From Paenibacillus sp. FJAT-29882 (GTDB lineage: Bacteria; Bacillota; Bacilli; Bacillales; DSM-1321): a DNA stretch of 64,000 nt. The stretch lies in contig NZ_LMVB01000001.1 of assembly GCF_001510645.1 (NCBI RefSeq), positions 701,854-765,853 on the forward strand, written 5' to 3'. The notes beneath the pieces were generated by a model that saw nothing but the letters and a program-made list of their open reading frames with translations, searched no databases and was not told the origin of the DNA. Of the stretch, positions 1 to 64,000 are shown piece by piece (position 1 is the first letter of the stretch; every line of letters begins with the position of its first letter). The position numbers were made by a program, and so were the translations under genes.

Positions 1-873
<873 letters not shown>

Positions 874-911
874 CTCAACAAAATAGATATTATTCAGAAA
901 GGAGAGATAGT

Positions 912-1193
912 ATGCAAGGTCTAGGTGGAATATTACCATTAGTATTAATGTTTGTTCTGTTTTACTTCTTATTGATTCGTCCAAACCAAAAGCGACAAAA
1001 AGCGGTTAATGTGATGCAATCAAGCTTAAAAAGAGGGGACAAAGTCGTAACAATCGGCGGCCTCCACGGGACAATTGATAGTATTGAAGATGCAACAGCT
1101 GTCATTAAAGCGACAGATGGAAGTAAACTGAAATTCGAACGTTCTGCAATCCGTGAAGTAAAGGAAAGCGCTCCGGAAAAAGAACTCGTATAA
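912..1193 (+). CDS. yajC: Preprotein translocase accessory subunit YajC
   Basis: A 93-residue membrane protein of the SecDF-YajC holotranslocon. One hydrophobic segment (about residues 5-22) is followed by the family hallmark RPNQKRQK and the basic cytoplasmic domain with GDKVVTIGGLHG. The length is typical. A strong SD (AAAGGAGAG) lies just upstream of the ATG at 912. It follows tgt closely and is probably co-transcribed with it; secDF lies 3.7 kb downstream in the same orientation. A rho-independent terminator follows directly. Confidence 0.96.
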   Translation: MQGLGGILPLVLMFVLFYFLLIRPNQKRQKAVNVMQSSLKRGDKVVTIGGLHGTIDSIEDATAVIKATDGSKLKFERSAIREVKESAPEKELV

Positions 1194-1201
1194 TCAGAAT
1201 G

Positions 1202-1235
1202 AAAAAACGGTTTCCAATGTGGAACCGTTTTTCTT
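1202..1235. terminator. Bidirectional terminator between yajC and the convergent membrane gene
   Basis: A hairpin with arms AAAAACGGTTTCC and GGAACCGTTTTTC is A-rich on the left and T-rich on the right. It can therefore end both the rightward tgt-yajC transcript and the leftward gene at 1250-1615. Confidence 0.88.
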
Positions 1236-1249
1236 TTGGTTATTATGTT

Positions 1250-1615
1250 TTACGTTTGTGATGAGCTCATGTTCACCCCAAGAACGCCGCCCATCATCGC
1301 GGTCACAACGAAGCAGCCTTGATGAATCCATTGCTTCAGGGAGAATAGTGAGTCATGACCAAGATATTGGAACATTAGAATAATCAATACATAAAGCATC
1401 CCTGTTCCACTACCTAACAGCAACCCTTGTTTTTTCCCTTTGCCACCTGAAACAAAGCCACCAATAAACAATGTGATAAAAGAAAGTGCCATAATAATAT
1501 AAGTGAGTGAACTTTCCGTAACACTCGTAAACCGCAGAATCATTGCAAAAATGAAGCTGAAAAGAATGACTAATATAAAAATGACGCCCACTCCATGCAA
1601 AATTGCAGTCCCCAT
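1250..1615 (-). CDS. TIGR04086-type four-helix membrane protein (YrzE-like)
   Basis: A 121-residue protein made almost entirely of four hydrophobic helices, with a Gly-rich turn (GGFVSGGKGKKQG) between helices 2 and 3. Size, topology and position between yajC and the DUF421 gene match the YrzE/TIGR04086 family of Bacillales. The family has no established function as far as I know. An SD-like AGGGGGAGGAG lies upstream of the ATG. A longer minus-strand frame in another phase (from 1649) overlaps it and is judged a shadow. Confidence 0.8.
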   Translation of the reverse strand: MGTAILHGVGVIFILVILFSFIFAMILRFTSVTESSLTYIIMALSFITLFIGGFVSGGKGKKQGLLLGSGTGMLYVLIILMFQYLGHDSLFSLKQWIHQGCFVVTAMMGGVLGVNMSSSQT

Positions 1616-1961
1616 TTTTCTTGTTTCGATTGTACTCCTCCCCCTTCAAAATGACTCAAGTCTTAAATAGGCCTGGATGTCTTTGTACAAGCATATTCGA
1701 TAGACCTTAGTTTTAGACCAGAAGAAGGAAATGAAAATTGTAACAACCATTAGAGAGAGGCTGTTCAAAAAGTCCGGTAAAAATAGCTATCGAATTTCTT
1801 CGTCGGTCTGTCTCTCCGATCCTTAAGACGATCGCTCGCAGAACTGCTCGGCTCTTTTTATTCATCTTTTTAAACACGCACTATTATACTCAATGGTCAT
1901 AAATAATTTTAAGACCTTAGGGCTATCCTAAAAGAGATTGTAATGATTGGGGGTCTAGTTC
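1616..1961. other. Intergenic region; repeat-like segment
   Basis: No convincing gene is present. At 1754-1840 lies a segment starting GAGGCTGTTCAAAAAGTC that resembles the ends of dispersed or insertion-derived repeats in Bacillales. The GAGGCTGT start recurs at about 27042 and 31410, at the edge of another repeat. The DUF421 promoter should be here, but I cannot place it. Confidence 0.35.
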
Positions 1962-2606
1962 ATGAACGTTTATTTAACGGTAAGTTTACGCACAATTATC
2001 ATTTATTTGCTCATTCTTTTGATTTTCAGATTAATGGGGAAGCGAGAAGTAGGGGAATTGAGTGTGTTGGATTTAGTTATTTTTATTATGATTGGTGAAA
2101 TGGCGGTTTTGGCAATTGAGAATTTTGATAAACCGATTATGTATACCGTTTTGCCCATGTTGATCCTATTGGTTATCCAAATTATTTTAGCCATTGTATC
2201 ATTAAAAAGTCCAAAGGCAAGAAAAATCATCGACGGCTCACCGACAGTCATTGTGAATAAAGGGAAAATAGATGAAGCAGCCATGAAAAGTCAACGCTAT
2301 AATTTCGATGATTTGCTTATGCAGCTGAGAGCTCAAAATATTCTAAGTGTTAGTGATGTTGAATATGCAATATTAGAAACGTCAGGTGAGCTATCTGTGA
2401 TCGAAAAAAAACAAGTGAAAAAGTCGGATAAAACAGGTCCTTTTCCGCTCATACTTGATGGTGAATTACTAACATCTAATTTAAAATACATTAACAAATC
2501 TCCCGAATGGTTGATGAAGCAGATTGAGCAAAAGGGCTATACGGATATCAATCTTATCTCGTTTTGTAGCTATGTTGACGGTCAATTGTTTATTGATGAA
2601 AAATAA
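1962..2606 (+). CDS. DUF421 / YetF-type membrane protein (YrbG-like)
   Basis: A 214-residue protein with three N-terminal membrane helices (about residues 5-80), the conserved KREVGELSVLDLV stretch after helix 1, and a cytoplasmic domain with SPTVIVNKGKIDE, RYNFDDLLMQLR and FPLILDGEL. This is the DUF421 (YetF) pattern. A GGGGGT SD precedes the ATG. In B. subtilis an equivalent gene (yrbG) sits between yrzE and spoVB. The exact role is not established; paralogues have been linked to spore properties. It converges on spoVB with a 17-base gap. Confidence 0.85.
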   Translation: MNVYLTVSLRTIIIYLLILLIFRLMGKREVGELSVLDLVIFIMIGEMAVLAIENFDKPIMYTVLPMLILLVIQIILAIVSLKSPKARKIIDGSPTVIVNKGKIDEAAMKSQRYNFDDLLMQLRAQNILSVSDVEYAILETSGELSVIEKKQVKKSDKTGPFPLILDGELLTSNLKYINKSPEWLMKQIEQKGYTDINLISFCSYVDGQLFIDEK

Positions 2607-2623
2607 AGCCTCGCGCATTTTTT

Positions 2624-4195
2624 TCAGCGCCAGGCAAATTTTGCAAGCATTTGGCCAATAACTGGAATCCGCTGGAGTTCGGCTTTCTTTATTTCTCCAA
2701 GGAGCAGGAGAAGAATGCCGAACGTGATTCCCATATTAATGCATGAAATCAATAGTCGTGGTAACAAAGGTTGAGAAGCGAACAAGGTAAAATAAGAATA
2801 ATGTCCACAGAATCCTGAGAGCAGTGTAATCAATACGGTAGATGCATATAAACGAAGATGAATCGTAACCGGAATAATTTTTAAAAGAGTCGTGAAATGT
2901 AGGAACGTGACTAATACAGTGCCCACAGCAATTCCAATTGCGGCACCCATGATGCCGAAGCTCTCTTTAGAAGCGAGAAACCAAATGGCTGCAATTTTGA
3001 TAATTGAACCAATTAAGCTGTTTACCATCGCAGCTTTTGCCAAATTCAGTGCCTGAAGCATCGACTGCAGTGGCGTTTGAAAATAAAATAAAATGAAAAA
3101 CGGCGCTAAAAATTTAATGAAAACAGCCGCATTATCAGATCCGTACATAATTTGTAAAATTGGTTCTGCGAGGACAAATAAAACGACTACAGCTAGGGCA
3201 CCTGTTATCAAAGTAATTCGGATCGATTGTTGAAGTCTTCGCTCAATTAATTTGGTATCACCAACCGATTGGGCTTCGCTAATCGATGGAATGAGTGATG
3301 TTGCTAAAGACGCGGTCACAAAAGATGGCAGCATTAATAAAGGCAGGGCATATCCTGTTAGTTCCCCATATTGCTTTGTAGCCACTGATGCGGTTAATCC
3401 GGCAATGGCTAGGCTTTGAGCGACGACAATTGGCTCAAGAAACCAAGCAACATTGCCGATGAAGCGACCTCCAGTATTCGGTAGGGCAATGCCCATTAAT
3501 TCTTTAAACGTGCTTTTTCCAGATGAAAAAACGGAAAAGAAATTTTTGCGCATTTTAAAATGTTTCTTTATTTTAAACATCGTAAGTAAATAAACGAGCG
3601 AAACGAGTTCACCGATAATCGAAGCAAACATCGCGCCAGCTGCTGCGTATTCAATCCCATATGGCAGAAACGCTTTCGTCAAAACAGCAATGAAGGTAAT
3701 TCGGGCAATTTGTTCAATCACTTGCGAAAATGCGAACGGCTTCATATTTTGCTTGCCTTGGAAATAGCCGCGAATCACCGATGAAATGGCGATAATCGGC
3801 ACAATGGGTGCAATCGCCATTAGCGGCCATACAGTGCGCTCATCTGTGAAAAGCTGCTGACTTAGCCAAGGAGCAAGCAAAATCATAGCTGGTGTAAAAA
3901 TCAGCGACAAAGTGAGCGTGCAAGCAATTGAAACAACAAGGATTTTCTTTACTTTTCGTTCATCACCCTTAGCATTCGCTTCTGCCACATACTTCGAAAT
4001 CGCAACAGGTAAACCAAGTTGCGTAATATTGACGACAAGGAACAGGGTCGGAAGTGCCATCATATATAGACCAACGCCCTCTTCACCGATGAAACGGGCA
4101 ATGACGATTCGATTAATAAATCCAAGAATCCTCGTAATCAAGCTGGCACCAAGCAAAATGAGGGTTCCTTTTAAAAATTTCGACATGCGATTCAT
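2624..4195 (-). CDS. spoVB: Stage V sporulation protein B, MOP/PST-family flippase
   Basis: A 523-residue polytopic membrane protein with about 14 hydrophobic segments. The N-terminal GASLITRILGFINRIVIARFIGEEGVGLY is typical of MurJ/SpoVB-type lipid-linked oligosaccharide flippases. SpoVB is needed for spore cortex peptidoglycan and so indicates a spore former. Two Met codons (ATGAATCGCATG) could start it, with AAGGCAGGG as SD; the first is used here. The position between DUF421 and comN is the conserved one. Confidence 0.92.
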   Translation of the reverse strand: MNRMSKFLKGTLILLGASLITRILGFINRIVIARFIGEEGVGLYMMALPTLFLVVNITQLGLPVAISKYVAEANAKGDERKVKKILVVSIACTLTLSLIFTPAMILLAPWLSQQLFTDERTVWPLMAIAPIVPIIAISSVIRGYFQGKQNMKPFAFSQVIEQIARITFIAVLTKAFLPYGIEYAAAGAMFASIIGELVSLVYLLTMFKIKKHFKMRKNFFSVFSSGKSTFKELMGIALPNTGGRFIGNVAWFLEPIVVAQSLAIAGLTASVATKQYGELTGYALPLLMLPSFVTASLATSLIPSISEAQSVGDTKLIERRLQQSIRITLITGALAVVVLFVLAEPILQIMYGSDNAAVFIKFLAPFFILFYFQTPLQSMLQALNLAKAAMVNSLIGSIIKIAAIWFLASKESFGIMGAAIGIAVGTVLVTFLHFTTLLKIIPVTIHLRLYASTVLITLLSGFCGHYSYFTLFASQPLLPRLLISCINMGITFGILLLLLGEIKKAELQRIPVIGQMLAKFAWR

Positions 4196-4333
4196 CCCTG
4201 CCTTCTCAAAAAAGCTAATATCATATACAATTATCTATATGAAAATGTGGACAAAGCATGACTTAGTCTTCTAAAAAAAGCCTAGGAAATTAGAAAAGGC
4301 GAAGGAAAAATGAACCCAGTGGAGGTGTCTTTA

Positions 4334-4636
4334 ATGGAAAAACAACATCCTTATCAGCGCTATTTTATAAAAGTGAAGCCTGTTTTACGTAACAAAGTGG
4401 AAGAATTACGGCTGCTCGGTTTAGATGACGTGAACGAAGATGAAGTATGGGAATGTCTTGTATTGAAAAAGTGGAAGAAACCGGATGCGGACATACGTAT
4501 TTATGAAATCGTCCAAGACATTTTGACTCTCTCCAATAGTCAATTCATGACGTATAAAACGATAGAAGCTTATACAGCGCCCAATTTGTTTGAGGATTTA
4601 TCAAGTGAAGAGTTGAAAGAATTGCTCAAAGATTAA
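4334..4636 (+). CDS. comN: Post-transcriptional competence regulator ComN (YrzD)
   Basis: A 100-residue soluble protein. The start at 4334 was preferred over the in-frame ATG at 4310 because a strong SD (GGAGGTG, 4321-4327) sits seven bases before it, and the length then matches the ~98-residue B. subtilis protein. Features include QRYFIKVKPVLRNKVEELRL, a DEDEVWECL-like helix and an acidic C-terminus. In B. subtilis ComN promotes accumulation of comE mRNA. It lies immediately upstream of secDF, as in B. subtilis. Confidence 0.86.
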   Translation: MEKQHPYQRYFIKVKPVLRNKVEELRLLGLDDVNEDEVWECLVLKKWKKPDADIRIYEIVQDILTLSNSQFMTYKTIEAYTAPNLFEDLSSEELKELLKD

Positions 4637-4662
4637 TGTTTTGTAAAAGGGATAAACTTAAA

Positions 4663-4691
4663 TTGACAGTAGTTTGTAATTGTCTCATAAT
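4663..4691 (+). promoter_or_regulatory. Sigma-A promoter of secDF
   Basis: TTGACA at 4663-4668, a 17-base spacer, then CATAAT at 4686-4691. It stands ~200 bases ahead of the secDF start in the comN-secDF gap. The leader in between is AT-rich and shows no strong structure that I can identify. Confidence 0.7.
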
Positions 4692-4896
4692 AATGGTGTT
4701 GCAATTATTTAGAAATTTTAATGGGGAAATATGGATATAAGCCTATTTTCTGATTAGGTATGTTATACGCTTTTCATCAAACTCAGAACAGGATGAAACT
4801 TGTTCGATAGAACCCGTTTCTTTTGTAAGGATGCCGATCATACCGAACACTGAAACTTTTGGGTAAGGCGTGTAAAAGAAAGGGGTCCACAAATCA

Positions 4897-7146
4897 ATGG
4901 TAAAAAGAAGTAGAATCGTTGCGTTTTTTCTCATCTTACTATTCATTATCGCGACGATGGGCACAACTTCAAAAGGAATCTTAAGTAATATTAAGCTCGG
5001 TCTTGACCTGCAAGGCGGTTTCGAGGTTCTGTATGAAGTAATACCAGGTGAAAATCAAAAAGTTACTCCAGATGTACTAAGTAGTACCGTAGAGTCTTTA
5101 AACCGACGAGTGAACGTCCTCGGTGTTAGTGAGCCAGTTATTACGATTGAAGGGAATAATAGGATTCGCGTGCAAATACCTGGTGTTGAAGACCAGAGTA
5201 AAGCTCGAGAAATTCTATCGACTCAAGCGAAGCTCTCTTTCCGCGATTACAATGATACATTGATGCTAACTGGTTCCGATTTAAAAGAAGGCGGTGCAAA
5301 GCCAACTTTTGATGAAAATAATACACCAGCTGTATCTGTCACGTTAAAAGATAAAAATAAATTCAAAGAAGTGACGCAAAAAATTTCAGCCATGCCTCAA
5401 GGTACGAATCTTTTAGCAATCTGGCTTGATTTTGAAGAAGGAAAAGATTCCATCAAAGGAAATCAGGAGAATATGATTTCCGCACCTGCTGTTTCCCAAG
5501 TATTTAGTACAGATACTGTTCAGATTACCGGGAACTTCACAGTGAAAGAATCAAAAGAACTAGCTGATCTATTAAATGCAGGTTCCCTGCCAGTTGAATT
5601 GAAAGAAGTGTATTCAACTTCAGTTGGCGCACAGTTCGGTGAGCAGGCATTAACTGAAACCATTTTTGCTGGAATCATTGGCATTCTGCTTATTTTCGTA
5701 TTCATGTTAGGCTACTACCGCTTCCCGGGTTTCATTGCGGTTGTGACCTTAGCTGTTTATATTTTCTTAACATTACTAGTGTTCGATTGGATGAACGCGG
5801 TATTGACATTGCCAGGTATTGCTGCCTTGATTCTCGGGGTCGGAATGGCAGTGGATGCGAATATTATCACATATGAACGAATTAAGGATGAAATCAAACT
5901 TGGCCGCTCGGTGAAAGCAGCAGTGGCTGAAGGGACGAAAAACTCACTTAGTACGATTTTCGATGCAAACTTAACGACGCTAATTGCTGCAGGCGTATTG
6001 TTCTTTTATGGGACAAGCTCAGTTAAAGGATTCGCAACAACGCTGATCATCAGTATATTAATGAGCTTTATCACAGCGGTTTATGGAACACGTTTCTTCA
6101 TGAACATGTGGGTGAACAGCAATATCTTTAACAAGCGCCCAGGCTGGTTTGGTGTGAACAAGAAACATATTCATGATCTTGCTGAAAAAATAGATCTGTA
6201 TCACTTGCCAACTCGCTTTGATAAACTCGATTTTGTTAAAACAAGAAAAATATTTTACGGGCTTTCAATTGGTGTGACCATCATCGGTATCATCTTCCTG
6301 TTTGTTTTCGGCTTGAATCTTGGCATTGATTTCAGCAGTGGTACGCGTATTGAAGTGACTTCACCTCAATCGTTAACAAAAGAAGAAATCAAAGGCGAAT
6401 TTGATTCTCTCAAACTGAAGACAGAAGACATTGTCCTTGCTGGTGCAAATAATCAAACAGGTGTTGTCCGACTAAAAGGGGTTCTCGATAAACAAGAAAT
6501 TGCTGACTTAAAGAGCCATTTCGTAAAGAAATATAAAGCTGAGCCGAATGTTAGCACTGTTTCCCCGACAGTCGGTAAAGAACTTGCGAAAAACGCCATG
6601 TATGCGGTTCTGATTGCATCGCTTGGTATCATTCTGTATGTTTCTGTTCGGTTTGAATGGAGAATGGGTGTACCAACGGTCATCGCGCTCCTGCATGATG
6701 CCTTTTTCATCATAACCATATTCAGCTTATTGCAAATAGAAGTCGATCTAACCTTTATCGCAGCCGTACTGACGATCATCGGCTACTCGATCAATGATAC
6801 GATCGTGACCTTTGACCGGATCCGGGAAAATCTGCGTCATAAGAAGAAAATTAAGACAGTGGAAGAACTTGAAGAAATTACGAACATCAGTATCCGCCAA
6901 ACATTAACACGCTCCATCAACACCGTATTAACCGTACTTGTTGCTGTTGTCGCATTGTTAATCTTCGGCAGCGATGCTATCCAAAACTTCGCACTTGCAC
7001 TCCTTATCGGAATGCTTTGCGGCGTCTATTCTTCACTTTTCATCGCTTCTCAGTTCTGGCTTGACCTGAAAGCAAAAGAATTGAAGAAAAAAGGAACACT
7101 CAACACAGAAAAAGAAAAAAAAGAAAATTTAGAAGGACAAGTATAA
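4897..7146 (+). CDS. secDF: Fused protein translocase subunit SecDF
   Basis: A 749-residue RND-type membrane protein that uses proton motive force to help SecYEG release translocated proteins. The SecD half has GLDLQGG near the first helix, the periplasmic-type P1 domain (about residues 60-250) and GVGMAVDANIITYERIKDE. The SecF half starts near residue 450 with GLNLGIDFSSGT and ends with YSINDTIVTFDRIRENLR. A single fused ORF is normal in Bacillus relatives. An SD (AAAGGGG) precedes the ATG, and a strong terminator follows. Confidence 0.97.
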   Translation: MVKRSRIVAFFLILLFIIATMGTTSKGILSNIKLGLDLQGGFEVLYEVIPGENQKVTPDVLSSTVESLNRRVNVLGVSEPVITIEGNNRIRVQIPGVEDQSKAREILSTQAKLSFRDYNDTLMLTGSDLKEGGAKPTFDENNTPAVSVTLKDKNKFKEVTQKISAMPQGTNLLAIWLDFEEGKDSIKGNQENMISAPAVSQVFSTDTVQITGNFTVKESKELADLLNAGSLPVELKEVYSTSVGAQFGEQALTETIFAGIIGILLIFVFMLGYYRFPGFIAVVTLAVYIFLTLLVFDWMNAVLTLPGIAALILGVGMAVDANIITYERIKDEIKLGRSVKAAVAEGTKNSLSTIFDANLTTLIAAGVLFFYGTSSVKGFATTLIISILMSFITAVYGTRFFMNMWVNSNIFNKRPGWFGVNKKHIHDLAEKIDLYHLPTRFDKLDFVKTRKIFYGLSIGVTIIGIIFLFVFGLNLGIDFSSGTRIEVTSPQSLTKEEIKGEFDSLKLKTEDIVLAGANNQTGVVRLKGVLDKQEIADLKSHFVKKYKAEPNVSTVSPTVGKELAKNAMYAVLIASLGIILYVSVRFEWRMGVPTVIALLHDAFFIITIFSLLQIEVDLTFIAAVLTIIGYSINDTIVTFDRIRENLRHKKKIKTVEELEEITNISIRQTLTRSINTVLTVLVAVVALLIFGSDAIQNFALALLIGMLCGVYSSLFIASQFWLDLKAKELKKKGTLNTEKEKKENLEGQV

Positions 7147-7147
7147 A

Positions 7148-7190
7148 AAACAGGGACCAGCACATGAATCTTGCTGGTCCTGTTTTTTGT
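7148..7190 (+). terminator. Rho-independent terminator of secDF
   Basis: AACAGGGACCAGCA and TGCTGGTCCTGTT pair around a ~9-base loop, followed by TTTTTT. It begins just after the stop codon. Confidence 0.92.
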
Positions 7191-7251
7191 GTATTCCCAA
7201 TATGGCGGCCCGTGCACGCACTAAGTGCAGTATTTTCACCCGTGAAGACGG

Positions 7252-7447
7252 TTCCGGAGCGTAAATCGGAAATCTCGCCCGTAAAGTGGAGGAACTGGCG
7301 CGATTGTCTCTCTTTTTGGCGCGAAAAGAGATAAATCTGGCTTGTAAGACATGAAATCGATGGAAGATGCCCGCCCGAATATCGGTGTTTCCGCTAGTTA
7401 ATGCTGGTCCGGCTTATTAAGCGGTGGGGTTTATATAAAAAGTGTCT
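7252..7447 (+). repeat. Direct repeat A flanking the NERD gene; contains a 21-nt periodic array
   Basis: A ~196-base segment that recurs as repeat B (8544-8760) on the other side of the NERD-domain gene, in the same order and orientation. Shared blocks include TAAATCGGAAATCTCGC, AACTGGCGCGATT, GACATGAAATC, TTCCGCTAGT and ATAAAAAGTGT. The first ~110 bases consist of units with a G-G-C-x-C-G core every 20-21 bases. It contains no gene. Confidence 0.8.
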
Positions 7448-7511
7448 TTTAAAAGTAGGAATTTAAACTCTTTTGTCGAATAACTAGATAAAACGTATAA
7501 GGAGTGATTAT

Positions 7512-8483
7512 TTGTTTATCAAAGCATGCGGGCCTTCGCTTACCATTAGAAAAATGCAAGCTTTATTGCGAAGATTGCCATTTGATGATCCGAATCGGCC
7601 ATTACTCGAGAATGACTATGGAAAGTTTTACGCAGGGTTTCGAGGAGAAGCGTCTCTCGTTTATTATTTGAGTTTTTTGGATGACAAACCGTATCTAATT
7701 TTTCACGATTTAAGACTGCCGATACATCATCATTTTTTTCAGCTCGATTATTTAATTCTTTCCGCCAATTTTGCTTTAATTCTTGAAGTGAAGAACTATT
7801 CAGGCACCGTTTATTTTGATCCCCAGTTTGACCAATTAATCCGAACGACCCAACAGGACGTTGAGGAAACTTTCCCGGATCCTGTTTCACAGGTAGAACA
7901 ACACCGCGCCAATCTTCTGAAATATCTTCATGACCAAAAACTTGGTCCAATTCCAATTGAAACACTCGTTATTTTTTCCAATCCTTATACTCAACTCAAA
8001 ACTACCCAGGGCAATCACAAAATCACAAAAAAGGTGATCCATAAAGAAAAATTTCTGCAAAGTTTTCAAGTATTTGAGAAAAAATATTCTAAAGAATTGC
8101 TCACACAAAAATCTATGAAAAAAGCGTCGAAAACTTTGATGAAATCACATACACCACTTGACCAAGACCTATTAATGAAATATCAAGTTCAAAAAGAAAC
8201 ACTTATGAGTGGTGTTCATTGTCCATTATGTTTTACGCTGCCGATGGAAAAATTAATGGGGAAGTGGCAATGTAATACTTGCTCTCATCAATCAAAGGAT
8301 GCTTATATTCAATCAATCCAAGATTATGCTCTGCTTGTTGGTGTTAAAATTACCAATAAAGAATTTCGCAATTTTCTCGAAATACAGTCAGCATCGATTT
8401 CTACAAAACTACTCAAATCCCTGAACTTACCTAAAGAAGGTAGAACAAAAGCTGTCACATATCAACTTAAAATTGATGAATAA
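7512..8483 (+). CDS. NERD-domain (nuclease-related) protein with C-terminal zinc ribbon
   Basis: A 323-residue protein of unproven function. A TTG start at 7512 is chosen because AAGGAGTG lies six bases before it. Residues ~35-150 form a NERD domain: GFRGEASLVYYL, then QLDYLIL and LILEVKNY, which supply the D...ExK residues of a PD-(D/E)xK nuclease-like fold. A basic linker leads to CPLC...CNTC near residue 240, a four-Cys zinc ribbon. NERD proteins are thought to act on DNA, but no substrate is known for this type. It occupies the secDF-recJ interval and is bracketed by direct repeats A and B, suggesting an insertion. Confidence 0.8.
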   Translation: MFIKACGPSLTIRKMQALLRRLPFDDPNRPLLENDYGKFYAGFRGEASLVYYLSFLDDKPYLIFHDLRLPIHHHFFQLDYLILSANFALILEVKNYSGTVYFDPQFDQLIRTTQQDVEETFPDPVSQVEQHRANLLKYLHDQKLGPIPIETLVIFSNPYTQLKTTQGNHKITKKVIHKEKFLQSFQVFEKKYSKELLTQKSMKKASKTLMKSHTPLDQDLLMKYQVQKETLMSGVHCPLCFTLPMEKLMGKWQCNTCSHQSKDAYIQSIQDYALLVGVKITNKEFRNFLEIQSASISTKLLKSLNLPKEGRTKAVTYQLKIDE

Positions 8484-8543
8484 AATGTTTCTGCAGGTGC
8501 AGGAATATACAATCTGATCTAGAGGGGGCTCTCGGTCCCAAAT

Positions 8544-8760
8544 ATTCCGGCGCCTAAATCGGAAATCTCGCTCGAAAAGTGGCGAAACTGGCGCGATTAT
8601 CTCTCCTTTTGGCGCGGAAAGAGGCAAAACAGGCACGTAAATTTAAAATTTGGCTCGAAAGACATGAAATCACTGGAAGGTGCCCGCCCTGATTCCGGTG
8701 CTTCCGCTAGTCAATGGTGGTCCCGGCTCATTAAGCGACAGGATTTTTATAAAAAGTGTA
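8544..8760 (+). repeat. Direct repeat B flanking the NERD gene; contains a 21-nt periodic array
   Basis: The second copy of repeat A. Units start at GGCGCC, GCTCGA, GGCGCG, GGCGCG, GGCACG and GGCTCG, spaced 20-21 bases. They are followed by the non-periodic tail shared with A (TTCCGCTAGT..., GGCTCATTAAGCG..., ATAAAAAGTGT). A further single unit occurs at about 8788. A minus-strand frame across it is a by-product of the array. The recJ promoter is presumably in 8761-8890. Confidence 0.8.
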
Positions 8761-8904
8761 ATTTATCGTGAATGTGCATTAAATTTGGTTCCAGCGCGTA
8801 AATTGGATGTTTGTTTTCTATTATGGTGTGACCGGGTGAAAACGAAATAAGTTTGAAACCCACAGTCCTCTTTTGTATACTTATAAGATTGAGGGGTGAA
8901 TGTA

Positions 8905-11274
8905 TTGTTAAAGCCAAGAACTCGTTGGAACTTACAATCTGCCGATGAGCAGATTACGGATGTGCTAGCAAAGGAACTTCATATAACACCTCTAGTTGCA
9001 TCGCTATTGGTTAATCGAGGCTTCCAAACAGTTGAAGAAGCCCGGTCTTTTCTTTTTATAAAAAAACAAGCCTTCCACGATCCGTTTTTACTAAAAGATA
9101 TGGATCTTGCCGTTGAACGAATAAAAGCCGCTATAAATAATGGTGAAAAAATTCGCATCTTTGGAGATTACGATGCGGATGGCGTTAGTTCAACGACCGT
9201 GATGATGGATACGTTGAATAAGCTTGGTGCGAATGCTGATTTTTACATTCCGAATCGTTTCACTGAAGGATATGGCCCGAATGAAATGGCCTTCCGATTA
9301 GCGGCACAAGAAGGCGTAAAGCTATTGATTACCGTAGATACGGGGATTTCAGCGATTAACGAAGCGAAGATTGCGAAAGAACTAGGCATCGATTATATTG
9401 TCACTGATCACCATGAACCAGGGGTGGAATTGCCGGAAGCGCTAGCAATTCTCCATCCTAAAATTGCCGGGAACCCATATCCATTTAAAGATTTGGCTGG
9501 TGTTGGCGTTGCGTTCAAGCTTGCGCATGCGCTACTAGGAGAATTGCCAGAGGACTTGCTTGAAATTGCAGCGATTGGAACGATTGCTGATCTTGTCCCA
9601 CTTTATGGGGAAAATCGCTTGCTTGCAGCGAAGGGAATTGAACAGCTTCGCCAGACAAGACGACCAGGCCTCCTTGCACTTATGAAAAAAGCAGGCATTC
9701 AGCAGGACGCATTGAATGAAGAATCGATTGGGTTTGGCATGGCACCACGGATTAATGCTGCTGGTCGACTTGGAGCCGCTGATCCTGCCGTGGATTTACT
9801 CATGGCTGAAGATATGGAAACAGCAGCTGACCTTGCTTCAGAAATTGATGCGATGAATAAAGAACGTCAGGCAATTGTTGCTGAAATCGCCGAAGAAGCG
9901 ATTCGTGAGGTGGAGGAAAACTATCCACCAGCTGATAACAGTGTCCTGATTATTGGCAAAGAAGGCTGGAATTCAGGGATTGTCGGCATTGTTGCTTCTA
10001 AACTTGTGGAGAAATTTTACCGGCCGACTATCGTATTAAGCTATGACAGTGAAACAGGACTTGCGAAAGGTTCGGCCAGAAGTATTGAAGGTTTTGATTT
10101 GTTTAAAAATCTAACACAATGCAGTGATATTCTGCCTCATTTTGGTGGCCATCCAATGGCTGCAGGGATGACGTTGAAGCTCGATGATGTACCCGATTTA
10201 AGAAGCAGGTTGAACAAACTTGCGACTGAACAACTGACAGAAGCAGATTTCACACCGATCACCAAGCTTGATGCTAAAACAGATCTTACTGAGGTTAGTA
10301 TTCAAACGATTGAAGAAATGAGTTTGCTTGCTCCGTTCGGGATGAGCAATCCGAAACCTCGTGTTTTAATAGAAGGCGTCGGTGTGACGGGCATTCGCAA
10401 AATAGGATCAAACCAAAATCACCTTAAACTGCAACTTGATAATGGAACGGTCAAACTAGATGGGATCGGGTTTGGAATTGGCGATTATGCTGATCATATT
10501 TCACCAAATGCGGAAGTTTCGGTAATTGGGGAACTAGGGATTAATGAATGGAATAATATGAAGAAACCGCAAATCTTTCTTCAAGATATTTCCGTTGCAA
10601 ATTGGCAGCTTTTCGATTATCGCGGACTGAATCAGGTGGAAAAATGGTTCGAAGATGTGCCGAAGCAAAATCGTAAAGTCATTATTTTCTCAGAAACGAC
10701 GCTTAGTCGTTACCCATCTTTACGACAGGAACAAGGTTTTTTGCATATTCATAATGAAGAAGAGGCAGCACAAGTTGATGTAAACGATTGTTCATTAATT
10801 TTAATGGATATGCCGCCATCTAAGGGCATTTTGGAAAAATTACTAGCAAACCAAGAACCAGCCCGTATTTATGTTCATCTGTATCATCAGCAAGAGAATT
10901 TTCTCAGCACAATGCCGACGCGCGATCATTTTAAATGGTTTTACGGCTTTTTAGCAAAAAAAGGTCCGCTGGATTTGAAACGTTATGGCGATGATTTAGC
11001 GAAACATCGTGGCTGGTCGCGAGATACGATTGATTTTATCTCACAGGTGTTTTTTGAATTAGATTTTGTTACAATAGAGAACGGGTTAATTATGCTCACT
11101 AACAATGCGAATAAACGCGACTTGAGCGAATCAGAATCATATGCACGTAAGAAAGAGCAATTTGAGCTTGAACGAGAGCTTGTTTATTCTTCCTATCAGC
11201 AGTTATTCGATTGGTTCAATCATGTAGTTCATAAGGCGACAGGCCTTGAGGAGGAAACAAAGCAATGGATTTAA
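8905..11274 (+). CDS. recJ: Single-stranded-DNA-specific exonuclease RecJ
   Basis: A 5'-3' exonuclease of recombination and mismatch repair. DYDADGVSS (DHH motif), [15 protein letters not shown] and GGHPMAAGM (DHHA1) are all present. They are followed by an OB domain and the long C-terminal extension of Bacillales RecJ, ~790 residues in all. I prefer TTG at 8905 because GAGGGG (8891-8896) is then at the right distance; an in-frame GTG at 8896 overlaps that SD. It overlaps apt by 10 bases, implying co-transcription. Confidence 0.95.
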
Positions 11275-11777
11275 AGCAGTTTATCACGATTGTACCTGAC
11301 TGGCCGAAACCGGGGATCTCATTTAAAGATATCTCAAGTCTGATGGAAAACGGCGAAGCGTATCGATACGCAACAGATCAAATCGTTGAATATGCACAAG
11401 ATAAACAAATCGACATCGTTGTAGGACCGGAAGCAAGAGGTTTCATTATTGGTTGCCCGGTTGCCTACTCACTTGGCGTCGGTTTTGCACCTGTTCGTAA
11501 AGAAGGGAAACTTCCGCGCGAAACAATTAAAGTCGAATACGGCTTAGAGTATGGCAAAGACGTATTAACGATGCATAAAGATGTCATCAAACCAGGGCAA
11601 CGTGTACTGATTACAGACGATCTGCTTGCAACGGGTGGAACCATTGAAGCAACGATCAAGCTTGTTGAAGAGCTTGGTGGTATTGTTGCAGGGATTGCGT
11701 TCTTAATTGATTTAACATACTTAGAAGGTAGAAGTAAATTAGAAGGTTACGACGTTCTAACTTTAATGACCTACTAA
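11265..11777 (+). CDS. apt: Adenine phosphoribosyltransferase
   Basis: Converts adenine and PRPP to AMP in purine salvage. A 170-residue protein of standard length, with the N-terminal IPDWPKPGI-like motif (here [14 protein letters not shown]), GPEARGF and the PRPP-binding [13 protein letters not shown]. The start lies inside the 3' end of recJ with SD GAGGAGG. The recJ-apt-relA order is conserved in Bacillus. Confidence 0.97.
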
Positions 11778-11796
11778 AAATTTGAGAATATTCCAC

Positions 11797-11860
11797 AGGG
11801 TCATACCTCACTGTCTATACATTGTTTATTGTGTAGATGTGAAGGTAGGCCCTTTTTATT
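11797..11860 (+). terminator. Terminator of recJ-apt, made from a GGGTCA-type inverted repeat
   Basis: AGGGTCATACCTCAC pairs imperfectly with GTGAAGGTAGGCCCT, followed by TTTTTATT. The inner part (TTGTTTATTGTGT) matches the repeats at 27059-27152 and 31421-31505, so this terminator belongs to a dispersed family. Confidence 0.75.
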
Positions 11861-12227
11861 ATTAATTATTGGTAAAGAAACGGTGAATTTTGTCGTTATT
11901 GATTAAAAATAACTCGAATTATGCAGAAAATGCGGTCTTAGCTCTTTACATATGGCTTCTTTTTCTTGATAATAGATACAATACTATTTTTCTGGTTTTT
12001 GGACAAGAGGCAAAGGGTCAGACCTTTGGACATCCTCGAATAGCGGAACAATGATTCTTTCAACTGTAATAATTGTCACTTTTTGCTGAATACCTGTATA
12101 TCCATTTTGTCTTGTAGCAAGATGAAGCATCAGCGTCAGCACTAAATGTGGCTATTTTTTATTAACCTTATTCGGAAAACCTTTTGATAGGCGAATCTGC
12201 TGGGTAAAGTGGGGTAAAGGTGATACG
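11861..12227. other. apt-relA intergenic region with a possible relA promoter
   Basis: No gene is seen. A possible promoter is TTGTCA (12073-12078), 18 bases, TATATC (12097-12102). Another fragment of the GGGTCAGACC repeat lies at about 12016-12026. The rest is AT-rich without clear structure. Confidence 0.35.
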
Positions 12228-14423
12228 ATGGCAAATGATCAAATTTTAACAGCTGAGCAGGTTGTTGAACGGACAAAGAACTATCTTCAACAGGATGAGA
12301 CAGACTTTATTTATCGTGCCTATAAATTTGCGGAGCACGCTCACAGAGAGCAGTTTCGTAAATCGGGCGAGCCGTATATTATTCATCCCATTCAAGTTGC
12401 AGGCATTTTAACGGACCTTGAGATGGATCCATCGACAATTGCAGGCGGATTTTTGCACGATGTCGTTGAGGATACCGAAGTGACGTTACAAGATATCGAA
12501 AAGCAATTTGGTGAAGAAGTGGCGATGCTTGTTGACGGTGTAACCAAGCTCGGTAAAATTAAATATAAATCACAAGAAGAGCAGCAAGCCGAGAATCACA
12601 GAAAGATGTTTGTGGCAATGGCCCAGGATATTCGTGTAATCCTAATTAAATTGGCCGACCGTCTTCATAACATGAGAACGTTAAAGCATCTTCCACAAGA
12701 AAAACAACGTCGGATTTCTAATGAAACATTGGAAATTTTTGCACCACTTGCGCATCGTCTTGGCATCAGTACGATTAAATGGGAACTTGAGGATACCGCT
12801 CTTCGTTATCTGAATCCTCAGCAATATTACCGAATCGTGAATTTAATGAAGAAAAAGCGTGCCGAGCGTGAAGAGTATTTGGACGAAGTTATCATGGAAG
12901 TACGCAAAGAAGTAGATGATGTGAACATCAAGGCAGATATTTCTGGACGACCAAAACATATTTACAGCATTTACCGGAAGATGGCCATGCAAAACAAGCA
13001 ATTCAGCGAAATCTATGATTTGCTTGCGGTACGAATTGTCGTGAATAGCATTAAGGATTGTTATGCCGTCCTTGGTATTATCCATACATGCTGGAAACCG
13101 ATGCCAGGCCGTTTCAAGGATTATATTGCGATGCCGAAGCAGAATATGTATCAATCGTTGCATACGACGGTGATCGGTCCAAAAGGTGACCCGCTTGAAG
13201 TACAAATTCGTACGACTGAAATGCATCGAATTGCAGAATACGGAATTGCCGCACACTGGGCTTATAAAGAAGGCAAAGAAATTGATGAGCAATCTTCATT
13301 AGAAGAGAAACTCACCTTTTTTAGAGAAATTCTTGAATTCCAGGATGATGCAACGAATGCTGAAGAGTTTATCGAGTCACTGAAGATTGATTTGTTCTCA
13401 GATATGGTGTTTATTTTTACACCAAAAGGCGATGTAATTGAGTTGCCGTCTGGATCGAATCCAATTGATTTTGCTTATCGCATTCACTCCGAAATCGGCA
13501 ACAAGACGATTGGGTCTAAGGTGAACGGCAAGATGGTGCCGCTTGATTACAAGCTAAAAACAGGCGACATTATTGAAATCCTAACATCTAAGCATTCCTA
13601 TGGACCTAGCCCGGATTGGCTGAAACTCACGCAAACATCTCAGGCAAAAAATAAAATTCGACAATTTTTCAAAAAGCAACGTCGTGAGGAAAATATCGAA
13701 AAGGGCCGCGAGATGGTAGAGAAAGAAATTAAAGCACTTGATTTTGAGTTAAAAGAAATCCTAACTCAAGAAAACATCAAACGCGTTGCTGGAAAATTTA
13801 ATTTCTCAAATGAAGAAGATATGTATGCAGCTGTTGGCTATAACGGGATTACAGCCGCGCAGATTACCACTCGTCTTACCGAGAAATTACGGAAACAGAA
13901 AGAATTGGAACAAGGACCGACACTTACAGAAGCGGTTACAGAGCTTAAATCGCTTCATAAATCGAAAAAGCGGGAATCTGGTGTCCGCGTTACTGGCATT
14001 GATAATCTATTAATACGTTTATCAAAATGCTGTAATCCGGTTCCGGGAGATGAAATTGTCGGTTTCATTACGAAAGGCCGCGGTGTTTCTGTTCATAGAA
14101 CCGACTGTTCAAATCTAAATACGTGCGAAGTAGAAGACCGTTTAATCCCGGTCGAATGGGAAGGGAATCTGAACGATCACAAAGGATACAATGTTGATAT
14201 TGAAATCAGCGGCTTTGACCGTCGTGGTTTATTGAACGAGGTGCTACAAGTGGTCAATGAAACAAAAACGGACTTTACGTCTGTATCCGGCAAATCAGAC
14301 CGCAACAAAGTAGCGACGATTAACATGTCCATTGCTATTCAAAATATTAGTCATCTGCAAAAGGTAGTCGATCGAGTTAAACAAATTCCGGATATTTATT
14401 CAGTCAGAAGAATCATGAACTAA
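12228..14423 (+). CDS. relA: Bifunctional (p)ppGpp synthetase/hydrolase RelA/SpoT family (Rel)
   Basis: A 731-residue long RSH enzyme that makes and degrades (p)ppGpp on ribosome signals. The N-terminal hydrolase has HPIQVAGIL and HDVVEDT. The synthetase domain has SIYRKM and [26 protein letters not shown] domain (about residues 390-450), a conserved Cys motif (CCNPVPGD) and a C-terminal ACT domain follow. Domain content and length are complete. AAAGGTG precedes the ATG; dtd follows after 12 bases. Confidence 0.97.
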
Positions 14424-14435
14424 GGAGTTATCACC

Positions 14436-14876
14436 ATGCGTGTTGTTGTGCAGCGTTCTAAAGCAGCAAGAGTACTTGTGAATAACGAAACAATTGGCTC
14501 AATCGACCACGGTCTCGTTTTATTGGTCGGTGTTACACATGGCGACACAGCGGAAGACGCCGCTTACCTCGCTGAAAAAATTGCCAACTTGCGTATTTTT
14601 GAAGATGAAAACGAGAAAATGAATCATTCCCTACTCGACGTAGGCGGTTCAGTTCTCTCGATTTCACAATTCACCCTGTACGGCGATTGCAAGAAAGGCC
14701 GCCGCCCAAACTTCATGGACGCCGCTCGTCCAGAAGAAGCGAACGCCATTTACGAACTTTTCAACGAAGAATTCCGCAAAAAAGACATCCATCTCGAAAC
14801 AGGCCAGTTCGGAGCCAATATGCAAGTTGAACTCACCAATGATGGCCCTGTCACGCTTATTGTTGAGAGTAAATAG
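14436..14876 (+). CDS. dtd: D-aminoacyl-tRNA deacylase
   Basis: Removes D-amino acids from mischarged tRNAs. 146 residues, beginning MRVVVQRS. It has both signature loops: [17 protein letters not shown] (SQxxL) and the C-terminal NDGPVTL (NxGPVT). SD AAGGAG lies eight bases before the ATG. It is probably in one transcript with relA. Confidence 0.96.
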
Positions 14877-14877
14877 G

Positions 14878-14916
14878 AAAGTAGACCACAGCTAGCTGGT
14901 TTGCTTTCTTTTTTTT
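14878..14916 (+). terminator. Terminator of relA-dtd
   Basis: An imperfect stem, GAAAG...CCA-GCTAGC-TGG...CTTTC, followed by TTTTTTTT. Confidence 0.65.
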
Positions 14917-15089
14917 GTGGGAAGATGGACGAATTATTATCGGGAACTTCGTCCAAAAAGCGCGGACAAGCCCTCCTTTATGTTGATCTGGAAATCGAAA
15001 TAACGAGTCAGGGCCTAATTTAGTGATCCGATGAGAAATTACGTTAATATTCATGAACCACCCTTGCAAACTCATCCGATTCAAGTATT

Positions 15090-15220
15090 GCACGCCGGAA
15101 TGAGGAACAATCGCGCCAGTTTGACTACTAATCGCGCCAAAAAGGAGGGGGATCGCGCCAGAACTGATCCTTTTCGCGCGAGAATTGGGATTTACGAGCC
15201 GGAGTTCAATATCGCTCCAG
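15090..15220 (-). repeat. 21-nt periodic array C
   Basis: TCGCGCCA recurs at exact 21-base steps (about 15111, 15132, 15153), then TCGCGCGA and degenerate units CGAGCCG and CGCTCCAG. Read on the minus strand it is the same GGCGCG-type repeat as the other arrays. It lies between the convergent dtd and amidase genes. A plus-strand 72-codon frame here is produced by the repeat. Confidence 0.8.
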
Positions 15221-15265
15221 TACACCCAAAAAAACGTACCAGAAAATAGGCACGTTTAGTTTCTT

Positions 15266-16969
15266 TTATTTAAAAAACGTCATCAACCCATTATAGATGG
15301 CGGTTGTAACCATTTCTTGATACTCATTTGAGGTGATTTTCAGTTCTTCAGCTGGATTGCTTAAATAGCCAAGTTCGAGCAGGGCTGCGTTTTGGTGATT
15401 TTCTCGTAAAACGTGATAGTCACCGAACCGATAGCCGCGGTTATTAATTTTTAGTGCTGAGCTTAGGGCATCGTCAAGAACTATGGCAAGCTGTTGTTGA
15501 TATGTATGGTAGTAATACGTCGTAATGCCATTGATTCTTGTATCTTTGGTCGCATCGTAATGGATGCTGATGTAAGCATCTGCAGCGTTCAGTTGTGAAA
15601 TCCCGACCCGAGCTGGCAGAGTGATGTATGCGTCAAGACTGCGTGTTAATAGGACGTTTGCTCCTGCTCGTTCGAGCTTAGCCTGAAGCATACGAGCTGT
15701 ACGTAACGTTACATCTTTTTCCATCGTACCGCCTACGCCAAGTGTTCCTGGATCGCGGCCGCCATGACCTGGGTCAAGGACGATTACTTTACCGTTGAGA
15801 TTATTTTCAATGCCAGATCGTTTACTTGGCTGGGCTTGTCCATCTGTTGAAACGAGCCACCCTGCCACATAAGCTGTCTTTTTTTCGAGCTGGATTTTGT
15901 ACCAGTCATTTTCCATGCCGAGAACTGCGAACGTTTCACCCTTATTTGCACGAGCAAGTAAGGTCGTATTTGTATCTGGACCACTTCGTAAACTAGTCCC
16001 ATCACGAAGGATGACGATCGTGGAACTAGTAGACTTTTCTGCTACTGTGGGCTTAGTTTGAATCGATTTGGACGGCTGTTGCAAATACCGAGTCGCAACC
16101 CAGCCCGTTTTTCCAGTTTCATATTGGATTTTTGCCATGTCGTTTCGCTCTTGCAAAATAGTGAAGGAATCCCCATTATGAACAGTCGCAAGAATCTCTC
16201 CATCGGTTGTAGCTGATTTGCGGACGACTAGTTCAGACGCTGTGACAGTAGCTTTTTCTTCACCGTCGATCGCGATGAATGATGTGTTAACCCAGCCACT
16301 TTCACCATGAAAGGTAATTTTCCCCCACTCCCCTTGAATGTCTTCGAATGAAAGAGTCGCATCCTTTTTTAGCTTGCCAATTACTCTTCCATCTTTAGAA
16401 GCAGATGCGCGAACATTGAGATTGTTCGTTAAGGCAATTCCCGTCGCCTTGACGGTTTGTACGTTGGTTTCTTTATTTTCGGCTATGCCAGTTTGGATAA
16501 AATCGGCGGATATCCATCCGGAAATCGTATCGTTTTGGAACTGGATCCAATTATTTTCTCGATCTAGTATGTTGATTTCAGTGCCGTTATTTATATAACC
16601 TGTTTCTTCAAAAGACGTGCCAGGACCTTTGCGAATCCGTACATGATCGGACGTTACGGTAGCTTTTTCAGCACTTTTTGCACGCTTTGTATCGTCAGCT
16701 ACAAGATAGCCCGCGATCCATCCTGATTTGTTTTCAGCCAGTTTAATTTCTAGCCAATCATTTTCCTCGGAAACGACCTGATAGGTATTTCCTCGGTATA
16801 CTTTTTCTACGATCGGGAAACTTAAAGCTGGACCTTCCCGAACATTGATCATTTCTGTATTGACAGTGATGTCTGATTTCGTTTGACCGTATACATCTTG
16901 TACTGAAAATCCTGTTGATGTGAGAAGAGCTGCTGTCAGAATCCCGGCGATATATGTTTTAGTTCTCAT
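15266..16969 (-). CDS. Secreted N-acetylmuramoyl-L-alanine amidase with five SH3b repeats
   Basis: A 567-residue cell-wall hydrolase cleaving the MurNAc-L-Ala bond. A signal peptide (about residues 1-29) is followed by five bacterial SH3 domains (near residues 37-92, 102-160, 168-232, 238-294 and 318-375; each starts with an (N/H)VRxGPxxS-like strand and ends in GW(I/V)). The C-terminal amidase_3 domain starts at VIVLDPGHGG; DPGHGG, the Glu of MEKDVTL and SIHYD give the zinc ligands, and LLELGYLSN holds the catalytic Glu. It resembles B. subtilis YrvJ in position between dtd and hisS. All catalytic motifs are intact. Confidence 0.93.
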   Translation of the reverse strand: MRTKTYIAGILTAALLTSTGFSVQDVYGQTKSDITVNTEMINVREGPALSFPIVEKVYRGNTYQVVSEENDWLEIKLAENKSGWIAGYLVADDTKRAKSAEKATVTSDHVRIRKGPGTSFEETGYINNGTEINILDRENNWIQFQNDTISGWISADFIQTGIAENKETNVQTVKATGIALTNNLNVRASASKDGRVIGKLKKDATLSFEDIQGEWGKITFHGESGWVNTSFIAIDGEEKATVTASELVVRKSATTDGEILATVHNGDSFTILQERNDMAKIQYETGKTGWVATRYLQQPSKSIQTKPTVAEKSTSSTIVILRDGTSLRSGPDTNTTLLARANKGETFAVLGMENDWYKIQLEKKTAYVAGWLVSTDGQAQPSKRSGIENNLNGKVIVLDPGHGGRDPGTLGVGGTMEKDVTLRTARMLQAKLERAGANVLLTRSLDAYITLPARVGISQLNAADAYISIHYDATKDTRINGITTYYYHTYQQQLAIVLDDALSSALKINNRGYRFGDYHVLRENHQNAALLELGYLSNPAEELKITSNEYQEMVTTAIYNGLMTFFK

Positions 16970-17101
16970 GTCTTCCTCCTCGTTCTTATTGAAAATAGTC
17001 TAACAACAATTTATTCTATCTTATCATAAAATTTCCTGTTTATTTATGAAGAAAACTTTGGGTTTTGGGCAAAACTAAGAAAAAAGCAGGAGGGATGAAT
17101 G

Positions 17102-17278
17102 ATGAAATTCAGTGAAAAAGGGCAATTAAGCCTAGACCCAACCAATCAACTTTCCGGAGTCGATTTCCGAGATCATTTACAAAAAGAACAAAGCTCAACA
17201 ATGTTTGAACTTGCATCAGAATTTGGCCTAAACGAGCGCGATGTGCAAAAATTGAAAAAAAAGCTGGGCGGGCGCTGA
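17102..17278 (+). CDS. Small conserved protein upstream of hisS (YrzK position)
   Basis: A 58-codon ORF with a strong SD (GCAGGAGGG) just before the ATG. The product is soluble and charged, with a C-terminal helix pair (FELASEFGLNERDV, then QKLKKKLGGR) that looks like a small helix-turn-helix or adaptor fold. In B. subtilis a small gene, yrzK, occupies this place, but I cannot confirm homology. Function unknown. A single 21-nt repeat unit (CGCGCTTTTCCGC) overlaps the region just after its stop. Confidence 0.65.
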   Translation: MKFSEKGQLSLDPTNQLSGVDFRDHLQKEQSSTMFELASEFGLNERDVQKLKKKLGGR

Positions 17279-17315
17279 TCTTTCGCGCTTTTCCGCTAGA
17301 AACTGACATGCGGTA

Positions 17316-17344
17316 TTGACAAGACTAGTTGGAGTCCTTATTAT
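17316..17344 (+). promoter_or_regulatory. Sigma-A promoter of the hisS T-box leader
   Basis: TTGACA (17316-17321), 17-base spacer, TATTAT (17339-17344). It is placed correctly for a transcript starting near 17351 that contains the whole T-box. Confidence 0.8.
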
Positions 17345-17350
17345 TAATGA

Positions 17351-17655
17351 ATAGTTATATAAGTAAAATTAATAGTTTCTACATAAGAACAACCAATGAT
17401 GAAGAAAAGTAATTAAGAACCACATGTAAAGAGAAGAAATGCCTTAGGCTGAAAGCATTTCTACATGATGACTTAATGAAAGAACACTTCTGAGGCTTCA
17501 CTCTGAAAAATTTTTTTAGTAAGAGATGAACGTAGGCAGGCGTTAACTGCATGAAGTGGAAGCATAATGATATGTTTCAATAAGGGTGGCACCACGGGAA
17601 TTACAACTCTCGTCCCTTGTAGCAGTAATGTTACAAGGGATGGGAGTTTTTTGTT
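17351..17655 (+). ncRNA. T-box riboswitch leader of hisS-aspS
   Basis: The T-box consensus AGGGTGGCACCACGG is at 17583-17597. It is followed by the terminator hairpin (CTCTCGTCCCTTGT with ACAAGGGATGGGAG, then TTTTTT, about 17607-17653). Upstream are a Stem I-like helix (AGAAATGC with GCATTTCT, 17432-17462) and a candidate His specifier CAC in GAACACTTC (about 17482-17487). Uncharged tRNA-His would stabilise the antiterminator and allow hisS-aspS transcription. The specifier assignment is tentative; the T-box itself is certain. Confidence 0.9.
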
Positions 17656-17958
17656 GTTTTAATCAATGATTAAATAAGTAAAATTATAGATTTGATTAAA
17701 ACATGCACGTGACGAAACCAATTTTGGTCCGTGTAATCCCTTAATTGATTCCATTGTTTACAGTTGAATTGCATGAAAAGTCGTATTTATGTTAAAAAGA
17801 ACTGGTGTTGTGCCAAAATGTACGAAAAAGTTTAACGGATGTAAGCAATTGTAGTGTGACAAATAAAGTTACAGATTTTAAGTAACAGTGTTAAACAAGT
17901 AAAATTATAGAATAGTGAATACAAAATAAATGTTTTTTTCAATAAAGGAGGATCTCAT
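17656..17958. other. Long spacer between the T-box terminator and hisS
   Basis: About 300 bases separate the T-box terminator from hisS, much longer than usual. It carries two copies of AAGTAAAATTATAGA (17676-17690 and 17897-17911); a third, variant copy lies at 17361-17375, just before the T-box. No gene is seen. A second hisS promoter is possible but I cannot place it firmly. Confidence 0.5.
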
Positions 17959-19230
17959 ATGAGCATTCAAATTCCAAGAGGTACGCAAGATTTGCTTCCG
18001 GGTACAACGGAGATTTGGCAATATATCGAGAAGACGGCGCGTGATTTATGCAGTCGTTATCAATATAAGGAAATCAGAACACCGATTTTTGAGCACACGG
18101 AATTGTTTTTACGTGGTGTCGGTGATACGACAGATATCGTTCAGAAGGAAATGTATACATTCAAAGACCGCGGTGAGCGGGACTTGACGTTACGACCAGA
18201 AGGAACGGCTGCTGTTGTTCGTTCGTATATCGAAAATAAAATGTTCGGATTACCGAATCAGCCGGTGAAATTGTATTATATCGGACCGATGTTCCGTTAT
18301 GAGCGTCCACAGGCAGGGCGTTTCCGTCAATTCGTGCAATTTGGCATTGAAGCGTTAGGGAGTAAGGATCCGGCGATTGATGCTGAAGTATTGGCTCTTT
18401 CCATGGGGCTTTATCAAGAGCTTGGTTTGAAAAAATTGAAGCTTGTGATTAATAGTCTAGGTGACAAAGAAAGTCGTACAGCTCACCGAAATGCGTTGGT
18501 CGACCACTTTAAACCGCGGATTGGCGAGTTTTGTAGTGATTGCCAAAGTCGTTTAGAGAAAAATCCATTGCGTATTTTGGATTGTAAAAAAGACCGTGAT
18601 CATGAATTGATGAAAACAGCACCGTCGATTCTCGAATATTTAAATGAAGAATCACGCTCGTATTTTGAAAAAGTACAAAAGCATTTAACGGATCTTGAGA
18701 TTGAATTTGTCGTTGATCCGACACTCGTACGTGGTTTGGATTATTACAATCATACGGCGTTTGAAATTATGAGTGAAGCAGAAGGATTCGGTGCGATTAC
18801 AACGCTTTGCGGCGGTGGTCGTTACAATGGCTTAGCGGAAGAAATTGGTGGTCCTGAAACGCCTGGAATCGGCTTTGCACTAAGCATTGAGCGATTAATC
18901 GCGGCACTTCAAGCGGAAAACGTTGAACTGCCGATTGAGCAAGGAATCGATTGCTACCTCGTTTCCATGGGCGATGCGGCGAAAGATTACACGGTAAAAC
19001 TCGCCTATCAATTACGCAATGCCGGTTTTACAGTGGAAAAAGATTACAACGATCGGAAAGTGAAGGCGCAATTTAAATCAGCTGATCGACTAGAAGCGAA
19101 ATTCGTGGCTGTACTTGGTGACGATGAGCTTGAAAAAGGAAAAATTAATGTGAAAAATATGGCGACTGGTGAACAGGTTGAATATGAACTAACTTCATTT
19201 GTTGCTGAATTTAAGAAGCTTTACGCTTAA
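17959..19230 (+). CDS. hisS: Histidyl-tRNA synthetase
   Basis: A class II aminoacyl-tRNA synthetase, 423 residues. Motif 2 lies in [12 protein letters not shown], the His-binding motifs are [14 protein letters not shown] and GGGRYNGL, and motif 3 is [11 protein letters not shown]. The C-terminal ~100 residues are the anticodon-binding domain. SD AAAGGAGGA precedes the ATG. It is T-box controlled and linked to aspS by a 12-base gap. Confidence 0.98.
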
Positions 19231-19242
19231 GGAGGAAATAGA

Positions 19243-21018
19243 ATGTTTGGGAGAAGTTATTTTTGCGGTGAAGTAACAGAAACAGCCGTTGGCGAACAAG
19301 TTACATTAAAAGGATGGGTCCAAAAACGACGTGACCTAGGTGGGTTGATTTTTATTGACCTTAGAGATCGCTCTGGGGTTGTCCAAGTTGTCTTTAATCC
19401 TGATGTATCAAAAGAAGCATTAGCGATTGCTGATAAAATTCGTACCGAATATGTGGTCGATATTCAAGGGAAAGTCGTGAGTCGCGACGAAAGCAACGTC
19501 AACAATAATATCGCAACAGGTAAGATTGAAATTTTGGCAGAAGCGATCACAATCATTAATGAAGCAAAAACAACACCTTTTGCGATTGCTGATAAAACGG
19601 AAGTGTCTGAAGACCTTCGTTTAAAGTACCGTTACTTGGATCTACGTCGTCCGGTTATGTTTGAAACATTGAAAATGCGTCACCAAACGACAAAAGCCGT
19701 TCGTGAATATTTAGATGGCGAAGGTTTCCTTGATATTGAAACACCGATTTTAACAAAAAGTACGCCAGAAGGAGCTCGTGACTATTTAGTTCCTAGCCGT
19801 GTCCATGATGGGGAATTCTATGCATTGCCACAATCTCCTCAGCTTTTCAAACAAATGTTGATGGTATCAGGCGTTGAGCGTTATTATCAAATCGCTCGCT
19901 GCTTCCGTGATGAAGACCTTCGTGCCGACAGACAGCCTGAATTTACGCAAATTGATATTGAAACAAGCTTTATGAGCCAAGAAGACATCATGAACATGGC
20001 AGAAGCAATGATGTTGAAAGTCATGAAAGATGTAAAAGGAATCGACATCACATTACCACTGCCACGTATGAAATATGACGAAGCGATGAGCCGTTACGGA
20101 TCAGACAAACCAGATACTCGTTTTGCCATGGAATTACTTGATGTGTCTGAGCTTGTGAAAGAGAGCGGATTTAAAGTATTCGCCGGAGCAATTGCAAATG
20201 GTGGACAAGTAAAGGCTTTGAATGTGAAAGCTGGAGCGGCTGATTATTCACGTAAAGACATTGATGCGCTTGGCGAGTTTGCTGCTGTATACGGAGCAAA
20301 AGGATTGGCTTGGCTGAAAGTGGAAGCGGACGGTTTAAAAGGACCAATCGCTAAATTCTTCACAGAAGAAGACCAGAAGCAATTATGTTCACTTGTTGAA
20401 GCAGAAACAGGCGATCTTCTTCTTTTCGTTGCCGATAAGAAAAGCGTTGTCGCGGATGCACTTGGAGCACTGCGAATGAAGCTTGGAAAAGAAAGAGGCT
20501 TAATCGACAATAGCCAATTCAATTTCCTTTGGGTGACAGACTGGCCATTACTTGAGTATGATGAAGAAGCGGGCCGCTATTTCGCAGCGCACCATCCATT
20601 CACAATGCCTTTCCGTGAAGACCTAGAATTGCTTGAAACAGATCCAGCAAATGTACGTGCTCAAGCCTATGACCTTGTGTTAAACGGCTATGAACTAGGT
20701 GGTGGTTCATTACGTATATTCGAACGCAATGTCCAAGAAAAAATGTTCAAAGTTCTCGGCTTCAGTGAAGAGGAAGCAAATGAACAATTCGGCTTCTTAA
20801 TGGAAGCATTCGAATACGGTACACCTCCACATGGCGGAATCGCGCTAGGACTAGACCGTCTTGTGATGCTGCTTGCAGGCCGTACAAACTTACGTGACAC
20901 GATTGCCTTCCCGAAAACAGCAAGCGCATCAGACATGCTTACACAAGCTCCAGGCGTAGTAAGCAAGGCGCAACTTGATGAATTGCATCTGTCAATTGTA
21001 GGGAAAAAACAAGAATAA
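19243..21018 (+). CDS. aspS: Aspartyl-tRNA synthetase
   Basis: A 591-residue bacterial-type class II enzyme. It has an N-terminal OB fold ([21 protein letters not shown]), motif 2 [16 protein letters not shown], the bacterial GAD insertion (about residues 290-420) and motif 3 [20 protein letters not shown] overlaps the hisS stop region. It shares the hisS transcript. I cannot tell from sequence whether it charges only tRNA-Asp or also tRNA-Asn. Confidence 0.98.
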
Positions 21019-21036
21019 TTTCCTATAAAAAAAATC

Positions 21037-21065
21037 TTGTAAGCGAATATTCAGTATGTTATGAT
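21037..21065 (+). promoter_or_regulatory. Sigma-A promoter of 6S RNA
   Basis: TTGTAA (21037-21042), 17 bases, TATGAT (21060-21065). The predicted start near 21073 coincides with the closing stem of the 6S RNA. Confidence 0.75.
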
Positions 21066-21072
21066 AATTCCA

Positions 21073-21272
21073 ATAAGTAAGAGTCCTGAAGTGTACGTTC
21101 TTTAACCTATAAGTTTTGACCGAACACTTATAGTTTCGGGAGCACAGGTTTCTGCCCTACGCAAATGCCTCCATGGATGAGGACTTGTAAACGTCAGAAC
21201 AGCGCACCCACCTGCTGCGAGCGGGTTCAAAACAAAGGCATAAACGACACAATCGGGTCTCTTACTTCATAT
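21073..21272 (+). ncRNA. ssrS: 6S RNA (BsrA/SsrS type)
   Basis: A ~200-nt RNA whose ends pair (AAGTAAGAG-CC-GA near 21075 with TCGGGTCTCTTACTT near 21253-21267). The 6S landmarks GTTTTGACCGAACAC and CGGGAGCACAGGTTTCTGCC lie on the 5' side. It has its own promoter and terminator. The position directly downstream of aspS and upstream of tcdA is that of bsrA in B. subtilis. It binds the housekeeping RNA polymerase holoenzyme and modulates it in stationary phase. Confidence 0.85.
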
Positions 21273-21281
21273 TTAATGATT

Positions 21282-21310
21282 AACCCTGCTCTTATGAGTA
21301 GGGTTTTTTG
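21282..21310 (+). terminator. Terminator of 6S RNA
   Basis: ACCCTGCTC and GAGTAGGGT pair around TTAT, followed by TTTTTT. Confidence 0.88.
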
Positions 21311-21342
21311 TATGGATTTTTTAAATGTAGGGAAATTAGCTT

Positions 21343-21470
21343 TGGCGCGCAAATTGCGAATCGCGCTCGCAAAGTGATGATTTCGGCACGAAAGTACTCC
21401 GTTCCGGCACGAAAAGAAGCCAACTCGGCACGCAAATTTGGAAACCAGCACGTAAATGGCAAATCGAGTG
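21343..21470 (+). repeat. 21-nt periodic array D
   Basis: Six units with cores GGCGCGC, GCTCGC, GGCACGA, GGCACGA, GGCACGC and GCACGT at 20-21-base steps. Between the units are poorly conserved bases with a recurrent AAA after the core. It lies between 6S RNA and the sigma factor gene. The overlapping frames on both strands are considered spurious. Confidence 0.8.
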
Positions 21471-21680
21471 CTCGAGCTTCACCGGGGTTAGATAAAATGA
21501 CTGATTATGGGTAGGTTTATAGAATAGAGTTGAGACTTTTCTAGGGGACCTCACCTATTTAGAAAACATCCACTTCGATTCAACGAAAAAATTTAATTTT
21601 TTTTTCAAAAAAGCAAACTTTTCGTGACGAACTAAGGTATGTAGTTTGAAGGAATTAACAGAAGGGGAGCAATCCGATCT

Positions 21681-22220
21681 ATGGAACTTACTGAAAAAAA
21701 GCTGATTCAAGATATAGTGGGAGGTGACAAGGCTGCCTTCAAGAAACTGTATGACATCCATTTCAACCAAGGTATGCGTACGGCGATTGCAATTACGAGG
21801 GATCGTGAAGTGGCGAAAGACGCCTTGCAAGAAACATTCATTCGTGTGTATCGCAATCTATCTTCCTATGATGAAAATCAACCATTTGAGCCTTGGTTTT
21901 ATCGAATTTTAATCAATGAATGCAACCGATTATTAAAGAAGGAAGCGAAAATGAAACAGTTGGTGCAAGTGCAAAAGACAGAAGTGATTCATTCCGACTA
22001 TGGGAAAAAAGAGGAATATGATGATTTATATGAGGCGATTCAATCGTTAAAAGATATGTACCGCCATCCGTTAATTTTAAAATATCTCAAAGGGTTTACA
22101 GAACGTGATATTGCCATCTGTCTAGAAATCAATATGAATACCATTAAAACCCGTTTATTAAAAGGAAGAGAAAAATTAAGAAAGCTGTTAAGCGAGAAAA
22201 GAGGCGGTCAAGATGTCTAA
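21681..22220 (+). CDS. ECF-type RNA polymerase sigma factor
   Basis: A 179-residue group 4 sigma factor. Region 2 spans about residues 15-85 (AFKKLYDIHF, VAKDALQETFIRVYRNL, PWFYRILINECNRL). Region 4 spans about 115-170 (YRHPLILKYLKGFTERDIA...NTIKTRLLKGREKLRKLL). The ATG at 21681 has GAAGGGGAGC upstream. It overlaps the next gene by eight bases; that gene encodes a one-helix membrane protein, the usual sigma/anti-sigma arrangement. I could not define its target promoter. Confidence 0.9.
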   Translation: MELTEKKLIQDIVGGDKAAFKKLYDIHFNQGMRTAIAITRDREVAKDALQETFIRVYRNLSSYDENQPFEPWFYRILINECNRLLKKEAKMKQLVQVQKTEVIHSDYGKKEEYDDLYEAIQSLKDMYRHPLILKYLKGFTERDIAICLEINMNTIKTRLLKGREKLRKLLSEKRGGQDV

Positions 22221-22953
22221 GAAATTGAACGAAGATCAAATGAAACAAACAATGCTGGAAAATACCGAATATGATAGTCAGGACAAAGAGGAAATATGGA
22301 ATAAAATCGAATTTGAAATTAAGCAATCGGATCGGAAAAACAAAAAGCAAACTTTGAAAAAACGGTACGCCGTTCTTATTACCGTTGCTGCTGCCGTATT
22401 TTTATTATTTGGAACGGAAGCAGGGACCGGTTATGCCCTAATTGATAAGGTGAAGCAGCTATTTGTGCCAGAAAAGAAAGTGCCGCTTCCCATCGAAGGA
22501 ACGGAGGAGGAAACAGATGTGACACTGAAGGAATCTGCTGACTATGTTATTTATGTGGATGAAGAACATTATCGCTATGAAGAAAAAGCAGGCTACGATC
22601 TCATCGTACCAAAAGTGGACTTACCGGAGCGATATCCTGAAGTTTCAATGGAAATCAGACAAATTACAGATAAAAAACCAGATGAAGTGCTAAAAGACGT
22701 GCAAGCCGAATTAAAAAAATCTTTCCCAGAATTAAAGAATCCAGAAAAAGTAACGACGCCAATTCAAGGGTGGATGTTGAAAGGAATTGCCGGCGTTGAA
22801 TGGAATTCACCTGTAACGAAAACATTTATCGTCAGCAACGGTCAAGCGGGAAGCTTCGTTATTAAACAAACCTACTTTTTAGAGGCGTCAGAAGGACACG
22901 CTGTTCGATTTGATAACATGTTAAAAGAGTTCAAACTTATACCAAAAGAATAA
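22213..22953 (+). CDS. Putative membrane anti-sigma factor
   Basis: A 246-residue protein with a charged cytoplasmic N-terminus (about 50 residues), a single membrane helix (AVLITVAAAVFLLFG, about residues 53-72) and a ~170-residue extracytoplasmic domain rich in Lys and Glu. There is no zinc-binding HxxxCxxC motif, so it is not a ZAS-type anti-sigma factor. The role is inferred from topology and from overlap with the ECF sigma gene. SD GAGGCGG lies in the sigma gene's 3' end. Confidence 0.7.
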   Translation: MSKKLNEDQMKQTMLENTEYDSQDKEEIWNKIEFEIKQSDRKNKKQTLKKRYAVLITVAAAVFLLFGTEAGTGYALIDKVKQLFVPEKKVPLPIEGTEEETDVTLKESADYVIYVDEEHYRYEEKAGYDLIVPKVDLPERYPEVSMEIRQITDKKPDEVLKDVQAELKKSFPELKNPEKVTTPIQGWMLKGIAGVEWNSPVTKTFIVSNGQAGSFVIKQTYFLEASEGHAVRFDNMLKEFKLIPKE

Positions 22954-23295
22954 ATCCCTTTTGAGTGGATTTCAGATAAATAACAAACAAATCCGCGAAA
23001 AATAGGACGACATATCTAGACATTTTCTTTGCACATTCATATATATATAGAAAGGAACATTCCGAATATTGAATGAAATATGAAATATTAGATTGACGAA
23101 GTGTAAATAGTCGATTAAAATTATGTCAATTTGGTAAACAAAGCGTGCCAGGTAATGGATAGGGATTTGCGCAAGGTATTCTGTCGGGTATGAAGGCAGA
23201 ACTTTATTACGCGGATGTTCCAATTTAAGTATAAACTTTTTTCTTGCGAAGTAGTAAAGCAGGACAAGAGGTATAAACAAAGGGATGACTTTGAG
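22954..23295. other. Intergenic region before the M20 peptidase gene
   Basis: AT-rich, no gene supported. The open frame upstream of the peptidase ATG (from 23215) was not used because it has no SD and extends the protein beyond the family N-terminus. Confidence 0.4.
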
Positions 23296-24438
23296 ATGAA
23301 ATTGATAGATTGCGTATTAGCTGACAAACAAGAGGAAATGCTTCATTTTATTGAACAATTGGTGAATATAGATAGTGGTTCACATGTAAAGGCTGGAATC
23401 GATACAATCGGTTTAATTATGAAAGGCCATTTTGAGGACGTCGGATTTGCGGTGGACACGATTTTGCAGGAAGTTCACGGAAATCATATGGTCATGCAGC
23501 ATCGAGAAGCGGTTGATCCGAAAATTATTATCGTTGCTCATATGGATACCGTTTTTCCGAAAGGCACAGTGGCAAAACGTCCGTTTCGAATTGAAGGGGA
23601 TCGTGCCTATGGACCGGGCGTCGTAGATATGAAATCAAGCTTAGTCGAACTATTGTATGCGATTAAGTATATGAAAGAAGTCGGGTATGAAGGTTACAAA
23701 AATGTGCAAATCATCTTAAATAGTGATGAAGAAATCGGCTCACCGACGTCTCGCTCGCTCATCATGGAAAAAGCACAAGGGAAAGAATTCGCGTTGATTA
23801 TGGAGCCGGCAAGGAAGGACGGATCTCTCGTTTCGGCAAGAAGAGGCGGTGGCCACTACACTTTGATTGTAAAAGGAAAAGCGGCACATGCAGGCATCGA
23901 GCCAGAAAAAGGGAGAAGTGCGATTGAGGAACTCGCTCATAAGGTCATTCAGCTCCATCACTTAACCGATCACCAAAAAGGCATTAGCGTCAACGTTGGC
24001 ATGATTGAAGGCGGATCTGCCTATAACACCGTTTCTTCAAAAGCTGTTGCTCATATTGATATTCGGATTGCGCAGATGGACCAAGCTCAAACATTGCTTG
24101 AGAAAATGAAAGAAATTTGTTCATTCACATCTGTTCCAGGCACAAAAATCAAGTTGACCGGTGAAATTGGCCGGCCGCCGATGGAAAAAACGGAACAGAC
24201 GAAAAGCCTTCTGAAAATCATCCGTAAAGTGGGAGAAGAAATCGGCATTAAGGTGTCTGACACATCAACGGGCGGAGGATCAGACGCATCATTCACAGCA
24301 GCAACCGGTGTTGCAACCGTAGATGGACTCGGTCCTGTCGGCGGCAATGCACATAGTGATGAAGAATATCTCGAAATCCCAACCTTAACTGAACGGACTT
24401 TATTATTGGCAAAAACCATTCAAAAACTATCTGAATAA
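23296..24438 (+). CDS. M20-family zinc metallopeptidase, carboxypeptidase G2-like
   Basis: 380 residues from the ATG at 23296, the start that fits the family N-terminus. Zinc ligands and catalytic residues are visible: AHMDTVFP (H, D), GPGVVDMKSS (bridging D), SDEEIGS (catalytic and ligand Glu), MEPARKDG and GGNAHSDEE (last His). The lid/dimerisation domain lies at about residues 185-300 (AHAGIEPEKGRSAIEEL). CPG2 relatives cleave C-terminal Glu, but substrate cannot be told here. It is a single gene with its own terminator. Confidence 0.88.
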   Translation: MKLIDCVLADKQEEMLHFIEQLVNIDSGSHVKAGIDTIGLIMKGHFEDVGFAVDTILQEVHGNHMVMQHREAVDPKIIIVAHMDTVFPKGTVAKRPFRIEGDRAYGPGVVDMKSSLVELLYAIKYMKEVGYEGYKNVQIILNSDEEIGSPTSRSLIMEKAQGKEFALIMEPARKDGSLVSARRGGGHYTLIVKGKAAHAGIEPEKGRSAIEELAHKVIQLHHLTDHQKGISVNVGMIEGGSAYNTVSSKAVAHIDIRIAQMDQAQTLLEKMKEICSFTSVPGTKIKLTGEIGRPPMEKTEQTKSLLKIIRKVGEEIGIKVSDTSTGGGSDASFTAATGVATVDGLGPVGGNAHSDEEYLEIPTLTERTLLLAKTIQKLSE

Positions 24439-24443
24439 ATGTA

Positions 24444-24478
24444 AGACCTCCGAGATGTTCGGGGGTTTTCATTTTTTT
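24444..24478 (+). terminator. Terminator of the M20 peptidase gene
   Basis: ACCTCCGA and TCGGGGGT pair around GATGT, followed by TTTCATTTTTTT. Confidence 0.8.
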
Positions 24479-24519
24479 GAATGGGTTATGTTTTTTCTCT
24501 AGTCGAAAAAAGAGGCTTT

Positions 24520-24582
24520 GGCGTGCAAAGTATGGATTCCGGCACGCAAATTCGAAATCTGGCGCGCAAAATTAGAAAAGTG
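24520..24582 (+). repeat. 21-nt periodic array E (three units)
   Basis: Cores GGCGTGCAAA, GGCACGCAAA and GGCGCGCAAA at 20-21-base steps; the shortest of the arrays. It lies between the M20 gene and tcdA. Confidence 0.75.
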
Positions 24583-24751
24583 GGATTCATGCATGCGCTA
24601 AAACCTCAAATATTCCTATATGTCCCATTACACTAACCAACTCCACACCGATAATTATCCCGACCAGCCTACTTATCTTTTATTAAAGTTTATGGTATAG
24701 TCTTTTTTGGGAATTGTATTTATTAAGATTGTAAAGATGGAGTTGAAACAT

Positions 24752-25522
24752 ATGTTACATCAGTTTTCACGTAATGAGTTGGCGTTTGGCCAAGAGGGTT
24801 TAGACCTGTTGAAAAATTCAACGGTTGCCGTGCTTGGGATTGGCGGAGTGGGTTCTTTCGCGTCTGAAGCATTGGCACGTTCAGGTGTAGGCCGTTTGAT
24901 TCTTGTAGATAAGGACGATGTCGATATTACGAATGTGAATAGACAGTTACATGCACTTCTTTCAACGGTTGGTCAGCAGAAAGTCGAGCTAATGCGTGAC
25001 CGGATTCAAGATATTAATCCGGATTGCGAAGTGATCGCGATGAAAATGTTCTATACCGAAGAAACGTACGAAGATTTTTTCAATCACGGCATTGATTATG
25101 TCATTGATGCTTCTGATACAATCATCTATAAAATCCATCTTATGAAAGAGTGTCTGAAACGAGATATTAAGATCATTTCGTGCATGGGCGCAGCCAATAA
25201 AATGGATCCAACGAGATTCAAAATTGTCGATATATCCAAAACACACACAGATCCACTTGCCAAAGTGGTACGTACGCGTTTACGTAAAGAAGGCATATAT
25301 AAAGGAATTCCGGTTGTATTTTCTGATGAAACGCCGATTGTCACAAGAGAAGAAGTCAATAAAGTGGTCGGTAAACCAGATGCGAAAATTCGCAAAGCGA
25401 AAATGCCGCCATCTTCCAATGCGTTCTGCCCATCTGTTGCAGGATTGATTAGTGCAAGTTGGGTTGTAGGTGAAATTACGAAAGACGTGAAAGTATATCG
25501 TGTGGGTGATGTAATTGAATAA
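24752..25522 (+). CDS. tcdA: tRNA threonylcarbamoyladenosine dehydratase (E1-like, TcdA/CsdL)
   Basis: Converts t6A37 of tRNA to cyclic t6A using ATP. 256 residues from the ATG at 24752 (MLHQFSRNELAFG), chosen over an upstream in-frame ATG because GGAG sits nine bases before it and the family starts here. The ATP-binding loop is GIGGVGSFASEALARSGVG, followed by DVDITNVNRQ. A plausible -10 (TATAGT, 24696-24701) lies upstream. B. subtilis yrvM is also just after aspS/6S RNA; here the sigma and peptidase genes intervene. Confidence 0.94.
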   Translation: MLHQFSRNELAFGQEGLDLLKNSTVAVLGIGGVGSFASEALARSGVGRLILVDKDDVDITNVNRQLHALLSTVGQQKVELMRDRIQDINPDCEVIAMKMFYTEETYEDFFNHGIDYVIDASDTIIYKIHLMKECLKRDIKIISCMGAANKMDPTRFKIVDISKTHTDPLAKVVRTRLRKEGIYKGIPVVFSDETPIVTREEVNKVVGKPDAKIRKAKMPPSSNAFCPSVAGLISASWVVGEITKDVKVYRVGDVIE

Positions 25523-25532
25523 TTTCGGGGGG

Positions 25533-25559
25533 AAATGCTGATTTCGATCGGCATTTTTC
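25533..25559 (+). terminator. Terminator of tcdA
   Basis: AAATGCTGAT and ATCGGCATTT pair around TTCG, followed by Ts. Confidence 0.88.
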
Positions 25560-25859
25560 TATGCCCACCAAAATATTTTTCGCTAATTTTTTTGCAAACA
25601 AAAATATTGTGATATAAAAGCCTTGCCCTAGAACAAGCTATTTTTATAAAAAAACACCTATATTACAATAAAATTCTGCAAGTGCTCGCCATATATAGAC
25701 CTACATACAAATCACTCTTCCGTATAAAACCATCTAGACGAACGAATCAGAATCAGTTACACTGTTGTCAAAATATTTATTTAATTTAAAATATTTGATT
25801 TTCGTGTAAAGGTATGATTTCCAAATGTTTTAACATTATGAAAATCAGGGGGTACACGC
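25560..25859. other. livJ upstream region
   Basis: Very AT-rich 300 bases with no gene. A possible promoter is TTGTCA (25765-25770), 16 bases, TAAAAT (25787-25792). The base composition (runs of A and T) would suit binding by a global regulator such as CodY, but I see no clear operator. Confidence 0.35.
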
Positions 25860-27032
25860 ATGAAAACGAAAAAGCTAGCGGGAATTTTCCTGTCACTGTC
25901 ACTAGTAGCGGGTGTATTAGCCGGCTGTAATTCAGACAGTGCCGGGAGCAATGCAAGCGAGGAATTATTGATTGGAGCGAACTTAGAATTGACCGGCGGT
26001 GTTGCTTCGTATGGCCAATCAATTTATGAAGGGGCAAATCTGGCGCTTAAAGAAATCAATAAAAAAGGAATTAACGGGAAACAACTGAAGCTAGTCAAAT
26101 ATGATAACAAATCGGAAGCACAGGAAGCAATGAATGGGGCATTGAAACTAATCAACCAAGATAAGGTACTTGCCATCATTGGCTCAGCTACAAGCACGAA
26201 CACACTTGCTCAAGTAGCGCTGGCGAATAAAAACCAAGTTCCAATTATAACAGCAACCGGAACAAGTCCAGAAGTGACGGTGACGAATGGGAAATTGAAT
26301 GAATATGTATTTAGAACATGCTTTATCGACCCATTCCAAGGAACCGTTGCTGCAAACTTTTCGACGAAAAACCTGGGTGCCAAAACGGCAGCGATTTATA
26401 TTGACAACTCAAGTGATTATTCAAAAGGGCTTGCGGCTTCTTTTAAAGAATCATTCGAAGCAAATGGCGGATCCGTTGTAACCGAAGAAGCCTATTTACA
26501 AAAAGATACCGATTTCCGTGCCACTTTAACAAGGATTAAATCGAAAAAGCCTGATTTCATTTATATTCCTGGCTATTACGAAGAGGTAGGCTTGATTGTG
26601 AAACAAGCACGTGAATCAGGAATTGACGTGCCAATTATGGGCGCTGATGGCTGGGATTCTCCGAAACTATTAGAAATCGCAGGGAAGGATGCTCTAGCAA
26701 ACACCTTCATCACCAACCATTATTCATCTGGCGATCCTGACGTGAAAATCCAAAGCTTTGTCGAAGCCTTCCAAAAGGAATACAAAGGCAAAAAGCCGGA
26801 TGCTTTCGCTGCATTAGGATATGATACGGCCTACTTCCTGGCAGAAGCGATTAAAAACGCTGGAGAAGAAGTAACGAGCGAGAACATTCAAAAAGCTCTT
26901 GCTGAAACGAAAAATCTGCAATTAGTATCAGGCTCATTTACAATCGATGAAAACCATAACCCGATCAAATCAGCGACCATTTTACGATACGAAAAAGGTG
27001 AGCAAGTTTTCGAAACAAAAGTGAATCCTTAA
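25860..27032 (+). CDS. livJ: Branched-chain amino-acid ABC transporter, substrate-binding lipoprotein
   Basis: A 390-residue periplasmic-type binding protein (type 1 fold). The lipoprotein signal ends in the lipobox LAGC at about residues 20-23, followed by a Ser/Asn-rich linker. ANLELTGGVASYGQSIYEGANLALKEIN is typical of LivJ/LivK. SD CAGGGGG precedes the ATG. The four remaining transporter genes follow in order; a 166-base gap with a repeat hairpin separates it from livH. Ligand specificity (Leu/Ile/Val versus related amides) cannot be read from sequence. Confidence 0.92.
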   Translation: MKTKKLAGIFLSLSLVAGVLAGCNSDSAGSNASEELLIGANLELTGGVASYGQSIYEGANLALKEINKKGINGKQLKLVKYDNKSEAQEAMNGALKLINQDKVLAIIGSATSTNTLAQVALANKNQVPIITATGTSPEVTVTNGKLNEYVFRTCFIDPFQGTVAANFSTKNLGAKTAAIYIDNSSDYSKGLAASFKESFEANGGSVVTEEAYLQKDTDFRATLTRIKSKKPDFIYIPGYYEEVGLIVKQARESGIDVPIMGADGWDSPKLLEIAGKDALANTFITNHYSSGDPDVKIQSFVEAFQKEYKGKKPDAFAALGYDTAYFLAEAIKNAGEEVTSENIQKALAETKNLQLVSGSFTIDENHNPIKSATILRYEKGEQVFETKVNP

Positions 27033-27039
27033 AAAACAT

Positions 27040-27152
27040 GAGGCTGTCCGATCATGAAAGGGTCAGACCCTACATCTTCTATCTATTGTTTGTAGACGTG
27101 TAAATCACACAATAAACGGTGTCTAGAGTGTGAGGTCAGACCCTTATTTTCT
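27040..27152. repeat. GGGTCAGACC inverted-repeat element between livJ and livH
   Basis: A ~95-base imperfect palindrome: GGGTCAGACCCTACA at the left end and TGTGAGGTCAGACCC at the right, with internal TATTGTTTGT and ACAATAAACG. The same element is at 31421-31505 and, shorter, at 11797-11860. The copy could attenuate transcription between the binding-protein gene and the permease genes. Confidence 0.75.
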
Positions 27153-27198
27153 TCCAGTATTGAAAGGTTTGTACGCTTTCTTAAAAGGGGAGTAAACG

Positions 27199-28077
27199 AT
27201 GGAAATTATCCAGCAACTAGTAAATGGAATTTCTCTTGGCAGTATTTATGCACTGATTGCTCTCGGCTATACGATGGTTTATGGCATTGTCAAACTGATC
27301 AACTTCGCTCATGGTGATGTATTCATGGTCGGTTCGTTTGTTGGCTTTTATTCGATCACCTTCTTACACTTATCTTTCTTTCCTGCTTTAATCTTGTCGA
27401 TGGTTGCCTGTGCAGTGTTCGGTGTTCTCATTGAACGGATTGCCTACAAGCCATTGCGCAATGCGACGAGAATTGCTGCGCTCATTACCGCGATTGGTGT
27501 GTCCTTGCTCATAGAAAATGGCATGATCTTTTTTAGAGGCGCCCAACTTGAAGCATATCCCAACGATATTTTACCTACGAATAAAATCGATATACTTGGT
27601 GTTACGGTTGAAAGTAAATCACTACTCATCCTCGGTGTTTCTGTTGCCCTCATGATTATTTTACAATTTGTTGTTCATAAAACTAAAATCGGCAAAGCGA
27701 TGCGGGCTGTTTCCCATGATGCAGAAGCCGCAAAATTAATGGGCATTAACGTCGATAACACGATCTCAGCCACATTTGCCATCGGCTCTTCGCTAGCTGG
27801 AGCGGCGGGTGTTATTTTTGGAACGTATTATTATAAAATCGAACCCCTGATGGGCGTGATCCCTGGCTTGAAGGCATTCGTTGCGGCTGTGCTTGGCGGA
27901 ATCGGCATTATTCCAGGAGCGATGGTCGGCGGCTTGCTATTAGGTGTGATCGAATCATTAGTGAGTGCAGCCGGAGGATCGCTTTGGCGGGATGGCGTCG
28001 CCTTCATTGTCTTAATTCTTATCCTCATTTTCATGCCGCAAGGAATTTTTGGAAAAAACAAACGAGAAAAAGTGTAA
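27199..28077 (+). CDS. livH: Branched-chain amino-acid ABC transporter permease LivH
   Basis: A 292-residue membrane protein with eight or so helices. The N-terminal QQLVNGISLGSIYALIALGYTMVYGI is the LivH hallmark, and the EAA-like loop SHDAEAAKLMGINVD is present. SD AAAAGGGGAG. 13 bases separate it from livM. Confidence 0.95.
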   Translation: MEIIQQLVNGISLGSIYALIALGYTMVYGIVKLINFAHGDVFMVGSFVGFYSITFLHLSFFPALILSMVACAVFGVLIERIAYKPLRNATRIAALITAIGVSLLIENGMIFFRGAQLEAYPNDILPTNKIDILGVTVESKSLLILGVSVALMIILQFVVHKTKIGKAMRAVSHDAEAAKLMGINVDNTISATFAIGSSLAGAAGVIFGTYYYKIEPLMGVIPGLKAFVAAVLGGIGIIPGAMVGGLLLGVIESLVSAAGGSLWRDGVAFIVLILILIFMPQGIFGKNKREKV

Positions 28078-28090
28078 GGGAGACAAAGCG

Positions 28091-29065
28091 ATGATCAAAC
28101 TGAAACAGACAAAAGGTTTTTGGCTCTCCATTCTATTCGCGTTCGTCTTGTTTACCATCGTCCAAGTCGTCATCTCAAGTGCGATGATTAATTTTTATTT
28201 CGTCAACATGATCTTAACGATGGGCATCTATATTATTCTTGCAGTAAGTCTGCATTTGATCATTGGCATTACCGGTCAATTTTCCATTGGGCATGCAGGC
28301 TTTCTTGCGGTCGGTGCTTACACGTCCGCGGTTTTTACGATGAAACTCGGTCAGCCGCTATTGATCGGTCTGATAGCTGGTGGACTTGCTGCGGCAATGG
28401 CTGGGATGCTGATCGGCATTCCGAGCCTTCGGTTAAAAGGAGACTATTTGGCGATTGCCACACTTGGTTTTGGTGAAATCGTTCGGATTACCTTTTTCAA
28501 TATCGATTATATCGGCGGACCAAGCGGCATGATGGTGTCACAATTAACCACATGGCCATGGGTATTTGGCTGTATGTTACTCACTATTTTAGTCATTCGA
28601 AACTTCACGAATTCCACGCACGGTCGGGCTTGTATCTCAGTTCGGGAAGATGAAATCGCCGCAGACGCCATGGGCATTAACACGACCTATTATAAAGTCG
28701 TCGCTTTTTTAATCGGTTCTTTCTTTGCTGGAGTGGGTGGCGCACTTTGGGCCCATAATTTTTACATTATTCAACCGAGCCAATTTGGATTTTTAAAGTC
28801 ATTTGATATTTTAATATTCGTCGTTCTTGGCGGGTTAGGGAGTATGAGTGGTGCCGTGATTGCCGCCATTTTACTCACACTCGTTTCCATGTTGTTAACG
28901 GAATACCCAGAAACAAGAATGATCATCTATAGCTTGATCTTGATTTTCACAATGCTGTATCGCCCGCGGGGATTGCTTGGCACGAAAGAAGTCACATCCT
29001 TATTTACGAACCGAAGAAATAAAAAAGGGGGACCTAAAGATGGAAACAGACACACCGTTGCTTAA
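28091..29065 (+). CDS. livM: Branched-chain amino-acid ABC transporter permease LivM
   Basis: 324 residues from the ATG at 28091, which has SD AAGGGAG; an upstream in-frame ATG at 28049 lies inside livH. It contains GQFSIGHAGFLAVGAYTSA and the EAA loop ISVREDEIAADAMGIN. Its 3' end overlaps livG by 26 bases, implying coupled translation. Confidence 0.95.
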   Translation: MIKLKQTKGFWLSILFAFVLFTIVQVVISSAMINFYFVNMILTMGIYIILAVSLHLIIGITGQFSIGHAGFLAVGAYTSAVFTMKLGQPLLIGLIAGGLAAAMAGMLIGIPSLRLKGDYLAIATLGFGEIVRITFFNIDYIGGPSGMMVSQLTTWPWVFGCMLLTILVIRNFTNSTHGRACISVREDEIAADAMGINTTYYKVVAFLIGSFFAGVGGALWAHNFYIIQPSQFGFLKSFDILIFVVLGGLGSMSGAVIAAILLTLVSMLLTEYPETRMIIYSLILIFTMLYRPRGLLGTKEVTSLFTNRRNKKGGPKDGNRHTVA

Positions 29066-29819
29066 AGTCGAACAAGTAGGAATCCGCTTTGGGGGCTTAA
29101 AGGCGGTGGCAGATGTGAATATGAAATTATATTCGGGGGAACTCGTCGGCTTAATTGGTCCAAATGGGGCCGGCAAGACGACGTTATTCAACTTGCTAAC
29201 AGGTGTATACGTGCCAACCGATGGGCGCATCTTTTTTAAAGGGGAAAACTTACGAAAACAACCTCCATATAAAATCACGAAAAAAGGCATCAGCCGTACG
29301 TTTCAAAATATCCGTTTATTCGAAGAACTATCTGTGATTGATAATGTAAAAGTTGCCTATCATTCGCTTGCCAAGCATTCAATTCTAAGTAGTATTTTAC
29401 GGTTGCCAAATCATTTTTCTGGTGAAAAGGAAATGGAAGAAAAGGCGTTGGAATTTCTAAAATTATTTAACTTAGATCAATATCGGGACGATAAAGCGAA
29501 AAACCTGCCATACGGACAACAGCGCCGACTTGAAATTGCCCGGGCGCTTGCAGCTAACCCAGAATTGTTGTTGCTCGATGAACCGGCTGCTGGAATGAAC
29601 CCAAAGGAAACGGCACAGCTGATGGAGTTGATTGCCTTCATTCGAGAAAAATTCAATTTAACGGTCTTGTTGATTGAGCATGATATGTCGCTCGTCATGG
29701 GTGTGTGTGAACGAATCTATGTGCTTGATCACGGACAGCTTATTGCCCATGGAACGCCTGAAGAAATCCGCAATCATCCGAAAGTCATCGAGGCATATCT
29801 CGGCGAGGAGGTGTCCTAA
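29040..29819 (+). CDS. livG: Branched-chain amino-acid ABC transporter ATPase LivG
   Basis: 259 residues from the ATG at 29040, with SD AAAGGGGG. It has Walker A GPNGAGKTT, signature LPYGQQRRLEIARAL, Walker B LLLLDEPAAGMN and a switch His (LIEHDM). The start lies within livM's last codons. The TAA stop shares a base with the ATG of livF. Confidence 0.96.
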   Translation: METDTPLLKVEQVGIRFGGLKAVADVNMKLYSGELVGLIGPNGAGKTTLFNLLTGVYVPTDGRIFFKGENLRKQPPYKITKKGISRTFQNIRLFEELSVIDNVKVAYHSLAKHSILSSILRLPNHFSGEKEMEEKALEFLKLFNLDQYRDDKAKNLPYGQQRRLEIARALAANPELLLLDEPAAGMNPKETAQLMELIAFIREKFNLTVLLIEHDMSLVMGVCERIYVLDHGQLIAHGTPEEIRNHPKVIEAYLGEEVS

Positions 29820-30526
29820 TGCTTACGATTGAGGATCTCAACGTGTATTATGGCAATATCCATGCTTTGAAGGGTGTTTCGCTTGAGATCAACGAAGGAG
29901 AAATCGTTACGCTGATTGGAGCGAATGGAGCTGGAAAGAGCACTTTGCTTAAAACGATTTCTGGCTTATTGAAACCGAAGCAAGGAAAAATCGTCTTTGA
30001 AGGGAAACCAATCGCAGCTAAAGCAGCCCAAACAATCGTGAAGCGTGGAATCTCTCATGTTCCGGAAGGACGCCGTGTTTTTGCTAATATGACGGTAGGC
30101 GAAAACCTAGAACTAGGGGCCTTTTTACGAAAAGACAAAAAAGGAATCAAACAAGATCTGGAAATGGTGTACGATTTATTTCCGAGGCTATTAGAACGAT
30201 TGAAACAACAAGCGGGTACTTTATCGGGTGGTGAACAACAAATGCTTGCCATGGGCAGGGCCTTAATGGCGAAGCCGCGCTTGCTCTTGCTTGACGAACC
30301 ATCGATGGGCTTAGCACCATTGCTCGTGAAAACGATCTTTCGCATCATTGAAGAAATTAACGTATCTGGTACAACAGTTCTGTTAGTCGAACAAAATGCG
30401 AATCTAGCCCTATCCATCGCCGACCGTGCCTATGTCATGGAAACCGGCCGTATCGTTCTCTCAGGCAATGCCGAAGAACTTACCTCAAGCGAGAAAGTAA
30501 AAATGGCCTATCTTGGAGGGAACTAA
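29819..30526 (+). CDS. livF: Branched-chain amino-acid ABC transporter ATPase LivF
   Basis: 235 residues; Walker A GANGAGKST, signature LSGGEQQMLAMGRAL, Walker B LLLLDEPSMGLAP, switch LVEQN. It overlaps livG by one base (TAATG) with SD GAGGAGG. It is the last gene of the operon and is followed by a strong terminator. Confidence 0.97.
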   Translation: MLTIEDLNVYYGNIHALKGVSLEINEGEIVTLIGANGAGKSTLLKTISGLLKPKQGKIVFEGKPIAAKAAQTIVKRGISHVPEGRRVFANMTVGENLELGAFLRKDKKGIKQDLEMVYDLFPRLLERLKQQAGTLSGGEQQMLAMGRALMAKPRLLLLDEPSMGLAPLLVKTIFRIIEEINVSGTTVLLVEQNANLALSIADRAYVMETGRIVLSGNAEELTSSEKVKMAYLGGN

Positions 30527-30530
30527 TAGG

Positions 30531-30558
30531 AAACCGCCTTAGACATGAGGCGGTTTTT
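30531..30558 (+). terminator. Terminator of the liv operon
   Basis: AAACCGCCT and AGGCGGTTT pair around TAGACATG, followed by TTG. Confidence 0.9.
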
Positions 30559-30893
30559 GCGTACTTCACTATGTAGAAAAAATCAGTATTGGCTCCACCT
30601 ACGCCAATACCACGATAGCCACGCATGCTATCCACCTGAGTTTTAGTATAGGGATATATTGTTAATTTGATATAATGCTTGTATAAAGAAGTGTAAAAAA
30701 GTGGTGACGATTATTACAAATTTTCTCGCCGTGGCTGAATGATGCGGTGGGCGGAGTATAGAGGGGGAACATAGACTTTGGGGCGTGAAATTCCCTTACC
30801 GTTTCAATGATTACAAGCCAGAAATTACATTAGCGAGTGGGATTGATGTCATTACGTGCCACAAGTAGCTCGATGCACCTACCAACAAAAAAA
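30559..30893. other. Gene-poor stretch with a decayed coding fragment
   Basis: A stretch at 30755-30868 (+) reads as a short peptide ending GIDVITCHK and looks like the decayed end of some gene. No start, SD or match can be supported. A promoter-like TATAAT is at about 30671-30678. Nothing else is clear. Confidence 0.3.
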
Positions 30894-30914
30894 AGAAGGC
30901 CAAATGCCTTCGTT
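30888..30914 (-). terminator. Terminator of the riboswitch-controlled small ORF
   Basis: On the minus strand GAAGGCATTT and GGCCTTC form a hairpin followed by eight or more Ts. It lies 10-40 bases after the stop of the 41-codon ORF, in the correct orientation. Confidence 0.85.
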
Positions 30915-30924
30915 ATTCGTTCAG

Positions 30925-31050
30925 CTATGAGATTTTTTTTCGGCTTTTATTTCCGAATTTCACGTATGTATGACCGTCTTCAGATTTGAAAAATTTGATT
31001 CGAAAGAGCTTCAAAGGTGTCCAGACTTCTCTCATTTTATGTAAGGCCAT
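30925..31050 (-). CDS. 41-residue small protein under a c-di-GMP riboswitch
   Basis: Too short for usual gene calling. The ATG at 31050 has AAAGGATGAGG just upstream, and the stop at 30925-30927 is followed by a terminator; a c-di-GMP-I riboswitch lies directly upstream. The product is basic, with Trp, several Phe and a C-terminal Lys/Arg cluster (KSRKKIS), and no membrane helix or signal peptide. I do not recognise a family. A second in-frame ATG six codons later is possible. The complete unit promoter-riboswitch-SD-ORF-terminator argues that it is expressed. Confidence 0.65.
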   Translation of the reverse strand: MALHKMREVWTPLKLFRIKFFKSEDGHTYVKFGNKSRKKIS

Positions 31051-31065
31051 CTATCCTCATCCTTT

Positions 31066-31152
31066 TAGCGGTAGCACAGCCATCTTAGCATCTTTGCTTT
31101 AGACCTGTAACTTTGCGTCCTTATTTTTCAATAAGTTTGCCTTTCACAAAAT
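31066..31152 (-). ncRNA. Cyclic di-GMP-I (GEMM) riboswitch
   Basis: Read on the minus strand: GGCAAACTTATT, a GAAA tetraloop, AATAAGGACGCAAAG, then the P2 arm with GGTCTAAAGC...GCTAAGATGGC and the closing GTGCTACC. The invariant GGCAAAC, GGACGCAAAG and tetraloop/receptor parts of the GEMM-I aptamer are all there, and the P1b stem (CTTATT/AATAAG) is perfect. It ends about 5 bases before the SD of the 41-codon ORF, with no terminator between, so control is probably at translation initiation. Confidence 0.87.
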
Positions 31153-31170
31153 TATTCAACTTCTTAGAAA

Positions 31171-31200
31171 AGTATACCAATAAAAAGGCTAAAAGGTTAA
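31171..31200 (-). promoter_or_regulatory. Probable promoter of the riboswitch transcript
   Basis: On the minus strand TTAACC (31200-31195), 18 bases, TATACT (31176-31171). The start would fall ~10 bases before the aptamer. Confidence 0.55.
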
Positions 31201-31404
31201 TAATTCTTATCGGGAAAATGTGACATAAATCGACTATTAAGAAGCTGGAAACGATGGAAACATGTCGTACTCACCATTCGGTTAAAAGGTTGCCATGATG
31301 AGACGACTCTTTCACTGATCTGATATCTTAAAATGCAAACGCTTTACTTTTTCCTTCATTAATATAGATGTAGGAAAAAGCGTCCGTTATTCCGAATCGT
31401 AAAA
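31201..31404. other. Intergenic stretch upstream of the riboswitch promoter
   Basis: No gene. A 9-bp inverted repeat (CTTTTTCCT with AGGAAAAAG, about 31347-31380) could be a weak terminator. Confidence 0.3.
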
Positions 31405-31408
31405 CCGA

Positions 31409-31507
31409 GGCTGTGCCATAACGAAAGGGTCAGAACCACATATCTATTGTTTATCGGGGCGTGTACATGACGCAATAAACAATAGATAAAGTGTGAGATC
31501 AGATACT
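31409..31507. repeat. GGGTCAGA-type inverted-repeat element downstream of the SGNH-like gene
   Basis: Contains a perfect inner palindrome (TATCTATTGTTTAT with ATAAACAATAGATA) and outer arms AGGGTCAGAACCACA and TGTGAGATCAGAT. It is the same family as 27040-27152. It abuts the 3' end of the minus-strand gene and may act as its terminator. Confidence 0.75.
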
Positions 31508-31518
31508 TTTTGTGTTCC

Positions 31519-32289
31519 TTATGGCTTAGCAATGAAATAGTCGACTAAATAGCTACTCCACAGATCATATCCTGCTTCGTTCGGTGCACTCAAATCCTCG
31601 ATTAAATACTGTTTCAAGTCTTCAGATTGATCATCTGGCCAAGCTTGCCAATGATTCAAATAAGGGAGCTTCTCTTCCTCGGCGTATTTCTGGAGTGCTT
31701 CCACTTGGCGAGGATAGAACTTCGCGTTAAACAATGGGTAGGGCGGCTGCAAGATAACAGTTGTTGTCGGTTTACTTGCGCGAACTTCTGTGAGAATCGT
31801 TGTAATGTTCGCTAATGAATTCTCTGTAATCACTTCACCGTTATCATTTAGTGTAAATGGTTCAAGCAGGATCATGTCAGCTTTCGCTTCAATGAGATCT
31901 TTTTGTTTCTCTTGTTGAACAAAGGCCGTTGACGTGAGATCGTAATCAAGAACATCAATACGAATCGTCTCACCATACGTTTCTTTCATCGCTGAGATGA
32001 CCGCCTCTGTCCAATCCTTCTCCGTTTTGCTTTTGGCTCCGACGAGAAGAATCTGATAAGGCTCATCAGCTTTTAGTTTCTTTTCAAACTCTGCAACACT
32101 TTCCTTCGGCCAATTTTTTGTAAAGAGAAGCGAGGCTGTCGTGGACGCCTTATTATGGTCCTCCACTTTAACGGTGTTTACGTCAGCTGGATGATGATGC
32201 TTGGAAATTTGCTCGTTCCAATGCCTGTTTCCAAAGATCAGCACAGCTGCCACACAAACGAGTAATAATACAGTCAAAAAAACTTTCAT
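31519..32289 (-). CDS. Membrane-anchored SGNH/GDSL-hydrolase-like protein
   Basis: 256 residues from the ATG at 32289 (SD GGGGG); a longer frame from 32349 has no SD. An N-terminal hydrophobic helix (about residues 3-21) exports and anchors it. The rest resembles SGNH-fold proteins seen beside polysaccharide loci: a LLVGAKS nucleophile-like block, MILLEPF, VILQPPYP, and a C-terminal block with GYDLWSSYL. A classic catalytic DxxH is not obvious, so activity is uncertain. It is divergent from capA, with which it shares the 227-base control region. Confidence 0.65.
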   Translation of the reverse strand: MKVFLTVLLLVCVAAVLIFGNRHWNEQISKHHHPADVNTVKVEDHNKASTTASLLFTKNWPKESVAEFEKKLKADEPYQILLVGAKSKTEKDWTEAVISAMKETYGETIRIDVLDYDLTSTAFVQQEKQKDLIEAKADMILLEPFTLNDNGEVITENSLANITTILTEVRASKPTTTVILQPPYPLFNAKFYPRQVEALQKYAEEEKLPYLNHWQAWPDDQSEDLKQYLIEDLSAPNEAGYDLWSSYLVDYFIAKP

Positions 32290-32449
32290 GTGAACCCCCA
32301 ATGATGATTTTTCATAATTCAAATATAAGATACAAGTAAGTTCTACCAAAATTGAAATTACTCTACCAATTTCATAACAAAAGGTATAGTATTACAAAAG
32401 GGCTTGCATCTACTAAAAATGACATTTTCTCTTATGTTATGACAATAAA

Positions 32450-32487
32450 TCCTTTTTTACAACATAATGTATGCTATAATACTTACT
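32450..32487 (+). promoter_or_regulatory. Promoter of the first polysaccharide operon
   Basis: Extended -10 TGCTATAAT (32472-32480), with a poor -35 (CTTTTTT) 17 bases upstream. The start would be ~30 bases before the capA ATG. Confidence 0.65.
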
Positions 32488-32516
32488 AATTTTGTGCAAC
32501 CATCTAGGAGGAAAAA

Positions 32517-33263
32517 ATGGAAGAGACTATTAGTTTAAAAGAACTATTTTTAACATTGAAAAAAAGACTGGGATTAATCATCTCGATTACAGCATTGGCT
32601 GTCTTAGTGAGCGGAATCATCAGTTATTTTTTCTTAACCCCTATTTATCAAGCTTCAACCCAAATACTCGTCAATCAAGCGAAAAATGATCAATCCACCT
32701 ATAACGTTGGTGAAGTACAAACCAATCTACAGTTGATTAATACATACAATGTCATTATCAAGAGCCCAGCAATCCTTGATCTTGTCAACGATGAATTGAA
32801 GCTAGGGATGAGTGCGTCTGAATTGAACGAGAAAATTACCGTTCAAAGCGAACAAAACTCACAAGTTGTCAACATCTTTGTACAAGATGAGGATCCGGCA
32901 CAATCCGTATTGATTGCCAATAAAATCGCCGCCGTCTTTCAAAAAGAAATTGTCGATATTATGAGCGTGGACAATGTAAAAATCTTAGCTAAAGCAACTG
33001 TAGCGGAAAACCCAGCTCCGATTAAACCACAGCCACTTTTAAACATTGCGATTGCGATGGTTGTTGGCCTTATGGTAGGTGTCGGTCTTGCCTTTCTACT
33101 AGAATACTTAGATAACACAATCAAGACAGAACAAGATATTGAAAAGCAATTAGGACTGACCCTTCTAGGGACGATTTTAAATATGGACGATCAAGTGATT
33201 AGTGATAGAAGAAATAACCGTACTAGCAGAGCAGGAGTGAGAGTAAATGGCCTTGAAAAGTAA
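32517..33263 (+). CDS. capA: Wzz-type chain-length regulator / BY-kinase transmembrane modulator (copy 1)
   Basis: 248 residues. Two membrane helices (about 18-40 and 176-197) flank an extracytoplasmic Wzz domain. The second follows a Pro-rich stretch (NPAPIKPQP), and the cytoplasmic tail activates the kinase in trans. SD TAGGAGGAA. It overlaps capB by 17 bases. The paralogue at 60542 shares the frame MEETISxxxxFxTLKKR. Confidence 0.93.
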
Positions 33264-33954
33264 AAAGAAAACACTACTAAGTGATAACAAGAGAAAACTC
33301 ATAGCGAAATTTAATCCGAAATCTGCCATTTCTGAACAATACCGAACAATCCGAACGAATATCCAATTTTCCTCAGTCGATAAAGAAATCCGTTCAATCA
33401 TTGTCACTTCTTCATCACCTAGTGAAGGAAAATCAACAACGGTAGCCAACTTAGCGGTCGTCTTTGCTCAGCAAGGAAAAACGGTTTTACTAATTGACGG
33501 AGATATGAGAAAACCAACCGTTCATTATACTTTTAATAATTCCAATACATCTGGCTTAACGAATGTGCTCACAAGGCAAAAGGAATTGATGGACACCGTG
33601 ATTTCAACGGATGAAAAGAACCTGTTTGTACTTCCAAGTGGACCGATTCCACCGAATCCAGCAGAACTTCTCGCCTCTAAAGCGATGAAGGAACTAATGG
33701 CGAATGCTAAAGAGCAATTTGATCTTGTGTTATTCGATAGCCCACCGGTTCTAGCTGTAACAGATGCGCAAATTCTCGCTAATTTCTGTGATGGCACGAT
33801 TTTAGTTGTTTCAAGTGGGAAGACAGAATCAGAAGCAGCTCTGAAATCGAAGGAACTATTGCTCGCAGCTAATGCGAATCTACTAGGAGCCGTCTTAAAC
33901 AATAAGAAGAGCAATTCGGGTGATTACTACTATTATTACGGGACTAAAGATTGA
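33247..33954 (+). CDS. capB: Bacterial tyrosine kinase (BY-kinase, CapB/EpsB/YwqD type; copy 1)
   Basis: 235 residues. Walker [16 protein letters not shown], Walker A' [11 protein letters not shown], Walker [15 protein letters not shown], and a C-terminal Tyr cluster (DYYYYYG) for autophosphorylation. Works with CapA; controls polymer length and Ugd-like enzymes in related species. Starts within capA. Confidence 0.94.
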
Positions 33955-34067
33955 CGTTTTGACAAGTCTTTAGAACTAGTATAGAGTAATATAATGCCAA
34001 AAAAATTACAGAAAATTGTCTAAAATGGTAAGAGATAATCAAAGCCTATCCGAGGAGATGTTTTTTT

Positions 34068-34835
34068 ATGATAGATATTCATTGTCACATATTACCTGGA
34101 ATCGATGATGGAGCCCAGCATGTCCCGGATAGCCTTGCTATGGCAAAACTTGCCGTGTCACAAGGGATCCACTCGATCATCGCCACACCACATCACAAAA
34201 ATGGAAAATATGAAAATACGAAACAAGACATTTTAAATAGAGTAGCAGAGTTAAATAAAAGATTAGTAGAGGAACAAATCCCGCTTAAGATTTTCCCAGG
34301 ACAGGAAAACCGAATCTATGGGGAGCTAGTAGAGGATTATCAATCAGGAGAAATCTTAACCGTAAATAATACGGGTACATATATCTTCATCGAACTTCCA
34401 TCTGGACATGTTCCACGATACACGGAACAGCTACTATATGATATACAAATGCAAGGCCTAACACCGATCATTGTCCATCCAGAACGAAATCAAGAACTAA
34501 TCACCAATCCAAACATGCTCTATCAATTCGTCAAAAAAGGCACCTTGACGCAAACGACAGCCGCAAGCGTTGCAGGAGGATTCGGCAAGAAAATCAAGAA
34601 ATTCTCCCTACAACTAATAGAAGCCAACCTAACTCATTTTATTGCCTCTGATGCTCATAACGTAACAACAAGAAGCTTCAAGCTGAACGAAGCCTATGAT
34701 TTGATTGAAGGGAAATATGGGGTCGATATGGTGCATTTGTTTATGGATAATGCTGAACTATTATTACAAGGAAAAACGGCATTCAAAGAAGTGCCACAGC
34801 AAATTACTCAGAAGAAATTCTTGGGGATTTTTTAA
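34068..34835 (+). CDS. capC: PHP-family protein-tyrosine phosphatase (CpsB/YwqE type; copy 1)
   Basis: 255 residues, beginning MIDIHCHILPGIDDGA, with further metal ligands in TPHH, PGQEN, HPERNQ and SDAHN. These manganese-dependent phosphatases dephosphorylate the CapB kinase. SD GAGGAG precedes the ATG. 28 bases after its stop begins a conserved structured RNA. Confidence 0.94.
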   Translation: MIDIHCHILPGIDDGAQHVPDSLAMAKLAVSQGIHSIIATPHHKNGKYENTKQDILNRVAELNKRLVEEQIPLKIFPGQENRIYGELVEDYQSGEILTVNNTGTYIFIELPSGHVPRYTEQLLYDIQMQGLTPIIVHPERNQELITNPNMLYQFVKKGTLTQTTAASVAGGFGKKIKKFSLQLIEANLTHFIASDAHNVTTRSFKLNEAYDLIEGKYGVDMVHLFMDNAELLLQGKTAFKEVPQQITQKKFLGIF

Positions 34836-34862
34836 TGTAAAACGACAACTTTACTATAATCA

Positions 34863-34990
34863 ACGGTAATACCTCCTATCCGTTATCGATGGGGGTACTC
34901 GGTCATGCTGTGGGACCCTTTTTTCTTTTAAGAGTCCTTAGACGCATTACGTCGTCAATAGTGTGGTGTGAGGGTGGGTTAAATGCCCGT
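34863..34990 (+). ncRNA. Conserved structured RNA element, candidate EAR/epsC type (copy 1)
   Basis: It is strongly similar to 59422-59534. Shared blocks in order: CTCCT, a GGAGG/GGGGG complement, ACTCG, GCTGTGGG, CCTTAGACGC, GTCGTCAA, AGTGTG, GAGG, GGGTTAAATGCCC. Two or three helices can be drawn (ACCTCC/GGGGGT; GACGC/GCGTC-like; GGG/CCC terminal loop). Position inside a polysaccharide operon, between the phosphatase and galU genes, fits the EPS-associated antitermination RNA known from B. subtilis eps. I cannot verify the family match from memory. Confidence 0.6.
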
Positions 34991-35068
34991 TTATTTTTTT
35001 GACTATATTTCTATTTTTTGTAAAAATACCAGATGAACCTTCTGTCTATATGTATCGGCTGGGTAGGA

Positions 35069-35141
35069 AGAAGGTTTAATACCTTCTTTAAATAGTTAAT
35101 GAAAGGACATGTTACGAACGTGACTTATCATTAGCTATTTA
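35069..35141 (+). promoter_or_regulatory. galU leader hairpins (copy 1)
   Basis: First a small perfect hairpin (AGAAGGT-ttaat-ACCTTCT). Then a long dyad: AAATAGTTAATGA...GACATGTTAC and GTGAC...TATCATTAGCTATTT (35091-35140). The second dyad is nearly identical ahead of the other galU gene at 63216-63266. It may be an attenuator or an mRNA-stability element. Confidence 0.65.
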
Positions 35142-35201
35142 CTTTTAAGGCACATACCCATATAAAATCATAACCTAAAAAAACAAGAGGAGGATTTCAT
35201 T

Positions 35202-36092
35202 GTGAAAAAAGTTCGTAAAGCGATTATCCCAGCTGCTGGACTAGGTACCCGCTTTCTACCAGCTACAAAAGCAATGCCGAAAGAAATGCTGCCAATCGTT
35301 GATAAACCAACGATACAGTACATAGTAGAAGAAGCAGTTGCATCGGGCATTGAAGATATCATCATTGTCACTGGTAAAGGCAAGCGGGCCATCGAAGATC
35401 ATTTTGATAATGCCTTTGAACTAGAAACAAACCTAATGGAGAAACAAAAATATGCATTACTCGAAAAAGTCCAAGCTCCTTCAAAGGTAGATATTCATTA
35501 TATCCGCCAAAAAGAACCTAAAGGATTAGGCCATGCGGTATGGTGTGCCCGTAAATTTATTGGCAACGAGCCATTTGCCGTTCTTCTAGGTGACGATATT
35601 GTCCAAGCAGAAACCCCTTGCTTAAAGCAATTAATGAATGAATATGACCAAACATTATCTTCTGTCATTGGCGTGCAAACTGTGCCTGAGAATGAAACAA
35701 ATCGCTATGGAATCATTGATCCCACTGAACAAAATGGCAGACGATATCAAGTGAGTAATTTTGTAGAGAAGCCAGCGATCGGAACCGCACCATCTAATTT
35801 AGCGATTATGGGCCGGTATATCTTAACGCCTGAAATTTTTATGTTCTTGGAGCAACAGGAAAAAGGTGCTGGTGGAGAAATTCAGTTAACGGATGCTATA
35901 CAAAAGCTAAATGAAATTCAACGAGTATTTGCTTATGATTTTGAAGGGAAACGGTATGATGTTGGGGAGAAGTTGGGGTTTGTGAAGACAACGGTAGAGT
36001 TTGCGTTGCAAAATGAAGAAATTAAAGCTGAGTTATTGGCGTTCTTAGAGCAAACTATTAAAGATATTTCTTCCAAAAACATCAAAGCGTAA
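35202..36092 (+). CDS. galU: UTP-glucose-1-phosphate uridylyltransferase (copy 1)
   Basis: Makes UDP-glucose from UTP and glucose-1-phosphate. 296 residues from a GTG start with SD AGGAGGA. It has the nucleotidyltransferase motif [35 protein letters not shown] and the [10 protein letters not shown]-terminus. The partial copy at 63330 is almost identical in protein sequence. With ugd at 50097 it can supply UDP-glucuronate. Confidence 0.96.
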
Positions 36093-36151
36093 CAACGAGT
36101 ATCATTCATAAACCGCGAAACATAAATTTTTAATAAAAGGGGGGATTGCTA

Positions 36152-37981
36152 GTGAGTTATAAAAAACGAGTTCCGTTATTAGTTCTATTGGATTCATGTA
36201 TCGTTTTATCTGCGATATTCCTTGGGTATTTTATTTTGCATCCCTCTTTGCATGTCTACACAATACCTTTGCTGTGGATTTGCGCAATTTCCCTATTATG
36301 TAGTCATCATTTATTTGCTTCTATTTATCACCTCTACCAAAAAGCATGGGCGTATGCAAGTGTTGGCGAGTTAATCGCGATTGTCAAGGCCGTTACTTTT
36401 TCCATCGCAGTGACGGCAGTTTTTCAGTTTATCTTGACTCATGATGTCTATTTTAGAGTTTTAGGCATCACATGGATGTTACATGTGATATTTATCGGCG
36501 GTTCCCGATTTTCATGGCGGGTTGTACGAGACCGATTTATTGTACCCACTCCTAATAAGAAACGGACGTTAATTGTTGGAGCTGGTTCAGCAGGCACAAT
36601 GGTGGCCAGACAACTTTTGAAAAATACAGATACCGATCTATATCCGATTGCTTTTGTCGATGACGATCCTAAAAAGTATAAACTACAAATCTATGGAATT
36701 GAAGTACAAGGGAATATTCAAGATATTCCCCGATTAGTAGAAGAACTTAACATCGAGAACATTGTCATTGCGATTCCGTCCTTACAAAAACAAGAGATTA
36801 AAAGAATCTATGAAGAATGTGCAAAAACAAAAGCGAAGACAAAGATCATGCCATTGATCGAAGACCTTGTTACCGGTAGAGTTTCAGTGAACCAAATTCG
36901 TGATGTGCAAGTAGAAGACTTACTCGGTCGTGAGCCTGTTGAACTAGATATGAGTGCAATTTCGGAAAAACTAACAGGAAAAACCGTACTTGTCACAGGT
37001 GCTGGTGGATCGATTGGTTCGGAAATTTGTAGGCAAATAGCCCAATTCCAGCCACAAACATTGCTTCTTTTAGGTCACGGTGAAAATAGTATTTATTTGA
37101 TCGATATGGAATTAAAAAGAAAGTATACGGGAGATTTTGAAATTATCCCTATTATTGCGGATGTTCAAGATCGTGTTCGAATCTTTGATATTATGTCTGA
37201 ATACAAACCGGATGTTGTTTATCATGCCGCAGCTCATAAGCATGTTCCTTTAATGGAATATAACCCAATGGAAGCTGTAAAAAACAATATATTTGGCACG
37301 AGAAATGTAGCTGAGGCTGCAGGTACATTTGGGGTAAAAAACTTTGTCCTCGTATCAACAGATAAAGCAGTTAATCCACCAAACGTGATGGGGGCAACAA
37401 AACGCTTTGCGGAGATGGTTATTCAAAACTTAGCAAAAGAGAGTAAAACGAAGTTTGTTGCTGTTCGGTTTGGGAATGTGCTGGGAAGTCGTGGAAGTGT
37501 TATTCCATTATTTAAAAAGCAGATTCAGGCTGGGGGACCGGTTACAGTAACGGATCCAGAAATGACGCGTTACTTTATGACAATACCTGAAGCTTCACGA
37601 CTTGTTATACAAGCTGGTGCGCTGGCTCGAGGTGGTGAGGTTTTTGTGTTGGATATGGGCGAACCTGTTAAGATTGTTGATCTTGCGAAAAACCTTATCA
37701 CTCTATCAGGCTATACAATAGAAGAAATCGGGATAAAATTCTCTGGGATTAGGCCTGGGGAGAAGTTGTTTGAAGAGTTGTTGAATGAGAATGAGGTTCA
37801 GGTGGAGCAGGTGTTTCCTAAGATTCATATTGGGAAGGCGGAGCCGATGGGGAAGGAAGAGTTATATTCTATGATCGAGACTTTGCCTCATAAGGATTCA
37901 GTAGAGTTGAAAGAAACATTAGTAAGTATTGCTAATACTAAATTTGATGAGGAGAAACAAACAGTATTGGTTGTGAGTTAA
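36152..37981 (+). CDS. capD: CapD/PglF-type UDP-GlcNAc 4,6-dehydratase, membrane bound
   Basis: 609 residues from GTG 36152 (SD AAGGGGGG seven bases upstream; an earlier TTG overlaps the SD). Four N-terminal membrane helices (about residues 1-125), then a first Rossmann domain (GAGSAGTMVARQ) and a second, catalytic one (VTGAGGSIGSEICRQ, HAAAHKHVPLME, STDKAVNPPNVMGATKR). Met-Lys in place of Tyr-Lys is normal for this subfamily. Produces the 4-keto-6-deoxy intermediate for D-FucNAc or QuiNAc sugars. Confidence 0.9.
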   Translation: MSYKKRVPLLVLLDSCIVLSAIFLGYFILHPSLHVYTIPLLWICAISLLCSHHLFASIYHLYQKAWAYASVGELIAIVKAVTFSIAVTAVFQFILTHDVYFRVLGITWMLHVIFIGGSRFSWRVVRDRFIVPTPNKKRTLIVGAGSAGTMVARQLLKNTDTDLYPIAFVDDDPKKYKLQIYGIEVQGNIQDIPRLVEELNIENIVIAIPSLQKQEIKRIYEECAKTKAKTKIMPLIEDLVTGRVSVNQIRDVQVEDLLGREPVELDMSAISEKLTGKTVLVTGAGGSIGSEICRQIAQFQPQTLLLLGHGENSIYLIDMELKRKYTGDFEIIPIIADVQDRVRIFDIMSEYKPDVVYHAAAHKHVPLMEYNPMEAVKNNIFGTRNVAEAAGTFGVKNFVLVSTDKAVNPPNVMGATKRFAEMVIQNLAKESKTKFVAVRFGNVLGSRGSVIPLFKKQIQAGGPVTVTDPEMTRYFMTIPEASRLVIQAGALARGGEVFVLDMGEPVKIVDLAKNLITLSGYTIEEIGIKFSGIRPGEKLFEELLNENEVQVEQVFPKIHIGKAEPMGKEELYSMIETLPHKDSVELKETLVSIANTKFDEEKQTVLVVS

Positions 37982-37992
37982 TAAGAGCTAGG

Positions 37993-38040
37993 GTCCCTGT
38001 TCATATGATTGATTTGGTTATATGGACAAGGGATGTTGTT
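37993..38040 (+). terminator. Intra-operon hairpin after capD
   Basis: TCCCTGTTCATAT and ATATGGACAAGGGA pair with one or two mismatches, followed by TGTTGTTTTG. It could stop or attenuate transcription within the cluster, giving an antitermination RNA something to act on. Confidence 0.55.
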
Positions 38041-38195
38041 TTGTATGTTTAGTGTGTAAATAGACATAAGTCTTCGGTCATGAGTATGTAAATTAGATGT
38101 AATTAGTGTTTAGTTGGTTAGTAGTTTGTTGGATAGCGGAAAAAATTGAATCCAATTAAGTACTAAACTACTAAAGAATGCAAGGAGTGTATGAA

Positions 38196-38831
38196 ATGTA
38201 TATGAAAATTAAAAGATTGATAGATATCATTCTTTCTTTAATAGGACTTATTGTATTATCACCTATTTTTTTTATTCTTATTATTGTTATTAAACTGGAT
38301 TCAAGAGGTTCAGTGTTTTTCAAGCAAAAACGTATCGGAATTCATAAAGCTCATTTCAATATTTTGAAATTCAGAACGATGAGAATAGATACGCCGAAGG
38401 ACACTCCAACTCATTTATTAGAGAACCCAGAGCAATACATTACCAAAATGGGTAAGTTCCTTAGAAAAACTTCACTTGATGAGCTCCCGCAGATTTGGAA
38501 TATCTTTGTTGGACAGATGAGTATTATTGGTCCGAGGCCAGCACTCTGGAATCAGTATGATTTGATAGCAGTGAGAGATAAATATGGTGCTAATGATGTG
38601 CCACCAGGCTTAACTGGCTGGGCTCAGGTAAATGGTAGGGATGAGCTTCCTATTGAGGTTAAAGCAAAGCTGGATGGGGAGTATGTTGAGAAAATCAGTC
38701 TTTTAATGGATGTTAAATGTTTCTTTGGGACTATCGTAAGTGTTTTGAAAAGTGATGGGGTTGTTGAAGGTGGGACTGGAGTTAAGAAGGAAGTTGCAAG
38801 TACTAAGATGAGAGGCTCTTCAGGAAAGTAA
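38196..38831 (+). CDS. capM: Monotopic phosphoglycosyl transferase (CapM-like)
   Basis: Transfers a sugar-1-phosphate to undecaprenyl phosphate, the first membrane step of repeat-unit assembly. 211 residues from ATG 38196 (SD AAGGAG; an in-frame ATG at 38178 precedes the SD). N-terminal re-entrant helix, then FKQKRIG, FRTM, SLDELPQ (catalytic DE), GPRPAL and PGLTGWAQVNGRD. With capD and the next gene it matches the S. aureus CapD-CapN-CapM route to lipid-linked D-FucNAc; the sugar is inferred. Confidence 0.88.
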   Translation: MYMKIKRLIDIILSLIGLIVLSPIFFILIIVIKLDSRGSVFFKQKRIGIHKAHFNILKFRTMRIDTPKDTPTHLLENPEQYITKMGKFLRKTSLDELPQIWNIFVGQMSIIGPRPALWNQYDLIAVRDKYGANDVPPGLTGWAQVNGRDELPIEVKAKLDGEYVEKISLLMDVKCFFGTIVSVLKSDGVVEGGTGVKKEVASTKMRGSSGK

Positions 38832-38852
38832 ACAAGTAGAGGTGAAAAATAA

Positions 38853-39746
38853 ATGTTATTAGTTACAGGGATTACAGGTCATAGTGGCAAGTATTTCTTG
38901 CAAGAGCTTATTAGAAATAAATACGATGGTCCAATTCGTTGTATTGTCAGAGCAAATTATGATACAACGTTGATAGATAATTCGGGATTAAAAATAGAAA
39001 AGATAGTTGGAGATTTAGAAAATCAAGAGTTTATGAATGAAGTTATGAGCGGTGTTAATACAGTTGTGCATATAGCGTCTATCTTTTATTCTGTTACTTT
39101 AATGAGAGCGGCTGTTAAGAACGATGTTAAGAGAGCTATATTTGTTCATACAACTGGCATTTATTCAAAGTATAAGAGTGCATCAGAAGAATATAAGGAT
39201 ATTGAAAAAAGCATCGACAAGATAATTAAGGAAAGCAGTTCAACGATAGGTCTTATATATTTAAGACCTACTATGATTTATGGATACATCAATGACAGTA
39301 ATATGATTGTTTTTATAAAAATGGTAGATAGATTAAGGTTATTTCCAATCATTGACCAAGGAAGGAATATGCTGCAGCCTGTTAATGGAAAAGATTTAGG
39401 AAAAGCATATTATCAAGTATTAAGGAAATCTAATATAATGAGCGGCGATTATATTTTATCCGGTGAAAGTCCTATTTCAATGAAAGATTTGTTTAGGTTG
39501 ATTAGTCAAATTCTAGATAAGAAGACTACCTTTATTAGCGTCCCTTTAGCGTTAGGTGTTTTTATGGCTAATTTCCTCAAAGTTTGCTCGCTTGGAAAAG
39601 TTGACTATATTGAGAGAGTTCAGAGAATGGGAGAAGATAGAAGCTTTTTACACAAAAATGCTATAGAAGATTTTGGTTACCAACCTATGTCGCTATCTAA
39701 GGGATTAAAAATTGAAATTGAAGAGTATTTAAAAAAGGTTCGATAG
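38853..39746 (+). CDS. NAD-dependent sugar epimerase/reductase (CapN-like)
   Basis: 297 residues; extended SDR fold with TGITGHSGKYFLQEL at the N-terminus, HTTGIYSKYKS and LRPTMIYG. In S. aureus, CapN reduces the 4-keto group of the CapD product; size and position beside capD and capM fit. The usual YxxxK is replaced by a YKSASEEYKDIEK region, so the catalytic Tyr should be checked. AGGTG-type SD. Confidence 0.72.
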   Translation: MLLVTGITGHSGKYFLQELIRNKYDGPIRCIVRANYDTTLIDNSGLKIEKIVGDLENQEFMNEVMSGVNTVVHIASIFYSVTLMRAAVKNDVKRAIFVHTTGIYSKYKSASEEYKDIEKSIDKIIKESSSTIGLIYLRPTMIYGYINDSNMIVFIKMVDRLRLFPIIDQGRNMLQPVNGKDLGKAYYQVLRKSNIMSGDYILSGESPISMKDLFRLISQILDKKTTFISVPLALGVFMANFLKVCSLGKVDYIERVQRMGEDRSFLHKNAIEDFGYQPMSLSKGLKIEIEEYLKKVR

Positions 39747-39767
39747 AAATTGGAGGCTTATGGTTAA

Positions 39768-40955
39768 ATGAAGATCTTAGTTGTCTGCCAATATTACTAT
39801 CCGGAACCTTTTCGCATTTCAGATATATGTGAAACATTAGTGGAAAAAGGACACGATGTAACAGTACTTACAGGACTTCCGAATTATCCGGAGGGGCAAG
39901 TACTGGATGGTTACCGGTATGGTAAAAAAAGGAATGAAGTGTTAAATGGTGTAAAAGTAATACGGAGTTTTGAAATAGGTCGTGGAAATAATAAATTAAC
40001 ACTTTTCTTGAACTATCTTAGCTTTGCTGTATCAGGTTCGTTAAAGGCATTTTTTATGAATGAAAAGTTTGATGTAGTATTAGTCAATCAACTTTCCCCC
40101 GTAATGATGGGGATCCCAGCTATTGTTTATAAGAGAAAGCATAAGAAAAAGATTTTACTTTATTGCCTCGACCTATGGCCTGATAGTTTAGCTGCTGGTG
40201 GAATTAAAGAAAGTTCAATAATTTATAAGCTTTTTATGAAGGTATCCCAATGGATATATAACTCTGCAGATTCCATAGCAGTTACTTCTAGTATGTTTGA
40301 AGAATATTTCAGAAGTACTCTTGGAGTTTACAATAAAAAAATACAATATTTACCGCAATATTCCGAAGATTTATTTACGAAAAGCATTGAAGCAGCTAAA
40401 GATGATAAATATAATTTTGTTTTTGCAGGTAATATTGGTGATATGCAGAGCGTGGAAACGATAGTTAAAGCAGCAAAAATATTGCGTGAGCATTCTGATA
40501 TTATTTTTCATATAGTCGGAGATGGATCTAAATTAGAAGAATGTAAGTCACTTGGCAAAAAAATGCAATTAAACAACATCATATATTATGGAAGAAAGCC
40601 TGTAAGTGAAATGCCGTATTATTATGGGTTAGCTGATGCAATGTTAATTACCTTAAAGAATAATAAAAATATTTCATACACACTACCAGGTAAAGTGCAA
40701 TCCTATATGGCTGCTGGTAAACCTATAATTGGAGCAATCAATGGTGAGACAAGTCGAGTGATTAAAGATGCTGGTTGTGGATTATGTTGTGCGGCTGAAG
40801 ATTATAGTGAATTAGCAAATTTAATAATACAGTTTTGTAATAGTAATGAGAAAGAAACAATGGCTAAAAACTCATATGATTACTACATTAAAAACTATAG
40901 CAAAGAAAGATTTATGTCGGTGTTAGAAGACACCCTAACTAATTTGGAGGGATAA
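39768..40955 (+). CDS. GT4-family glycosyltransferase (CapL/WbuB-like)
   Basis: 395 residues of GT-B fold. N-terminal YYYPEPFRISDICETLVEKGHDVTVLTGLPNYP is typical of WbuB/CapL relatives that add L-FucNAc. The C-terminal donor site has FAGNIGDMQSVETIV, YYGRKPVSEMP and the GKVQSYMAAGKPIIGA block. The direct neighbour capEFG makes UDP-L-FucNAc, which supports that donor. Two bases separate it from capE. Confidence 0.8.
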   Translation: MKILVVCQYYYPEPFRISDICETLVEKGHDVTVLTGLPNYPEGQVLDGYRYGKKRNEVLNGVKVIRSFEIGRGNNKLTLFLNYLSFAVSGSLKAFFMNEKFDVVLVNQLSPVMMGIPAIVYKRKHKKKILLYCLDLWPDSLAAGGIKESSIIYKLFMKVSQWIYNSADSIAVTSSMFEEYFRSTLGVYNKKIQYLPQYSEDLFTKSIEAAKDDKYNFVFAGNIGDMQSVETIVKAAKILREHSDIIFHIVGDGSKLEECKSLGKKMQLNNIIYYGRKPVSEMPYYYGLADAMLITLKNNKNISYTLPGKVQSYMAAGKPIIGAINGETSRVIKDAGCGLCCAAEDYSELANLIIQFCNSNEKETMAKNSYDYYIKNYSKERFMSVLEDTLTNLEG

Positions 40956-40957
40956 AA

Positions 40958-41995
40958 ATGTTTAAAGATAAAACATTATTAATTACAGGTGGTACAGGAT
41001 CTTTTGGAAATGCTGTTATGAAGAGGTTCTTAAATACAGAAATTAAGGAAGTAAGGATTTTTTCTCGGGATGAAAAGAAACAAGATGATATGCGGAAACT
41101 CTACAAAAATGATAAACTCAAGTTTTATCTTGGGGATGTAAGAGATTTAGCAAGTGTTAAGAATGCTATGCATGGAGTGGATTATATTTTCCATGCAGCT
41201 GCATTAAAACAAGTGCCATCATGTGAATTTTTTCCTTTAGAAGCAGTAAAAACAAATATACTGGGTACAGATAATGTACTAACAGCAGCTATTGAATATG
41301 GGGTAAAAAAGGCGATTTGCCTTTCAACAGATAAAGCAGCATATCCAATTAATGCAATGGGTATTTCAAAAGCAATGATGGAAAAAGTATTTGTTGCTAA
41401 ATCGAAAACTGTTGATCCAGACAGGACACTAATTTGTGGAACTAGATATGGTAATGTGATGGCCTCACGTGGCTCAGTTATACCATTATTTATTGAACAA
41501 ATTAAAAGTGGTCAGCCTTTAACAGTAACGGATCCTAATATGACAAGATTTCTTATGAGTTTAGAAGAAGCAGTAGAGTTAGTAGTATTTGCATTTCAAA
41601 ATGCTGAGGCAGGAGATATCATGGTTCAAAAATCTCCAGCTAGCACTATTGGAGACCTTGCTCAAGCTGTAAAAGAGTTATTTAATGCAGATAATGAAAT
41701 AAAAATTATTGGAACCCGCCATGGAGAAAAGCGTTATGAAACACTTCTTACTAAAGAGGAATATGTGAAGGCAGAAGATTTACCTGGTTTCTATAAAGTT
41801 CCTGCCGACCGAAGAGAACTTAACTATGATAAGTATTTTGCAGAGGGAGATCAAAAGCTTACTACTGTAGAAGAATATAATTCGGATAACACACAAATTC
41901 TTAGCATTGAACAAATTAAAGAAAAATTACTTGAATTAGACTATGTGCAAAATGAGCTTAAGGAATGGAATAAAAAGGTTCTTGTAATGAACTAA
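40958..41995 (+). CDS. capE: UDP-GlcNAc 4,6-dehydratase/5-epimerase CapE (FnlA/WbjB)
   Basis: First step of UDP-N-acetyl-L-fucosamine synthesis. 345 residues; TGGTGSFGNAVMKRF, FHAAALKQVPSCEFFP, STDKAAYPINAMGISKA (Met-Lys active site) and a C-terminal GTRHGEKRYETL. SD GGAGGG. Translationally close to the preceding transferase and to capF. Confidence 0.92.
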   Translation: MFKDKTLLITGGTGSFGNAVMKRFLNTEIKEVRIFSRDEKKQDDMRKLYKNDKLKFYLGDVRDLASVKNAMHGVDYIFHAAALKQVPSCEFFPLEAVKTNILGTDNVLTAAIEYGVKKAICLSTDKAAYPINAMGISKAMMEKVFVAKSKTVDPDRTLICGTRYGNVMASRGSVIPLFIEQIKSGQPLTVTDPNMTRFLMSLEEAVELVVFAFQNAEAGDIMVQKSPASTIGDLAQAVKELFNADNEIKIIGTRHGEKRYETLLTKEEYVKAEDLPGFYKVPADRRELNYDKYFAEGDQKLTTVEEYNSDNTQILSIEQIKEKLLELDYVQNELKEWNKKVLVMN

Positions 41996-42010
41996 AGGTG
42001 GTATTGACTT

Positions 42011-43120
42011 ATGAAAATTCTTGTAACAGGTGCAAAAGGTTTTGTAGGAAAAAATCTTATCGCGGAGCTTAAAAATAAGGGATACAATGAGATATTTGAG
42101 TTTACTAGAGAAAGTGATCCTTCACTTCTTGAAAAATATACAAAAGAATGTGATTTTGTCTTTCATTTAGCTGGAGTAAACAGACCCAAAGATGAAGATG
42201 AATTTATGGAAGGCAACTTTGGTTTAACTTCTCAATTACTAGAACTACTAAAGAAACATGAAAATAAAGCTCCTGTTCTTCTTACTTCTTCTATTCAAGC
42301 AGAAAAGGATAATTCTTATGGAAAAAGTAAGAAGGCTGGAGAGGATTTACTATTTAATTATTACCGAGAAACCGATGTAAAAGTCTATGTATATAGACTA
42401 CCAAACCTATTTGGTAAGTGGAGTAAACCTAATTATAACACCGTGGTAGCTACATTTTGCCATAATATAGCCAGAGGCTTAGATATTCAAATAACCAATC
42501 CAGAAGCAGATCTTAATCTTTGTTATATAGATGATGTTTTAGAAGAGTTCTTGAGAGCTTTAGAGGGAATGCCAACTATAGAAGATAATTTCTGTGTTGT
42601 ACCTGTAACGCATAATATTATGCTTGGAGAGTTAGCTGGCCTTATAAAAAACTTTAAAGAAAGTAGAAAAGACTTAAGTATTCCAAATATGGAAGATGTT
42701 CTAACTAAGAAGCTTTATAGTACTTATTTAAGCTTTTTACCAGAAGATCAGTTTTCTTATGATCTTAAAATGAATTGTGATTATAGAGGTTCTTTTACAG
42801 AATTTATGAGAACACCTGAAAGGGGACAGGTTTCTGTAAATGTATCAAAACCTGGGATTACAAAAGGAAATCATTGGCATCATACTAAAAACGAGAAATT
42901 TTTAGTTGTTAGTGGAGAAGGTTTAATTCGCTTTAGAAAGATAGATTCTGACGTAATTATTGAATATAGAGTAAGTGGAGAAAAGTTACAGGTTGTGGAT
43001 ATTCCTACTGGATACACACACTCGATTGAGAATATAGGAGAAAGTGACCTTATAACAGTAATGTGGGCAAATGAATGTTTTGATCCAGAAAAGCCGGATA
43101 CTTATTTCTTGGAGGTATAG
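42011..43120 (+). CDS. capF: Bifunctional reductase/epimerase CapF (FnlB/WbjC)
   Basis: 369 residues with two domains: an SDR reductase (VTGAKGFVGKNLIAEL, SYGKSKKAGEDL) and a C-terminal cupin epimerase (GITKGNHWHHTKNEKFLVV with its metal-binding His/Glu). It acts between CapE and CapG. Length and domain order equal those of S. aureus CapF. Confidence 0.93.
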   Translation: MKILVTGAKGFVGKNLIAELKNKGYNEIFEFTRESDPSLLEKYTKECDFVFHLAGVNRPKDEDEFMEGNFGLTSQLLELLKKHENKAPVLLTSSIQAEKDNSYGKSKKAGEDLLFNYYRETDVKVYVYRLPNLFGKWSKPNYNTVVATFCHNIARGLDIQITNPEADLNLCYIDDVLEEFLRALEGMPTIEDNFCVVPVTHNIMLGELAGLIKNFKESRKDLSIPNMEDVLTKKLYSTYLSFLPEDQFSYDLKMNCDYRGSFTEFMRTPERGQVSVNVSKPGITKGNHWHHTKNEKFLVVSGEGLIRFRKIDSDVIIEYRVSGEKLQVVDIPTGYTHSIENIGESDLITVMWANECFDPEKPDTYFLEV

Positions 43121-43123
43121 TTA

Positions 43124-44248
43124 ATGAAAAAATTAAAAGTTATGACAGTTGTAGGAACTCGACCGGAAATTATAAGATTGTCAGCTGTTATAAATAAATT
43201 AGAAGAATCAAATGCAATTGAACACACACTTGTCCATACGGGACAAAATTATGATTATGAATTGAACGAAGTATTCTTTAGAGATTTTAATTTGAAAAAA
43301 CCAGACTATTTCCTTAATGCAGCTACCGGAACTGCAGTTGAAACTATAGGTAATATCTTAGTCAAAATAGATCCTATTATGGAAGATGTAAAACCAGATG
43401 CATTTTTGGTGCTTGGGGATACTAATAGCTGTTTATGTGCTATCGCAGCAAAAAGAAGACATATTCCAATTTTTCATATGGAAGCAGGAAACAGGTGCTT
43501 TGATCAAAGAGTACCTGAAGAAACCAATAGAAAAATAGTTGATCATACAGCTGATATTAATTTAACATATAGTGATATTGCAAGAGAGTACCTGCTTAGG
43601 GAAGGATTCCCTTCAGATAGGATTATTAAAACAGGTAGTCCTATGTTCGAAGTTCTTAACTCCAGAAAAAACGATATAGAAAGTTCAGATGTATTAGAAA
43701 GATTGGATTTAGTAGAAGAAAACTACTTTGTAATATCAGCTCATAGGGAAGAAAATATTAATTCCGAAACTAATTTCTTAGATTTAGTTGAAAGTTTAAA
43801 TGCGATTGCAGAAAAATACAATAAGCCCGTAATTGTGAGTACACATCCAAGAACTAGAAATATGATTGAGGCTAAAGGGATAGAATTCAATCCTTTAGTG
43901 AAAACTATGAAACCTTTAGGGTTTAATGATTATGTGAAGCTACAAATTAAGGCTAAGGCTGTGCTAAGTGATAGTGGAACGATTAGTGAAGAATCTTCTA
44001 TTCTTGAATTTAGAGCGCTTAATATAAGACAAGCCCACGAAAGACCAGAGGCGATGGAAGAAGCTTCAGTTATGATGGTGGGTCTAAGGAAAGAAAGAAT
44101 ACTACAAGGGCTTGCGGTATTAGAGTCACAAGAAAAAGGTAGTTTAAGGCTTGTTGGCGATTATAGTATGCCTAATGTTTCTGACAAAGTACTAAGAATT
44201 ATATTATCTTATACGGACTATGTGAATAGAGTTGTTTGGAGCCGCTAA
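43124..44248 (+). CDS. capG: UDP-N-acetyl-L-fucosamine 2-epimerase CapG (FnlC/WbjD)
   Basis: 374 residues, non-hydrolysing 2-epimerase fold: VGTRPEIIRL, HTGQNYDYE, GDTNSC, MEAGNRCFDQRVPEETNR, SDSGTISEES. Completes UDP-L-FucNAc. Adjacent to capF with a 3-base gap. Confidence 0.93.
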   Translation: MKKLKVMTVVGTRPEIIRLSAVINKLEESNAIEHTLVHTGQNYDYELNEVFFRDFNLKKPDYFLNAATGTAVETIGNILVKIDPIMEDVKPDAFLVLGDTNSCLCAIAAKRRHIPIFHMEAGNRCFDQRVPEETNRKIVDHTADINLTYSDIAREYLLREGFPSDRIIKTGSPMFEVLNSRKNDIESSDVLERLDLVEENYFVISAHREENINSETNFLDLVESLNAIAEKYNKPVIVSTHPRTRNMIEAKGIEFNPLVKTMKPLGFNDYVKLQIKAKAVLSDSGTISEESSILEFRALNIRQAHERPEAMEEASVMMVGLRKERILQGLAVLESQEKGSLRLVGDYSMPNVSDKVLRIILSYTDYVNRVVWSR

Positions 44249-44770
44249 TATAGTTGTTTACTAATTTTCTATTTAAAGAATATAAATTATGGAAAATCTT
44301 AGAAAGTTAAAAGTGTAAAACTAGCTTGTTATCGTATGCCTATAATTGTTTAAACTTATACTTTTTTTTATTACCTATTTGTTTAAATTTCCATATTATA
44401 TCAGATTGTGAATTTCAAATTATTTCAGGACCTAATATCTCATAAACTAAGAAACACGGCTTTAAATGGAGTGGTGGGCATGGTAGGCTGTTTGCCTAGC
44501 GAAACTTGGATTGTCGTTTCGTCATTCGCTGGAATGCATGCCCACAGAGGATCTATGACAAGACATTTTCGGTATAAATATTCACAAAAGACAGAGAATA
44601 TTCAAAAAAGTTTGTAAAAATACCGGTTCTAATTTGATGAAAAATAGGTGTTTTATGACTGAATAATGTGCATCTTTACACTATTTGTGATAAACGTGAC
44701 AATAAAAATGGATTATTCCGAAGTTTGAAAAGAACATAAAGTTAAATAACTTTTAAAATAGGAGTTAAAA
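44249..44770. other. Intergenic region after capG with a large hairpin
   Basis: It separates the sugar-nucleotide half from the assembly half of the cluster. At 44474-44545 is a 72-base potential hairpin with perfect outer arms GTGGGCATG/CATGCCCAC and inner AGCGAAAC/GTTTCG. A 69-codon frame across it is not credible as a gene. A promoter for the downstream genes probably lies in 44640-44770, but I cannot place it. Confidence 0.5.
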
Positions 44771-46123
44771 ATGCCAAAACATAAAAAAGTTTTAGTTTTA
44801 AGTCATAATGCTTTTAGTAAGACACAAAATAATGGGAAAACTTTAGAATCATTTTTTCAAGACTGGGACAAAGATTCTATAGCACAAATATATTTACAAC
44901 CTGAAAAACCAGATTTTGAATTTTGTAATAGATACTATCGAATGACAGACTACGAAGTCTTAAATAATGCATTATTTAAGGGGAAAATAGGGGAAAAAAT
45001 AGTAGATGAAGTAAATGAAAAGACTTTTCAAGAGAAAATGAATCCAGTAGTAAAAAATTTATATACTAGTAGAAGAGAAGGGGGAGAACGAAAAGGATTA
45101 AACAAGTACATTCATAATGCTTTTGTAGCTAGATTTCCTTTGTTTATATATGCAAGAGAGAAATTTTGGCAATTTAGTGATTGGAAAAGCGACTTTCTAG
45201 TGGAATGGATAAAAGAATTTTCACCTGACGTTCTATTTTTTCAAGGAAGTAGTTGTGTATTTGGATATGAAATTGCCTTATGGATATCTAATGAGTTTAA
45301 AATACCATTAGTACTTGAACTAACAGATGATTATACCGAGGGGCTTTATCCATGGTCACTTATTGAAAAAATTAATAAGCGAAAATATATTAATATATTT
45401 AAAAAAGCTATTCTGTCTTCTAATAAGGTCATCACTATTAGTGATTATATGTCTTCAGAATACAGTGAAAAGTTTGGTGGGAATTATACAGTTCTTATGA
45501 ATTCCGTGAATAGAAATATTGAAAGTAATGAACCGGAGGGAGTAAGATTATTATATACAGGAAATGTTTCATTAAATAGATGGACAGTTCTAATAAAAAT
45601 TGGAAAAGCACTAGATGAGATTAATAAATCTTTTCATTTGAATTGTAAATTAAGTGTGTACACACCCAATCATTTAACAGAGGATATAAGAAGGGCTTTA
45701 ACCTCAATAGATTCTATTGAGTATGGTGGGTCCCTAAATCAACAGCAATTAATTGAAGAAGTAACAAAATCTAATATACTTGTTCATGTTGAAGCATTTA
45801 ATAAAAAGAATAAAAAAATAACTAGGCTATCCATTTCAACAAAGATTCCTGAGTATATGGCGTCCAAACGAAGTATACTTGCAGTTGGCCCCAAAGATGT
45901 TGCCTCTATAAGATATCTAAGTGATAATAAATATGCAAAAGTTGTCGACTCAGAGGATATTGAAATGATTAAGAAAGGATTGATAGATTTAATAAATATA
46001 CCCGGTTTAAGAAAAAAATATATTGAGAAAGCATATGATGCTTATAAACTAAAACATCATCCAAAGATATCAAAAGAACGTATAGGTGAGATAATTGAAA
46101 GTGCATGTAGAGAAGGGATTTAA
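44771..46123 (+). CDS. Glycosyltransferase, GT4-like
   Basis: 450 residues. N-terminal KVLVLSHNAFSKTQNNGKTLESFF, a mid domain with VLELTDDYTEGLYPW, and a C-terminal donor domain with YTGNVSLNRW, YGGSLNQQQL and STKIPEYMASKRSILAVGP. This is a GT-B enzyme, donor and acceptor unknown. Codon use and composition are much more AT-rich than in capEFG. The stop is one base before the start of the polymerase candidate. Confidence 0.75.
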   Translation: MPKHKKVLVLSHNAFSKTQNNGKTLESFFQDWDKDSIAQIYLQPEKPDFEFCNRYYRMTDYEVLNNALFKGKIGEKIVDEVNEKTFQEKMNPVVKNLYTSRREGGERKGLNKYIHNAFVARFPLFIYAREKFWQFSDWKSDFLVEWIKEFSPDVLFFQGSSCVFGYEIALWISNEFKIPLVLELTDDYTEGLYPWSLIEKINKRKYINIFKKAILSSNKVITISDYMSSEYSEKFGGNYTVLMNSVNRNIESNEPEGVRLLYTGNVSLNRWTVLIKIGKALDEINKSFHLNCKLSVYTPNHLTEDIRRALTSIDSIEYGGSLNQQQLIEEVTKSNILVHVEAFNKKNKKITRLSISTKIPEYMASKRSILAVGPKDVASIRYLSDNKYAKVVDSEDIEMIKKGLIDLINIPGLRKKYIEKAYDAYKLKHHPKISKERIGEIIESACREGI

Positions 46124-46124
46124 G

Positions 46125-47354
46125 ATGTATAAAAAAGAAAAAGGGGATATAAGATTACTTTTATTACCTTTAATACTATTAGATATTGCTTTGTTACCTG
46201 TTAGTCCTTTTTTCGCTATGCCTTGTTCTACTTTTATTATTGGCTTTCTGCTAGCAAAAAGATATAAAGATATTTTTGAGAAAAAGGTTTCTATAACTTT
46301 CTTTTTCTTAATTAGTTGTCTTATAGTCTCAATTTTACTATCTTTTCTAATTAAAGATAATACAGCTATATTAAATAACGGTGTGACTTTTTCCCAAATC
46401 AATGTACAAAAAGAAGATCTTAAGAGACTTATTTATATTTTTTTTGGTTTATCTATTTTCATAGTGACATCAATACTTTATAAAAATAACCAAGCTCAAC
46501 TTGATAAATATATAAAGACAATTCTGGTAATCGTATGTTTTGTTTTTATAGGAATGGGATTTTTATTTACAGTTAATTTTAGATTATTTTATCAGTTGAA
46601 AAATTTCTTTTTTAATAGTGATGTAAATCTAACTTCCAATGAAGTCCTAATCAATGCAGGCTATTTTGATAGATATAATTTCTTGTTATTAGATCCCAAT
46701 AATGCTACTTATTTCATTTTGATAGTAATATTTTTTTTAAATGAAAACTTTAGGTTGAAATCTTGGATTAGAATTAGTATTTGGATGATAGCGTTCGCCT
46801 CTCTGTTTTTAACAAAAAGTACAGGGGGATTAGTATGTATAGTATTATATTTTTTCTTAAAATATATATATATATTTAGTGGAAGAATTAAAAAGAAATA
46901 TGTACTTTTAGCAACATCATTTATTTTATGTATAGGTTTGGTATTATTATTTGACCAAATATCTAATAATCAGTTAACCAATAAGTTTGTTGAGACAGAT
47001 ACTGTTCAAAGATGGGGCAATAGTGATGGAAGTATGGATGCAAGATTACAGAGGTATTCAAGCCTATTCGAAGAACTTCCACCATTGATCGGATCTGGTT
47101 ATATAATAATAAGAGATGGATTATATATTTCACCTCATTCCGATCACCTAAGACTTTTATATTCATATGGGATTCTACCATACTTAGCCCTTATAAAGTT
47201 ACTATTAAAAAGAAAATATCTCAGCAATAAGTTTCTCTTTTTAATACCTGCTATCATTGCTTTTTCAATAAATTCTTTAATGGATGAAACTAGATTACTA
47301 TATATTTTTTTGATGTTATTTGCTATTGCAAACGTAAAGATAAATTATGAATGA
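46125..47354 (+). CDS. wzy: Candidate polysaccharide polymerase (Wzy)
   Basis: 409 residues, start at 46125 (SD GAAGGG), one base after the previous stop. About ten to eleven hydrophobic segments, with a large loop before the last ones containing MDARLQRYSSLFEELPPLIGSGY and PHSDHLRLLYSYG. That loop pattern is typical of O-antigen polymerases/ligases. Sequence is otherwise poorly conserved, as usual for Wzy. Context (Wzx, glycosyltransferases) supports it. Confidence 0.78.
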   Translation: MYKKEKGDIRLLLLPLILLDIALLPVSPFFAMPCSTFIIGFLLAKRYKDIFEKKVSITFFFLISCLIVSILLSFLIKDNTAILNNGVTFSQINVQKEDLKRLIYIFFGLSIFIVTSILYKNNQAQLDKYIKTILVIVCFVFIGMGFLFTVNFRLFYQLKNFFFNSDVNLTSNEVLINAGYFDRYNFLLLDPNNATYFILIVIFFLNENFRLKSWIRISIWMIAFASLFLTKSTGGLVCIVLYFFLKYIYIFSGRIKKKYVLLATSFILCIGLVLLFDQISNNQLTNKFVETDTVQRWGNSDGSMDARLQRYSSLFEELPPLIGSGYIIIRDGLYISPHSDHLRLLYSYGILPYLALIKLLLKRKYLSNKFLFLIPAIIAFSINSLMDETRLLYIFLMLFAIANVKINYE

Positions 47355-47387
47355 CTAAAATTTGATAATTAATATAGGTGGAATTAT

Positions 47388-48539
47388 ATGAGTAAATATG
47401 CAATTGTAGTGGTTGGGTATAAAAGAACTGAAAGTATAACTCGACTACTAAAATCCTTAGGAAATGCTGATTATAAAAATGATAATGTAGATTTAATTAT
47501 AAGTATAGATTATAGCGGCAATAATAATGTGGAAAATGTGGCAAATGACTTTAAATGGGAATTTGGAAAAAAAATAGTTGTAGCACATTCAAAACAATTA
47601 GGTTTAAGAAATCATATTTTAAAGTGTGGAGATTATTTAGAAGATTATGATGCTATTGCTGTTCTAGAGGATGATATATTTGTATCACCCAACTTTTATA
47701 ATTATATGGTTCAAGCAGTTGATTTTTATAAGGATGATGATAACATTGCTGGGATTTCCTTATATAGTCATTTATGGAGTGAATATATAAATCGGCCATT
47801 TATTCCAGACAAGAGTAAATATGATGTGTTTTTTATGCAATATGCACAATCTTGGGGCCAGATATGGATGAAACGTCAATGGTTTTCATTTAAGAATTGG
47901 TATGAAAAAAATAATAGTCAAATTAAAGAACAATCAGATATTCCAAGTAATGTTACTAACTGGCCAGAGACCTCTTGGCTAAAATATCATATCAAGTATT
48001 GTGTTGATAACAATAAATATTTTGTTTACCCATATGTCTCATTATCAACAAATTTTACAGAAATTGGTCAGCATAATATGTTTAAGAGCACAACATATCA
48101 AGTTCCACTGATGAATGATATAAGCAATGATTATAAATTCATTAGCTTTATAGATGCGAATAATTCAATAATTTATGATGCCTTCTTTGAACGGAAGGGC
48201 CTTGGTAAAATTGTTGGAGTAGATGATAACGAACTCTGTGTAGATTTGTATGGTGGAAAAAGTAAAAAGCTATATAAAAAATATCTCCTATCTTCCGAAA
48301 AAAAGAACTTTAAGATAATAAAATCTTATGCTTTAGAATTAAAACCGCATGAAACGAACATTATTTTGGATATTCAAGGGGATGATATTTTTTTATATGA
48401 TACTTCAATTAGTGATAATAATAAAGATATTAAAGATACTGATATAAAAAAGTGGTTCTATGATGAGAAAAATAATAATTATAGATTAATGGCAAAAGTT
48501 TTGCTTCGAAGAATTATATCAAGATTTAAAAAGGTGTAA
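47388..48539 (+). CDS. Glycosyltransferase, GT-A fold
   Basis: 383 residues. N-terminal AIVVVGYKRTESITRLLKSL, then VLEDDIFVSPNFYNYM supplying the acidic DxD-type metal site, and AQSWGQIWMKRQW later. The pattern is that of GT2/GT13-like family members. Substrate unknown. SD AGGTGG. Confidence 0.75.
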   Translation: MSKYAIVVVGYKRTESITRLLKSLGNADYKNDNVDLIISIDYSGNNNVENVANDFKWEFGKKIVVAHSKQLGLRNHILKCGDYLEDYDAIAVLEDDIFVSPNFYNYMVQAVDFYKDDDNIAGISLYSHLWSEYINRPFIPDKSKYDVFFMQYAQSWGQIWMKRQWFSFKNWYEKNNSQIKEQSDIPSNVTNWPETSWLKYHIKYCVDNNKYFVYPYVSLSTNFTEIGQHNMFKSTTYQVPLMNDISNDYKFISFIDANNSIIYDAFFERKGLGKIVGVDDNELCVDLYGGKSKKLYKKYLLSSEKKNFKIIKSYALELKPHETNIILDIQGDDIFLYDTSISDNNKDIKDTDIKKWFYDEKNNNYRLMAKVLLRRIISRFKKV

Positions 48540-48592
48540 AAAATAATTGTTAAATTACTATTTTTAGAAACTAATAGTAAGAGGTTACTTAA

Positions 48593-49942
48593 TTGAATAT
48601 TTTAACAAAAACTAAAAAAATAATAAAAAATACTTTTAATAATGAAATGGCTGTAAAAATAATAAAAAACTCAAGCTGGTTAGTTAGTGAGAAAATATTC
48701 ACGATGATTTTTGGAGTTCTAATTATTGCAATTGTAGCACGTTATTTTGGTCCAGAAAAATTCGGCCAGTTCAATTATGCATTGGCTTTTGTTTCTCTTT
48801 TTACAGCAATATCTACCCTTGGTTTAGAAACATTAACAGTTAAGTCATTGATTGATAAAAAATATGAGGAAGGAACTATTCTCTGTACAAGTTTGATTTT
48901 AAGATTAATTGGAGGCGGTATATTAACTTTACTAGCTTCAATAATAATAAGAGTAATAGAACCCCATAATGAAACTATTCATTTTCTTGTCCTTATAATG
49001 TCTATGACGATGGTTCTAAAAGCATTTGATGTTATCGAATACTGGATTCAAGCACATCAAAAGGCAAAAATATCCTCTATTATTCGAATGTGCACATATG
49101 TCTTAATTTCAACTTTTAAGATAATCCTGGTAATTAGAGAAGGTACAATAATTCAATATGCTATTATTTACTCTATTGATGCTGCAATTATTGGATTTGC
49201 TCTAATTATTTCATATATTAAATTTAGGGAAGTTAATTTTACTTGGAAATTTAATTTCCAATATACAATCAATATACTATCACAGAGTTGGTACTTAATA
49301 TTATCGGGACTTATGATAACTTTATATATGAGAATAGATCAAGTTATGTTAGGTTCCATATCAACCTCAAAAGAAGTCGGTATCTACTCTGCGGCTGTGC
49401 GTATCGCAGAAATGTGGTATTTTGTTCCTATGGCAATAATAACTTCTTTTAAGCCAGTAATAATGAGCAATAAAAATATGGGCAAAGAAAAATACCTTAT
49501 TTCAATACAATTACTTTACTCCATAGTAGCGTATCTAGGAATCCTATTTGGTTTGCTAACTGTAATGTTTTCGAACACGATTGTATCCATACTTTATGGC
49601 TCGGAATTTAAAGAAGCAGCTAGTATTTTAACATTAAGTGTTTGGGCTGGGACATTTGCTATGTTAGGGTCGGCAAGAAGTATTTGGTTACTTAATGAGG
49701 GATTACAAAAATATACATTAGTTTATACAGTGGTCGGACTTTTAATCAATGTGACTTTAAACGTTATTCTTATCCCTAAAATGGGAGCATACGGTGCAGC
49801 CATTGGTACATTAGTGGCTCAAGTAACAAATATCTTAGTTTTGTTCTTGTTTAAGAAGACTAAAGTATCAACTATTATGATTTTGAAGTCATTTATACCC
49901 ATTTATTTCATTAAGTATCTTAATTTCAGAAAAAGAACCTAG
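48593..49942 (+). CDS. wzx: Repeat-unit flippase Wzx (MOP superfamily)
   Basis: 449 residues with about 12 helices. The N-terminal NSSWLVSEKIFTMIFGVLIIAIVARYFGPEKFGQFNYA is typical of Wzx/PST proteins; MRIDQVMLGSISTSKEVGIYSAA is the conserved mid motif. It uses a TTG start (SD GAGG). Flips the undecaprenyl-linked repeat unit for Wzy. Confidence 0.88.
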   Translation: MNILTKTKKIIKNTFNNEMAVKIIKNSSWLVSEKIFTMIFGVLIIAIVARYFGPEKFGQFNYALAFVSLFTAISTLGLETLTVKSLIDKKYEEGTILCTSLILRLIGGGILTLLASIIIRVIEPHNETIHFLVLIMSMTMVLKAFDVIEYWIQAHQKAKISSIIRMCTYVLISTFKIILVIREGTIIQYAIIYSIDAAIIGFALIISYIKFREVNFTWKFNFQYTINILSQSWYLILSGLMITLYMRIDQVMLGSISTSKEVGIYSAAVRIAEMWYFVPMAIITSFKPVIMSNKNMGKEKYLISIQLLYSIVAYLGILFGLLTVMFSNTIVSILYGSEFKEAASILTLSVWAGTFAMLGSARSIWLLNEGLQKYTLVYTVVGLLINVTLNVILIPKMGAYGAAIGTLVAQVTNILVLFLFKKTKVSTIMILKSFIPIYFIKYLNFRKRT

Positions 49943-50096
49943 ATTTTTAATTGATTGGATCAAAAATGTTAATACTATTAGTAAAACGAACTTAAATTAC
50001 TTAACTTCAGTCAAAATAATTATTTAGAATATTAATAGCTGATTTTTAAAATGGTTTAATGAAAATAGTCTTATATAGGAAAGAGGCACGTTTAAA

Positions 50097-51263
50097 ATGA
50101 ATATTACAATTGCTGGAACAGGTTATGTTGGCTTGTCGAATGCAATTTTACTAGCCCAACAAAATGAGGTAATAGCTCTTGATATAATTCAAGAAAAAGT
50201 AGATATGATTAATAATAAAAGATCTCCTATCATTGATAATGAAATTGAAGAATATTTAGCAACGAAAGAACTAAATCTAACTGCAACAACGGACATTTAT
50301 AAGGCTTATAAGGATGCAGATTACGTAATTATTTCAACACCAACAAATTATGATCCGGAGAAAAACTATTTTAATACTAGAACTGTTGAAGCGGTTATCG
50401 CTAATGTACTATCTATTAATCCAGAAGCGGTAATGGTAATCAAATCTACCGTCCCAGTTGGTTATACAGAAAAAATAAAAGAAAAATTTGAAACAGGTAA
50501 TATTATTTTCTCACCTGAATTCTTACGTGAAGGAAAGGCCTTATATGATAACTTATTTCCTTCACGTATAATAGTTGGTGAACAATCTGAAAGAGCGCAA
50601 GTATTCGCTGACTTGTTAGTTCAAGGAGCGATTAAGGAAGATATTCCTTTGTTATTTACAAATTCAACAGAAGCGGAAGCTATTAAATTATTTGCCAACA
50701 CTTACCTTGCGATGAGAGTCGCATTTTTTAATGAACTCGATTCTTATGCAGAGGTAAGAGGGTTAGACAGTAAGCAAATTATTGATGGAGTGGGCCTAGA
50801 TACACGAATTGGTAATCACTATAATAATCCTTCTTTCGGCTATGGTGGTTACTGTCTACCTAAAGATACAAAACAGTTATTAGCTAATTATGAAGATGTT
50901 CCAAATAATATAATGACAGCAATTGTTGATGCAAATAGAACAAGAAAAGATCACATTGCTGAAATGATTATTAAGAAAAGTCCACAGATCGTTGGTATCT
51001 ATAGACTTACCATGAAAATGGACTCAGATAATTTTAGACAATCAGCTATCCAAGGTGTAATGAAACGAATTAAAGCTAAGGGTATTGAAGTTGTTGTATA
51101 TGAACCAGCACTTCATGAAGAGACATTTTATAATTCAAGAGTAATAAATGATTTTGAAGAGTTTAAGAGAGTGTCGGATGTAGTTGTTGCAAATAGATTG
51201 TCTGATGATATACGTGATGTAGAGGACAAGGTATATACAAGAGATTTGTTTAGTAGAGATTAA
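50097..51263 (+). CDS. ugd: UDP-glucose 6-dehydrogenase
   Basis: Oxidises UDP-glucose to UDP-glucuronate with two NAD+. 388 residues, very close in length and motifs to E. coli Ugd: [48 protein letters not shown], and catalytic Cys in [28 protein letters not shown]. In related bacteria Ugd is a substrate of the CapB-type kinase. A terminator follows. Confidence 0.95.
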
Positions 51264-51268
51264 TAGAT

Positions 51269-51302
51269 AATCCGCTGAGCCAGATTGGCTTAGCGGGCTT
51301 AT
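51269..51302 (+). terminator. Terminator after ugd
   Basis: CCGCTGAGCCA and TGGCTTAGCGG pair around GAT, then GCTTATTTG. Confidence 0.8.
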
Positions 51303-52308
51303 TTGTGTTGTTTACTTGTCCCTCGAAATTCCCGTGTCTGTCACCACTCGAAATATGTCGAAAGGCTAATAGAGGTAGAGAGTCATTGGTTTGCCTTTCT
51401 GTCTTTTTTCTTAACTATAAATAAGCTGCTTTTAACTGTGTTGAAAATCTGCAAAGAGTTTAATTTTATTTTTCCTTGTGAAGCTTGTGTGAACTTTCTA
51501 TTTTGAAATAGAGGAATGATTAGCCTCCTTTACGAAATTTATTAGTGTTAAATATTTTAATAAAGTGGTTATGTTTTTAAATGAGTAGAGTTAAGTTTAT
51601 AAGGAGTAAGTAGATCTGTACTTAAATGTGATGTCTCTAAGAATCATTACTTATTGAATTGTTGTGGGGTTGTAAAATATATAGCTTCATCAAGTAATCC
51701 CCAGCTTTGAAAATGAGATCAATAGGGACTCAATAGTTCTTTGTATATTTTCAAAAGTCCTTAATAGAGATTTTCATAATAAAGCTGGTGTACAGGTGAT
51801 CTGGCCAACAATGGGTTAAACGAGCGGTTAAAGATGTAATTGCACATGGTAAAAAAGTATCTAGCAAAGTTTATGGTGTGTTTTAGGCTTACTGTGAGCA
51901 AAAATTAATCTATTTTTCTTTGAATCCAACAGGACAATTGAAAAGTAAGAGCGAGAAATTTATATATTATTGAAGGTGGTAAATTGTAAAGATACACCTG
52001 TTAAAATAAGTACATAAAGATGAAATCAATGTATATATTAATCAAGTTTCAAGTGTTAGCGTCTTAGGCGTTGCACCTCTTTGGCAATCAGAAACAGGGA
52101 CGTTATATAACTACATAATCGGACAGCAAATGCTACTACTGTTGATTTATTGATTTCGGTAACAAAAAATTTATGAATAAATTAAAAGGAAAAGGTGTTT
52201 TTAAGTGGCTTTACAAAATAAATGTAAATACAGAGTTATTTGTCGAAAATGCTTATATAAGAATTAATGAATAAATAGGATATAAAAATTAATTAGGGGG
52301 ATATTATT
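51303..52308. other. 1-kb decayed region between ugd and the acyltransferase gene
   Basis: No intact gene. Short coding-like fragments appear on the plus strand (for example about 51810-51886, ending HGKKVSSKVYGVF, and about 52020-52153, with SVLGVAPLWQSETGTLYNY). They are interrupted by stops, so this looks like one or more eroded genes. The first copy of the ~70-bp repeat lies at 51451-51523. Confidence 0.4.
51451..51523 (+). repeat. ~70-bp dispersed repeat, copy 1
   Basis: Shares GCAAAGA-TTTAATTTT, CCTTGTGAA, TGTGTGAACTTTCT and GAAATAGAGGAATGATTAG with copies at 53692-53762 and 56950-57020. Small length differences break any shared reading frame, so it is non-coding. Confidence 0.75.
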
Positions 52309-53445
52309 TTGAAACGTTATGAAGAATTAGATTCCATGCGTGGCATAGCTGCATTAATGGTTATATTTTCACATTTGGCTTTGTTGACCCCAAATTTCCC
52401 TTGGGTATTAGGCTATACTCCTTTACATTTTTTATGGGCTGGTTCTGAAGCTGTTATTTTCTTTTTCATCCTAAGTGGGTTTGTTTTAGCCTTGCCTTTT
52501 TTTAATGGTAAAGGAAGAACTTACCCTGAATATATAACGAAAAGAATTATCAGAATATACTTTCCTTATGTTGTATCACTGATAGTTTCTTTTATCTCAT
52601 ACGCTATTATTTACAATGGCGGAGTTTTCGAGTATACAGAGTGGTTAAGTCAGAAATGGAACGATCCCTTGTCGGTTGACATTGTTATGGATCATTTATT
52701 ACTTATAGGAAACTTCAATACTGGCGAAATTAATCCAGTAGTTTGGTCACTCTCTCAGGAAATGAGAATTTCTTTGATTTTTCCAATTATTATTGTTTTG
52801 ATTTATCGCTTCAACTCGCCTATTATGTTGGGAATCGGAGTTGTGTTGAGTTCTTTGACAGGAATCAATTACGTATTTGGTTTTGAAGAAACTTTAGGTT
52901 GGAGAAATTCATTCTTTGATACTTTAAATTTCACTTCTATGTTTATTATTGGAGCTTTGCTTGCAAAAAATAGAGAATTACTAATTTCCTCATTCCAAAG
53001 ATTAAATTTAAAATATAAAGTGATTTTATTTGTTATAGGATTTCTTAGTTATACCTACAGTAAGTCGGTGCAAATAATTCCAGTCAAATTTGCGATAGTG
53101 GTTATGGATTGGGGAGTTGCATTAGGTGTAAGTATCTTTGTAGTTGTAGCACTTTCATCTAAAAATATTTCTAAAATATTGAAAAATAAATTTTTAATTT
53201 TTAATGGTAAAATATCATTCAGCTTATATTTATATCATTTCGTGGTATTAGCTGTAGTGTTTCATATTTTTGAAAGGACGTTACCGTTTGGTATAATGCT
53301 ACTACTTTCACTATTGTTCATGTATATAGTTGCTTATTTATCATGGAAATATACTGAACTACCGAGTATTACTTGGGGAAGAAAAGTAAATTTCTCGAAA
53401 TTTAGTGGGATTAAAATAAAAGAAACTGAAAATTATCATCAATAA
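52309..53445 (+). CDS. Acyltransferase 3 family (OafA/YrhL type) membrane protein
   Basis: 378 residues, ~10 membrane helices. N-terminal ELDSMRGIAALMVIFSHLALL carries the catalytic-type His and R/G signature; GSEAVIFFFILSGFVLALPF and VVWSLSQEMRISLIFP follow. Family members O-acetylate surface polysaccharides; here probably the capsule made by this locus. TTG start with SD AGGGGGA. Confidence 0.88.
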   Translation: MKRYEELDSMRGIAALMVIFSHLALLTPNFPWVLGYTPLHFLWAGSEAVIFFFILSGFVLALPFFNGKGRTYPEYITKRIIRIYFPYVVSLIVSFISYAIIYNGGVFEYTEWLSQKWNDPLSVDIVMDHLLLIGNFNTGEINPVVWSLSQEMRISLIFPIIIVLIYRFNSPIMLGIGVVLSSLTGINYVFGFEETLGWRNSFFDTLNFTSMFIIGALLAKNRELLISSFQRLNLKYKVILFVIGFLSYTYSKSVQIIPVKFAIVVMDWGVALGVSIFVVVALSSKNISKILKNKFLIFNGKISFSLYLYHFVVLAVVFHIFERTLPFGIMLLLSLLFMYIVAYLSWKYTELPSITWGRKVNFSKFSGIKIKETENYHQ

Positions 53446-53691
53446 GAATAATATTAGTTACATGCTCTTTTGGTCGAAACTGTTCGGTATATCATTTTGC
53501 TTTATAGCCTATGGCAGTCCGATTTTATTGCTAGTTACGATAATATTTATCGACAACAAAACCAACTAACACCCATCTGCTCAATCAATTGTTGGGAAGT
53601 TTCTTTTGTGACTTATGATGAATAAATACCCCCATCGCCATAGAAAAGTAGTATACCTTGACTAACACTTCCTTCATATTGAAATGATTCT

Positions 53692-53762
53692 GCAAAGATT
53701 TTAATTTTATTTTTCCTTGTGAATCCTGTGTGAACTTTCTTTTGAAACAGAGGAATGATTAG
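53692..53762 (+). repeat. ~70-bp dispersed repeat, copy 2
   Basis: Same blocks as copy 1; ends about six bases before the 5' end of the group II intron, so the intron has entered next to it. Confidence 0.75.
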
Positions 53763-53768
53763 TTTTAC

Positions 53769-55719
53769 GTGCCTGTCAGAGCGACCGAGCCTAGGTTGCA
53801 ACATATAGTGGGTGGGATTCCCACCGAGAAGGAACTAGCCATTCACTCGTAGCGAGTCTTGGAGGGCAAGGGGTAACTCTTGTCTTTAAGTGTAGACAGT
53901 TAGGTAATGGGCCGAAAGCCAATTGGTTGAAGGGATTGAGCTCCGAAATACCCAGTTAAGAGGGCTAATGTATTTGACAGTACAGAAAGCAACATTCCTA
54001 ATTTCGTAAGGGCGAGAAAGTAGGAACCTCTTCGGAGTCGAAGACCTCGGCACGTTACACATTGATATGTTGTAGCAACTCGGGAGATCCTGTCGGTCTT
54101 TCAAGAATAATAATAGAGAGTATGGCAAAACAAGCGATAACAAGTGAGTAAGCCAAACGCCGCACAGGAAGTCGGATAGCTGCGTAGTACCTATGAAGTC
54201 GGATAACTCTGATGGAGGAAAGGCAGTTACCCTATCATTGTCCTTATAGGGAAACATTTACTACACACAGAGGTAGGTATAATAAATGGAAACAAAACTA
54301 CTAAGGATAGCAGAATTAGCAAAATCTCAACCGGAAATGAAGTTTACTTCACTAGTAGACCTTCTTAATGAATCATCACTCAAACAGTGTCATTATGAAT
54401 TACCGAGTAGAAAAGCACCCGGTATACATCAGATCACAAAAGAAGAATATGAGCTAGATTTAGAAAGTAATATTTCTGATTTAGTAAAACGCATGAAGCA
54501 GAAAAGTTACCGACCTACTCCAGTTCGAAGAACCTATATAAGTAAACCAGGGACAAACAAGAAAAGACCATTAGGTATTCCAGAACATGAAGATAAAATA
54601 GTTCAACGTGGAATAGCGAAAATCTTAAACTCCATCTATGAACAGGATTTCTTAGATAACTCCTTTGGTTTTAGACCGAAACGTAGCTGTCATGATGCGC
54701 TGAAAATATTGAATGTCTATATTGATAAAAGATACACCAATTATATTGTAGACGCTGATATTAAAGGATTCTTTGATCATGTGGACCATAATCGGATGAT
54801 GGAATTCTTACAACATCGTATCGATGACCCAAATCTTTTAAGATTGATAGCTAGATTCTTAAAAGGTGGGTATATGGAAGAAGGAATGTTATTTAAAACG
54901 GAGACAGGAACTCCTCAGGGAGGAATCATTTCCCCGATTTTAGCAAATATCTATCTTCATTATGTACTTGACCTGTGGTTTGAGAAGGTTGTAAGGAAAC
55001 AATGTAAGGGGCAAGCGTACATTGTCAGATACGCTGATGACTTCGTATGTTGTTTTCAATATAAAGATGATGCCGAAGCATTTTACCGAGCACTTACTCA
55101 ACGCTTGAAGAAGTTCAATCTCGAGATAGCAGAAGATAAAACGAAAATTATACCATTTGGTCGATTTGCGGAGACAAACTGCAAAAGAAATGGGGAAGGC
55201 AATCTTCAAACATTTGATTTTCTAGGTTTTACTCATTATTGTAGTAAAAGCCAAACTGGAAAATTTCGAGTGAAACTCAAATCAAGCGGTAAGAAAATGC
55301 GAGCGAAGCTCAAAGAGTGTAAAGAATGGCTGAAAGCTAATCGAACAACTGATATTCATGAGGTAAAGAGAAGGTTAGACCGCTCATTGGTAGGATATTA
55401 CAAATACTATTGTGTAACGGACAATATAAAACATGTGAGTAACTTCAAGAATAAGGTGAGAAGACTATTCTTCAAATGGATGAACAGACGAAGTCAAAAG
55501 AAGTCGTTTAACTGGGAAAAGTTCGCTCTATTCCTGAAGAGGTTCCCCTTCCCGGTAGCACGAACAAAAGTCAACTTATTCGAACTTAAAAGTGAGATTA
55601 ACTATATACTGTAAAAGGTGATAGGGAGGAGCCGTGTGCGTTAATTGCGCCCGCACGGTTCTGAGAGGGGCGCCGGAACACAATTTTCCGTATGGTAGAG
55701 AGGTTCCCGCCTACTCGAC
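53769..55719 (+). mobile_element. Group II intron
   Basis: A self-splicing retroelement of ~1.95 kb. It starts at GTGCCTGTCAGAGCGACC and has a structured ~510-base 5' part (domains I-III), a maturase ORF in domain IV and domain V at 55630-55663 (GAGCCGTGTGCG...CGCACGGTTC). It has a domain VI stem ending CCTACTCGAC. The boundaries are estimated from these motifs. No flanking target duplication is expected. It looks complete and may be active. Confidence 0.85.
54286..55614 (+). CDS. ltrA: Group II intron reverse transcriptase/maturase
   Basis: 442 residues. RT motifs: RPLGIPEHEDKIVQRG, FLDNSFGFRPKRSCHDAL, DADIKGFFDHVDH, GTPQGGIISPILANIYL and the catalytic YADDFVCCF. Maturase domain X is at about residues 320-430 (GYYKYYCVTDN). 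There is no HNH endonuclease domain, so mobility would rely on replication-fork or single-stranded targets, as in several bacterial classes. An SD-like GAGGTAGG precedes the ATG. Confidence 0.93.
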   Translation: METKLLRIAELAKSQPEMKFTSLVDLLNESSLKQCHYELPSRKAPGIHQITKEEYELDLESNISDLVKRMKQKSYRPTPVRRTYISKPGTNKKRPLGIPEHEDKIVQRGIAKILNSIYEQDFLDNSFGFRPKRSCHDALKILNVYIDKRYTNYIVDADIKGFFDHVDHNRMMEFLQHRIDDPNLLRLIARFLKGGYMEEGMLFKTETGTPQGGIISPILANIYLHYVLDLWFEKVVRKQCKGQAYIVRYADDFVCCFQYKDDAEAFYRALTQRLKKFNLEIAEDKTKIIPFGRFAETNCKRNGEGNLQTFDFLGFTHYCSKSQTGKFRVKLKSSGKKMRAKLKECKEWLKANRTTDIHEVKRRLDRSLVGYYKYYCVTDNIKHVSNFKNKVRRLFFKWMNRRSQKKSFNWEKFALFLKRFPFPVARTKVNLFELKSEINYIL

Positions 55720-55840
55720 CCACACTGTTGTAAAATCAAAATTCTTGTTAATGAGCATCCAGAGTTTAGAACTTTTTCGGTTTTCTTTAAATATTTTCAA
55801 TCCACACTTTTGCGTATATGAACCTTGTATAGAGAAAAGA

Positions 55841-55884
55841 AACAGCCTGAGCCTTTTTAAAATAGGGTTCAGGCTGTTTTATTA
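55841..55884. terminator. Strong hairpin terminator downstream of the intron
   Basis: AACAGCCTGAGCC and GGTTCAGGCTGTT pair around TTTTTAAAATAG, followed by TTATT. Symmetric A/T tails would allow use in both directions. The gene it once served is not apparent. Confidence 0.8.
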
Positions 55885-56070
55885 GAAGGATAGGATGAAA
55901 GACAATGTATTTAAGTGCGATAGAAGCAGGGGGCCAGACGGTTTACCAATCGAATTGTATGAAGCGTAAGGATATATATTTGAAAGTTGTTTAGTTCGAG
56001 ACTATCATTAAAGCCACGGGTACCTATTATATATGGTGGCCTAATACCTCTTTTTGGAGGATTCATTTCA

Positions 56071-56592
56071 ATGAGCAAAAAGCGCATCTTATTTGTCATT
56101 CTTCTACTTTGGGCTTCTAGTATATTTTACTTCTCATCCCAACCATATGAAGAACAGAATCTCCAACCGTTTTTAGGGAAGTATCTCGAAGACAATACTA
56201 GTTTGGAGAATATGTTATCTTGGATTGTATTTAGTTATGCTGGGCATGAAGTAAGTGTCCAAAGTCAAGGTCTTGCAGGTTTTCTTGAATTTTTCATTCG
56301 GAAAGCTGCACATTTATCGATTTTTTTCGTATTTGGATTTTTGGCTGTAGCTGCATTACGGTATTTTACTAAGCGCCGTATTTTTTCTTTTGGTGTACCT
56401 CTGTTGTGTGTGTTGATCTATGCATGCTTTGATGAGATCCATCAACATTTTACCGGCGGTCGAACACCTCTATGGCAAGATGTTGTCATCGATACAATTG
56501 GCGGTTTACTCGGCATCCTATTTTTCCACTGGCTGTTACGCATTAAAACGAAAACCAGCGTTTCTTCTGTTGATCGCCTACATTCCCCCTAA
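56071..56592 (+). CDS. VanZ-like membrane protein
   Basis: 173 residues from ATG 56071, with SD TTGGAGG (a longer frame from 55987 lacks one). Helices at about residues 5-20, 75-95, 100-120 and 140-160. The family signature DEIHQHFTGGRTPLWQDVVIDTIGGLLG is intact, preceded by RKAAHLSIFFVFGFL. VanZ relatives are common beside surface-polymer genes; the best-known member gives low-level teicoplanin resistance, but most have no known role. Confidence 0.88.
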   Translation: MSKKRILFVILLLWASSIFYFSSQPYEEQNLQPFLGKYLEDNTSLENMLSWIVFSYAGHEVSVQSQGLAGFLEFFIRKAAHLSIFFVFGFLAVAALRYFTKRRIFSFGVPLLCVLIYACFDEIHQHFTGGRTPLWQDVVIDTIGGLLGILFFHWLLRIKTKTSVSSVDRLHSP

Positions 56593-56763
56593 CGCGATGA
56601 ATCTTTCATAACCTGCCACAAAATGGCGAATGGTTTTTCTTGGTTTTCAAGAAGCTAATCCTTATACTATGAACAAGCAGAATTTAACTCTAACACTCTG
56701 TTAAGCCTTTTTAACCAATTTTGGCATAGCTAAGAGCTACTAATCTGGAGTAGGAGGGAGTAT

Positions 56764-56865
56764 ATGCTTACTTTCGTAGCTGGGTTATTCGTAGGTTCAT
56801 TTATTACAATAGTAATTGTGAGTTTGATGTTCGCGGCCAAACGTGGTGACGAACATCTGAATTGA
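56764..56865 (+). CDS. 33-residue single-helix membrane peptide (DUF3789-like)
   Basis: Starts with a hydrophobic helix (GLFVGSFITIVIVSLMF) and ends in a short charged tail (AAKRGDEHLN). A very strong SD (AGGAGGGAG) lies six bases before the ATG. The pattern is that of tiny DUF3789-type proteins found on phages and mobile elements; that link is from general resemblance only. Confidence 0.6.
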   Translation: MLTFVAGLFVGSFITIVIVSLMFAAKRGDEHLN

Positions 56866-57286
56866 AATATTGATAGGTCTTAAGCAGCTGCATTGGATAA
56901 AACGAATCTGCTTTTAATTAGATTGAAATTTGAGGGGAGTTTCTTTGTTGTAAAGTTGGTATTGTTTTTATTTCCCTGTAAAACTTGTGTGAACTTTCTT
57001 TTGAAATAGGGGAAGTGAAGCATCATTTCGTAAAAGCATAGAAATCATCATGGTATTGTCCACAATATGAAGAACTCTGAAAGCTATCTAGATCTTGTGA
57101 AAGACAAGAATACATGTAGAGCAAGTCCCCTTAATATTCATCAAAATCCTGTAACACTTATTTCACCAACAATTACTACCTTAATTTTAAATGACTTTGG
57201 AATAAATCATTAGCAATATGCTTTGAGGCTATGGGCCTGACCACCGTCCATAAGTAATTAAAATGTAAAGCGTGATTACGTGAATG
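56866..57286. other. Intergenic region with repeat copy 3
   Basis: No gene. The third copy of the ~70-bp repeat is at 56950-57020 (listed separately). The remainder is featureless. Confidence 0.4.
56950..57020 (+). repeat. ~70-bp dispersed repeat, copy 3
   Basis: The most diverged copy: TAAAGTTGGTATTGTTTTTATTTCCCTGT, then AACTTGTGTGAACTTTCTTTTGAAATAGGGGAA. Confidence 0.65.
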
Positions 57287-57550
57287 TTAATATGACGCTT
57301 CTTTGTATAAATTTTGAATCGCTTTTTTTATGGCGATCCTTTTTTGGGAAGCCATACCTATTGCGAAAAAGTCTTTAAAAGGTGGTTCATCTGGACATAT
57401 GGTTGCTACCACTTTAAAGTAACGATCGCTTATTGGGAAAATACGTTGTCTGGTGTGAATAGTAAGTGAGTATTCGAAAATTTCAAGTTCTATTTCGTCA
57501 CCATATCTATTTATCAACCGTTTAACTTTGCAGGAGATGTAGTTTTCCAT
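57287..57550 (-). CDS. Hypothetical 87-residue protein
   Basis: An excellent SD (AAAGGAGGACAAAA) precedes the minus-strand ATG. The product is soluble, with a strand-rich N-terminal half (EIELEIFEYSLTIHTRQRIF) and a helical C-terminus (GMASQKRIAIKKAIQNLYKEA). The alternating pattern resembles a double-stranded-RNA-binding or DUF-type small domain, but I recognise no family. It is the only leftward gene in this part and has no obvious partner. Confidence 0.65.
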   Translation of the reverse strand: MENYISCKVKRLINRYGDEIELEIFEYSLTIHTRQRIFPISDRYFKVVATICPDEPPFKDFFAIGMASQKRIAIKKAIQNLYKEASY

Positions 57551-58168
57551 TCGTTTTTTGTCCTCCTTTGTCCGAGTTGTTCTATCTATTATTTTATGTG
57601 ACGTGGTCTTGTAAGCATAGTTAAAGTTTTATAAAGTCGGGGACTGTGTTTTACGTGCCAGTCCCAGTCCGAATGATCTTGATTTTACAACTTTCACACA
57701 TTCATCATTTTCGGATCGTTTATAAACGAAAATGGTCTAGCGAAAAATCATTAATTTCATTTAAATCGCGAAGGTACTAAATCATAAGAGGGCCTTGCAG
57801 AGAGAGTTTATTGAGCACTAAGATTATGTGAGTGAGAGAAATACAAGCTCAGTAAAAGAGAGGATATCTAAAATGTAGTTCATCTTTTCACCTCCTGAAT
57901 GTAGCGAATAAAGAGTATCCGTTTTTCTAAAATGCTCTTAGTAACCGTCACGATCTTCATGTAATCAATCTTATTAAAAGAAAAGCAACCGACCAAGGTC
58001 AGTTGCTTCGGATCCCTTTATGTTTATGGCATCATAAAAATCTAGGTTATGGCATTCTATTTGTGCAGTGCCGTAGGCGCTGCACAAATAAAAAAAACCA
58101 CTTGTCAACATTCCAGCATACACATACACTTCCTGTTGGGACAAAGAGCGCAGGAGGTATTAAAGGAG
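57551..58168. other. Intergenic region with three hairpins
   Basis: No gene. GGGACTG/CAGTCCC pair around GTGTTTTACGTGC (about 57641-57667). AAGCAAC-GACC/GGTC-GTTGCTT at 57984-58010 is followed by T-rich sequence on the minus strand, so a leftward terminator. TGTGCAGTGCC/GGCGCTGCACA is at 58062-58086. The last two may mark the edges of the decayed insertion sequence that follows. Confidence 0.45.
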
Positions 58169-58326
58169 ATGTTGGCAGTGGCCGAAATTAATTATATCAG
58201 ACATGAAATAAATAAAAAAGATAGCAACTATTCAGAGATCGCACAAAGATTATAAGAAGAGATTCTAGAACAGTAAAGAAATATGCCGAGCAGGAGGTTA
58301 TCACCCCAACATTTGACGTAGAACCA
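58169..58326 (+). pseudogene. Remnant of an IS21-family istA transposase
   Basis: The first ~28 codons (MLAVAEINYIRHEINKKD) with SD AAAGGAG look like the N-terminus of IstA; the frame then stops at SEIAQRL. A +1/+2 shift continues as RDSRTVKKYAEQEVITPTFD, the expected helix-turn-helix continuation. The remaining ~400 codons and istB are absent. The element is dead. Confidence 0.7.
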
Positions 58327-58660
58327 ATCTTTATTATTCAATTCTCTATATGAGAAATGTACATTGTTCAACTCCCCTGTCTTCACAGCCGTTACTGAGC
58401 CCATTATAAATGCATCCTCAATCAAATGTATCAACTTGATCGACTTTACCCTGATGTATGGACGTAAAAAATCATTAGTGAGTGTTTTATTGCTAATAAA
58501 ATTTCGCCTTTTTTGGTGGAATTATTTTTAATAGATTGAAAATATAGGATATTTGGCTTATGATATTCTTAATAGAGAACGAATTTTCTTGAAAAAGAAC
58601 AATGAACTGACTGTATCGGGAAAAAGAATGTTAGATTTTCTATATTGGGGGACGGGACGA

Positions 58661-58813
58661 TTGCATACATTGGACAAGGATATAGATCAAGAATGGCTCG
58701 TTTTAATCGAAGAAGCAAAAAAAATAGGGATATCTATTCAAGAAGTCCGTAAGTTCCTTACAAATAACTCCATTAATATTGAAAGCGAAGAACAACTCAA
58801 ACCTAAAAAATAA
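58661..58813 (+). CDS. SinI-like anti-repressor
   Basis: The core DIDQEWLVLIEEAKKIGISIQEVRKFL aligns directly with the SinR-binding helices of B. subtilis SinI (ELDQEWVELMVEAKEANISPEEIRKYL). The preferred start is TTG 58661, with GGGGGA nine bases before it (50 residues, close to SinI's 57). TTG 58670 or the ATG at 58628 are alternatives, and the frame is open from 58553. SinI sequesters SinR and releases biofilm genes. A SinR-like gene lies 1.35 kb downstream on the same strand. Confidence 0.8.
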   Translation: MHTLDKDIDQEWLVLIEEAKKIGISIQEVRKFLTNNSINIESEEQLKPKK

Positions 58814-58843
58814 CTTTTTATGACATAGGGGGAAGTGAGTAAA

Positions 58844-59029
58844 TTGGAAGAAATGAATAAAAAAAATAACAGCCAATCTATCCAGGCATCGAGATACCAG
58901 CAACAATGGATGTTCGAAACAGCTCGAAATAACAGTAATAAGGAGTCTGAATTTCAAGAAACTCTTTTGCAAACTTTAAATCGAATTGAAACAAAGCTTG
59001 ATATATTACTTATGAACCGTCATAAGTAG
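58844..59029 (+). CDS. Hypothetical small helical protein next to sinI-like gene
   Basis: About 61 residues from TTG 58844 (GTG 58835 or ATG 58853 possible; GGGGGAAG lies at 58828-58835). Polar N-terminus rich in Asn/Gln, then a coiled-coil-like C-terminus (FQETLLQTLNRIETKLDILL). Thirty bases after the sinI-like stop, so probably co-transcribed. I do not recognise a family. Confidence 0.5.
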   Translation: MEEMNKKNNSQSIQASRYQQQWMFETARNNSNKESEFQETLLQTLNRIETKLDILLMNRHK

Positions 59030-59122
59030 TCGTAGAAAAGATATACTTAATGTAGTCCTTTTATGGTGTTTTATTGAAGGAGAAATTGTGAAAAAAAATT
59101 ATTGCTAAATGGTGAGTAAGAG

Positions 59123-59338
59123 TTGACAGATTTTATAGAAGATGGTAATTTTAAAAATGTGATAGTTCTTTATAATGAACGAAAATGGTTTTGTTTAGTA
59201 ATATTTTCTTATTTATCAGTCATTTTGTTCTTTATAATGAAATTTGTGAGTTGGAATAATCGAAGACGAAATAAATGTTCTAATGTTCATAGTAAGAGTA
59301 AGTGGTGTAGGAAAATAATAAATCAAGGAATTTACTGA
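59123..59338 (+). CDS. Doubtful 71-codon ORF with one membrane helix
   Basis: TTG start without a good SD. One hydrophobic stretch (CLVIFSYLSVILFFIMKF) and a basic tail. Two GTTCTTTATAATGAA(C/A) motifs fall inside it, so the sequence may be regulatory or decayed rather than coding. Confidence 0.25.
   Translation: MTDFIEDGNFKNVIVLYNERKWFCLVIFSYLSVILFFIMKFVSWNNRRRNKCSNVHSKSKWCRKIINQGIY
59165..59241. promoter_or_regulatory. Two SinR-box-like motifs
   Basis: GTTCTTTATAATGAAC (59165-59180), a near-palindrome, and GTTCTTTATAATGAAA (59227-59242). Both contain GTTCTTT, which fits the GTTCTYT half-site known for B. subtilis SinR. Confidence 0.45.
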
Positions 59339-59374
59339 ATATTAATCATTTAAATGTAGATTTTTTTACATTTT

Positions 59375-59403
59375 TTGTTCTTTATTAAGAACAAAAGTAA
59401 TCT
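59375..59403 (+). promoter_or_regulatory. Palindromic SinR-type operator over a possible promoter
   Basis: GTTCTTTATTAAGAAC (59377-59392) is a perfect inverted pair of GTTCTT half-sites and matches the SinR consensus GTTCTYT on both strands. TTGTTC (59375-59380), 17 bases and TAATCT (59398-59403) could be the promoter it covers. It lies just upstream of the structured RNA and the sinR-capABC genes. Confidence 0.6.
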
Positions 59404-59421
59404 TAATAAAGTATGTAAGAT

Positions 59422-59536
59422 TTGGTGATGTCTCCTTACCATTATAAATGGAGGCACTCGATTACGCTGTGGGTTGAAATAAACCTTAGACGCAAGTCGT
59501 CAAGAGTGTGATGAGAGGAGGGGTTAAATGCCCCAT
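59422..59536 (+). ncRNA. Conserved structured RNA element, candidate EAR/epsC type (copy 2)
   Basis: The partner of 34863-34990, slightly shorter. GTCTCCT pairs with GGAGGC; ACTCG, GCTGTGGG, CCTTAGACGC-AA-GTCGTCAA, AGTGTG and GGGGTTAAATGCCCC follow, and the last forms a hairpin. It lies ~30 bases after the operator-like palindrome and is the likely 5' leader of the second polysaccharide operon. Confidence 0.6.
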
Positions 59537-59854
59537 TTTATTATTAAAGTATTAAATTATGAAATCTCTAAAGGGAATTCGTAATTTAGTACTTTAATAG
59601 TTGGTTTAGTAAAGGGGTTGTCAGGTATAGAAAAATTTGTTGGAAATGCAGTAGTTTATTCTATATTCAGAGGCATCTAGTAAATAACAGAAATGTAGTT
59701 TTAATCATGCTGAGCATTAAGTTCTACACGTTTTCCTGAAATTATTTCTTCCTGATGAAATGTATTTGAAAAAGTATGAATCGGGTAGAAAATCCACCTA
59801 TGAAAATAACGGGGATTTCTATGCAGAAATAAAAGTAGGGAATGGTGAAGAATA
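59537..59854. other. Leader region between the RNA element and the next ORFs
   Basis: Carries coding-like scraps, the clearest ending at 59858 (32 codons from ATG 59760, SYENNGDFYAEIKVGNGEEY-like tail), which overlaps the TTG of the next ORF by two bases. They look like the ruins of a small gene. No family recognised. Confidence 0.35.
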
Positions 59855-60055
59855 TTGAATGCAGATTTTTTAAATCAAGAAAAATTTAAAAACATTTTAA
59901 CATATGCCTATCAACGAGGAAATGAAGTAAAAGATATGACGGTAACGATTTTAGTTGAAGAAATTAAGCAACAATTTATAGCTACGATCTCAGAACAAGA
60001 GGGAGGAATAACTCATACTCCTTCTTATATCGAAGAATTAGAAGTGAAAATATGA
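59855..60055 (+). CDS. Hypothetical 66-residue protein
   Basis: TTG start with AATGGTGAAG upstream (weak SD); overlaps the end of a 32-codon ORF. Helical and acidic at the C-terminus, no membrane segment. Function unknown; in line with the sinR-like gene 111 bases downstream. Confidence 0.4.
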   Translation: MNADFLNQEKFKNILTYAYQRGNEVKDMTVTILVEEIKQQFIATISEQEGGITHTPSYIEELEVKI

Positions 60056-60166
60056 AGGGAATGGCGGATGCGCTTAAATCGTGAAACTAATTCATATGGT
60101 AGAGAAGTAAGAGGAAGATCAGTGTTCATCAGGTATACGTTAAAAAAGGAATAAAGAGGTAAATGG

Positions 60167-60508
60167 ATGATTGGGAAAAATATAGTAAAAATACGAAAAA
60201 GGAGAGGATACACCCTCTCAAAGCTTGCCGAACTAACAAATATATCGAAGTCTTACTTGAGCAATATCGAGCGCAATCTGAACAAGAATCCATCGCTCCA
60301 GATTATGTTAAAGATTGCAGACGTTTTAAACGTAGATCTCGAAACTTTATTAAAGACCGACAAGGACGAGGATACATATATCGAGAAGGAATGGGTCGAC
60401 TTTGTCAATGAATTAAAAGAATTAGGGTTGGGGAAAAATGAGATTAAACAATACAGAACCTTGATTGAATTTATTAAATGGCAAAATCAACATTCGAATA
60501 ATAAATAA
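60167..60508 (+). CDS. sinR: SinR-like XRE-family repressor
   Basis: 113 residues. N-terminal helix-turn-helix (IVKIRKRRGYTLSKLAEL, ISKSYLSNIERN, NPSLQIMLKIADVL) aligns along its length with B. subtilis SinR. A C-terminal SinI/SinR dimerisation segment follows (EWVDFVNELKELGLGKNEIKQYR, IEFIKWQ). Start at ATG 60167 (SD AAAGAGG). It precedes capA copy 2 by 33 bases without a terminator, so it is probably the first regulator gene of that operon and autoregulated. SlrR is an alternative family member. Confidence 0.85.
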   Translation: MIGKNIVKIRKRRGYTLSKLAELTNISKSYLSNIERNLNKNPSLQIMLKIADVLNVDLETLLKTDKDEDTYIEKEWVDFVNELKELGLGKNEIKQYRTLIEFIKWQNQHSNNK

Positions 60509-60541
60509 AATTCATTATTATGATATTTTCTGGAGGACTAT

Positions 60542-61258
60542 ATGGAGGAAACAATTAGCATTAGCGATATTTTTAATACGCTTAAGAAACGTTGGAAGTT
60601 AATCGTGTTCCTGACAGTGGTTGCAGCGTTGAGTAGTGGTAGCATTTCTTATTTTTTAATAACACCTGTATACCAAGCATCTACACAAATCTTGGTGAAT
60701 CAGAAAAACGAAAACAAACAAATAGACGCTACGCAATTAAAAGTGAATATAGATGTGATTAATACGTATAGTGTAATCATAAAAAGTCCCGCCATACTGG
60801 ATAAAGTCAAAGCAAATCTTAACCTTTCAGAAAGCGTAGCGCAACTTAATCAAAAAATTACCGTAAATAGTCAAGATAACTCCCAGGTCTTTTCTTTGGC
60901 TGTTCAACATAGTAATCCAGCAATGTCAGTAGAAATTGCAAATGAAGTAGCTGAAACATTTCAAAGGGAAATCCCAGCAATTATGAACGTCGACAATGTA
61001 ACCATTCTGGCAAAGGCTGAGAATCCCATTCCTGTCGGTCCTAATCCATTATTGAATATTAGTATAGCGGTTGTAGTTGGCTTGATGCTTGGTATAGGAT
61101 TGGCTTTCTTATTAGAGTACTTGGATAACACGTTAAAAGATGAGCGCGATGTTGAACTATACCTCGGACTTCCGGTACTAGGATCGATTCACAAATTTTC
61201 ACTAGGAAAGCAAAGATCTAAAATACAAAAAGTAGGAAGTGAACATGTTGCGTCTTAA
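60542..61258 (+). CDS. capA: Wzz-type chain-length regulator / BY-kinase modulator (copy 2)
   Basis: 238 residues, same architecture as copy 1: helices at about 18-40 and 173-195, Pro-rich NPIPVGPNP before the second. The extracytoplasmic region is diverged from copy 1, so the polymer handled may differ. SD TGGAGGA. Overlaps the kinase gene by 14 bases. Confidence 0.92.
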   Translation: MEETISISDIFNTLKKRWKLIVFLTVVAALSSGSISYFLITPVYQASTQILVNQKNENKQIDATQLKVNIDVINTYSVIIKSPAILDKVKANLNLSESVAQLNQKITVNSQDNSQVFSLAVQHSNPAMSVEIANEVAETFQREIPAIMNVDNVTILAKAENPIPVGPNPLLNISIAVVVGLMLGIGLAFLLEYLDNTLKDERDVELYLGLPVLGSIHKFSLGKQRSKIQKVGSEHVAS

Positions 61259-61931
61259 ATGGAAAAATAAGCAGGTAAAGCAAGTCAACTTAATTGCGCA
61301 TAGTAGCCCTAAATCACCTATTACTGAAAGATATCGACTAATCAGAACGAATATTCATTTATCCTCTGGAGATAAAGAAATCAGATCAATCGTCGTAACA
61401 TCAGCTGAACCTTCAGATGGGAAAACTACAACAGCAGCCAATTTAGCCATTGTCTTGGCACAGCAAGGGGAACAAGTTCTACTTGTAGATGCCGATTTAA
61501 GGAAACCTTCTGTTCATTATGCATTTAACGTCAATAATATTCATGGACTGACTAGCGTGTTGACTAAGAGGATTAGTCTAGATAAGGCCATTTCCAATAC
61601 ACACGTACCCAATCTGGATATTTTGACTAGTGGCCCTATTCCGCATAATCCTTCGGAGCTATTAGATTCTAAATCTATGGAACTATTAATGGAAGAGCTG
61701 AAAGGGATGTTCGAATATGTAGTATTTGATACACCGCCTGTACTTGCTGTCACAGACCCACAAATTATGGCAAATAAATCTGACGGTGTCGTCATGGTTG
61801 TATCCAGTGGAAAGACTTCTCGCGAAGGAGCTGTGAAAGCGAAAGAATTGCTCGAAAAAGCGAAGGCACAATTACTTGGTGTAGTTGTGAATGAAGTGAA
61901 ATCTAAAGCTGACTATTACCAATATGGATAA
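61245..61931 (+). CDS. capB: Bacterial tyrosine kinase (BY-kinase; copy 2)
   Basis: 228 residues from ATG 61245 (SD AGGAAGTG; GTG 61239 overlaps it). Walker A SAEPSDGKTTTAANLA, Walker A' LLVDADLRKPS, Walker [14 protein letters not shown]. The C-terminal Tyr cluster is shorter (DYYQYG) than in copy 1. Confidence 0.93.
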   Translation: MLRLKWKNKQVKQVNLIAHSSPKSPITERYRLIRTNIHLSSGDKEIRSIVVTSAEPSDGKTTTAANLAIVLAQQGEQVLLVDADLRKPSVHYAFNVNNIHGLTSVLTKRISLDKAISNTHVPNLDILTSGPIPHNPSELLDSKSMELLMEELKGMFEYVVFDTPPVLAVTDPQIMANKSDGVVMVVSSGKTSREGAVKAKELLEKAKAQLLGVVVNEVKSKADYYQYG

Positions 61932-62050
61932 AAGGGAATCTGACAAATGAAACTCATACCAATACCACTATTACTGGTTATGAAAAAGTTTGCGGTTTTT
62001 TTAATGGGAATTCCATTCTTTCATCTTAGATTTGAAAAGGGGTCTTGTGA

Positions 62051-62818
62051 GTGTTAATCGATTTACATTGCCATATTCTACCTGGGGTTGATGACGGAGC
62101 CCTTGACTTGCTGGAGTGTATGGATATGGGGAATACGGCAGTAGGAGCTGGAATTAACCATCTATTTGCAACACCGCATCACATGAATGGGCAATATTTA
62201 AATAAGAAGAATGAGATCCTTGCTCGAGTAACTGAGGTTAATAAGCATTTACAACATGAGACGATTCCGCTTACCGTTCATCCGGGACAAGAAGTAAGAA
62301 TTCATCAACATTTAATAATCTCATTGGAAATGGATGAAGTCTTAACTTTGGATAATAGAGGGAAGTATTTATTGCTAGAACTTCCTTCTGGCTATGTACC
62401 TAACTATACACAAGAAGTAATCTACCAACTATTAATGAAGGGAATAACACCGATTATTGTTCATCCTGAAAGAAATCGAGAATTAATAGAAGATCCTCAT
62501 CTCCTTTTTCAATTGGTTCAGCAGGGTGCATTAACCCAACTCACTTCTGGAAGTGTAATTGGTCTGTTTGGCAAAAAGATTAAATCCTTTTCGGAAAAGA
62601 TCATTGAACATCACCAGGCCCATTTTATTGCAACGGATGCACATAATGTTGCTTCAAGAGGCTTCACGCTTCAAGAGGCTTATGAAACAATTACCAAAAC
62701 ATATGGTGTAGATCGTACCTTATATTTTAAAGAAAATGCCCAAATAGTGCTGCATGGTCAAAGAATATCCATTAAACAACCAATACCAATTAGGAAAAAG
62801 CTTTTGGGTATTTTTTAA
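62051..62818 (+). CDS. capC: PHP-family protein-tyrosine phosphatase (copy 2)
   Basis: 255 residues from a GTG start (SD AAAGGGG). LIDLHCHILPGVDDGA, TPHH, PGQE, HPERN and TDAHN give the metal site. It ends in the same KKxLGIF as copy 1; roughly half the residues are shared by eye. Confidence 0.93.
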   Translation: MLIDLHCHILPGVDDGALDLLECMDMGNTAVGAGINHLFATPHHMNGQYLNKKNEILARVTEVNKHLQHETIPLTVHPGQEVRIHQHLIISLEMDEVLTLDNRGKYLLLELPSGYVPNYTQEVIYQLLMKGITPIIVHPERNRELIEDPHLLFQLVQQGALTQLTSGSVIGLFGKKIKSFSEKIIEHHQAHFIATDAHNVASRGFTLQEAYETITKTYGVDRTLYFKENAQIVLHGQRISIKQPIPIRKKLLGIF

Positions 62819-63329
62819 AGGTGGGAGATATAAATATAAGAAGGTTAGATGATTATTCAAAAACGAAATGCTAATTTTGGAATGTTGTTTCATGGATGAG
62901 CTAAAAATAGAAATGTTCATTTATTTTAATAATGTGCAGCATCTAGTTACAACTTTTCACCTTGCTTAAGGTTACGCATACTCTCAATCGAGATTACCAC
63001 GTAATCGACCGTATCATACTGAGAAGCAAGATACGGTCGTGGTGGATAAAGAAGTAAGTCGTATGGGCTGAACTAAAGGTTTCTATTAAAAAATGGAACC
63101 CCGTAAGTGCTGAAAAACCATAAAACGTCCCTATTATGTGCAAGTATATTTAAACTAGCTCCAAACCCATATATTCATTTATATGCATCGGCTGAAGAAT
63201 GTTAACGCAGTTTCTAAATAATTAATGATAGAACATGTTACTAACGTGACCTATCATTAGTTATTTACATTTAAAGTTACATAGCCATATTAAATAGAAA
63301 TCTAATAAAAATTATAGGAGAGATTCATT
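62819..63329. other. capC-galU intergenic region (copy 2) with two hairpins
   Basis: No gene and no copy of the structured RNA found at the equivalent site in the first locus. A perfect 10-bp stem CGACCGTATC/GATACGGTCG is at 63006-63039. The galU leader dyad (listed separately) is at 63216-63266. Confidence 0.55.
63216..63266 (+). promoter_or_regulatory. galU leader dyad (copy 2)
   Basis: AAATAATTAATGATAG and CTATCATTAGTTATTT pair with one mismatch around an inner GTTAC/GTGAC. It is nearly the same sequence as 35091-35140, while flanking bases differ more. Confidence 0.65.
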
Positions 63330-64000
63330 GTGGAAAAAGTTCGCAAAGCAATTATCCCGGCAGCGGGACTGGGTACGCGCTTTCTACCAGCTACAAAAGC
63401 GATGCCAAAAGAGATGTTGCCAATTGTTGATAAACCAACAATCCAATATATCGTTGAAGAAGCGATTGAATCAGGCATTGAAGATATCATCATCGTTACT
63501 GGGAAAGGAAAGCGAGCGATTGAAGATCATTTTGATAATGCCTTTGAATTAGAAACGAATTTAATAGAAAAACAAAAATTTGAATTACTTGAAAAGGTGC
63601 AAGCTCCTTCGAAGGTGGATATTCATTATATTCGCCAAAAAGAACCGAAAGGATTGGGCCATGCTGTCTGGTGTGCACGTAAATTTATTGGCAATGAACC
63701 ATTTGCTGTTTTACTCGGTGATGATATTGTCCAAGCGGAAACGCCTTGCTTAAAACAATTAATCAATGAATATGACCAAACACTATCGTCTGTCATCGGT
63801 GTGCAAACTGTGCCTGAGAATGAAACCAATCGCTATGGGATCATTGACCCAACGGAACAAAACGGCAGACGTTATCAAGTTAGTCAATTCGTAGAAAAAC
63901 CAGCACTCGGAACGGCACCATCAAACCTAGCAATTATGGGCCGTTATATCCTAACGCCGGAAATCTTCATGTTCTTAGAACAACAGGAAAAAGGGGCTGG
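63330..64000 (+). CDS. galU: UTP-glucose-1-phosphate uridylyltransferase (copy 2), cut by window end
   Basis: GTG start with SD ATAGGAGAG. The 223 codons present match copy 1 at all but a handful of positions (for example [11 protein letters not shown] for [11 protein letters not shown]), far closer than the capABC pairs match each other. The frame is open to the window end; the last ~70 residues lie outside. Confidence 0.95.

Follow-up and report, generated by a model that had tools for sequence, protein, structure and literature searches.

What does a cyclic di-GMP-I riboswitch control when the only gene behind it is a 41-codon open reading frame (ORF) beside a polysaccharide locus? The question is raised by a compact unit on the minus strand of a 64,000-nucleotide stretch of the Paenibacillus sp. 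FJAT-29882 genome (contig NZ_LMVB01000001.1, positions 701,854 to 765,853; this whole stretch is the window, and its coordinates are used below), in which a promoter-like element, a cyclic di-GMP-I (GEMM-I) aptamer, a Shine-Dalgarno (SD) sequence, the ORF and an intrinsic terminator follow each other in this order. The promoter-like element (31171-31200) consists of the -35 box TTAACC (31200-31195), an 18-nt spacer and the TG-extended -10 box TATACT (31176-31171), a 9/12 match in a consensus scan. The aptamer occupies 31067-31151, and directly 3' of it the SD region AAAAGGATGAGGATAG (31051-31066, the SD at 31066-31055) was read from the sequence. The ORF (30925-31050) encodes a basic protein of 41 residues, MALHKMREVWTPLKLFRIKFFKSEDGHTYVKFGNKSRKKIS, which belongs to an unnamed family with the core M[KR]E[IV]WTPL, and the terminator GAAGGCATTTGGCCTTC, followed by T8, was located by scan at 30887-30911 (stem 30911-30895); the unit contains nothing besides this ORF.

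Between 30500 and 31600, promoter-like sites are not in excess over shuffled sequences (three found, 3.4 expected) and terminator-like sites are (three found, 0.7 expected). Promoter and terminator of the unit are supported by their conservation in Peribacillus loiseleuriae (L065), where promoter, aptamer, SD, ORF and terminator all align with two single-base gaps only, the SD region is kept and the terminator stem is identical, while identity, judged by eye, declines upstream of the promoter and past the terminator. An earlier note on this DNA, made from its letters, had claimed the promoter TTAACC-18-TATACT, the SD, the 41-codon ORF and the terminator, and all of these parts and their coordinates stand. 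The unit is a genuine new cyclic di-GMP-I unit, the riboswitch itself being of a known kind.

The aptamer, likewise claimed before, matches Rfam RF01051 over the full length of the model (cmscan, positions 1-87) with 76.1 bits versus a gathering threshold of 35 (E 3.7e-13 in the window), and its GGCAAAC, GAAA, GGACGCAAAG and TCTAAAGC parts are all present. In this class the base-recognition position before CAAAC is G for cyclic di-GMP and A for cGAMP; the window aptamer has G. It is located upstream of its gene, ending 16 nt before the ATG, as the riboswitch class requires. The predicted cyclic di-GMP receptor is, on these sequence features, the RNA aptamer and not the protein. The proposal that the protein is a cyclic di-GMP effector can therefore not be kept as worded, as nothing points to binding of the second messenger by the protein and no PilZ or other cyclic di-GMP receptor domain of Pfam or NCBIfam was matched by four family members at E values up to 10.

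The 41-codon ORF is a real gene under purifying selection. Compared with P. loiseleuriae, its closest named relative (protein 95% identical), by which kinship the window genome is probably that of a Peribacillus, it shows nine synonymous and two non-synonymous changes and a dN/dS of 0.04 (0.021/0.488), far from 1, and neutrality is rejected with P = 2e-5 (binomial). Only this sister-species pair was used, because 41 codons make pairwise dN/dS across the whole family noisy (median 0.42 and maximum 1.6 over 803 pairs). Relatives are encoded by 28 of 36 genomes of the genus and by 78 of 397 genomes of the order, in 27 of 135 sampled genera; the named genome collection contributes 51 family loci, from Peribacillus, Domibacillus, Rossellomorea, Halalkalibacter and others. 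The family shares the core M(P)...(K/R)E(I/V)WTPL, followed by a hydrophobic/basic stretch and a basic tail, and by eye the protein has no hydrophobic span.

Four family members matched no Pfam and no NCBIfam family at E values up to 10, including the SinI anti-repressor family PF08671, so that the description of a small basic protein as unrecognised, already given in the earlier note, is correct for these libraries. The same four members gave a single match in PHROGs (E 0.06), and a profile search of PDB sequences gave a single match as well (E 1.5); plasmid and phage records contained no match, and no paper among the open-licence literature was tied to the family. The predicted structure, of modest confidence (AlphaFold pLDDT 77, pTM 0.43), comprises a strand, a short helix and a hairpin, and Foldseek found no fold match at E<=0.001 in PDB and BFVD.

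Whether aptamer and gene belong together beyond this one unit was assessed by a GEMM-I search around 90 family loci, 51 from the named collection and 39 picked for diversity from order-wide matches, with a model (R1) built from 16 aptamers and a cut-off of E<0.001; ten of the 16 sequences come from family loci, and R1 thus leans towards such loci. Four of the 90 loci are duplicates on the same contig, which leaves 86 non-identical loci, four of which encode long proteins. The aptamer ends 17-40 nt before the start codon in 19 of the 86 loci and begins 12-35 nt after the stop codon in 15; one locus (L082) is the sole one with aptamers on both sides, which makes a total of 33 loci with an adjoining aptamer, not all independent events as the loci are related. 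About 0.01 loci would be expected by chance in a rough estimate at 10 aptamers per genome, the actual counts ranging from 0 to 20. In all 33 loci the adjoining aptamer lies on the strand of its gene, and the upstream arrangement spans at least seven genera by genus code.

Genomes with the family are rich in GEMM-I, though not saturated: 33 of 35 carry it, with up to 20 copies, as do all 36 genus genomes, with 1-17 copies. Of 12 loci re-tested with Rfam's own model, 11 again gave the adjoining aptamer; the one missed was L136, which together with L169 has a marginal upstream aptamer (E 0.3 and 0.7) that was left out of the count. The remaining 53 of the 86 loci have no confident aptamer adjoining the gene; in two loci (L144 and L146) an opposite-strand aptamer is located 126 and 222 nt behind it. 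Cumulatively, the search shows that the 41-residue family recurs beside GEMM-I aptamers. As a separate observation, one upstream aptamer (L066:5899-5981) carries ACCAATC in place of the recognition motif GGCAAAC in front of an intact ORF; judged from this exchange, it probably no longer binds cyclic di-GMP.

With respect to the mode of action, we consider it somewhat probable that the unit is monocistronic and that cyclic di-GMP, via the aptamer, controls translation, the product being a mini-regulator of the surface/biofilm switch. Upon sensing of the second messenger, the aptamer would change the access of the ribosome to the SD and start region. Translation is the likeliest level of control because only 16 nt separate aptamer and ATG; this gap, like the gaps of 17-40 nt in the 19 upstream loci, holds the SD and little else. 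A possible alternative (anti-aptamer) helix was found by duplex computation: its putative 5' arm UUUUGUGAAAGGC (31139-31151, minus strand) overlaps the GGC of GGCAAAC, and its putative 3' arm GCCUUACAUAAAA (31035-31047, minus strand) starts in codon 2 of the ORF and ends within codon 6. In this helix 12 of 13 positions are paired, with z -3.6 for the whole computed duplex, and P. loiseleuriae, despite an H4Y codon change, retains it (z -3.1) through swaps between G-C and G-U pairs. Without ligand, codons 2-6 would be paired with the 5' strand of the aptamer; binding of the ligand would open this helix and permit translation.

Neither for the 19 leaders nor for the window leader did folding point consistently to ON or to OFF. 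Duplexes between leader arm and start region have a negative z in 18 of the 19 loci, with a mean of about -1.5, and several of them extend P1 instead of competing with it. In nine of the 19 leaders, among them L140, in which no constraint could be placed, the minimum energy is the same with the aptamer constraint as without; in three the two energies lie 4.9-10.6 kcal/mol apart, and mean SD exposure is little changed in most. Upon imposition of the full Rfam structure on the window leader, accessibility rises at codon 2 (0.02 to 0.87) and falls at the SD bases (e.g. at one G from 0.49 to 0.20), the latter part of the result pointing to OFF. We lean towards cyclic di-GMP turning translation ON, and do so only because of the conserved alternative helix.

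The most unusual part, as judged from sequence, is the placement of an aptamer behind the stop codon. It occurs in 13 of the 16 Rossellomorea-type loci (Rossellomorea and near relatives named Bacillus) of the named collection, the exceptions being L094, L097 and L108, and in one locus of another genus (L173), the aptamer beginning 16-35 nt after the stop in all 14. The flanks can extend P1, with GCGUAC/GUACGC in some loci and AUAUGUA/UACAUAU in others, an extension which is weak in L083, L084 and L100. Eight of the 14 loci have a T-tailed AAACC.../...GGTTT hairpin whose start lies 21-41 nt past the aptamer. With two G-C pairs and -2.7 to -5.7 kcal/mol, each of these hairpins is weak, and a scan for terminators reported no terminator-like site in L095, probably because its hairpin has only two G-C pairs, so that 'terminator' is a reading of these hairpins only. 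The next ORF of at least 100 codons is convergent in five of the 14 loci; in eight it shares the strand and lies within 500 nt, and in L173 it is 1.6 kb distant. The sequence behind the hairpin is not common to all 14, being shared inside subgroups with the same neighbour gene; the aptamer consequently seems tied to the small gene and not to any one downstream gene.

This arrangement looks like a 3'-UTR aptamer, which may tune the preceding mRNA in its stability or in the formation of its 3' end and may be held in place by P1 extensions whose pairing is kept while their sequence changes. Rival readings are a leader of the differing downstream genes, which applies above all to the six loci without hairpin, an antisense-acting riboswitch on convergent genes such as those surveyed in PMC9943018, or a leftover from a lost GEMM-SinI unit. 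A tentative extension, which we hold to be less likely than not, is that mini-protein family and aptamer class form a portable partnership in which the aptamer works from either end of the mRNA, 5' and translational in at least seven genera or within the 3'-UTR in the Rossellomorea type.

The role of the protein may be approached through the company it keeps. Nine further GEMM-I aptamers are present in the window genome. They precede two SinI-like proteins, two Spo0E-like proteins, a methyl-accepting chemotaxis protein (MCP), a CheY-like protein, a Cache-HAMP protein truncated at the end of the locus, an ORF of 66 residues without assignment and a small ORF that is broken. PF08671 (SinI) is matched by four GEMM-controlled SinI-like ORFs. 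GEMM-I directly precedes the Spo0E-like proteins at G000:C2:115067-115149 (L001) and G000:C16:193227-193309 (L002), the L001 copy, the only one scanned, matching PF09388; a direct input of cyclic di-GMP into the Spo0A pathway is possible at these sites. Peribacillus butanolivorans (L082/L028) has a tandem GEMM-ORF-GEMM-SinI with a degraded first aptamer. In eight P. simplex-like loci a GEMM-SinI-like unit follows 234-3176 nt after the ORF, and no confident aptamer was found upstream of the ORF, with one remnant (L076, E 0.95); SinI identity in these loci was tested with Pfam for one P. simplex-like locus and L082 and otherwise assigned by resemblance. The company of GEMM-controlled SinI-like, Spo0E-like and chemotaxis genes suggests a role in the motile-to-sessile switch, as regulator or adaptor, and by this association the 41-residue protein is most likely a mini-adaptor or regulator of the transition to the surface, parallel to the SinI-like and Spo0E-like proteins and presumably acting on a partner.

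The window genome also has a second, decayed unit with two in-frame TGA codons and a 25.8-bit aptamer remnant, which precedes a lasso-peptide-like cluster and is followed by a GEMM-SinI unit. The cluster (G000:C1, L174:10054-16508) comprises Asn synthase, HPr-kinase-like, PqqD-like, transglutaminase-like and ABC transporter genes; similar clusters lie beside copies of the 41-residue gene in L071-L073, L076, L077, L080 and L086, the central copy being positioned after the cluster in L071, L073 and L076. A possible further GEMM-I-controlled small protein of 52-71 residues, with a pattern like WH..R..YH.ALLE.CLD..LK......YHE.KL, was observed at L083:4930-5013, L084:4946-5030, L100:2092-2179, L111:4387-4472 and L115:4515-4600, and, apparently frameshifted, in the window genome (G000:C1:787286-787375, L174:2287-2376); two members had no Pfam match.

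Proximity to exopolysaccharide genes, on which the earlier note had built, stands in part. The polysaccharide locus adjoins the unit (window ORFs from 32517 on), its ORFs being identified as similar to clusters in which the members from L068 match Wzz and, at a sub-threshold score, AAA_31. The same proximity is seen in several Peribacillus loci and for three of the four long relatives, which are membrane proteins, but nearest neighbours are mixed overall. Among 97 scanned proteins of the 104 nearest ORFs of 52 of the 90 loci, LytR-CpsA-Psr occurs four times, CWB2 and VanZ three times each and every other family at most twice, and no single conserved partner gene emerged. In the long relatives (L093, L106, L113, L114) the family module is N-terminal in a protein 254-277 residues long, which has, by eye, one apparent membrane span and no Pfam or NCBIfam match above cut-off. 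Those of L106, L113 and L114 are encoded zero to two genes behind Wzz-like and tyrosine-kinase-like genes, the kinase label resting on a sub-threshold AAA_31 match, and all four loci carry a gene of one cluster, the scanned member of which has SLH domains. The polysaccharide region of the window also contains two epsC RNA elements (RF01735; 34864-34989 and 59423-59534, 98.9 and 107.8 bits), and group II intron parts (RF02005, RF00029) are found at 53815-54047 and 55627-55719.

Other readings of the unit are conceivable. Known Bacillus GEMM-I examples often act by transcription termination. Two rho-independent terminators are reported for Bc1 in PMC11218506, and such precedents favour a control of transcription termination or RNA stability, ON or OFF, instead of translation; as neither the sequence nor the terminator scan revealed a terminator in the 16 nt between window aptamer and start codon, and as the gaps of the 19 upstream loci measure 17-40 nt, we regard this as rather unlikely. 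It is very unlikely that the riboswitch controls something else, with the ORF only as its leader or as a piece of the expression platform. The ORF is indeed short, and the eight Peribacillus-type loci with GEMM-I before a downstream SinI-like ORF could be seen in this light, but amino acid conservation extends over 27 genera, dN/dS is low in the sister-species pair, and the 53 loci devoid of a confident adjoining aptamer keep the protein. The leader peptide was rejected since the terminator follows the ORF, with nothing else in the unit.

A small basic peptide also brings to mind a type I-like toxin or the precursor of a modified peptide, the latter especially in the seven loci where a lasso-like cluster adjoins the gene. 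We consider this highly improbable: a toxin was rejected for want of a hydrophobic segment (by eye), most family loci of the named collection are without such a cluster, and a lasso precursor was rejected as both clusters checked (L086, L174) have a separate precursor-like ORF between synthetase and kinase genes. These separate ORFs have LEVL[ND][IV]NMTM[AL]G leaders, which we take to be a lasso-precursor leader motif. That the window aptamer stems from an ancestral GEMM-ORF-GEMM-SinI tandem, is decaying and no longer matters is suggested by the degraded upstream aptamers of L082 (35.9 bits) and L066, with its altered recognition motif, and by the decayed second unit of the window genome; this is quite improbable, as in the window copy no conserved part of the aptamer is missing and the ORF is intact, and as the sister species has kept promoter and terminator. 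Translational control of a mini-regulator is thus the reading we retain.

Among known systems, the window aptamer shares with the cyclic di-GMP-I riboswitch (RF01051) the full-length covariance match and the conserved parts. It differs from known members in its target, a 41-residue family found in no library or paper searched, and in its geometry, as the start codon follows 16 nt after the aptamer and, in the Rossellomorea type, the aptamer follows the gene. The family, hitherto undescribed in the libraries and literature searched, is added to the likely cyclic di-GMP regulon of Bacillales and placed beside the mini-regulators SinI and Spo0E under one signal, whereby a direct RNA route from cyclic di-GMP to the biofilm/sporulation decision becomes testable.

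A close parallel is Bacillus methanolicus, where, according to PMC4342826, a cyclic di-GMP riboswitch is located before sinI, the other targets being two genes without known function and a cyclic di-GMP turnover operon; in Peribacillus, too, GEMM-I precedes a mini-regulator of the biofilm pathway. An action from the 3'-UTR in the Rossellomorea type would, if true, be an unusual riboswitch mode in bacteria. In the survey of PMC9943018, the cyclic di-GMP family is the one most prone to antisense action (152 antisense, 2,554 sense), and five of the 14 after-stop aptamers also face a convergent gene. While the antisense-acting riboswitches described there target a gene of opposite orientation, the aptamer here has the same orientation as its small gene.
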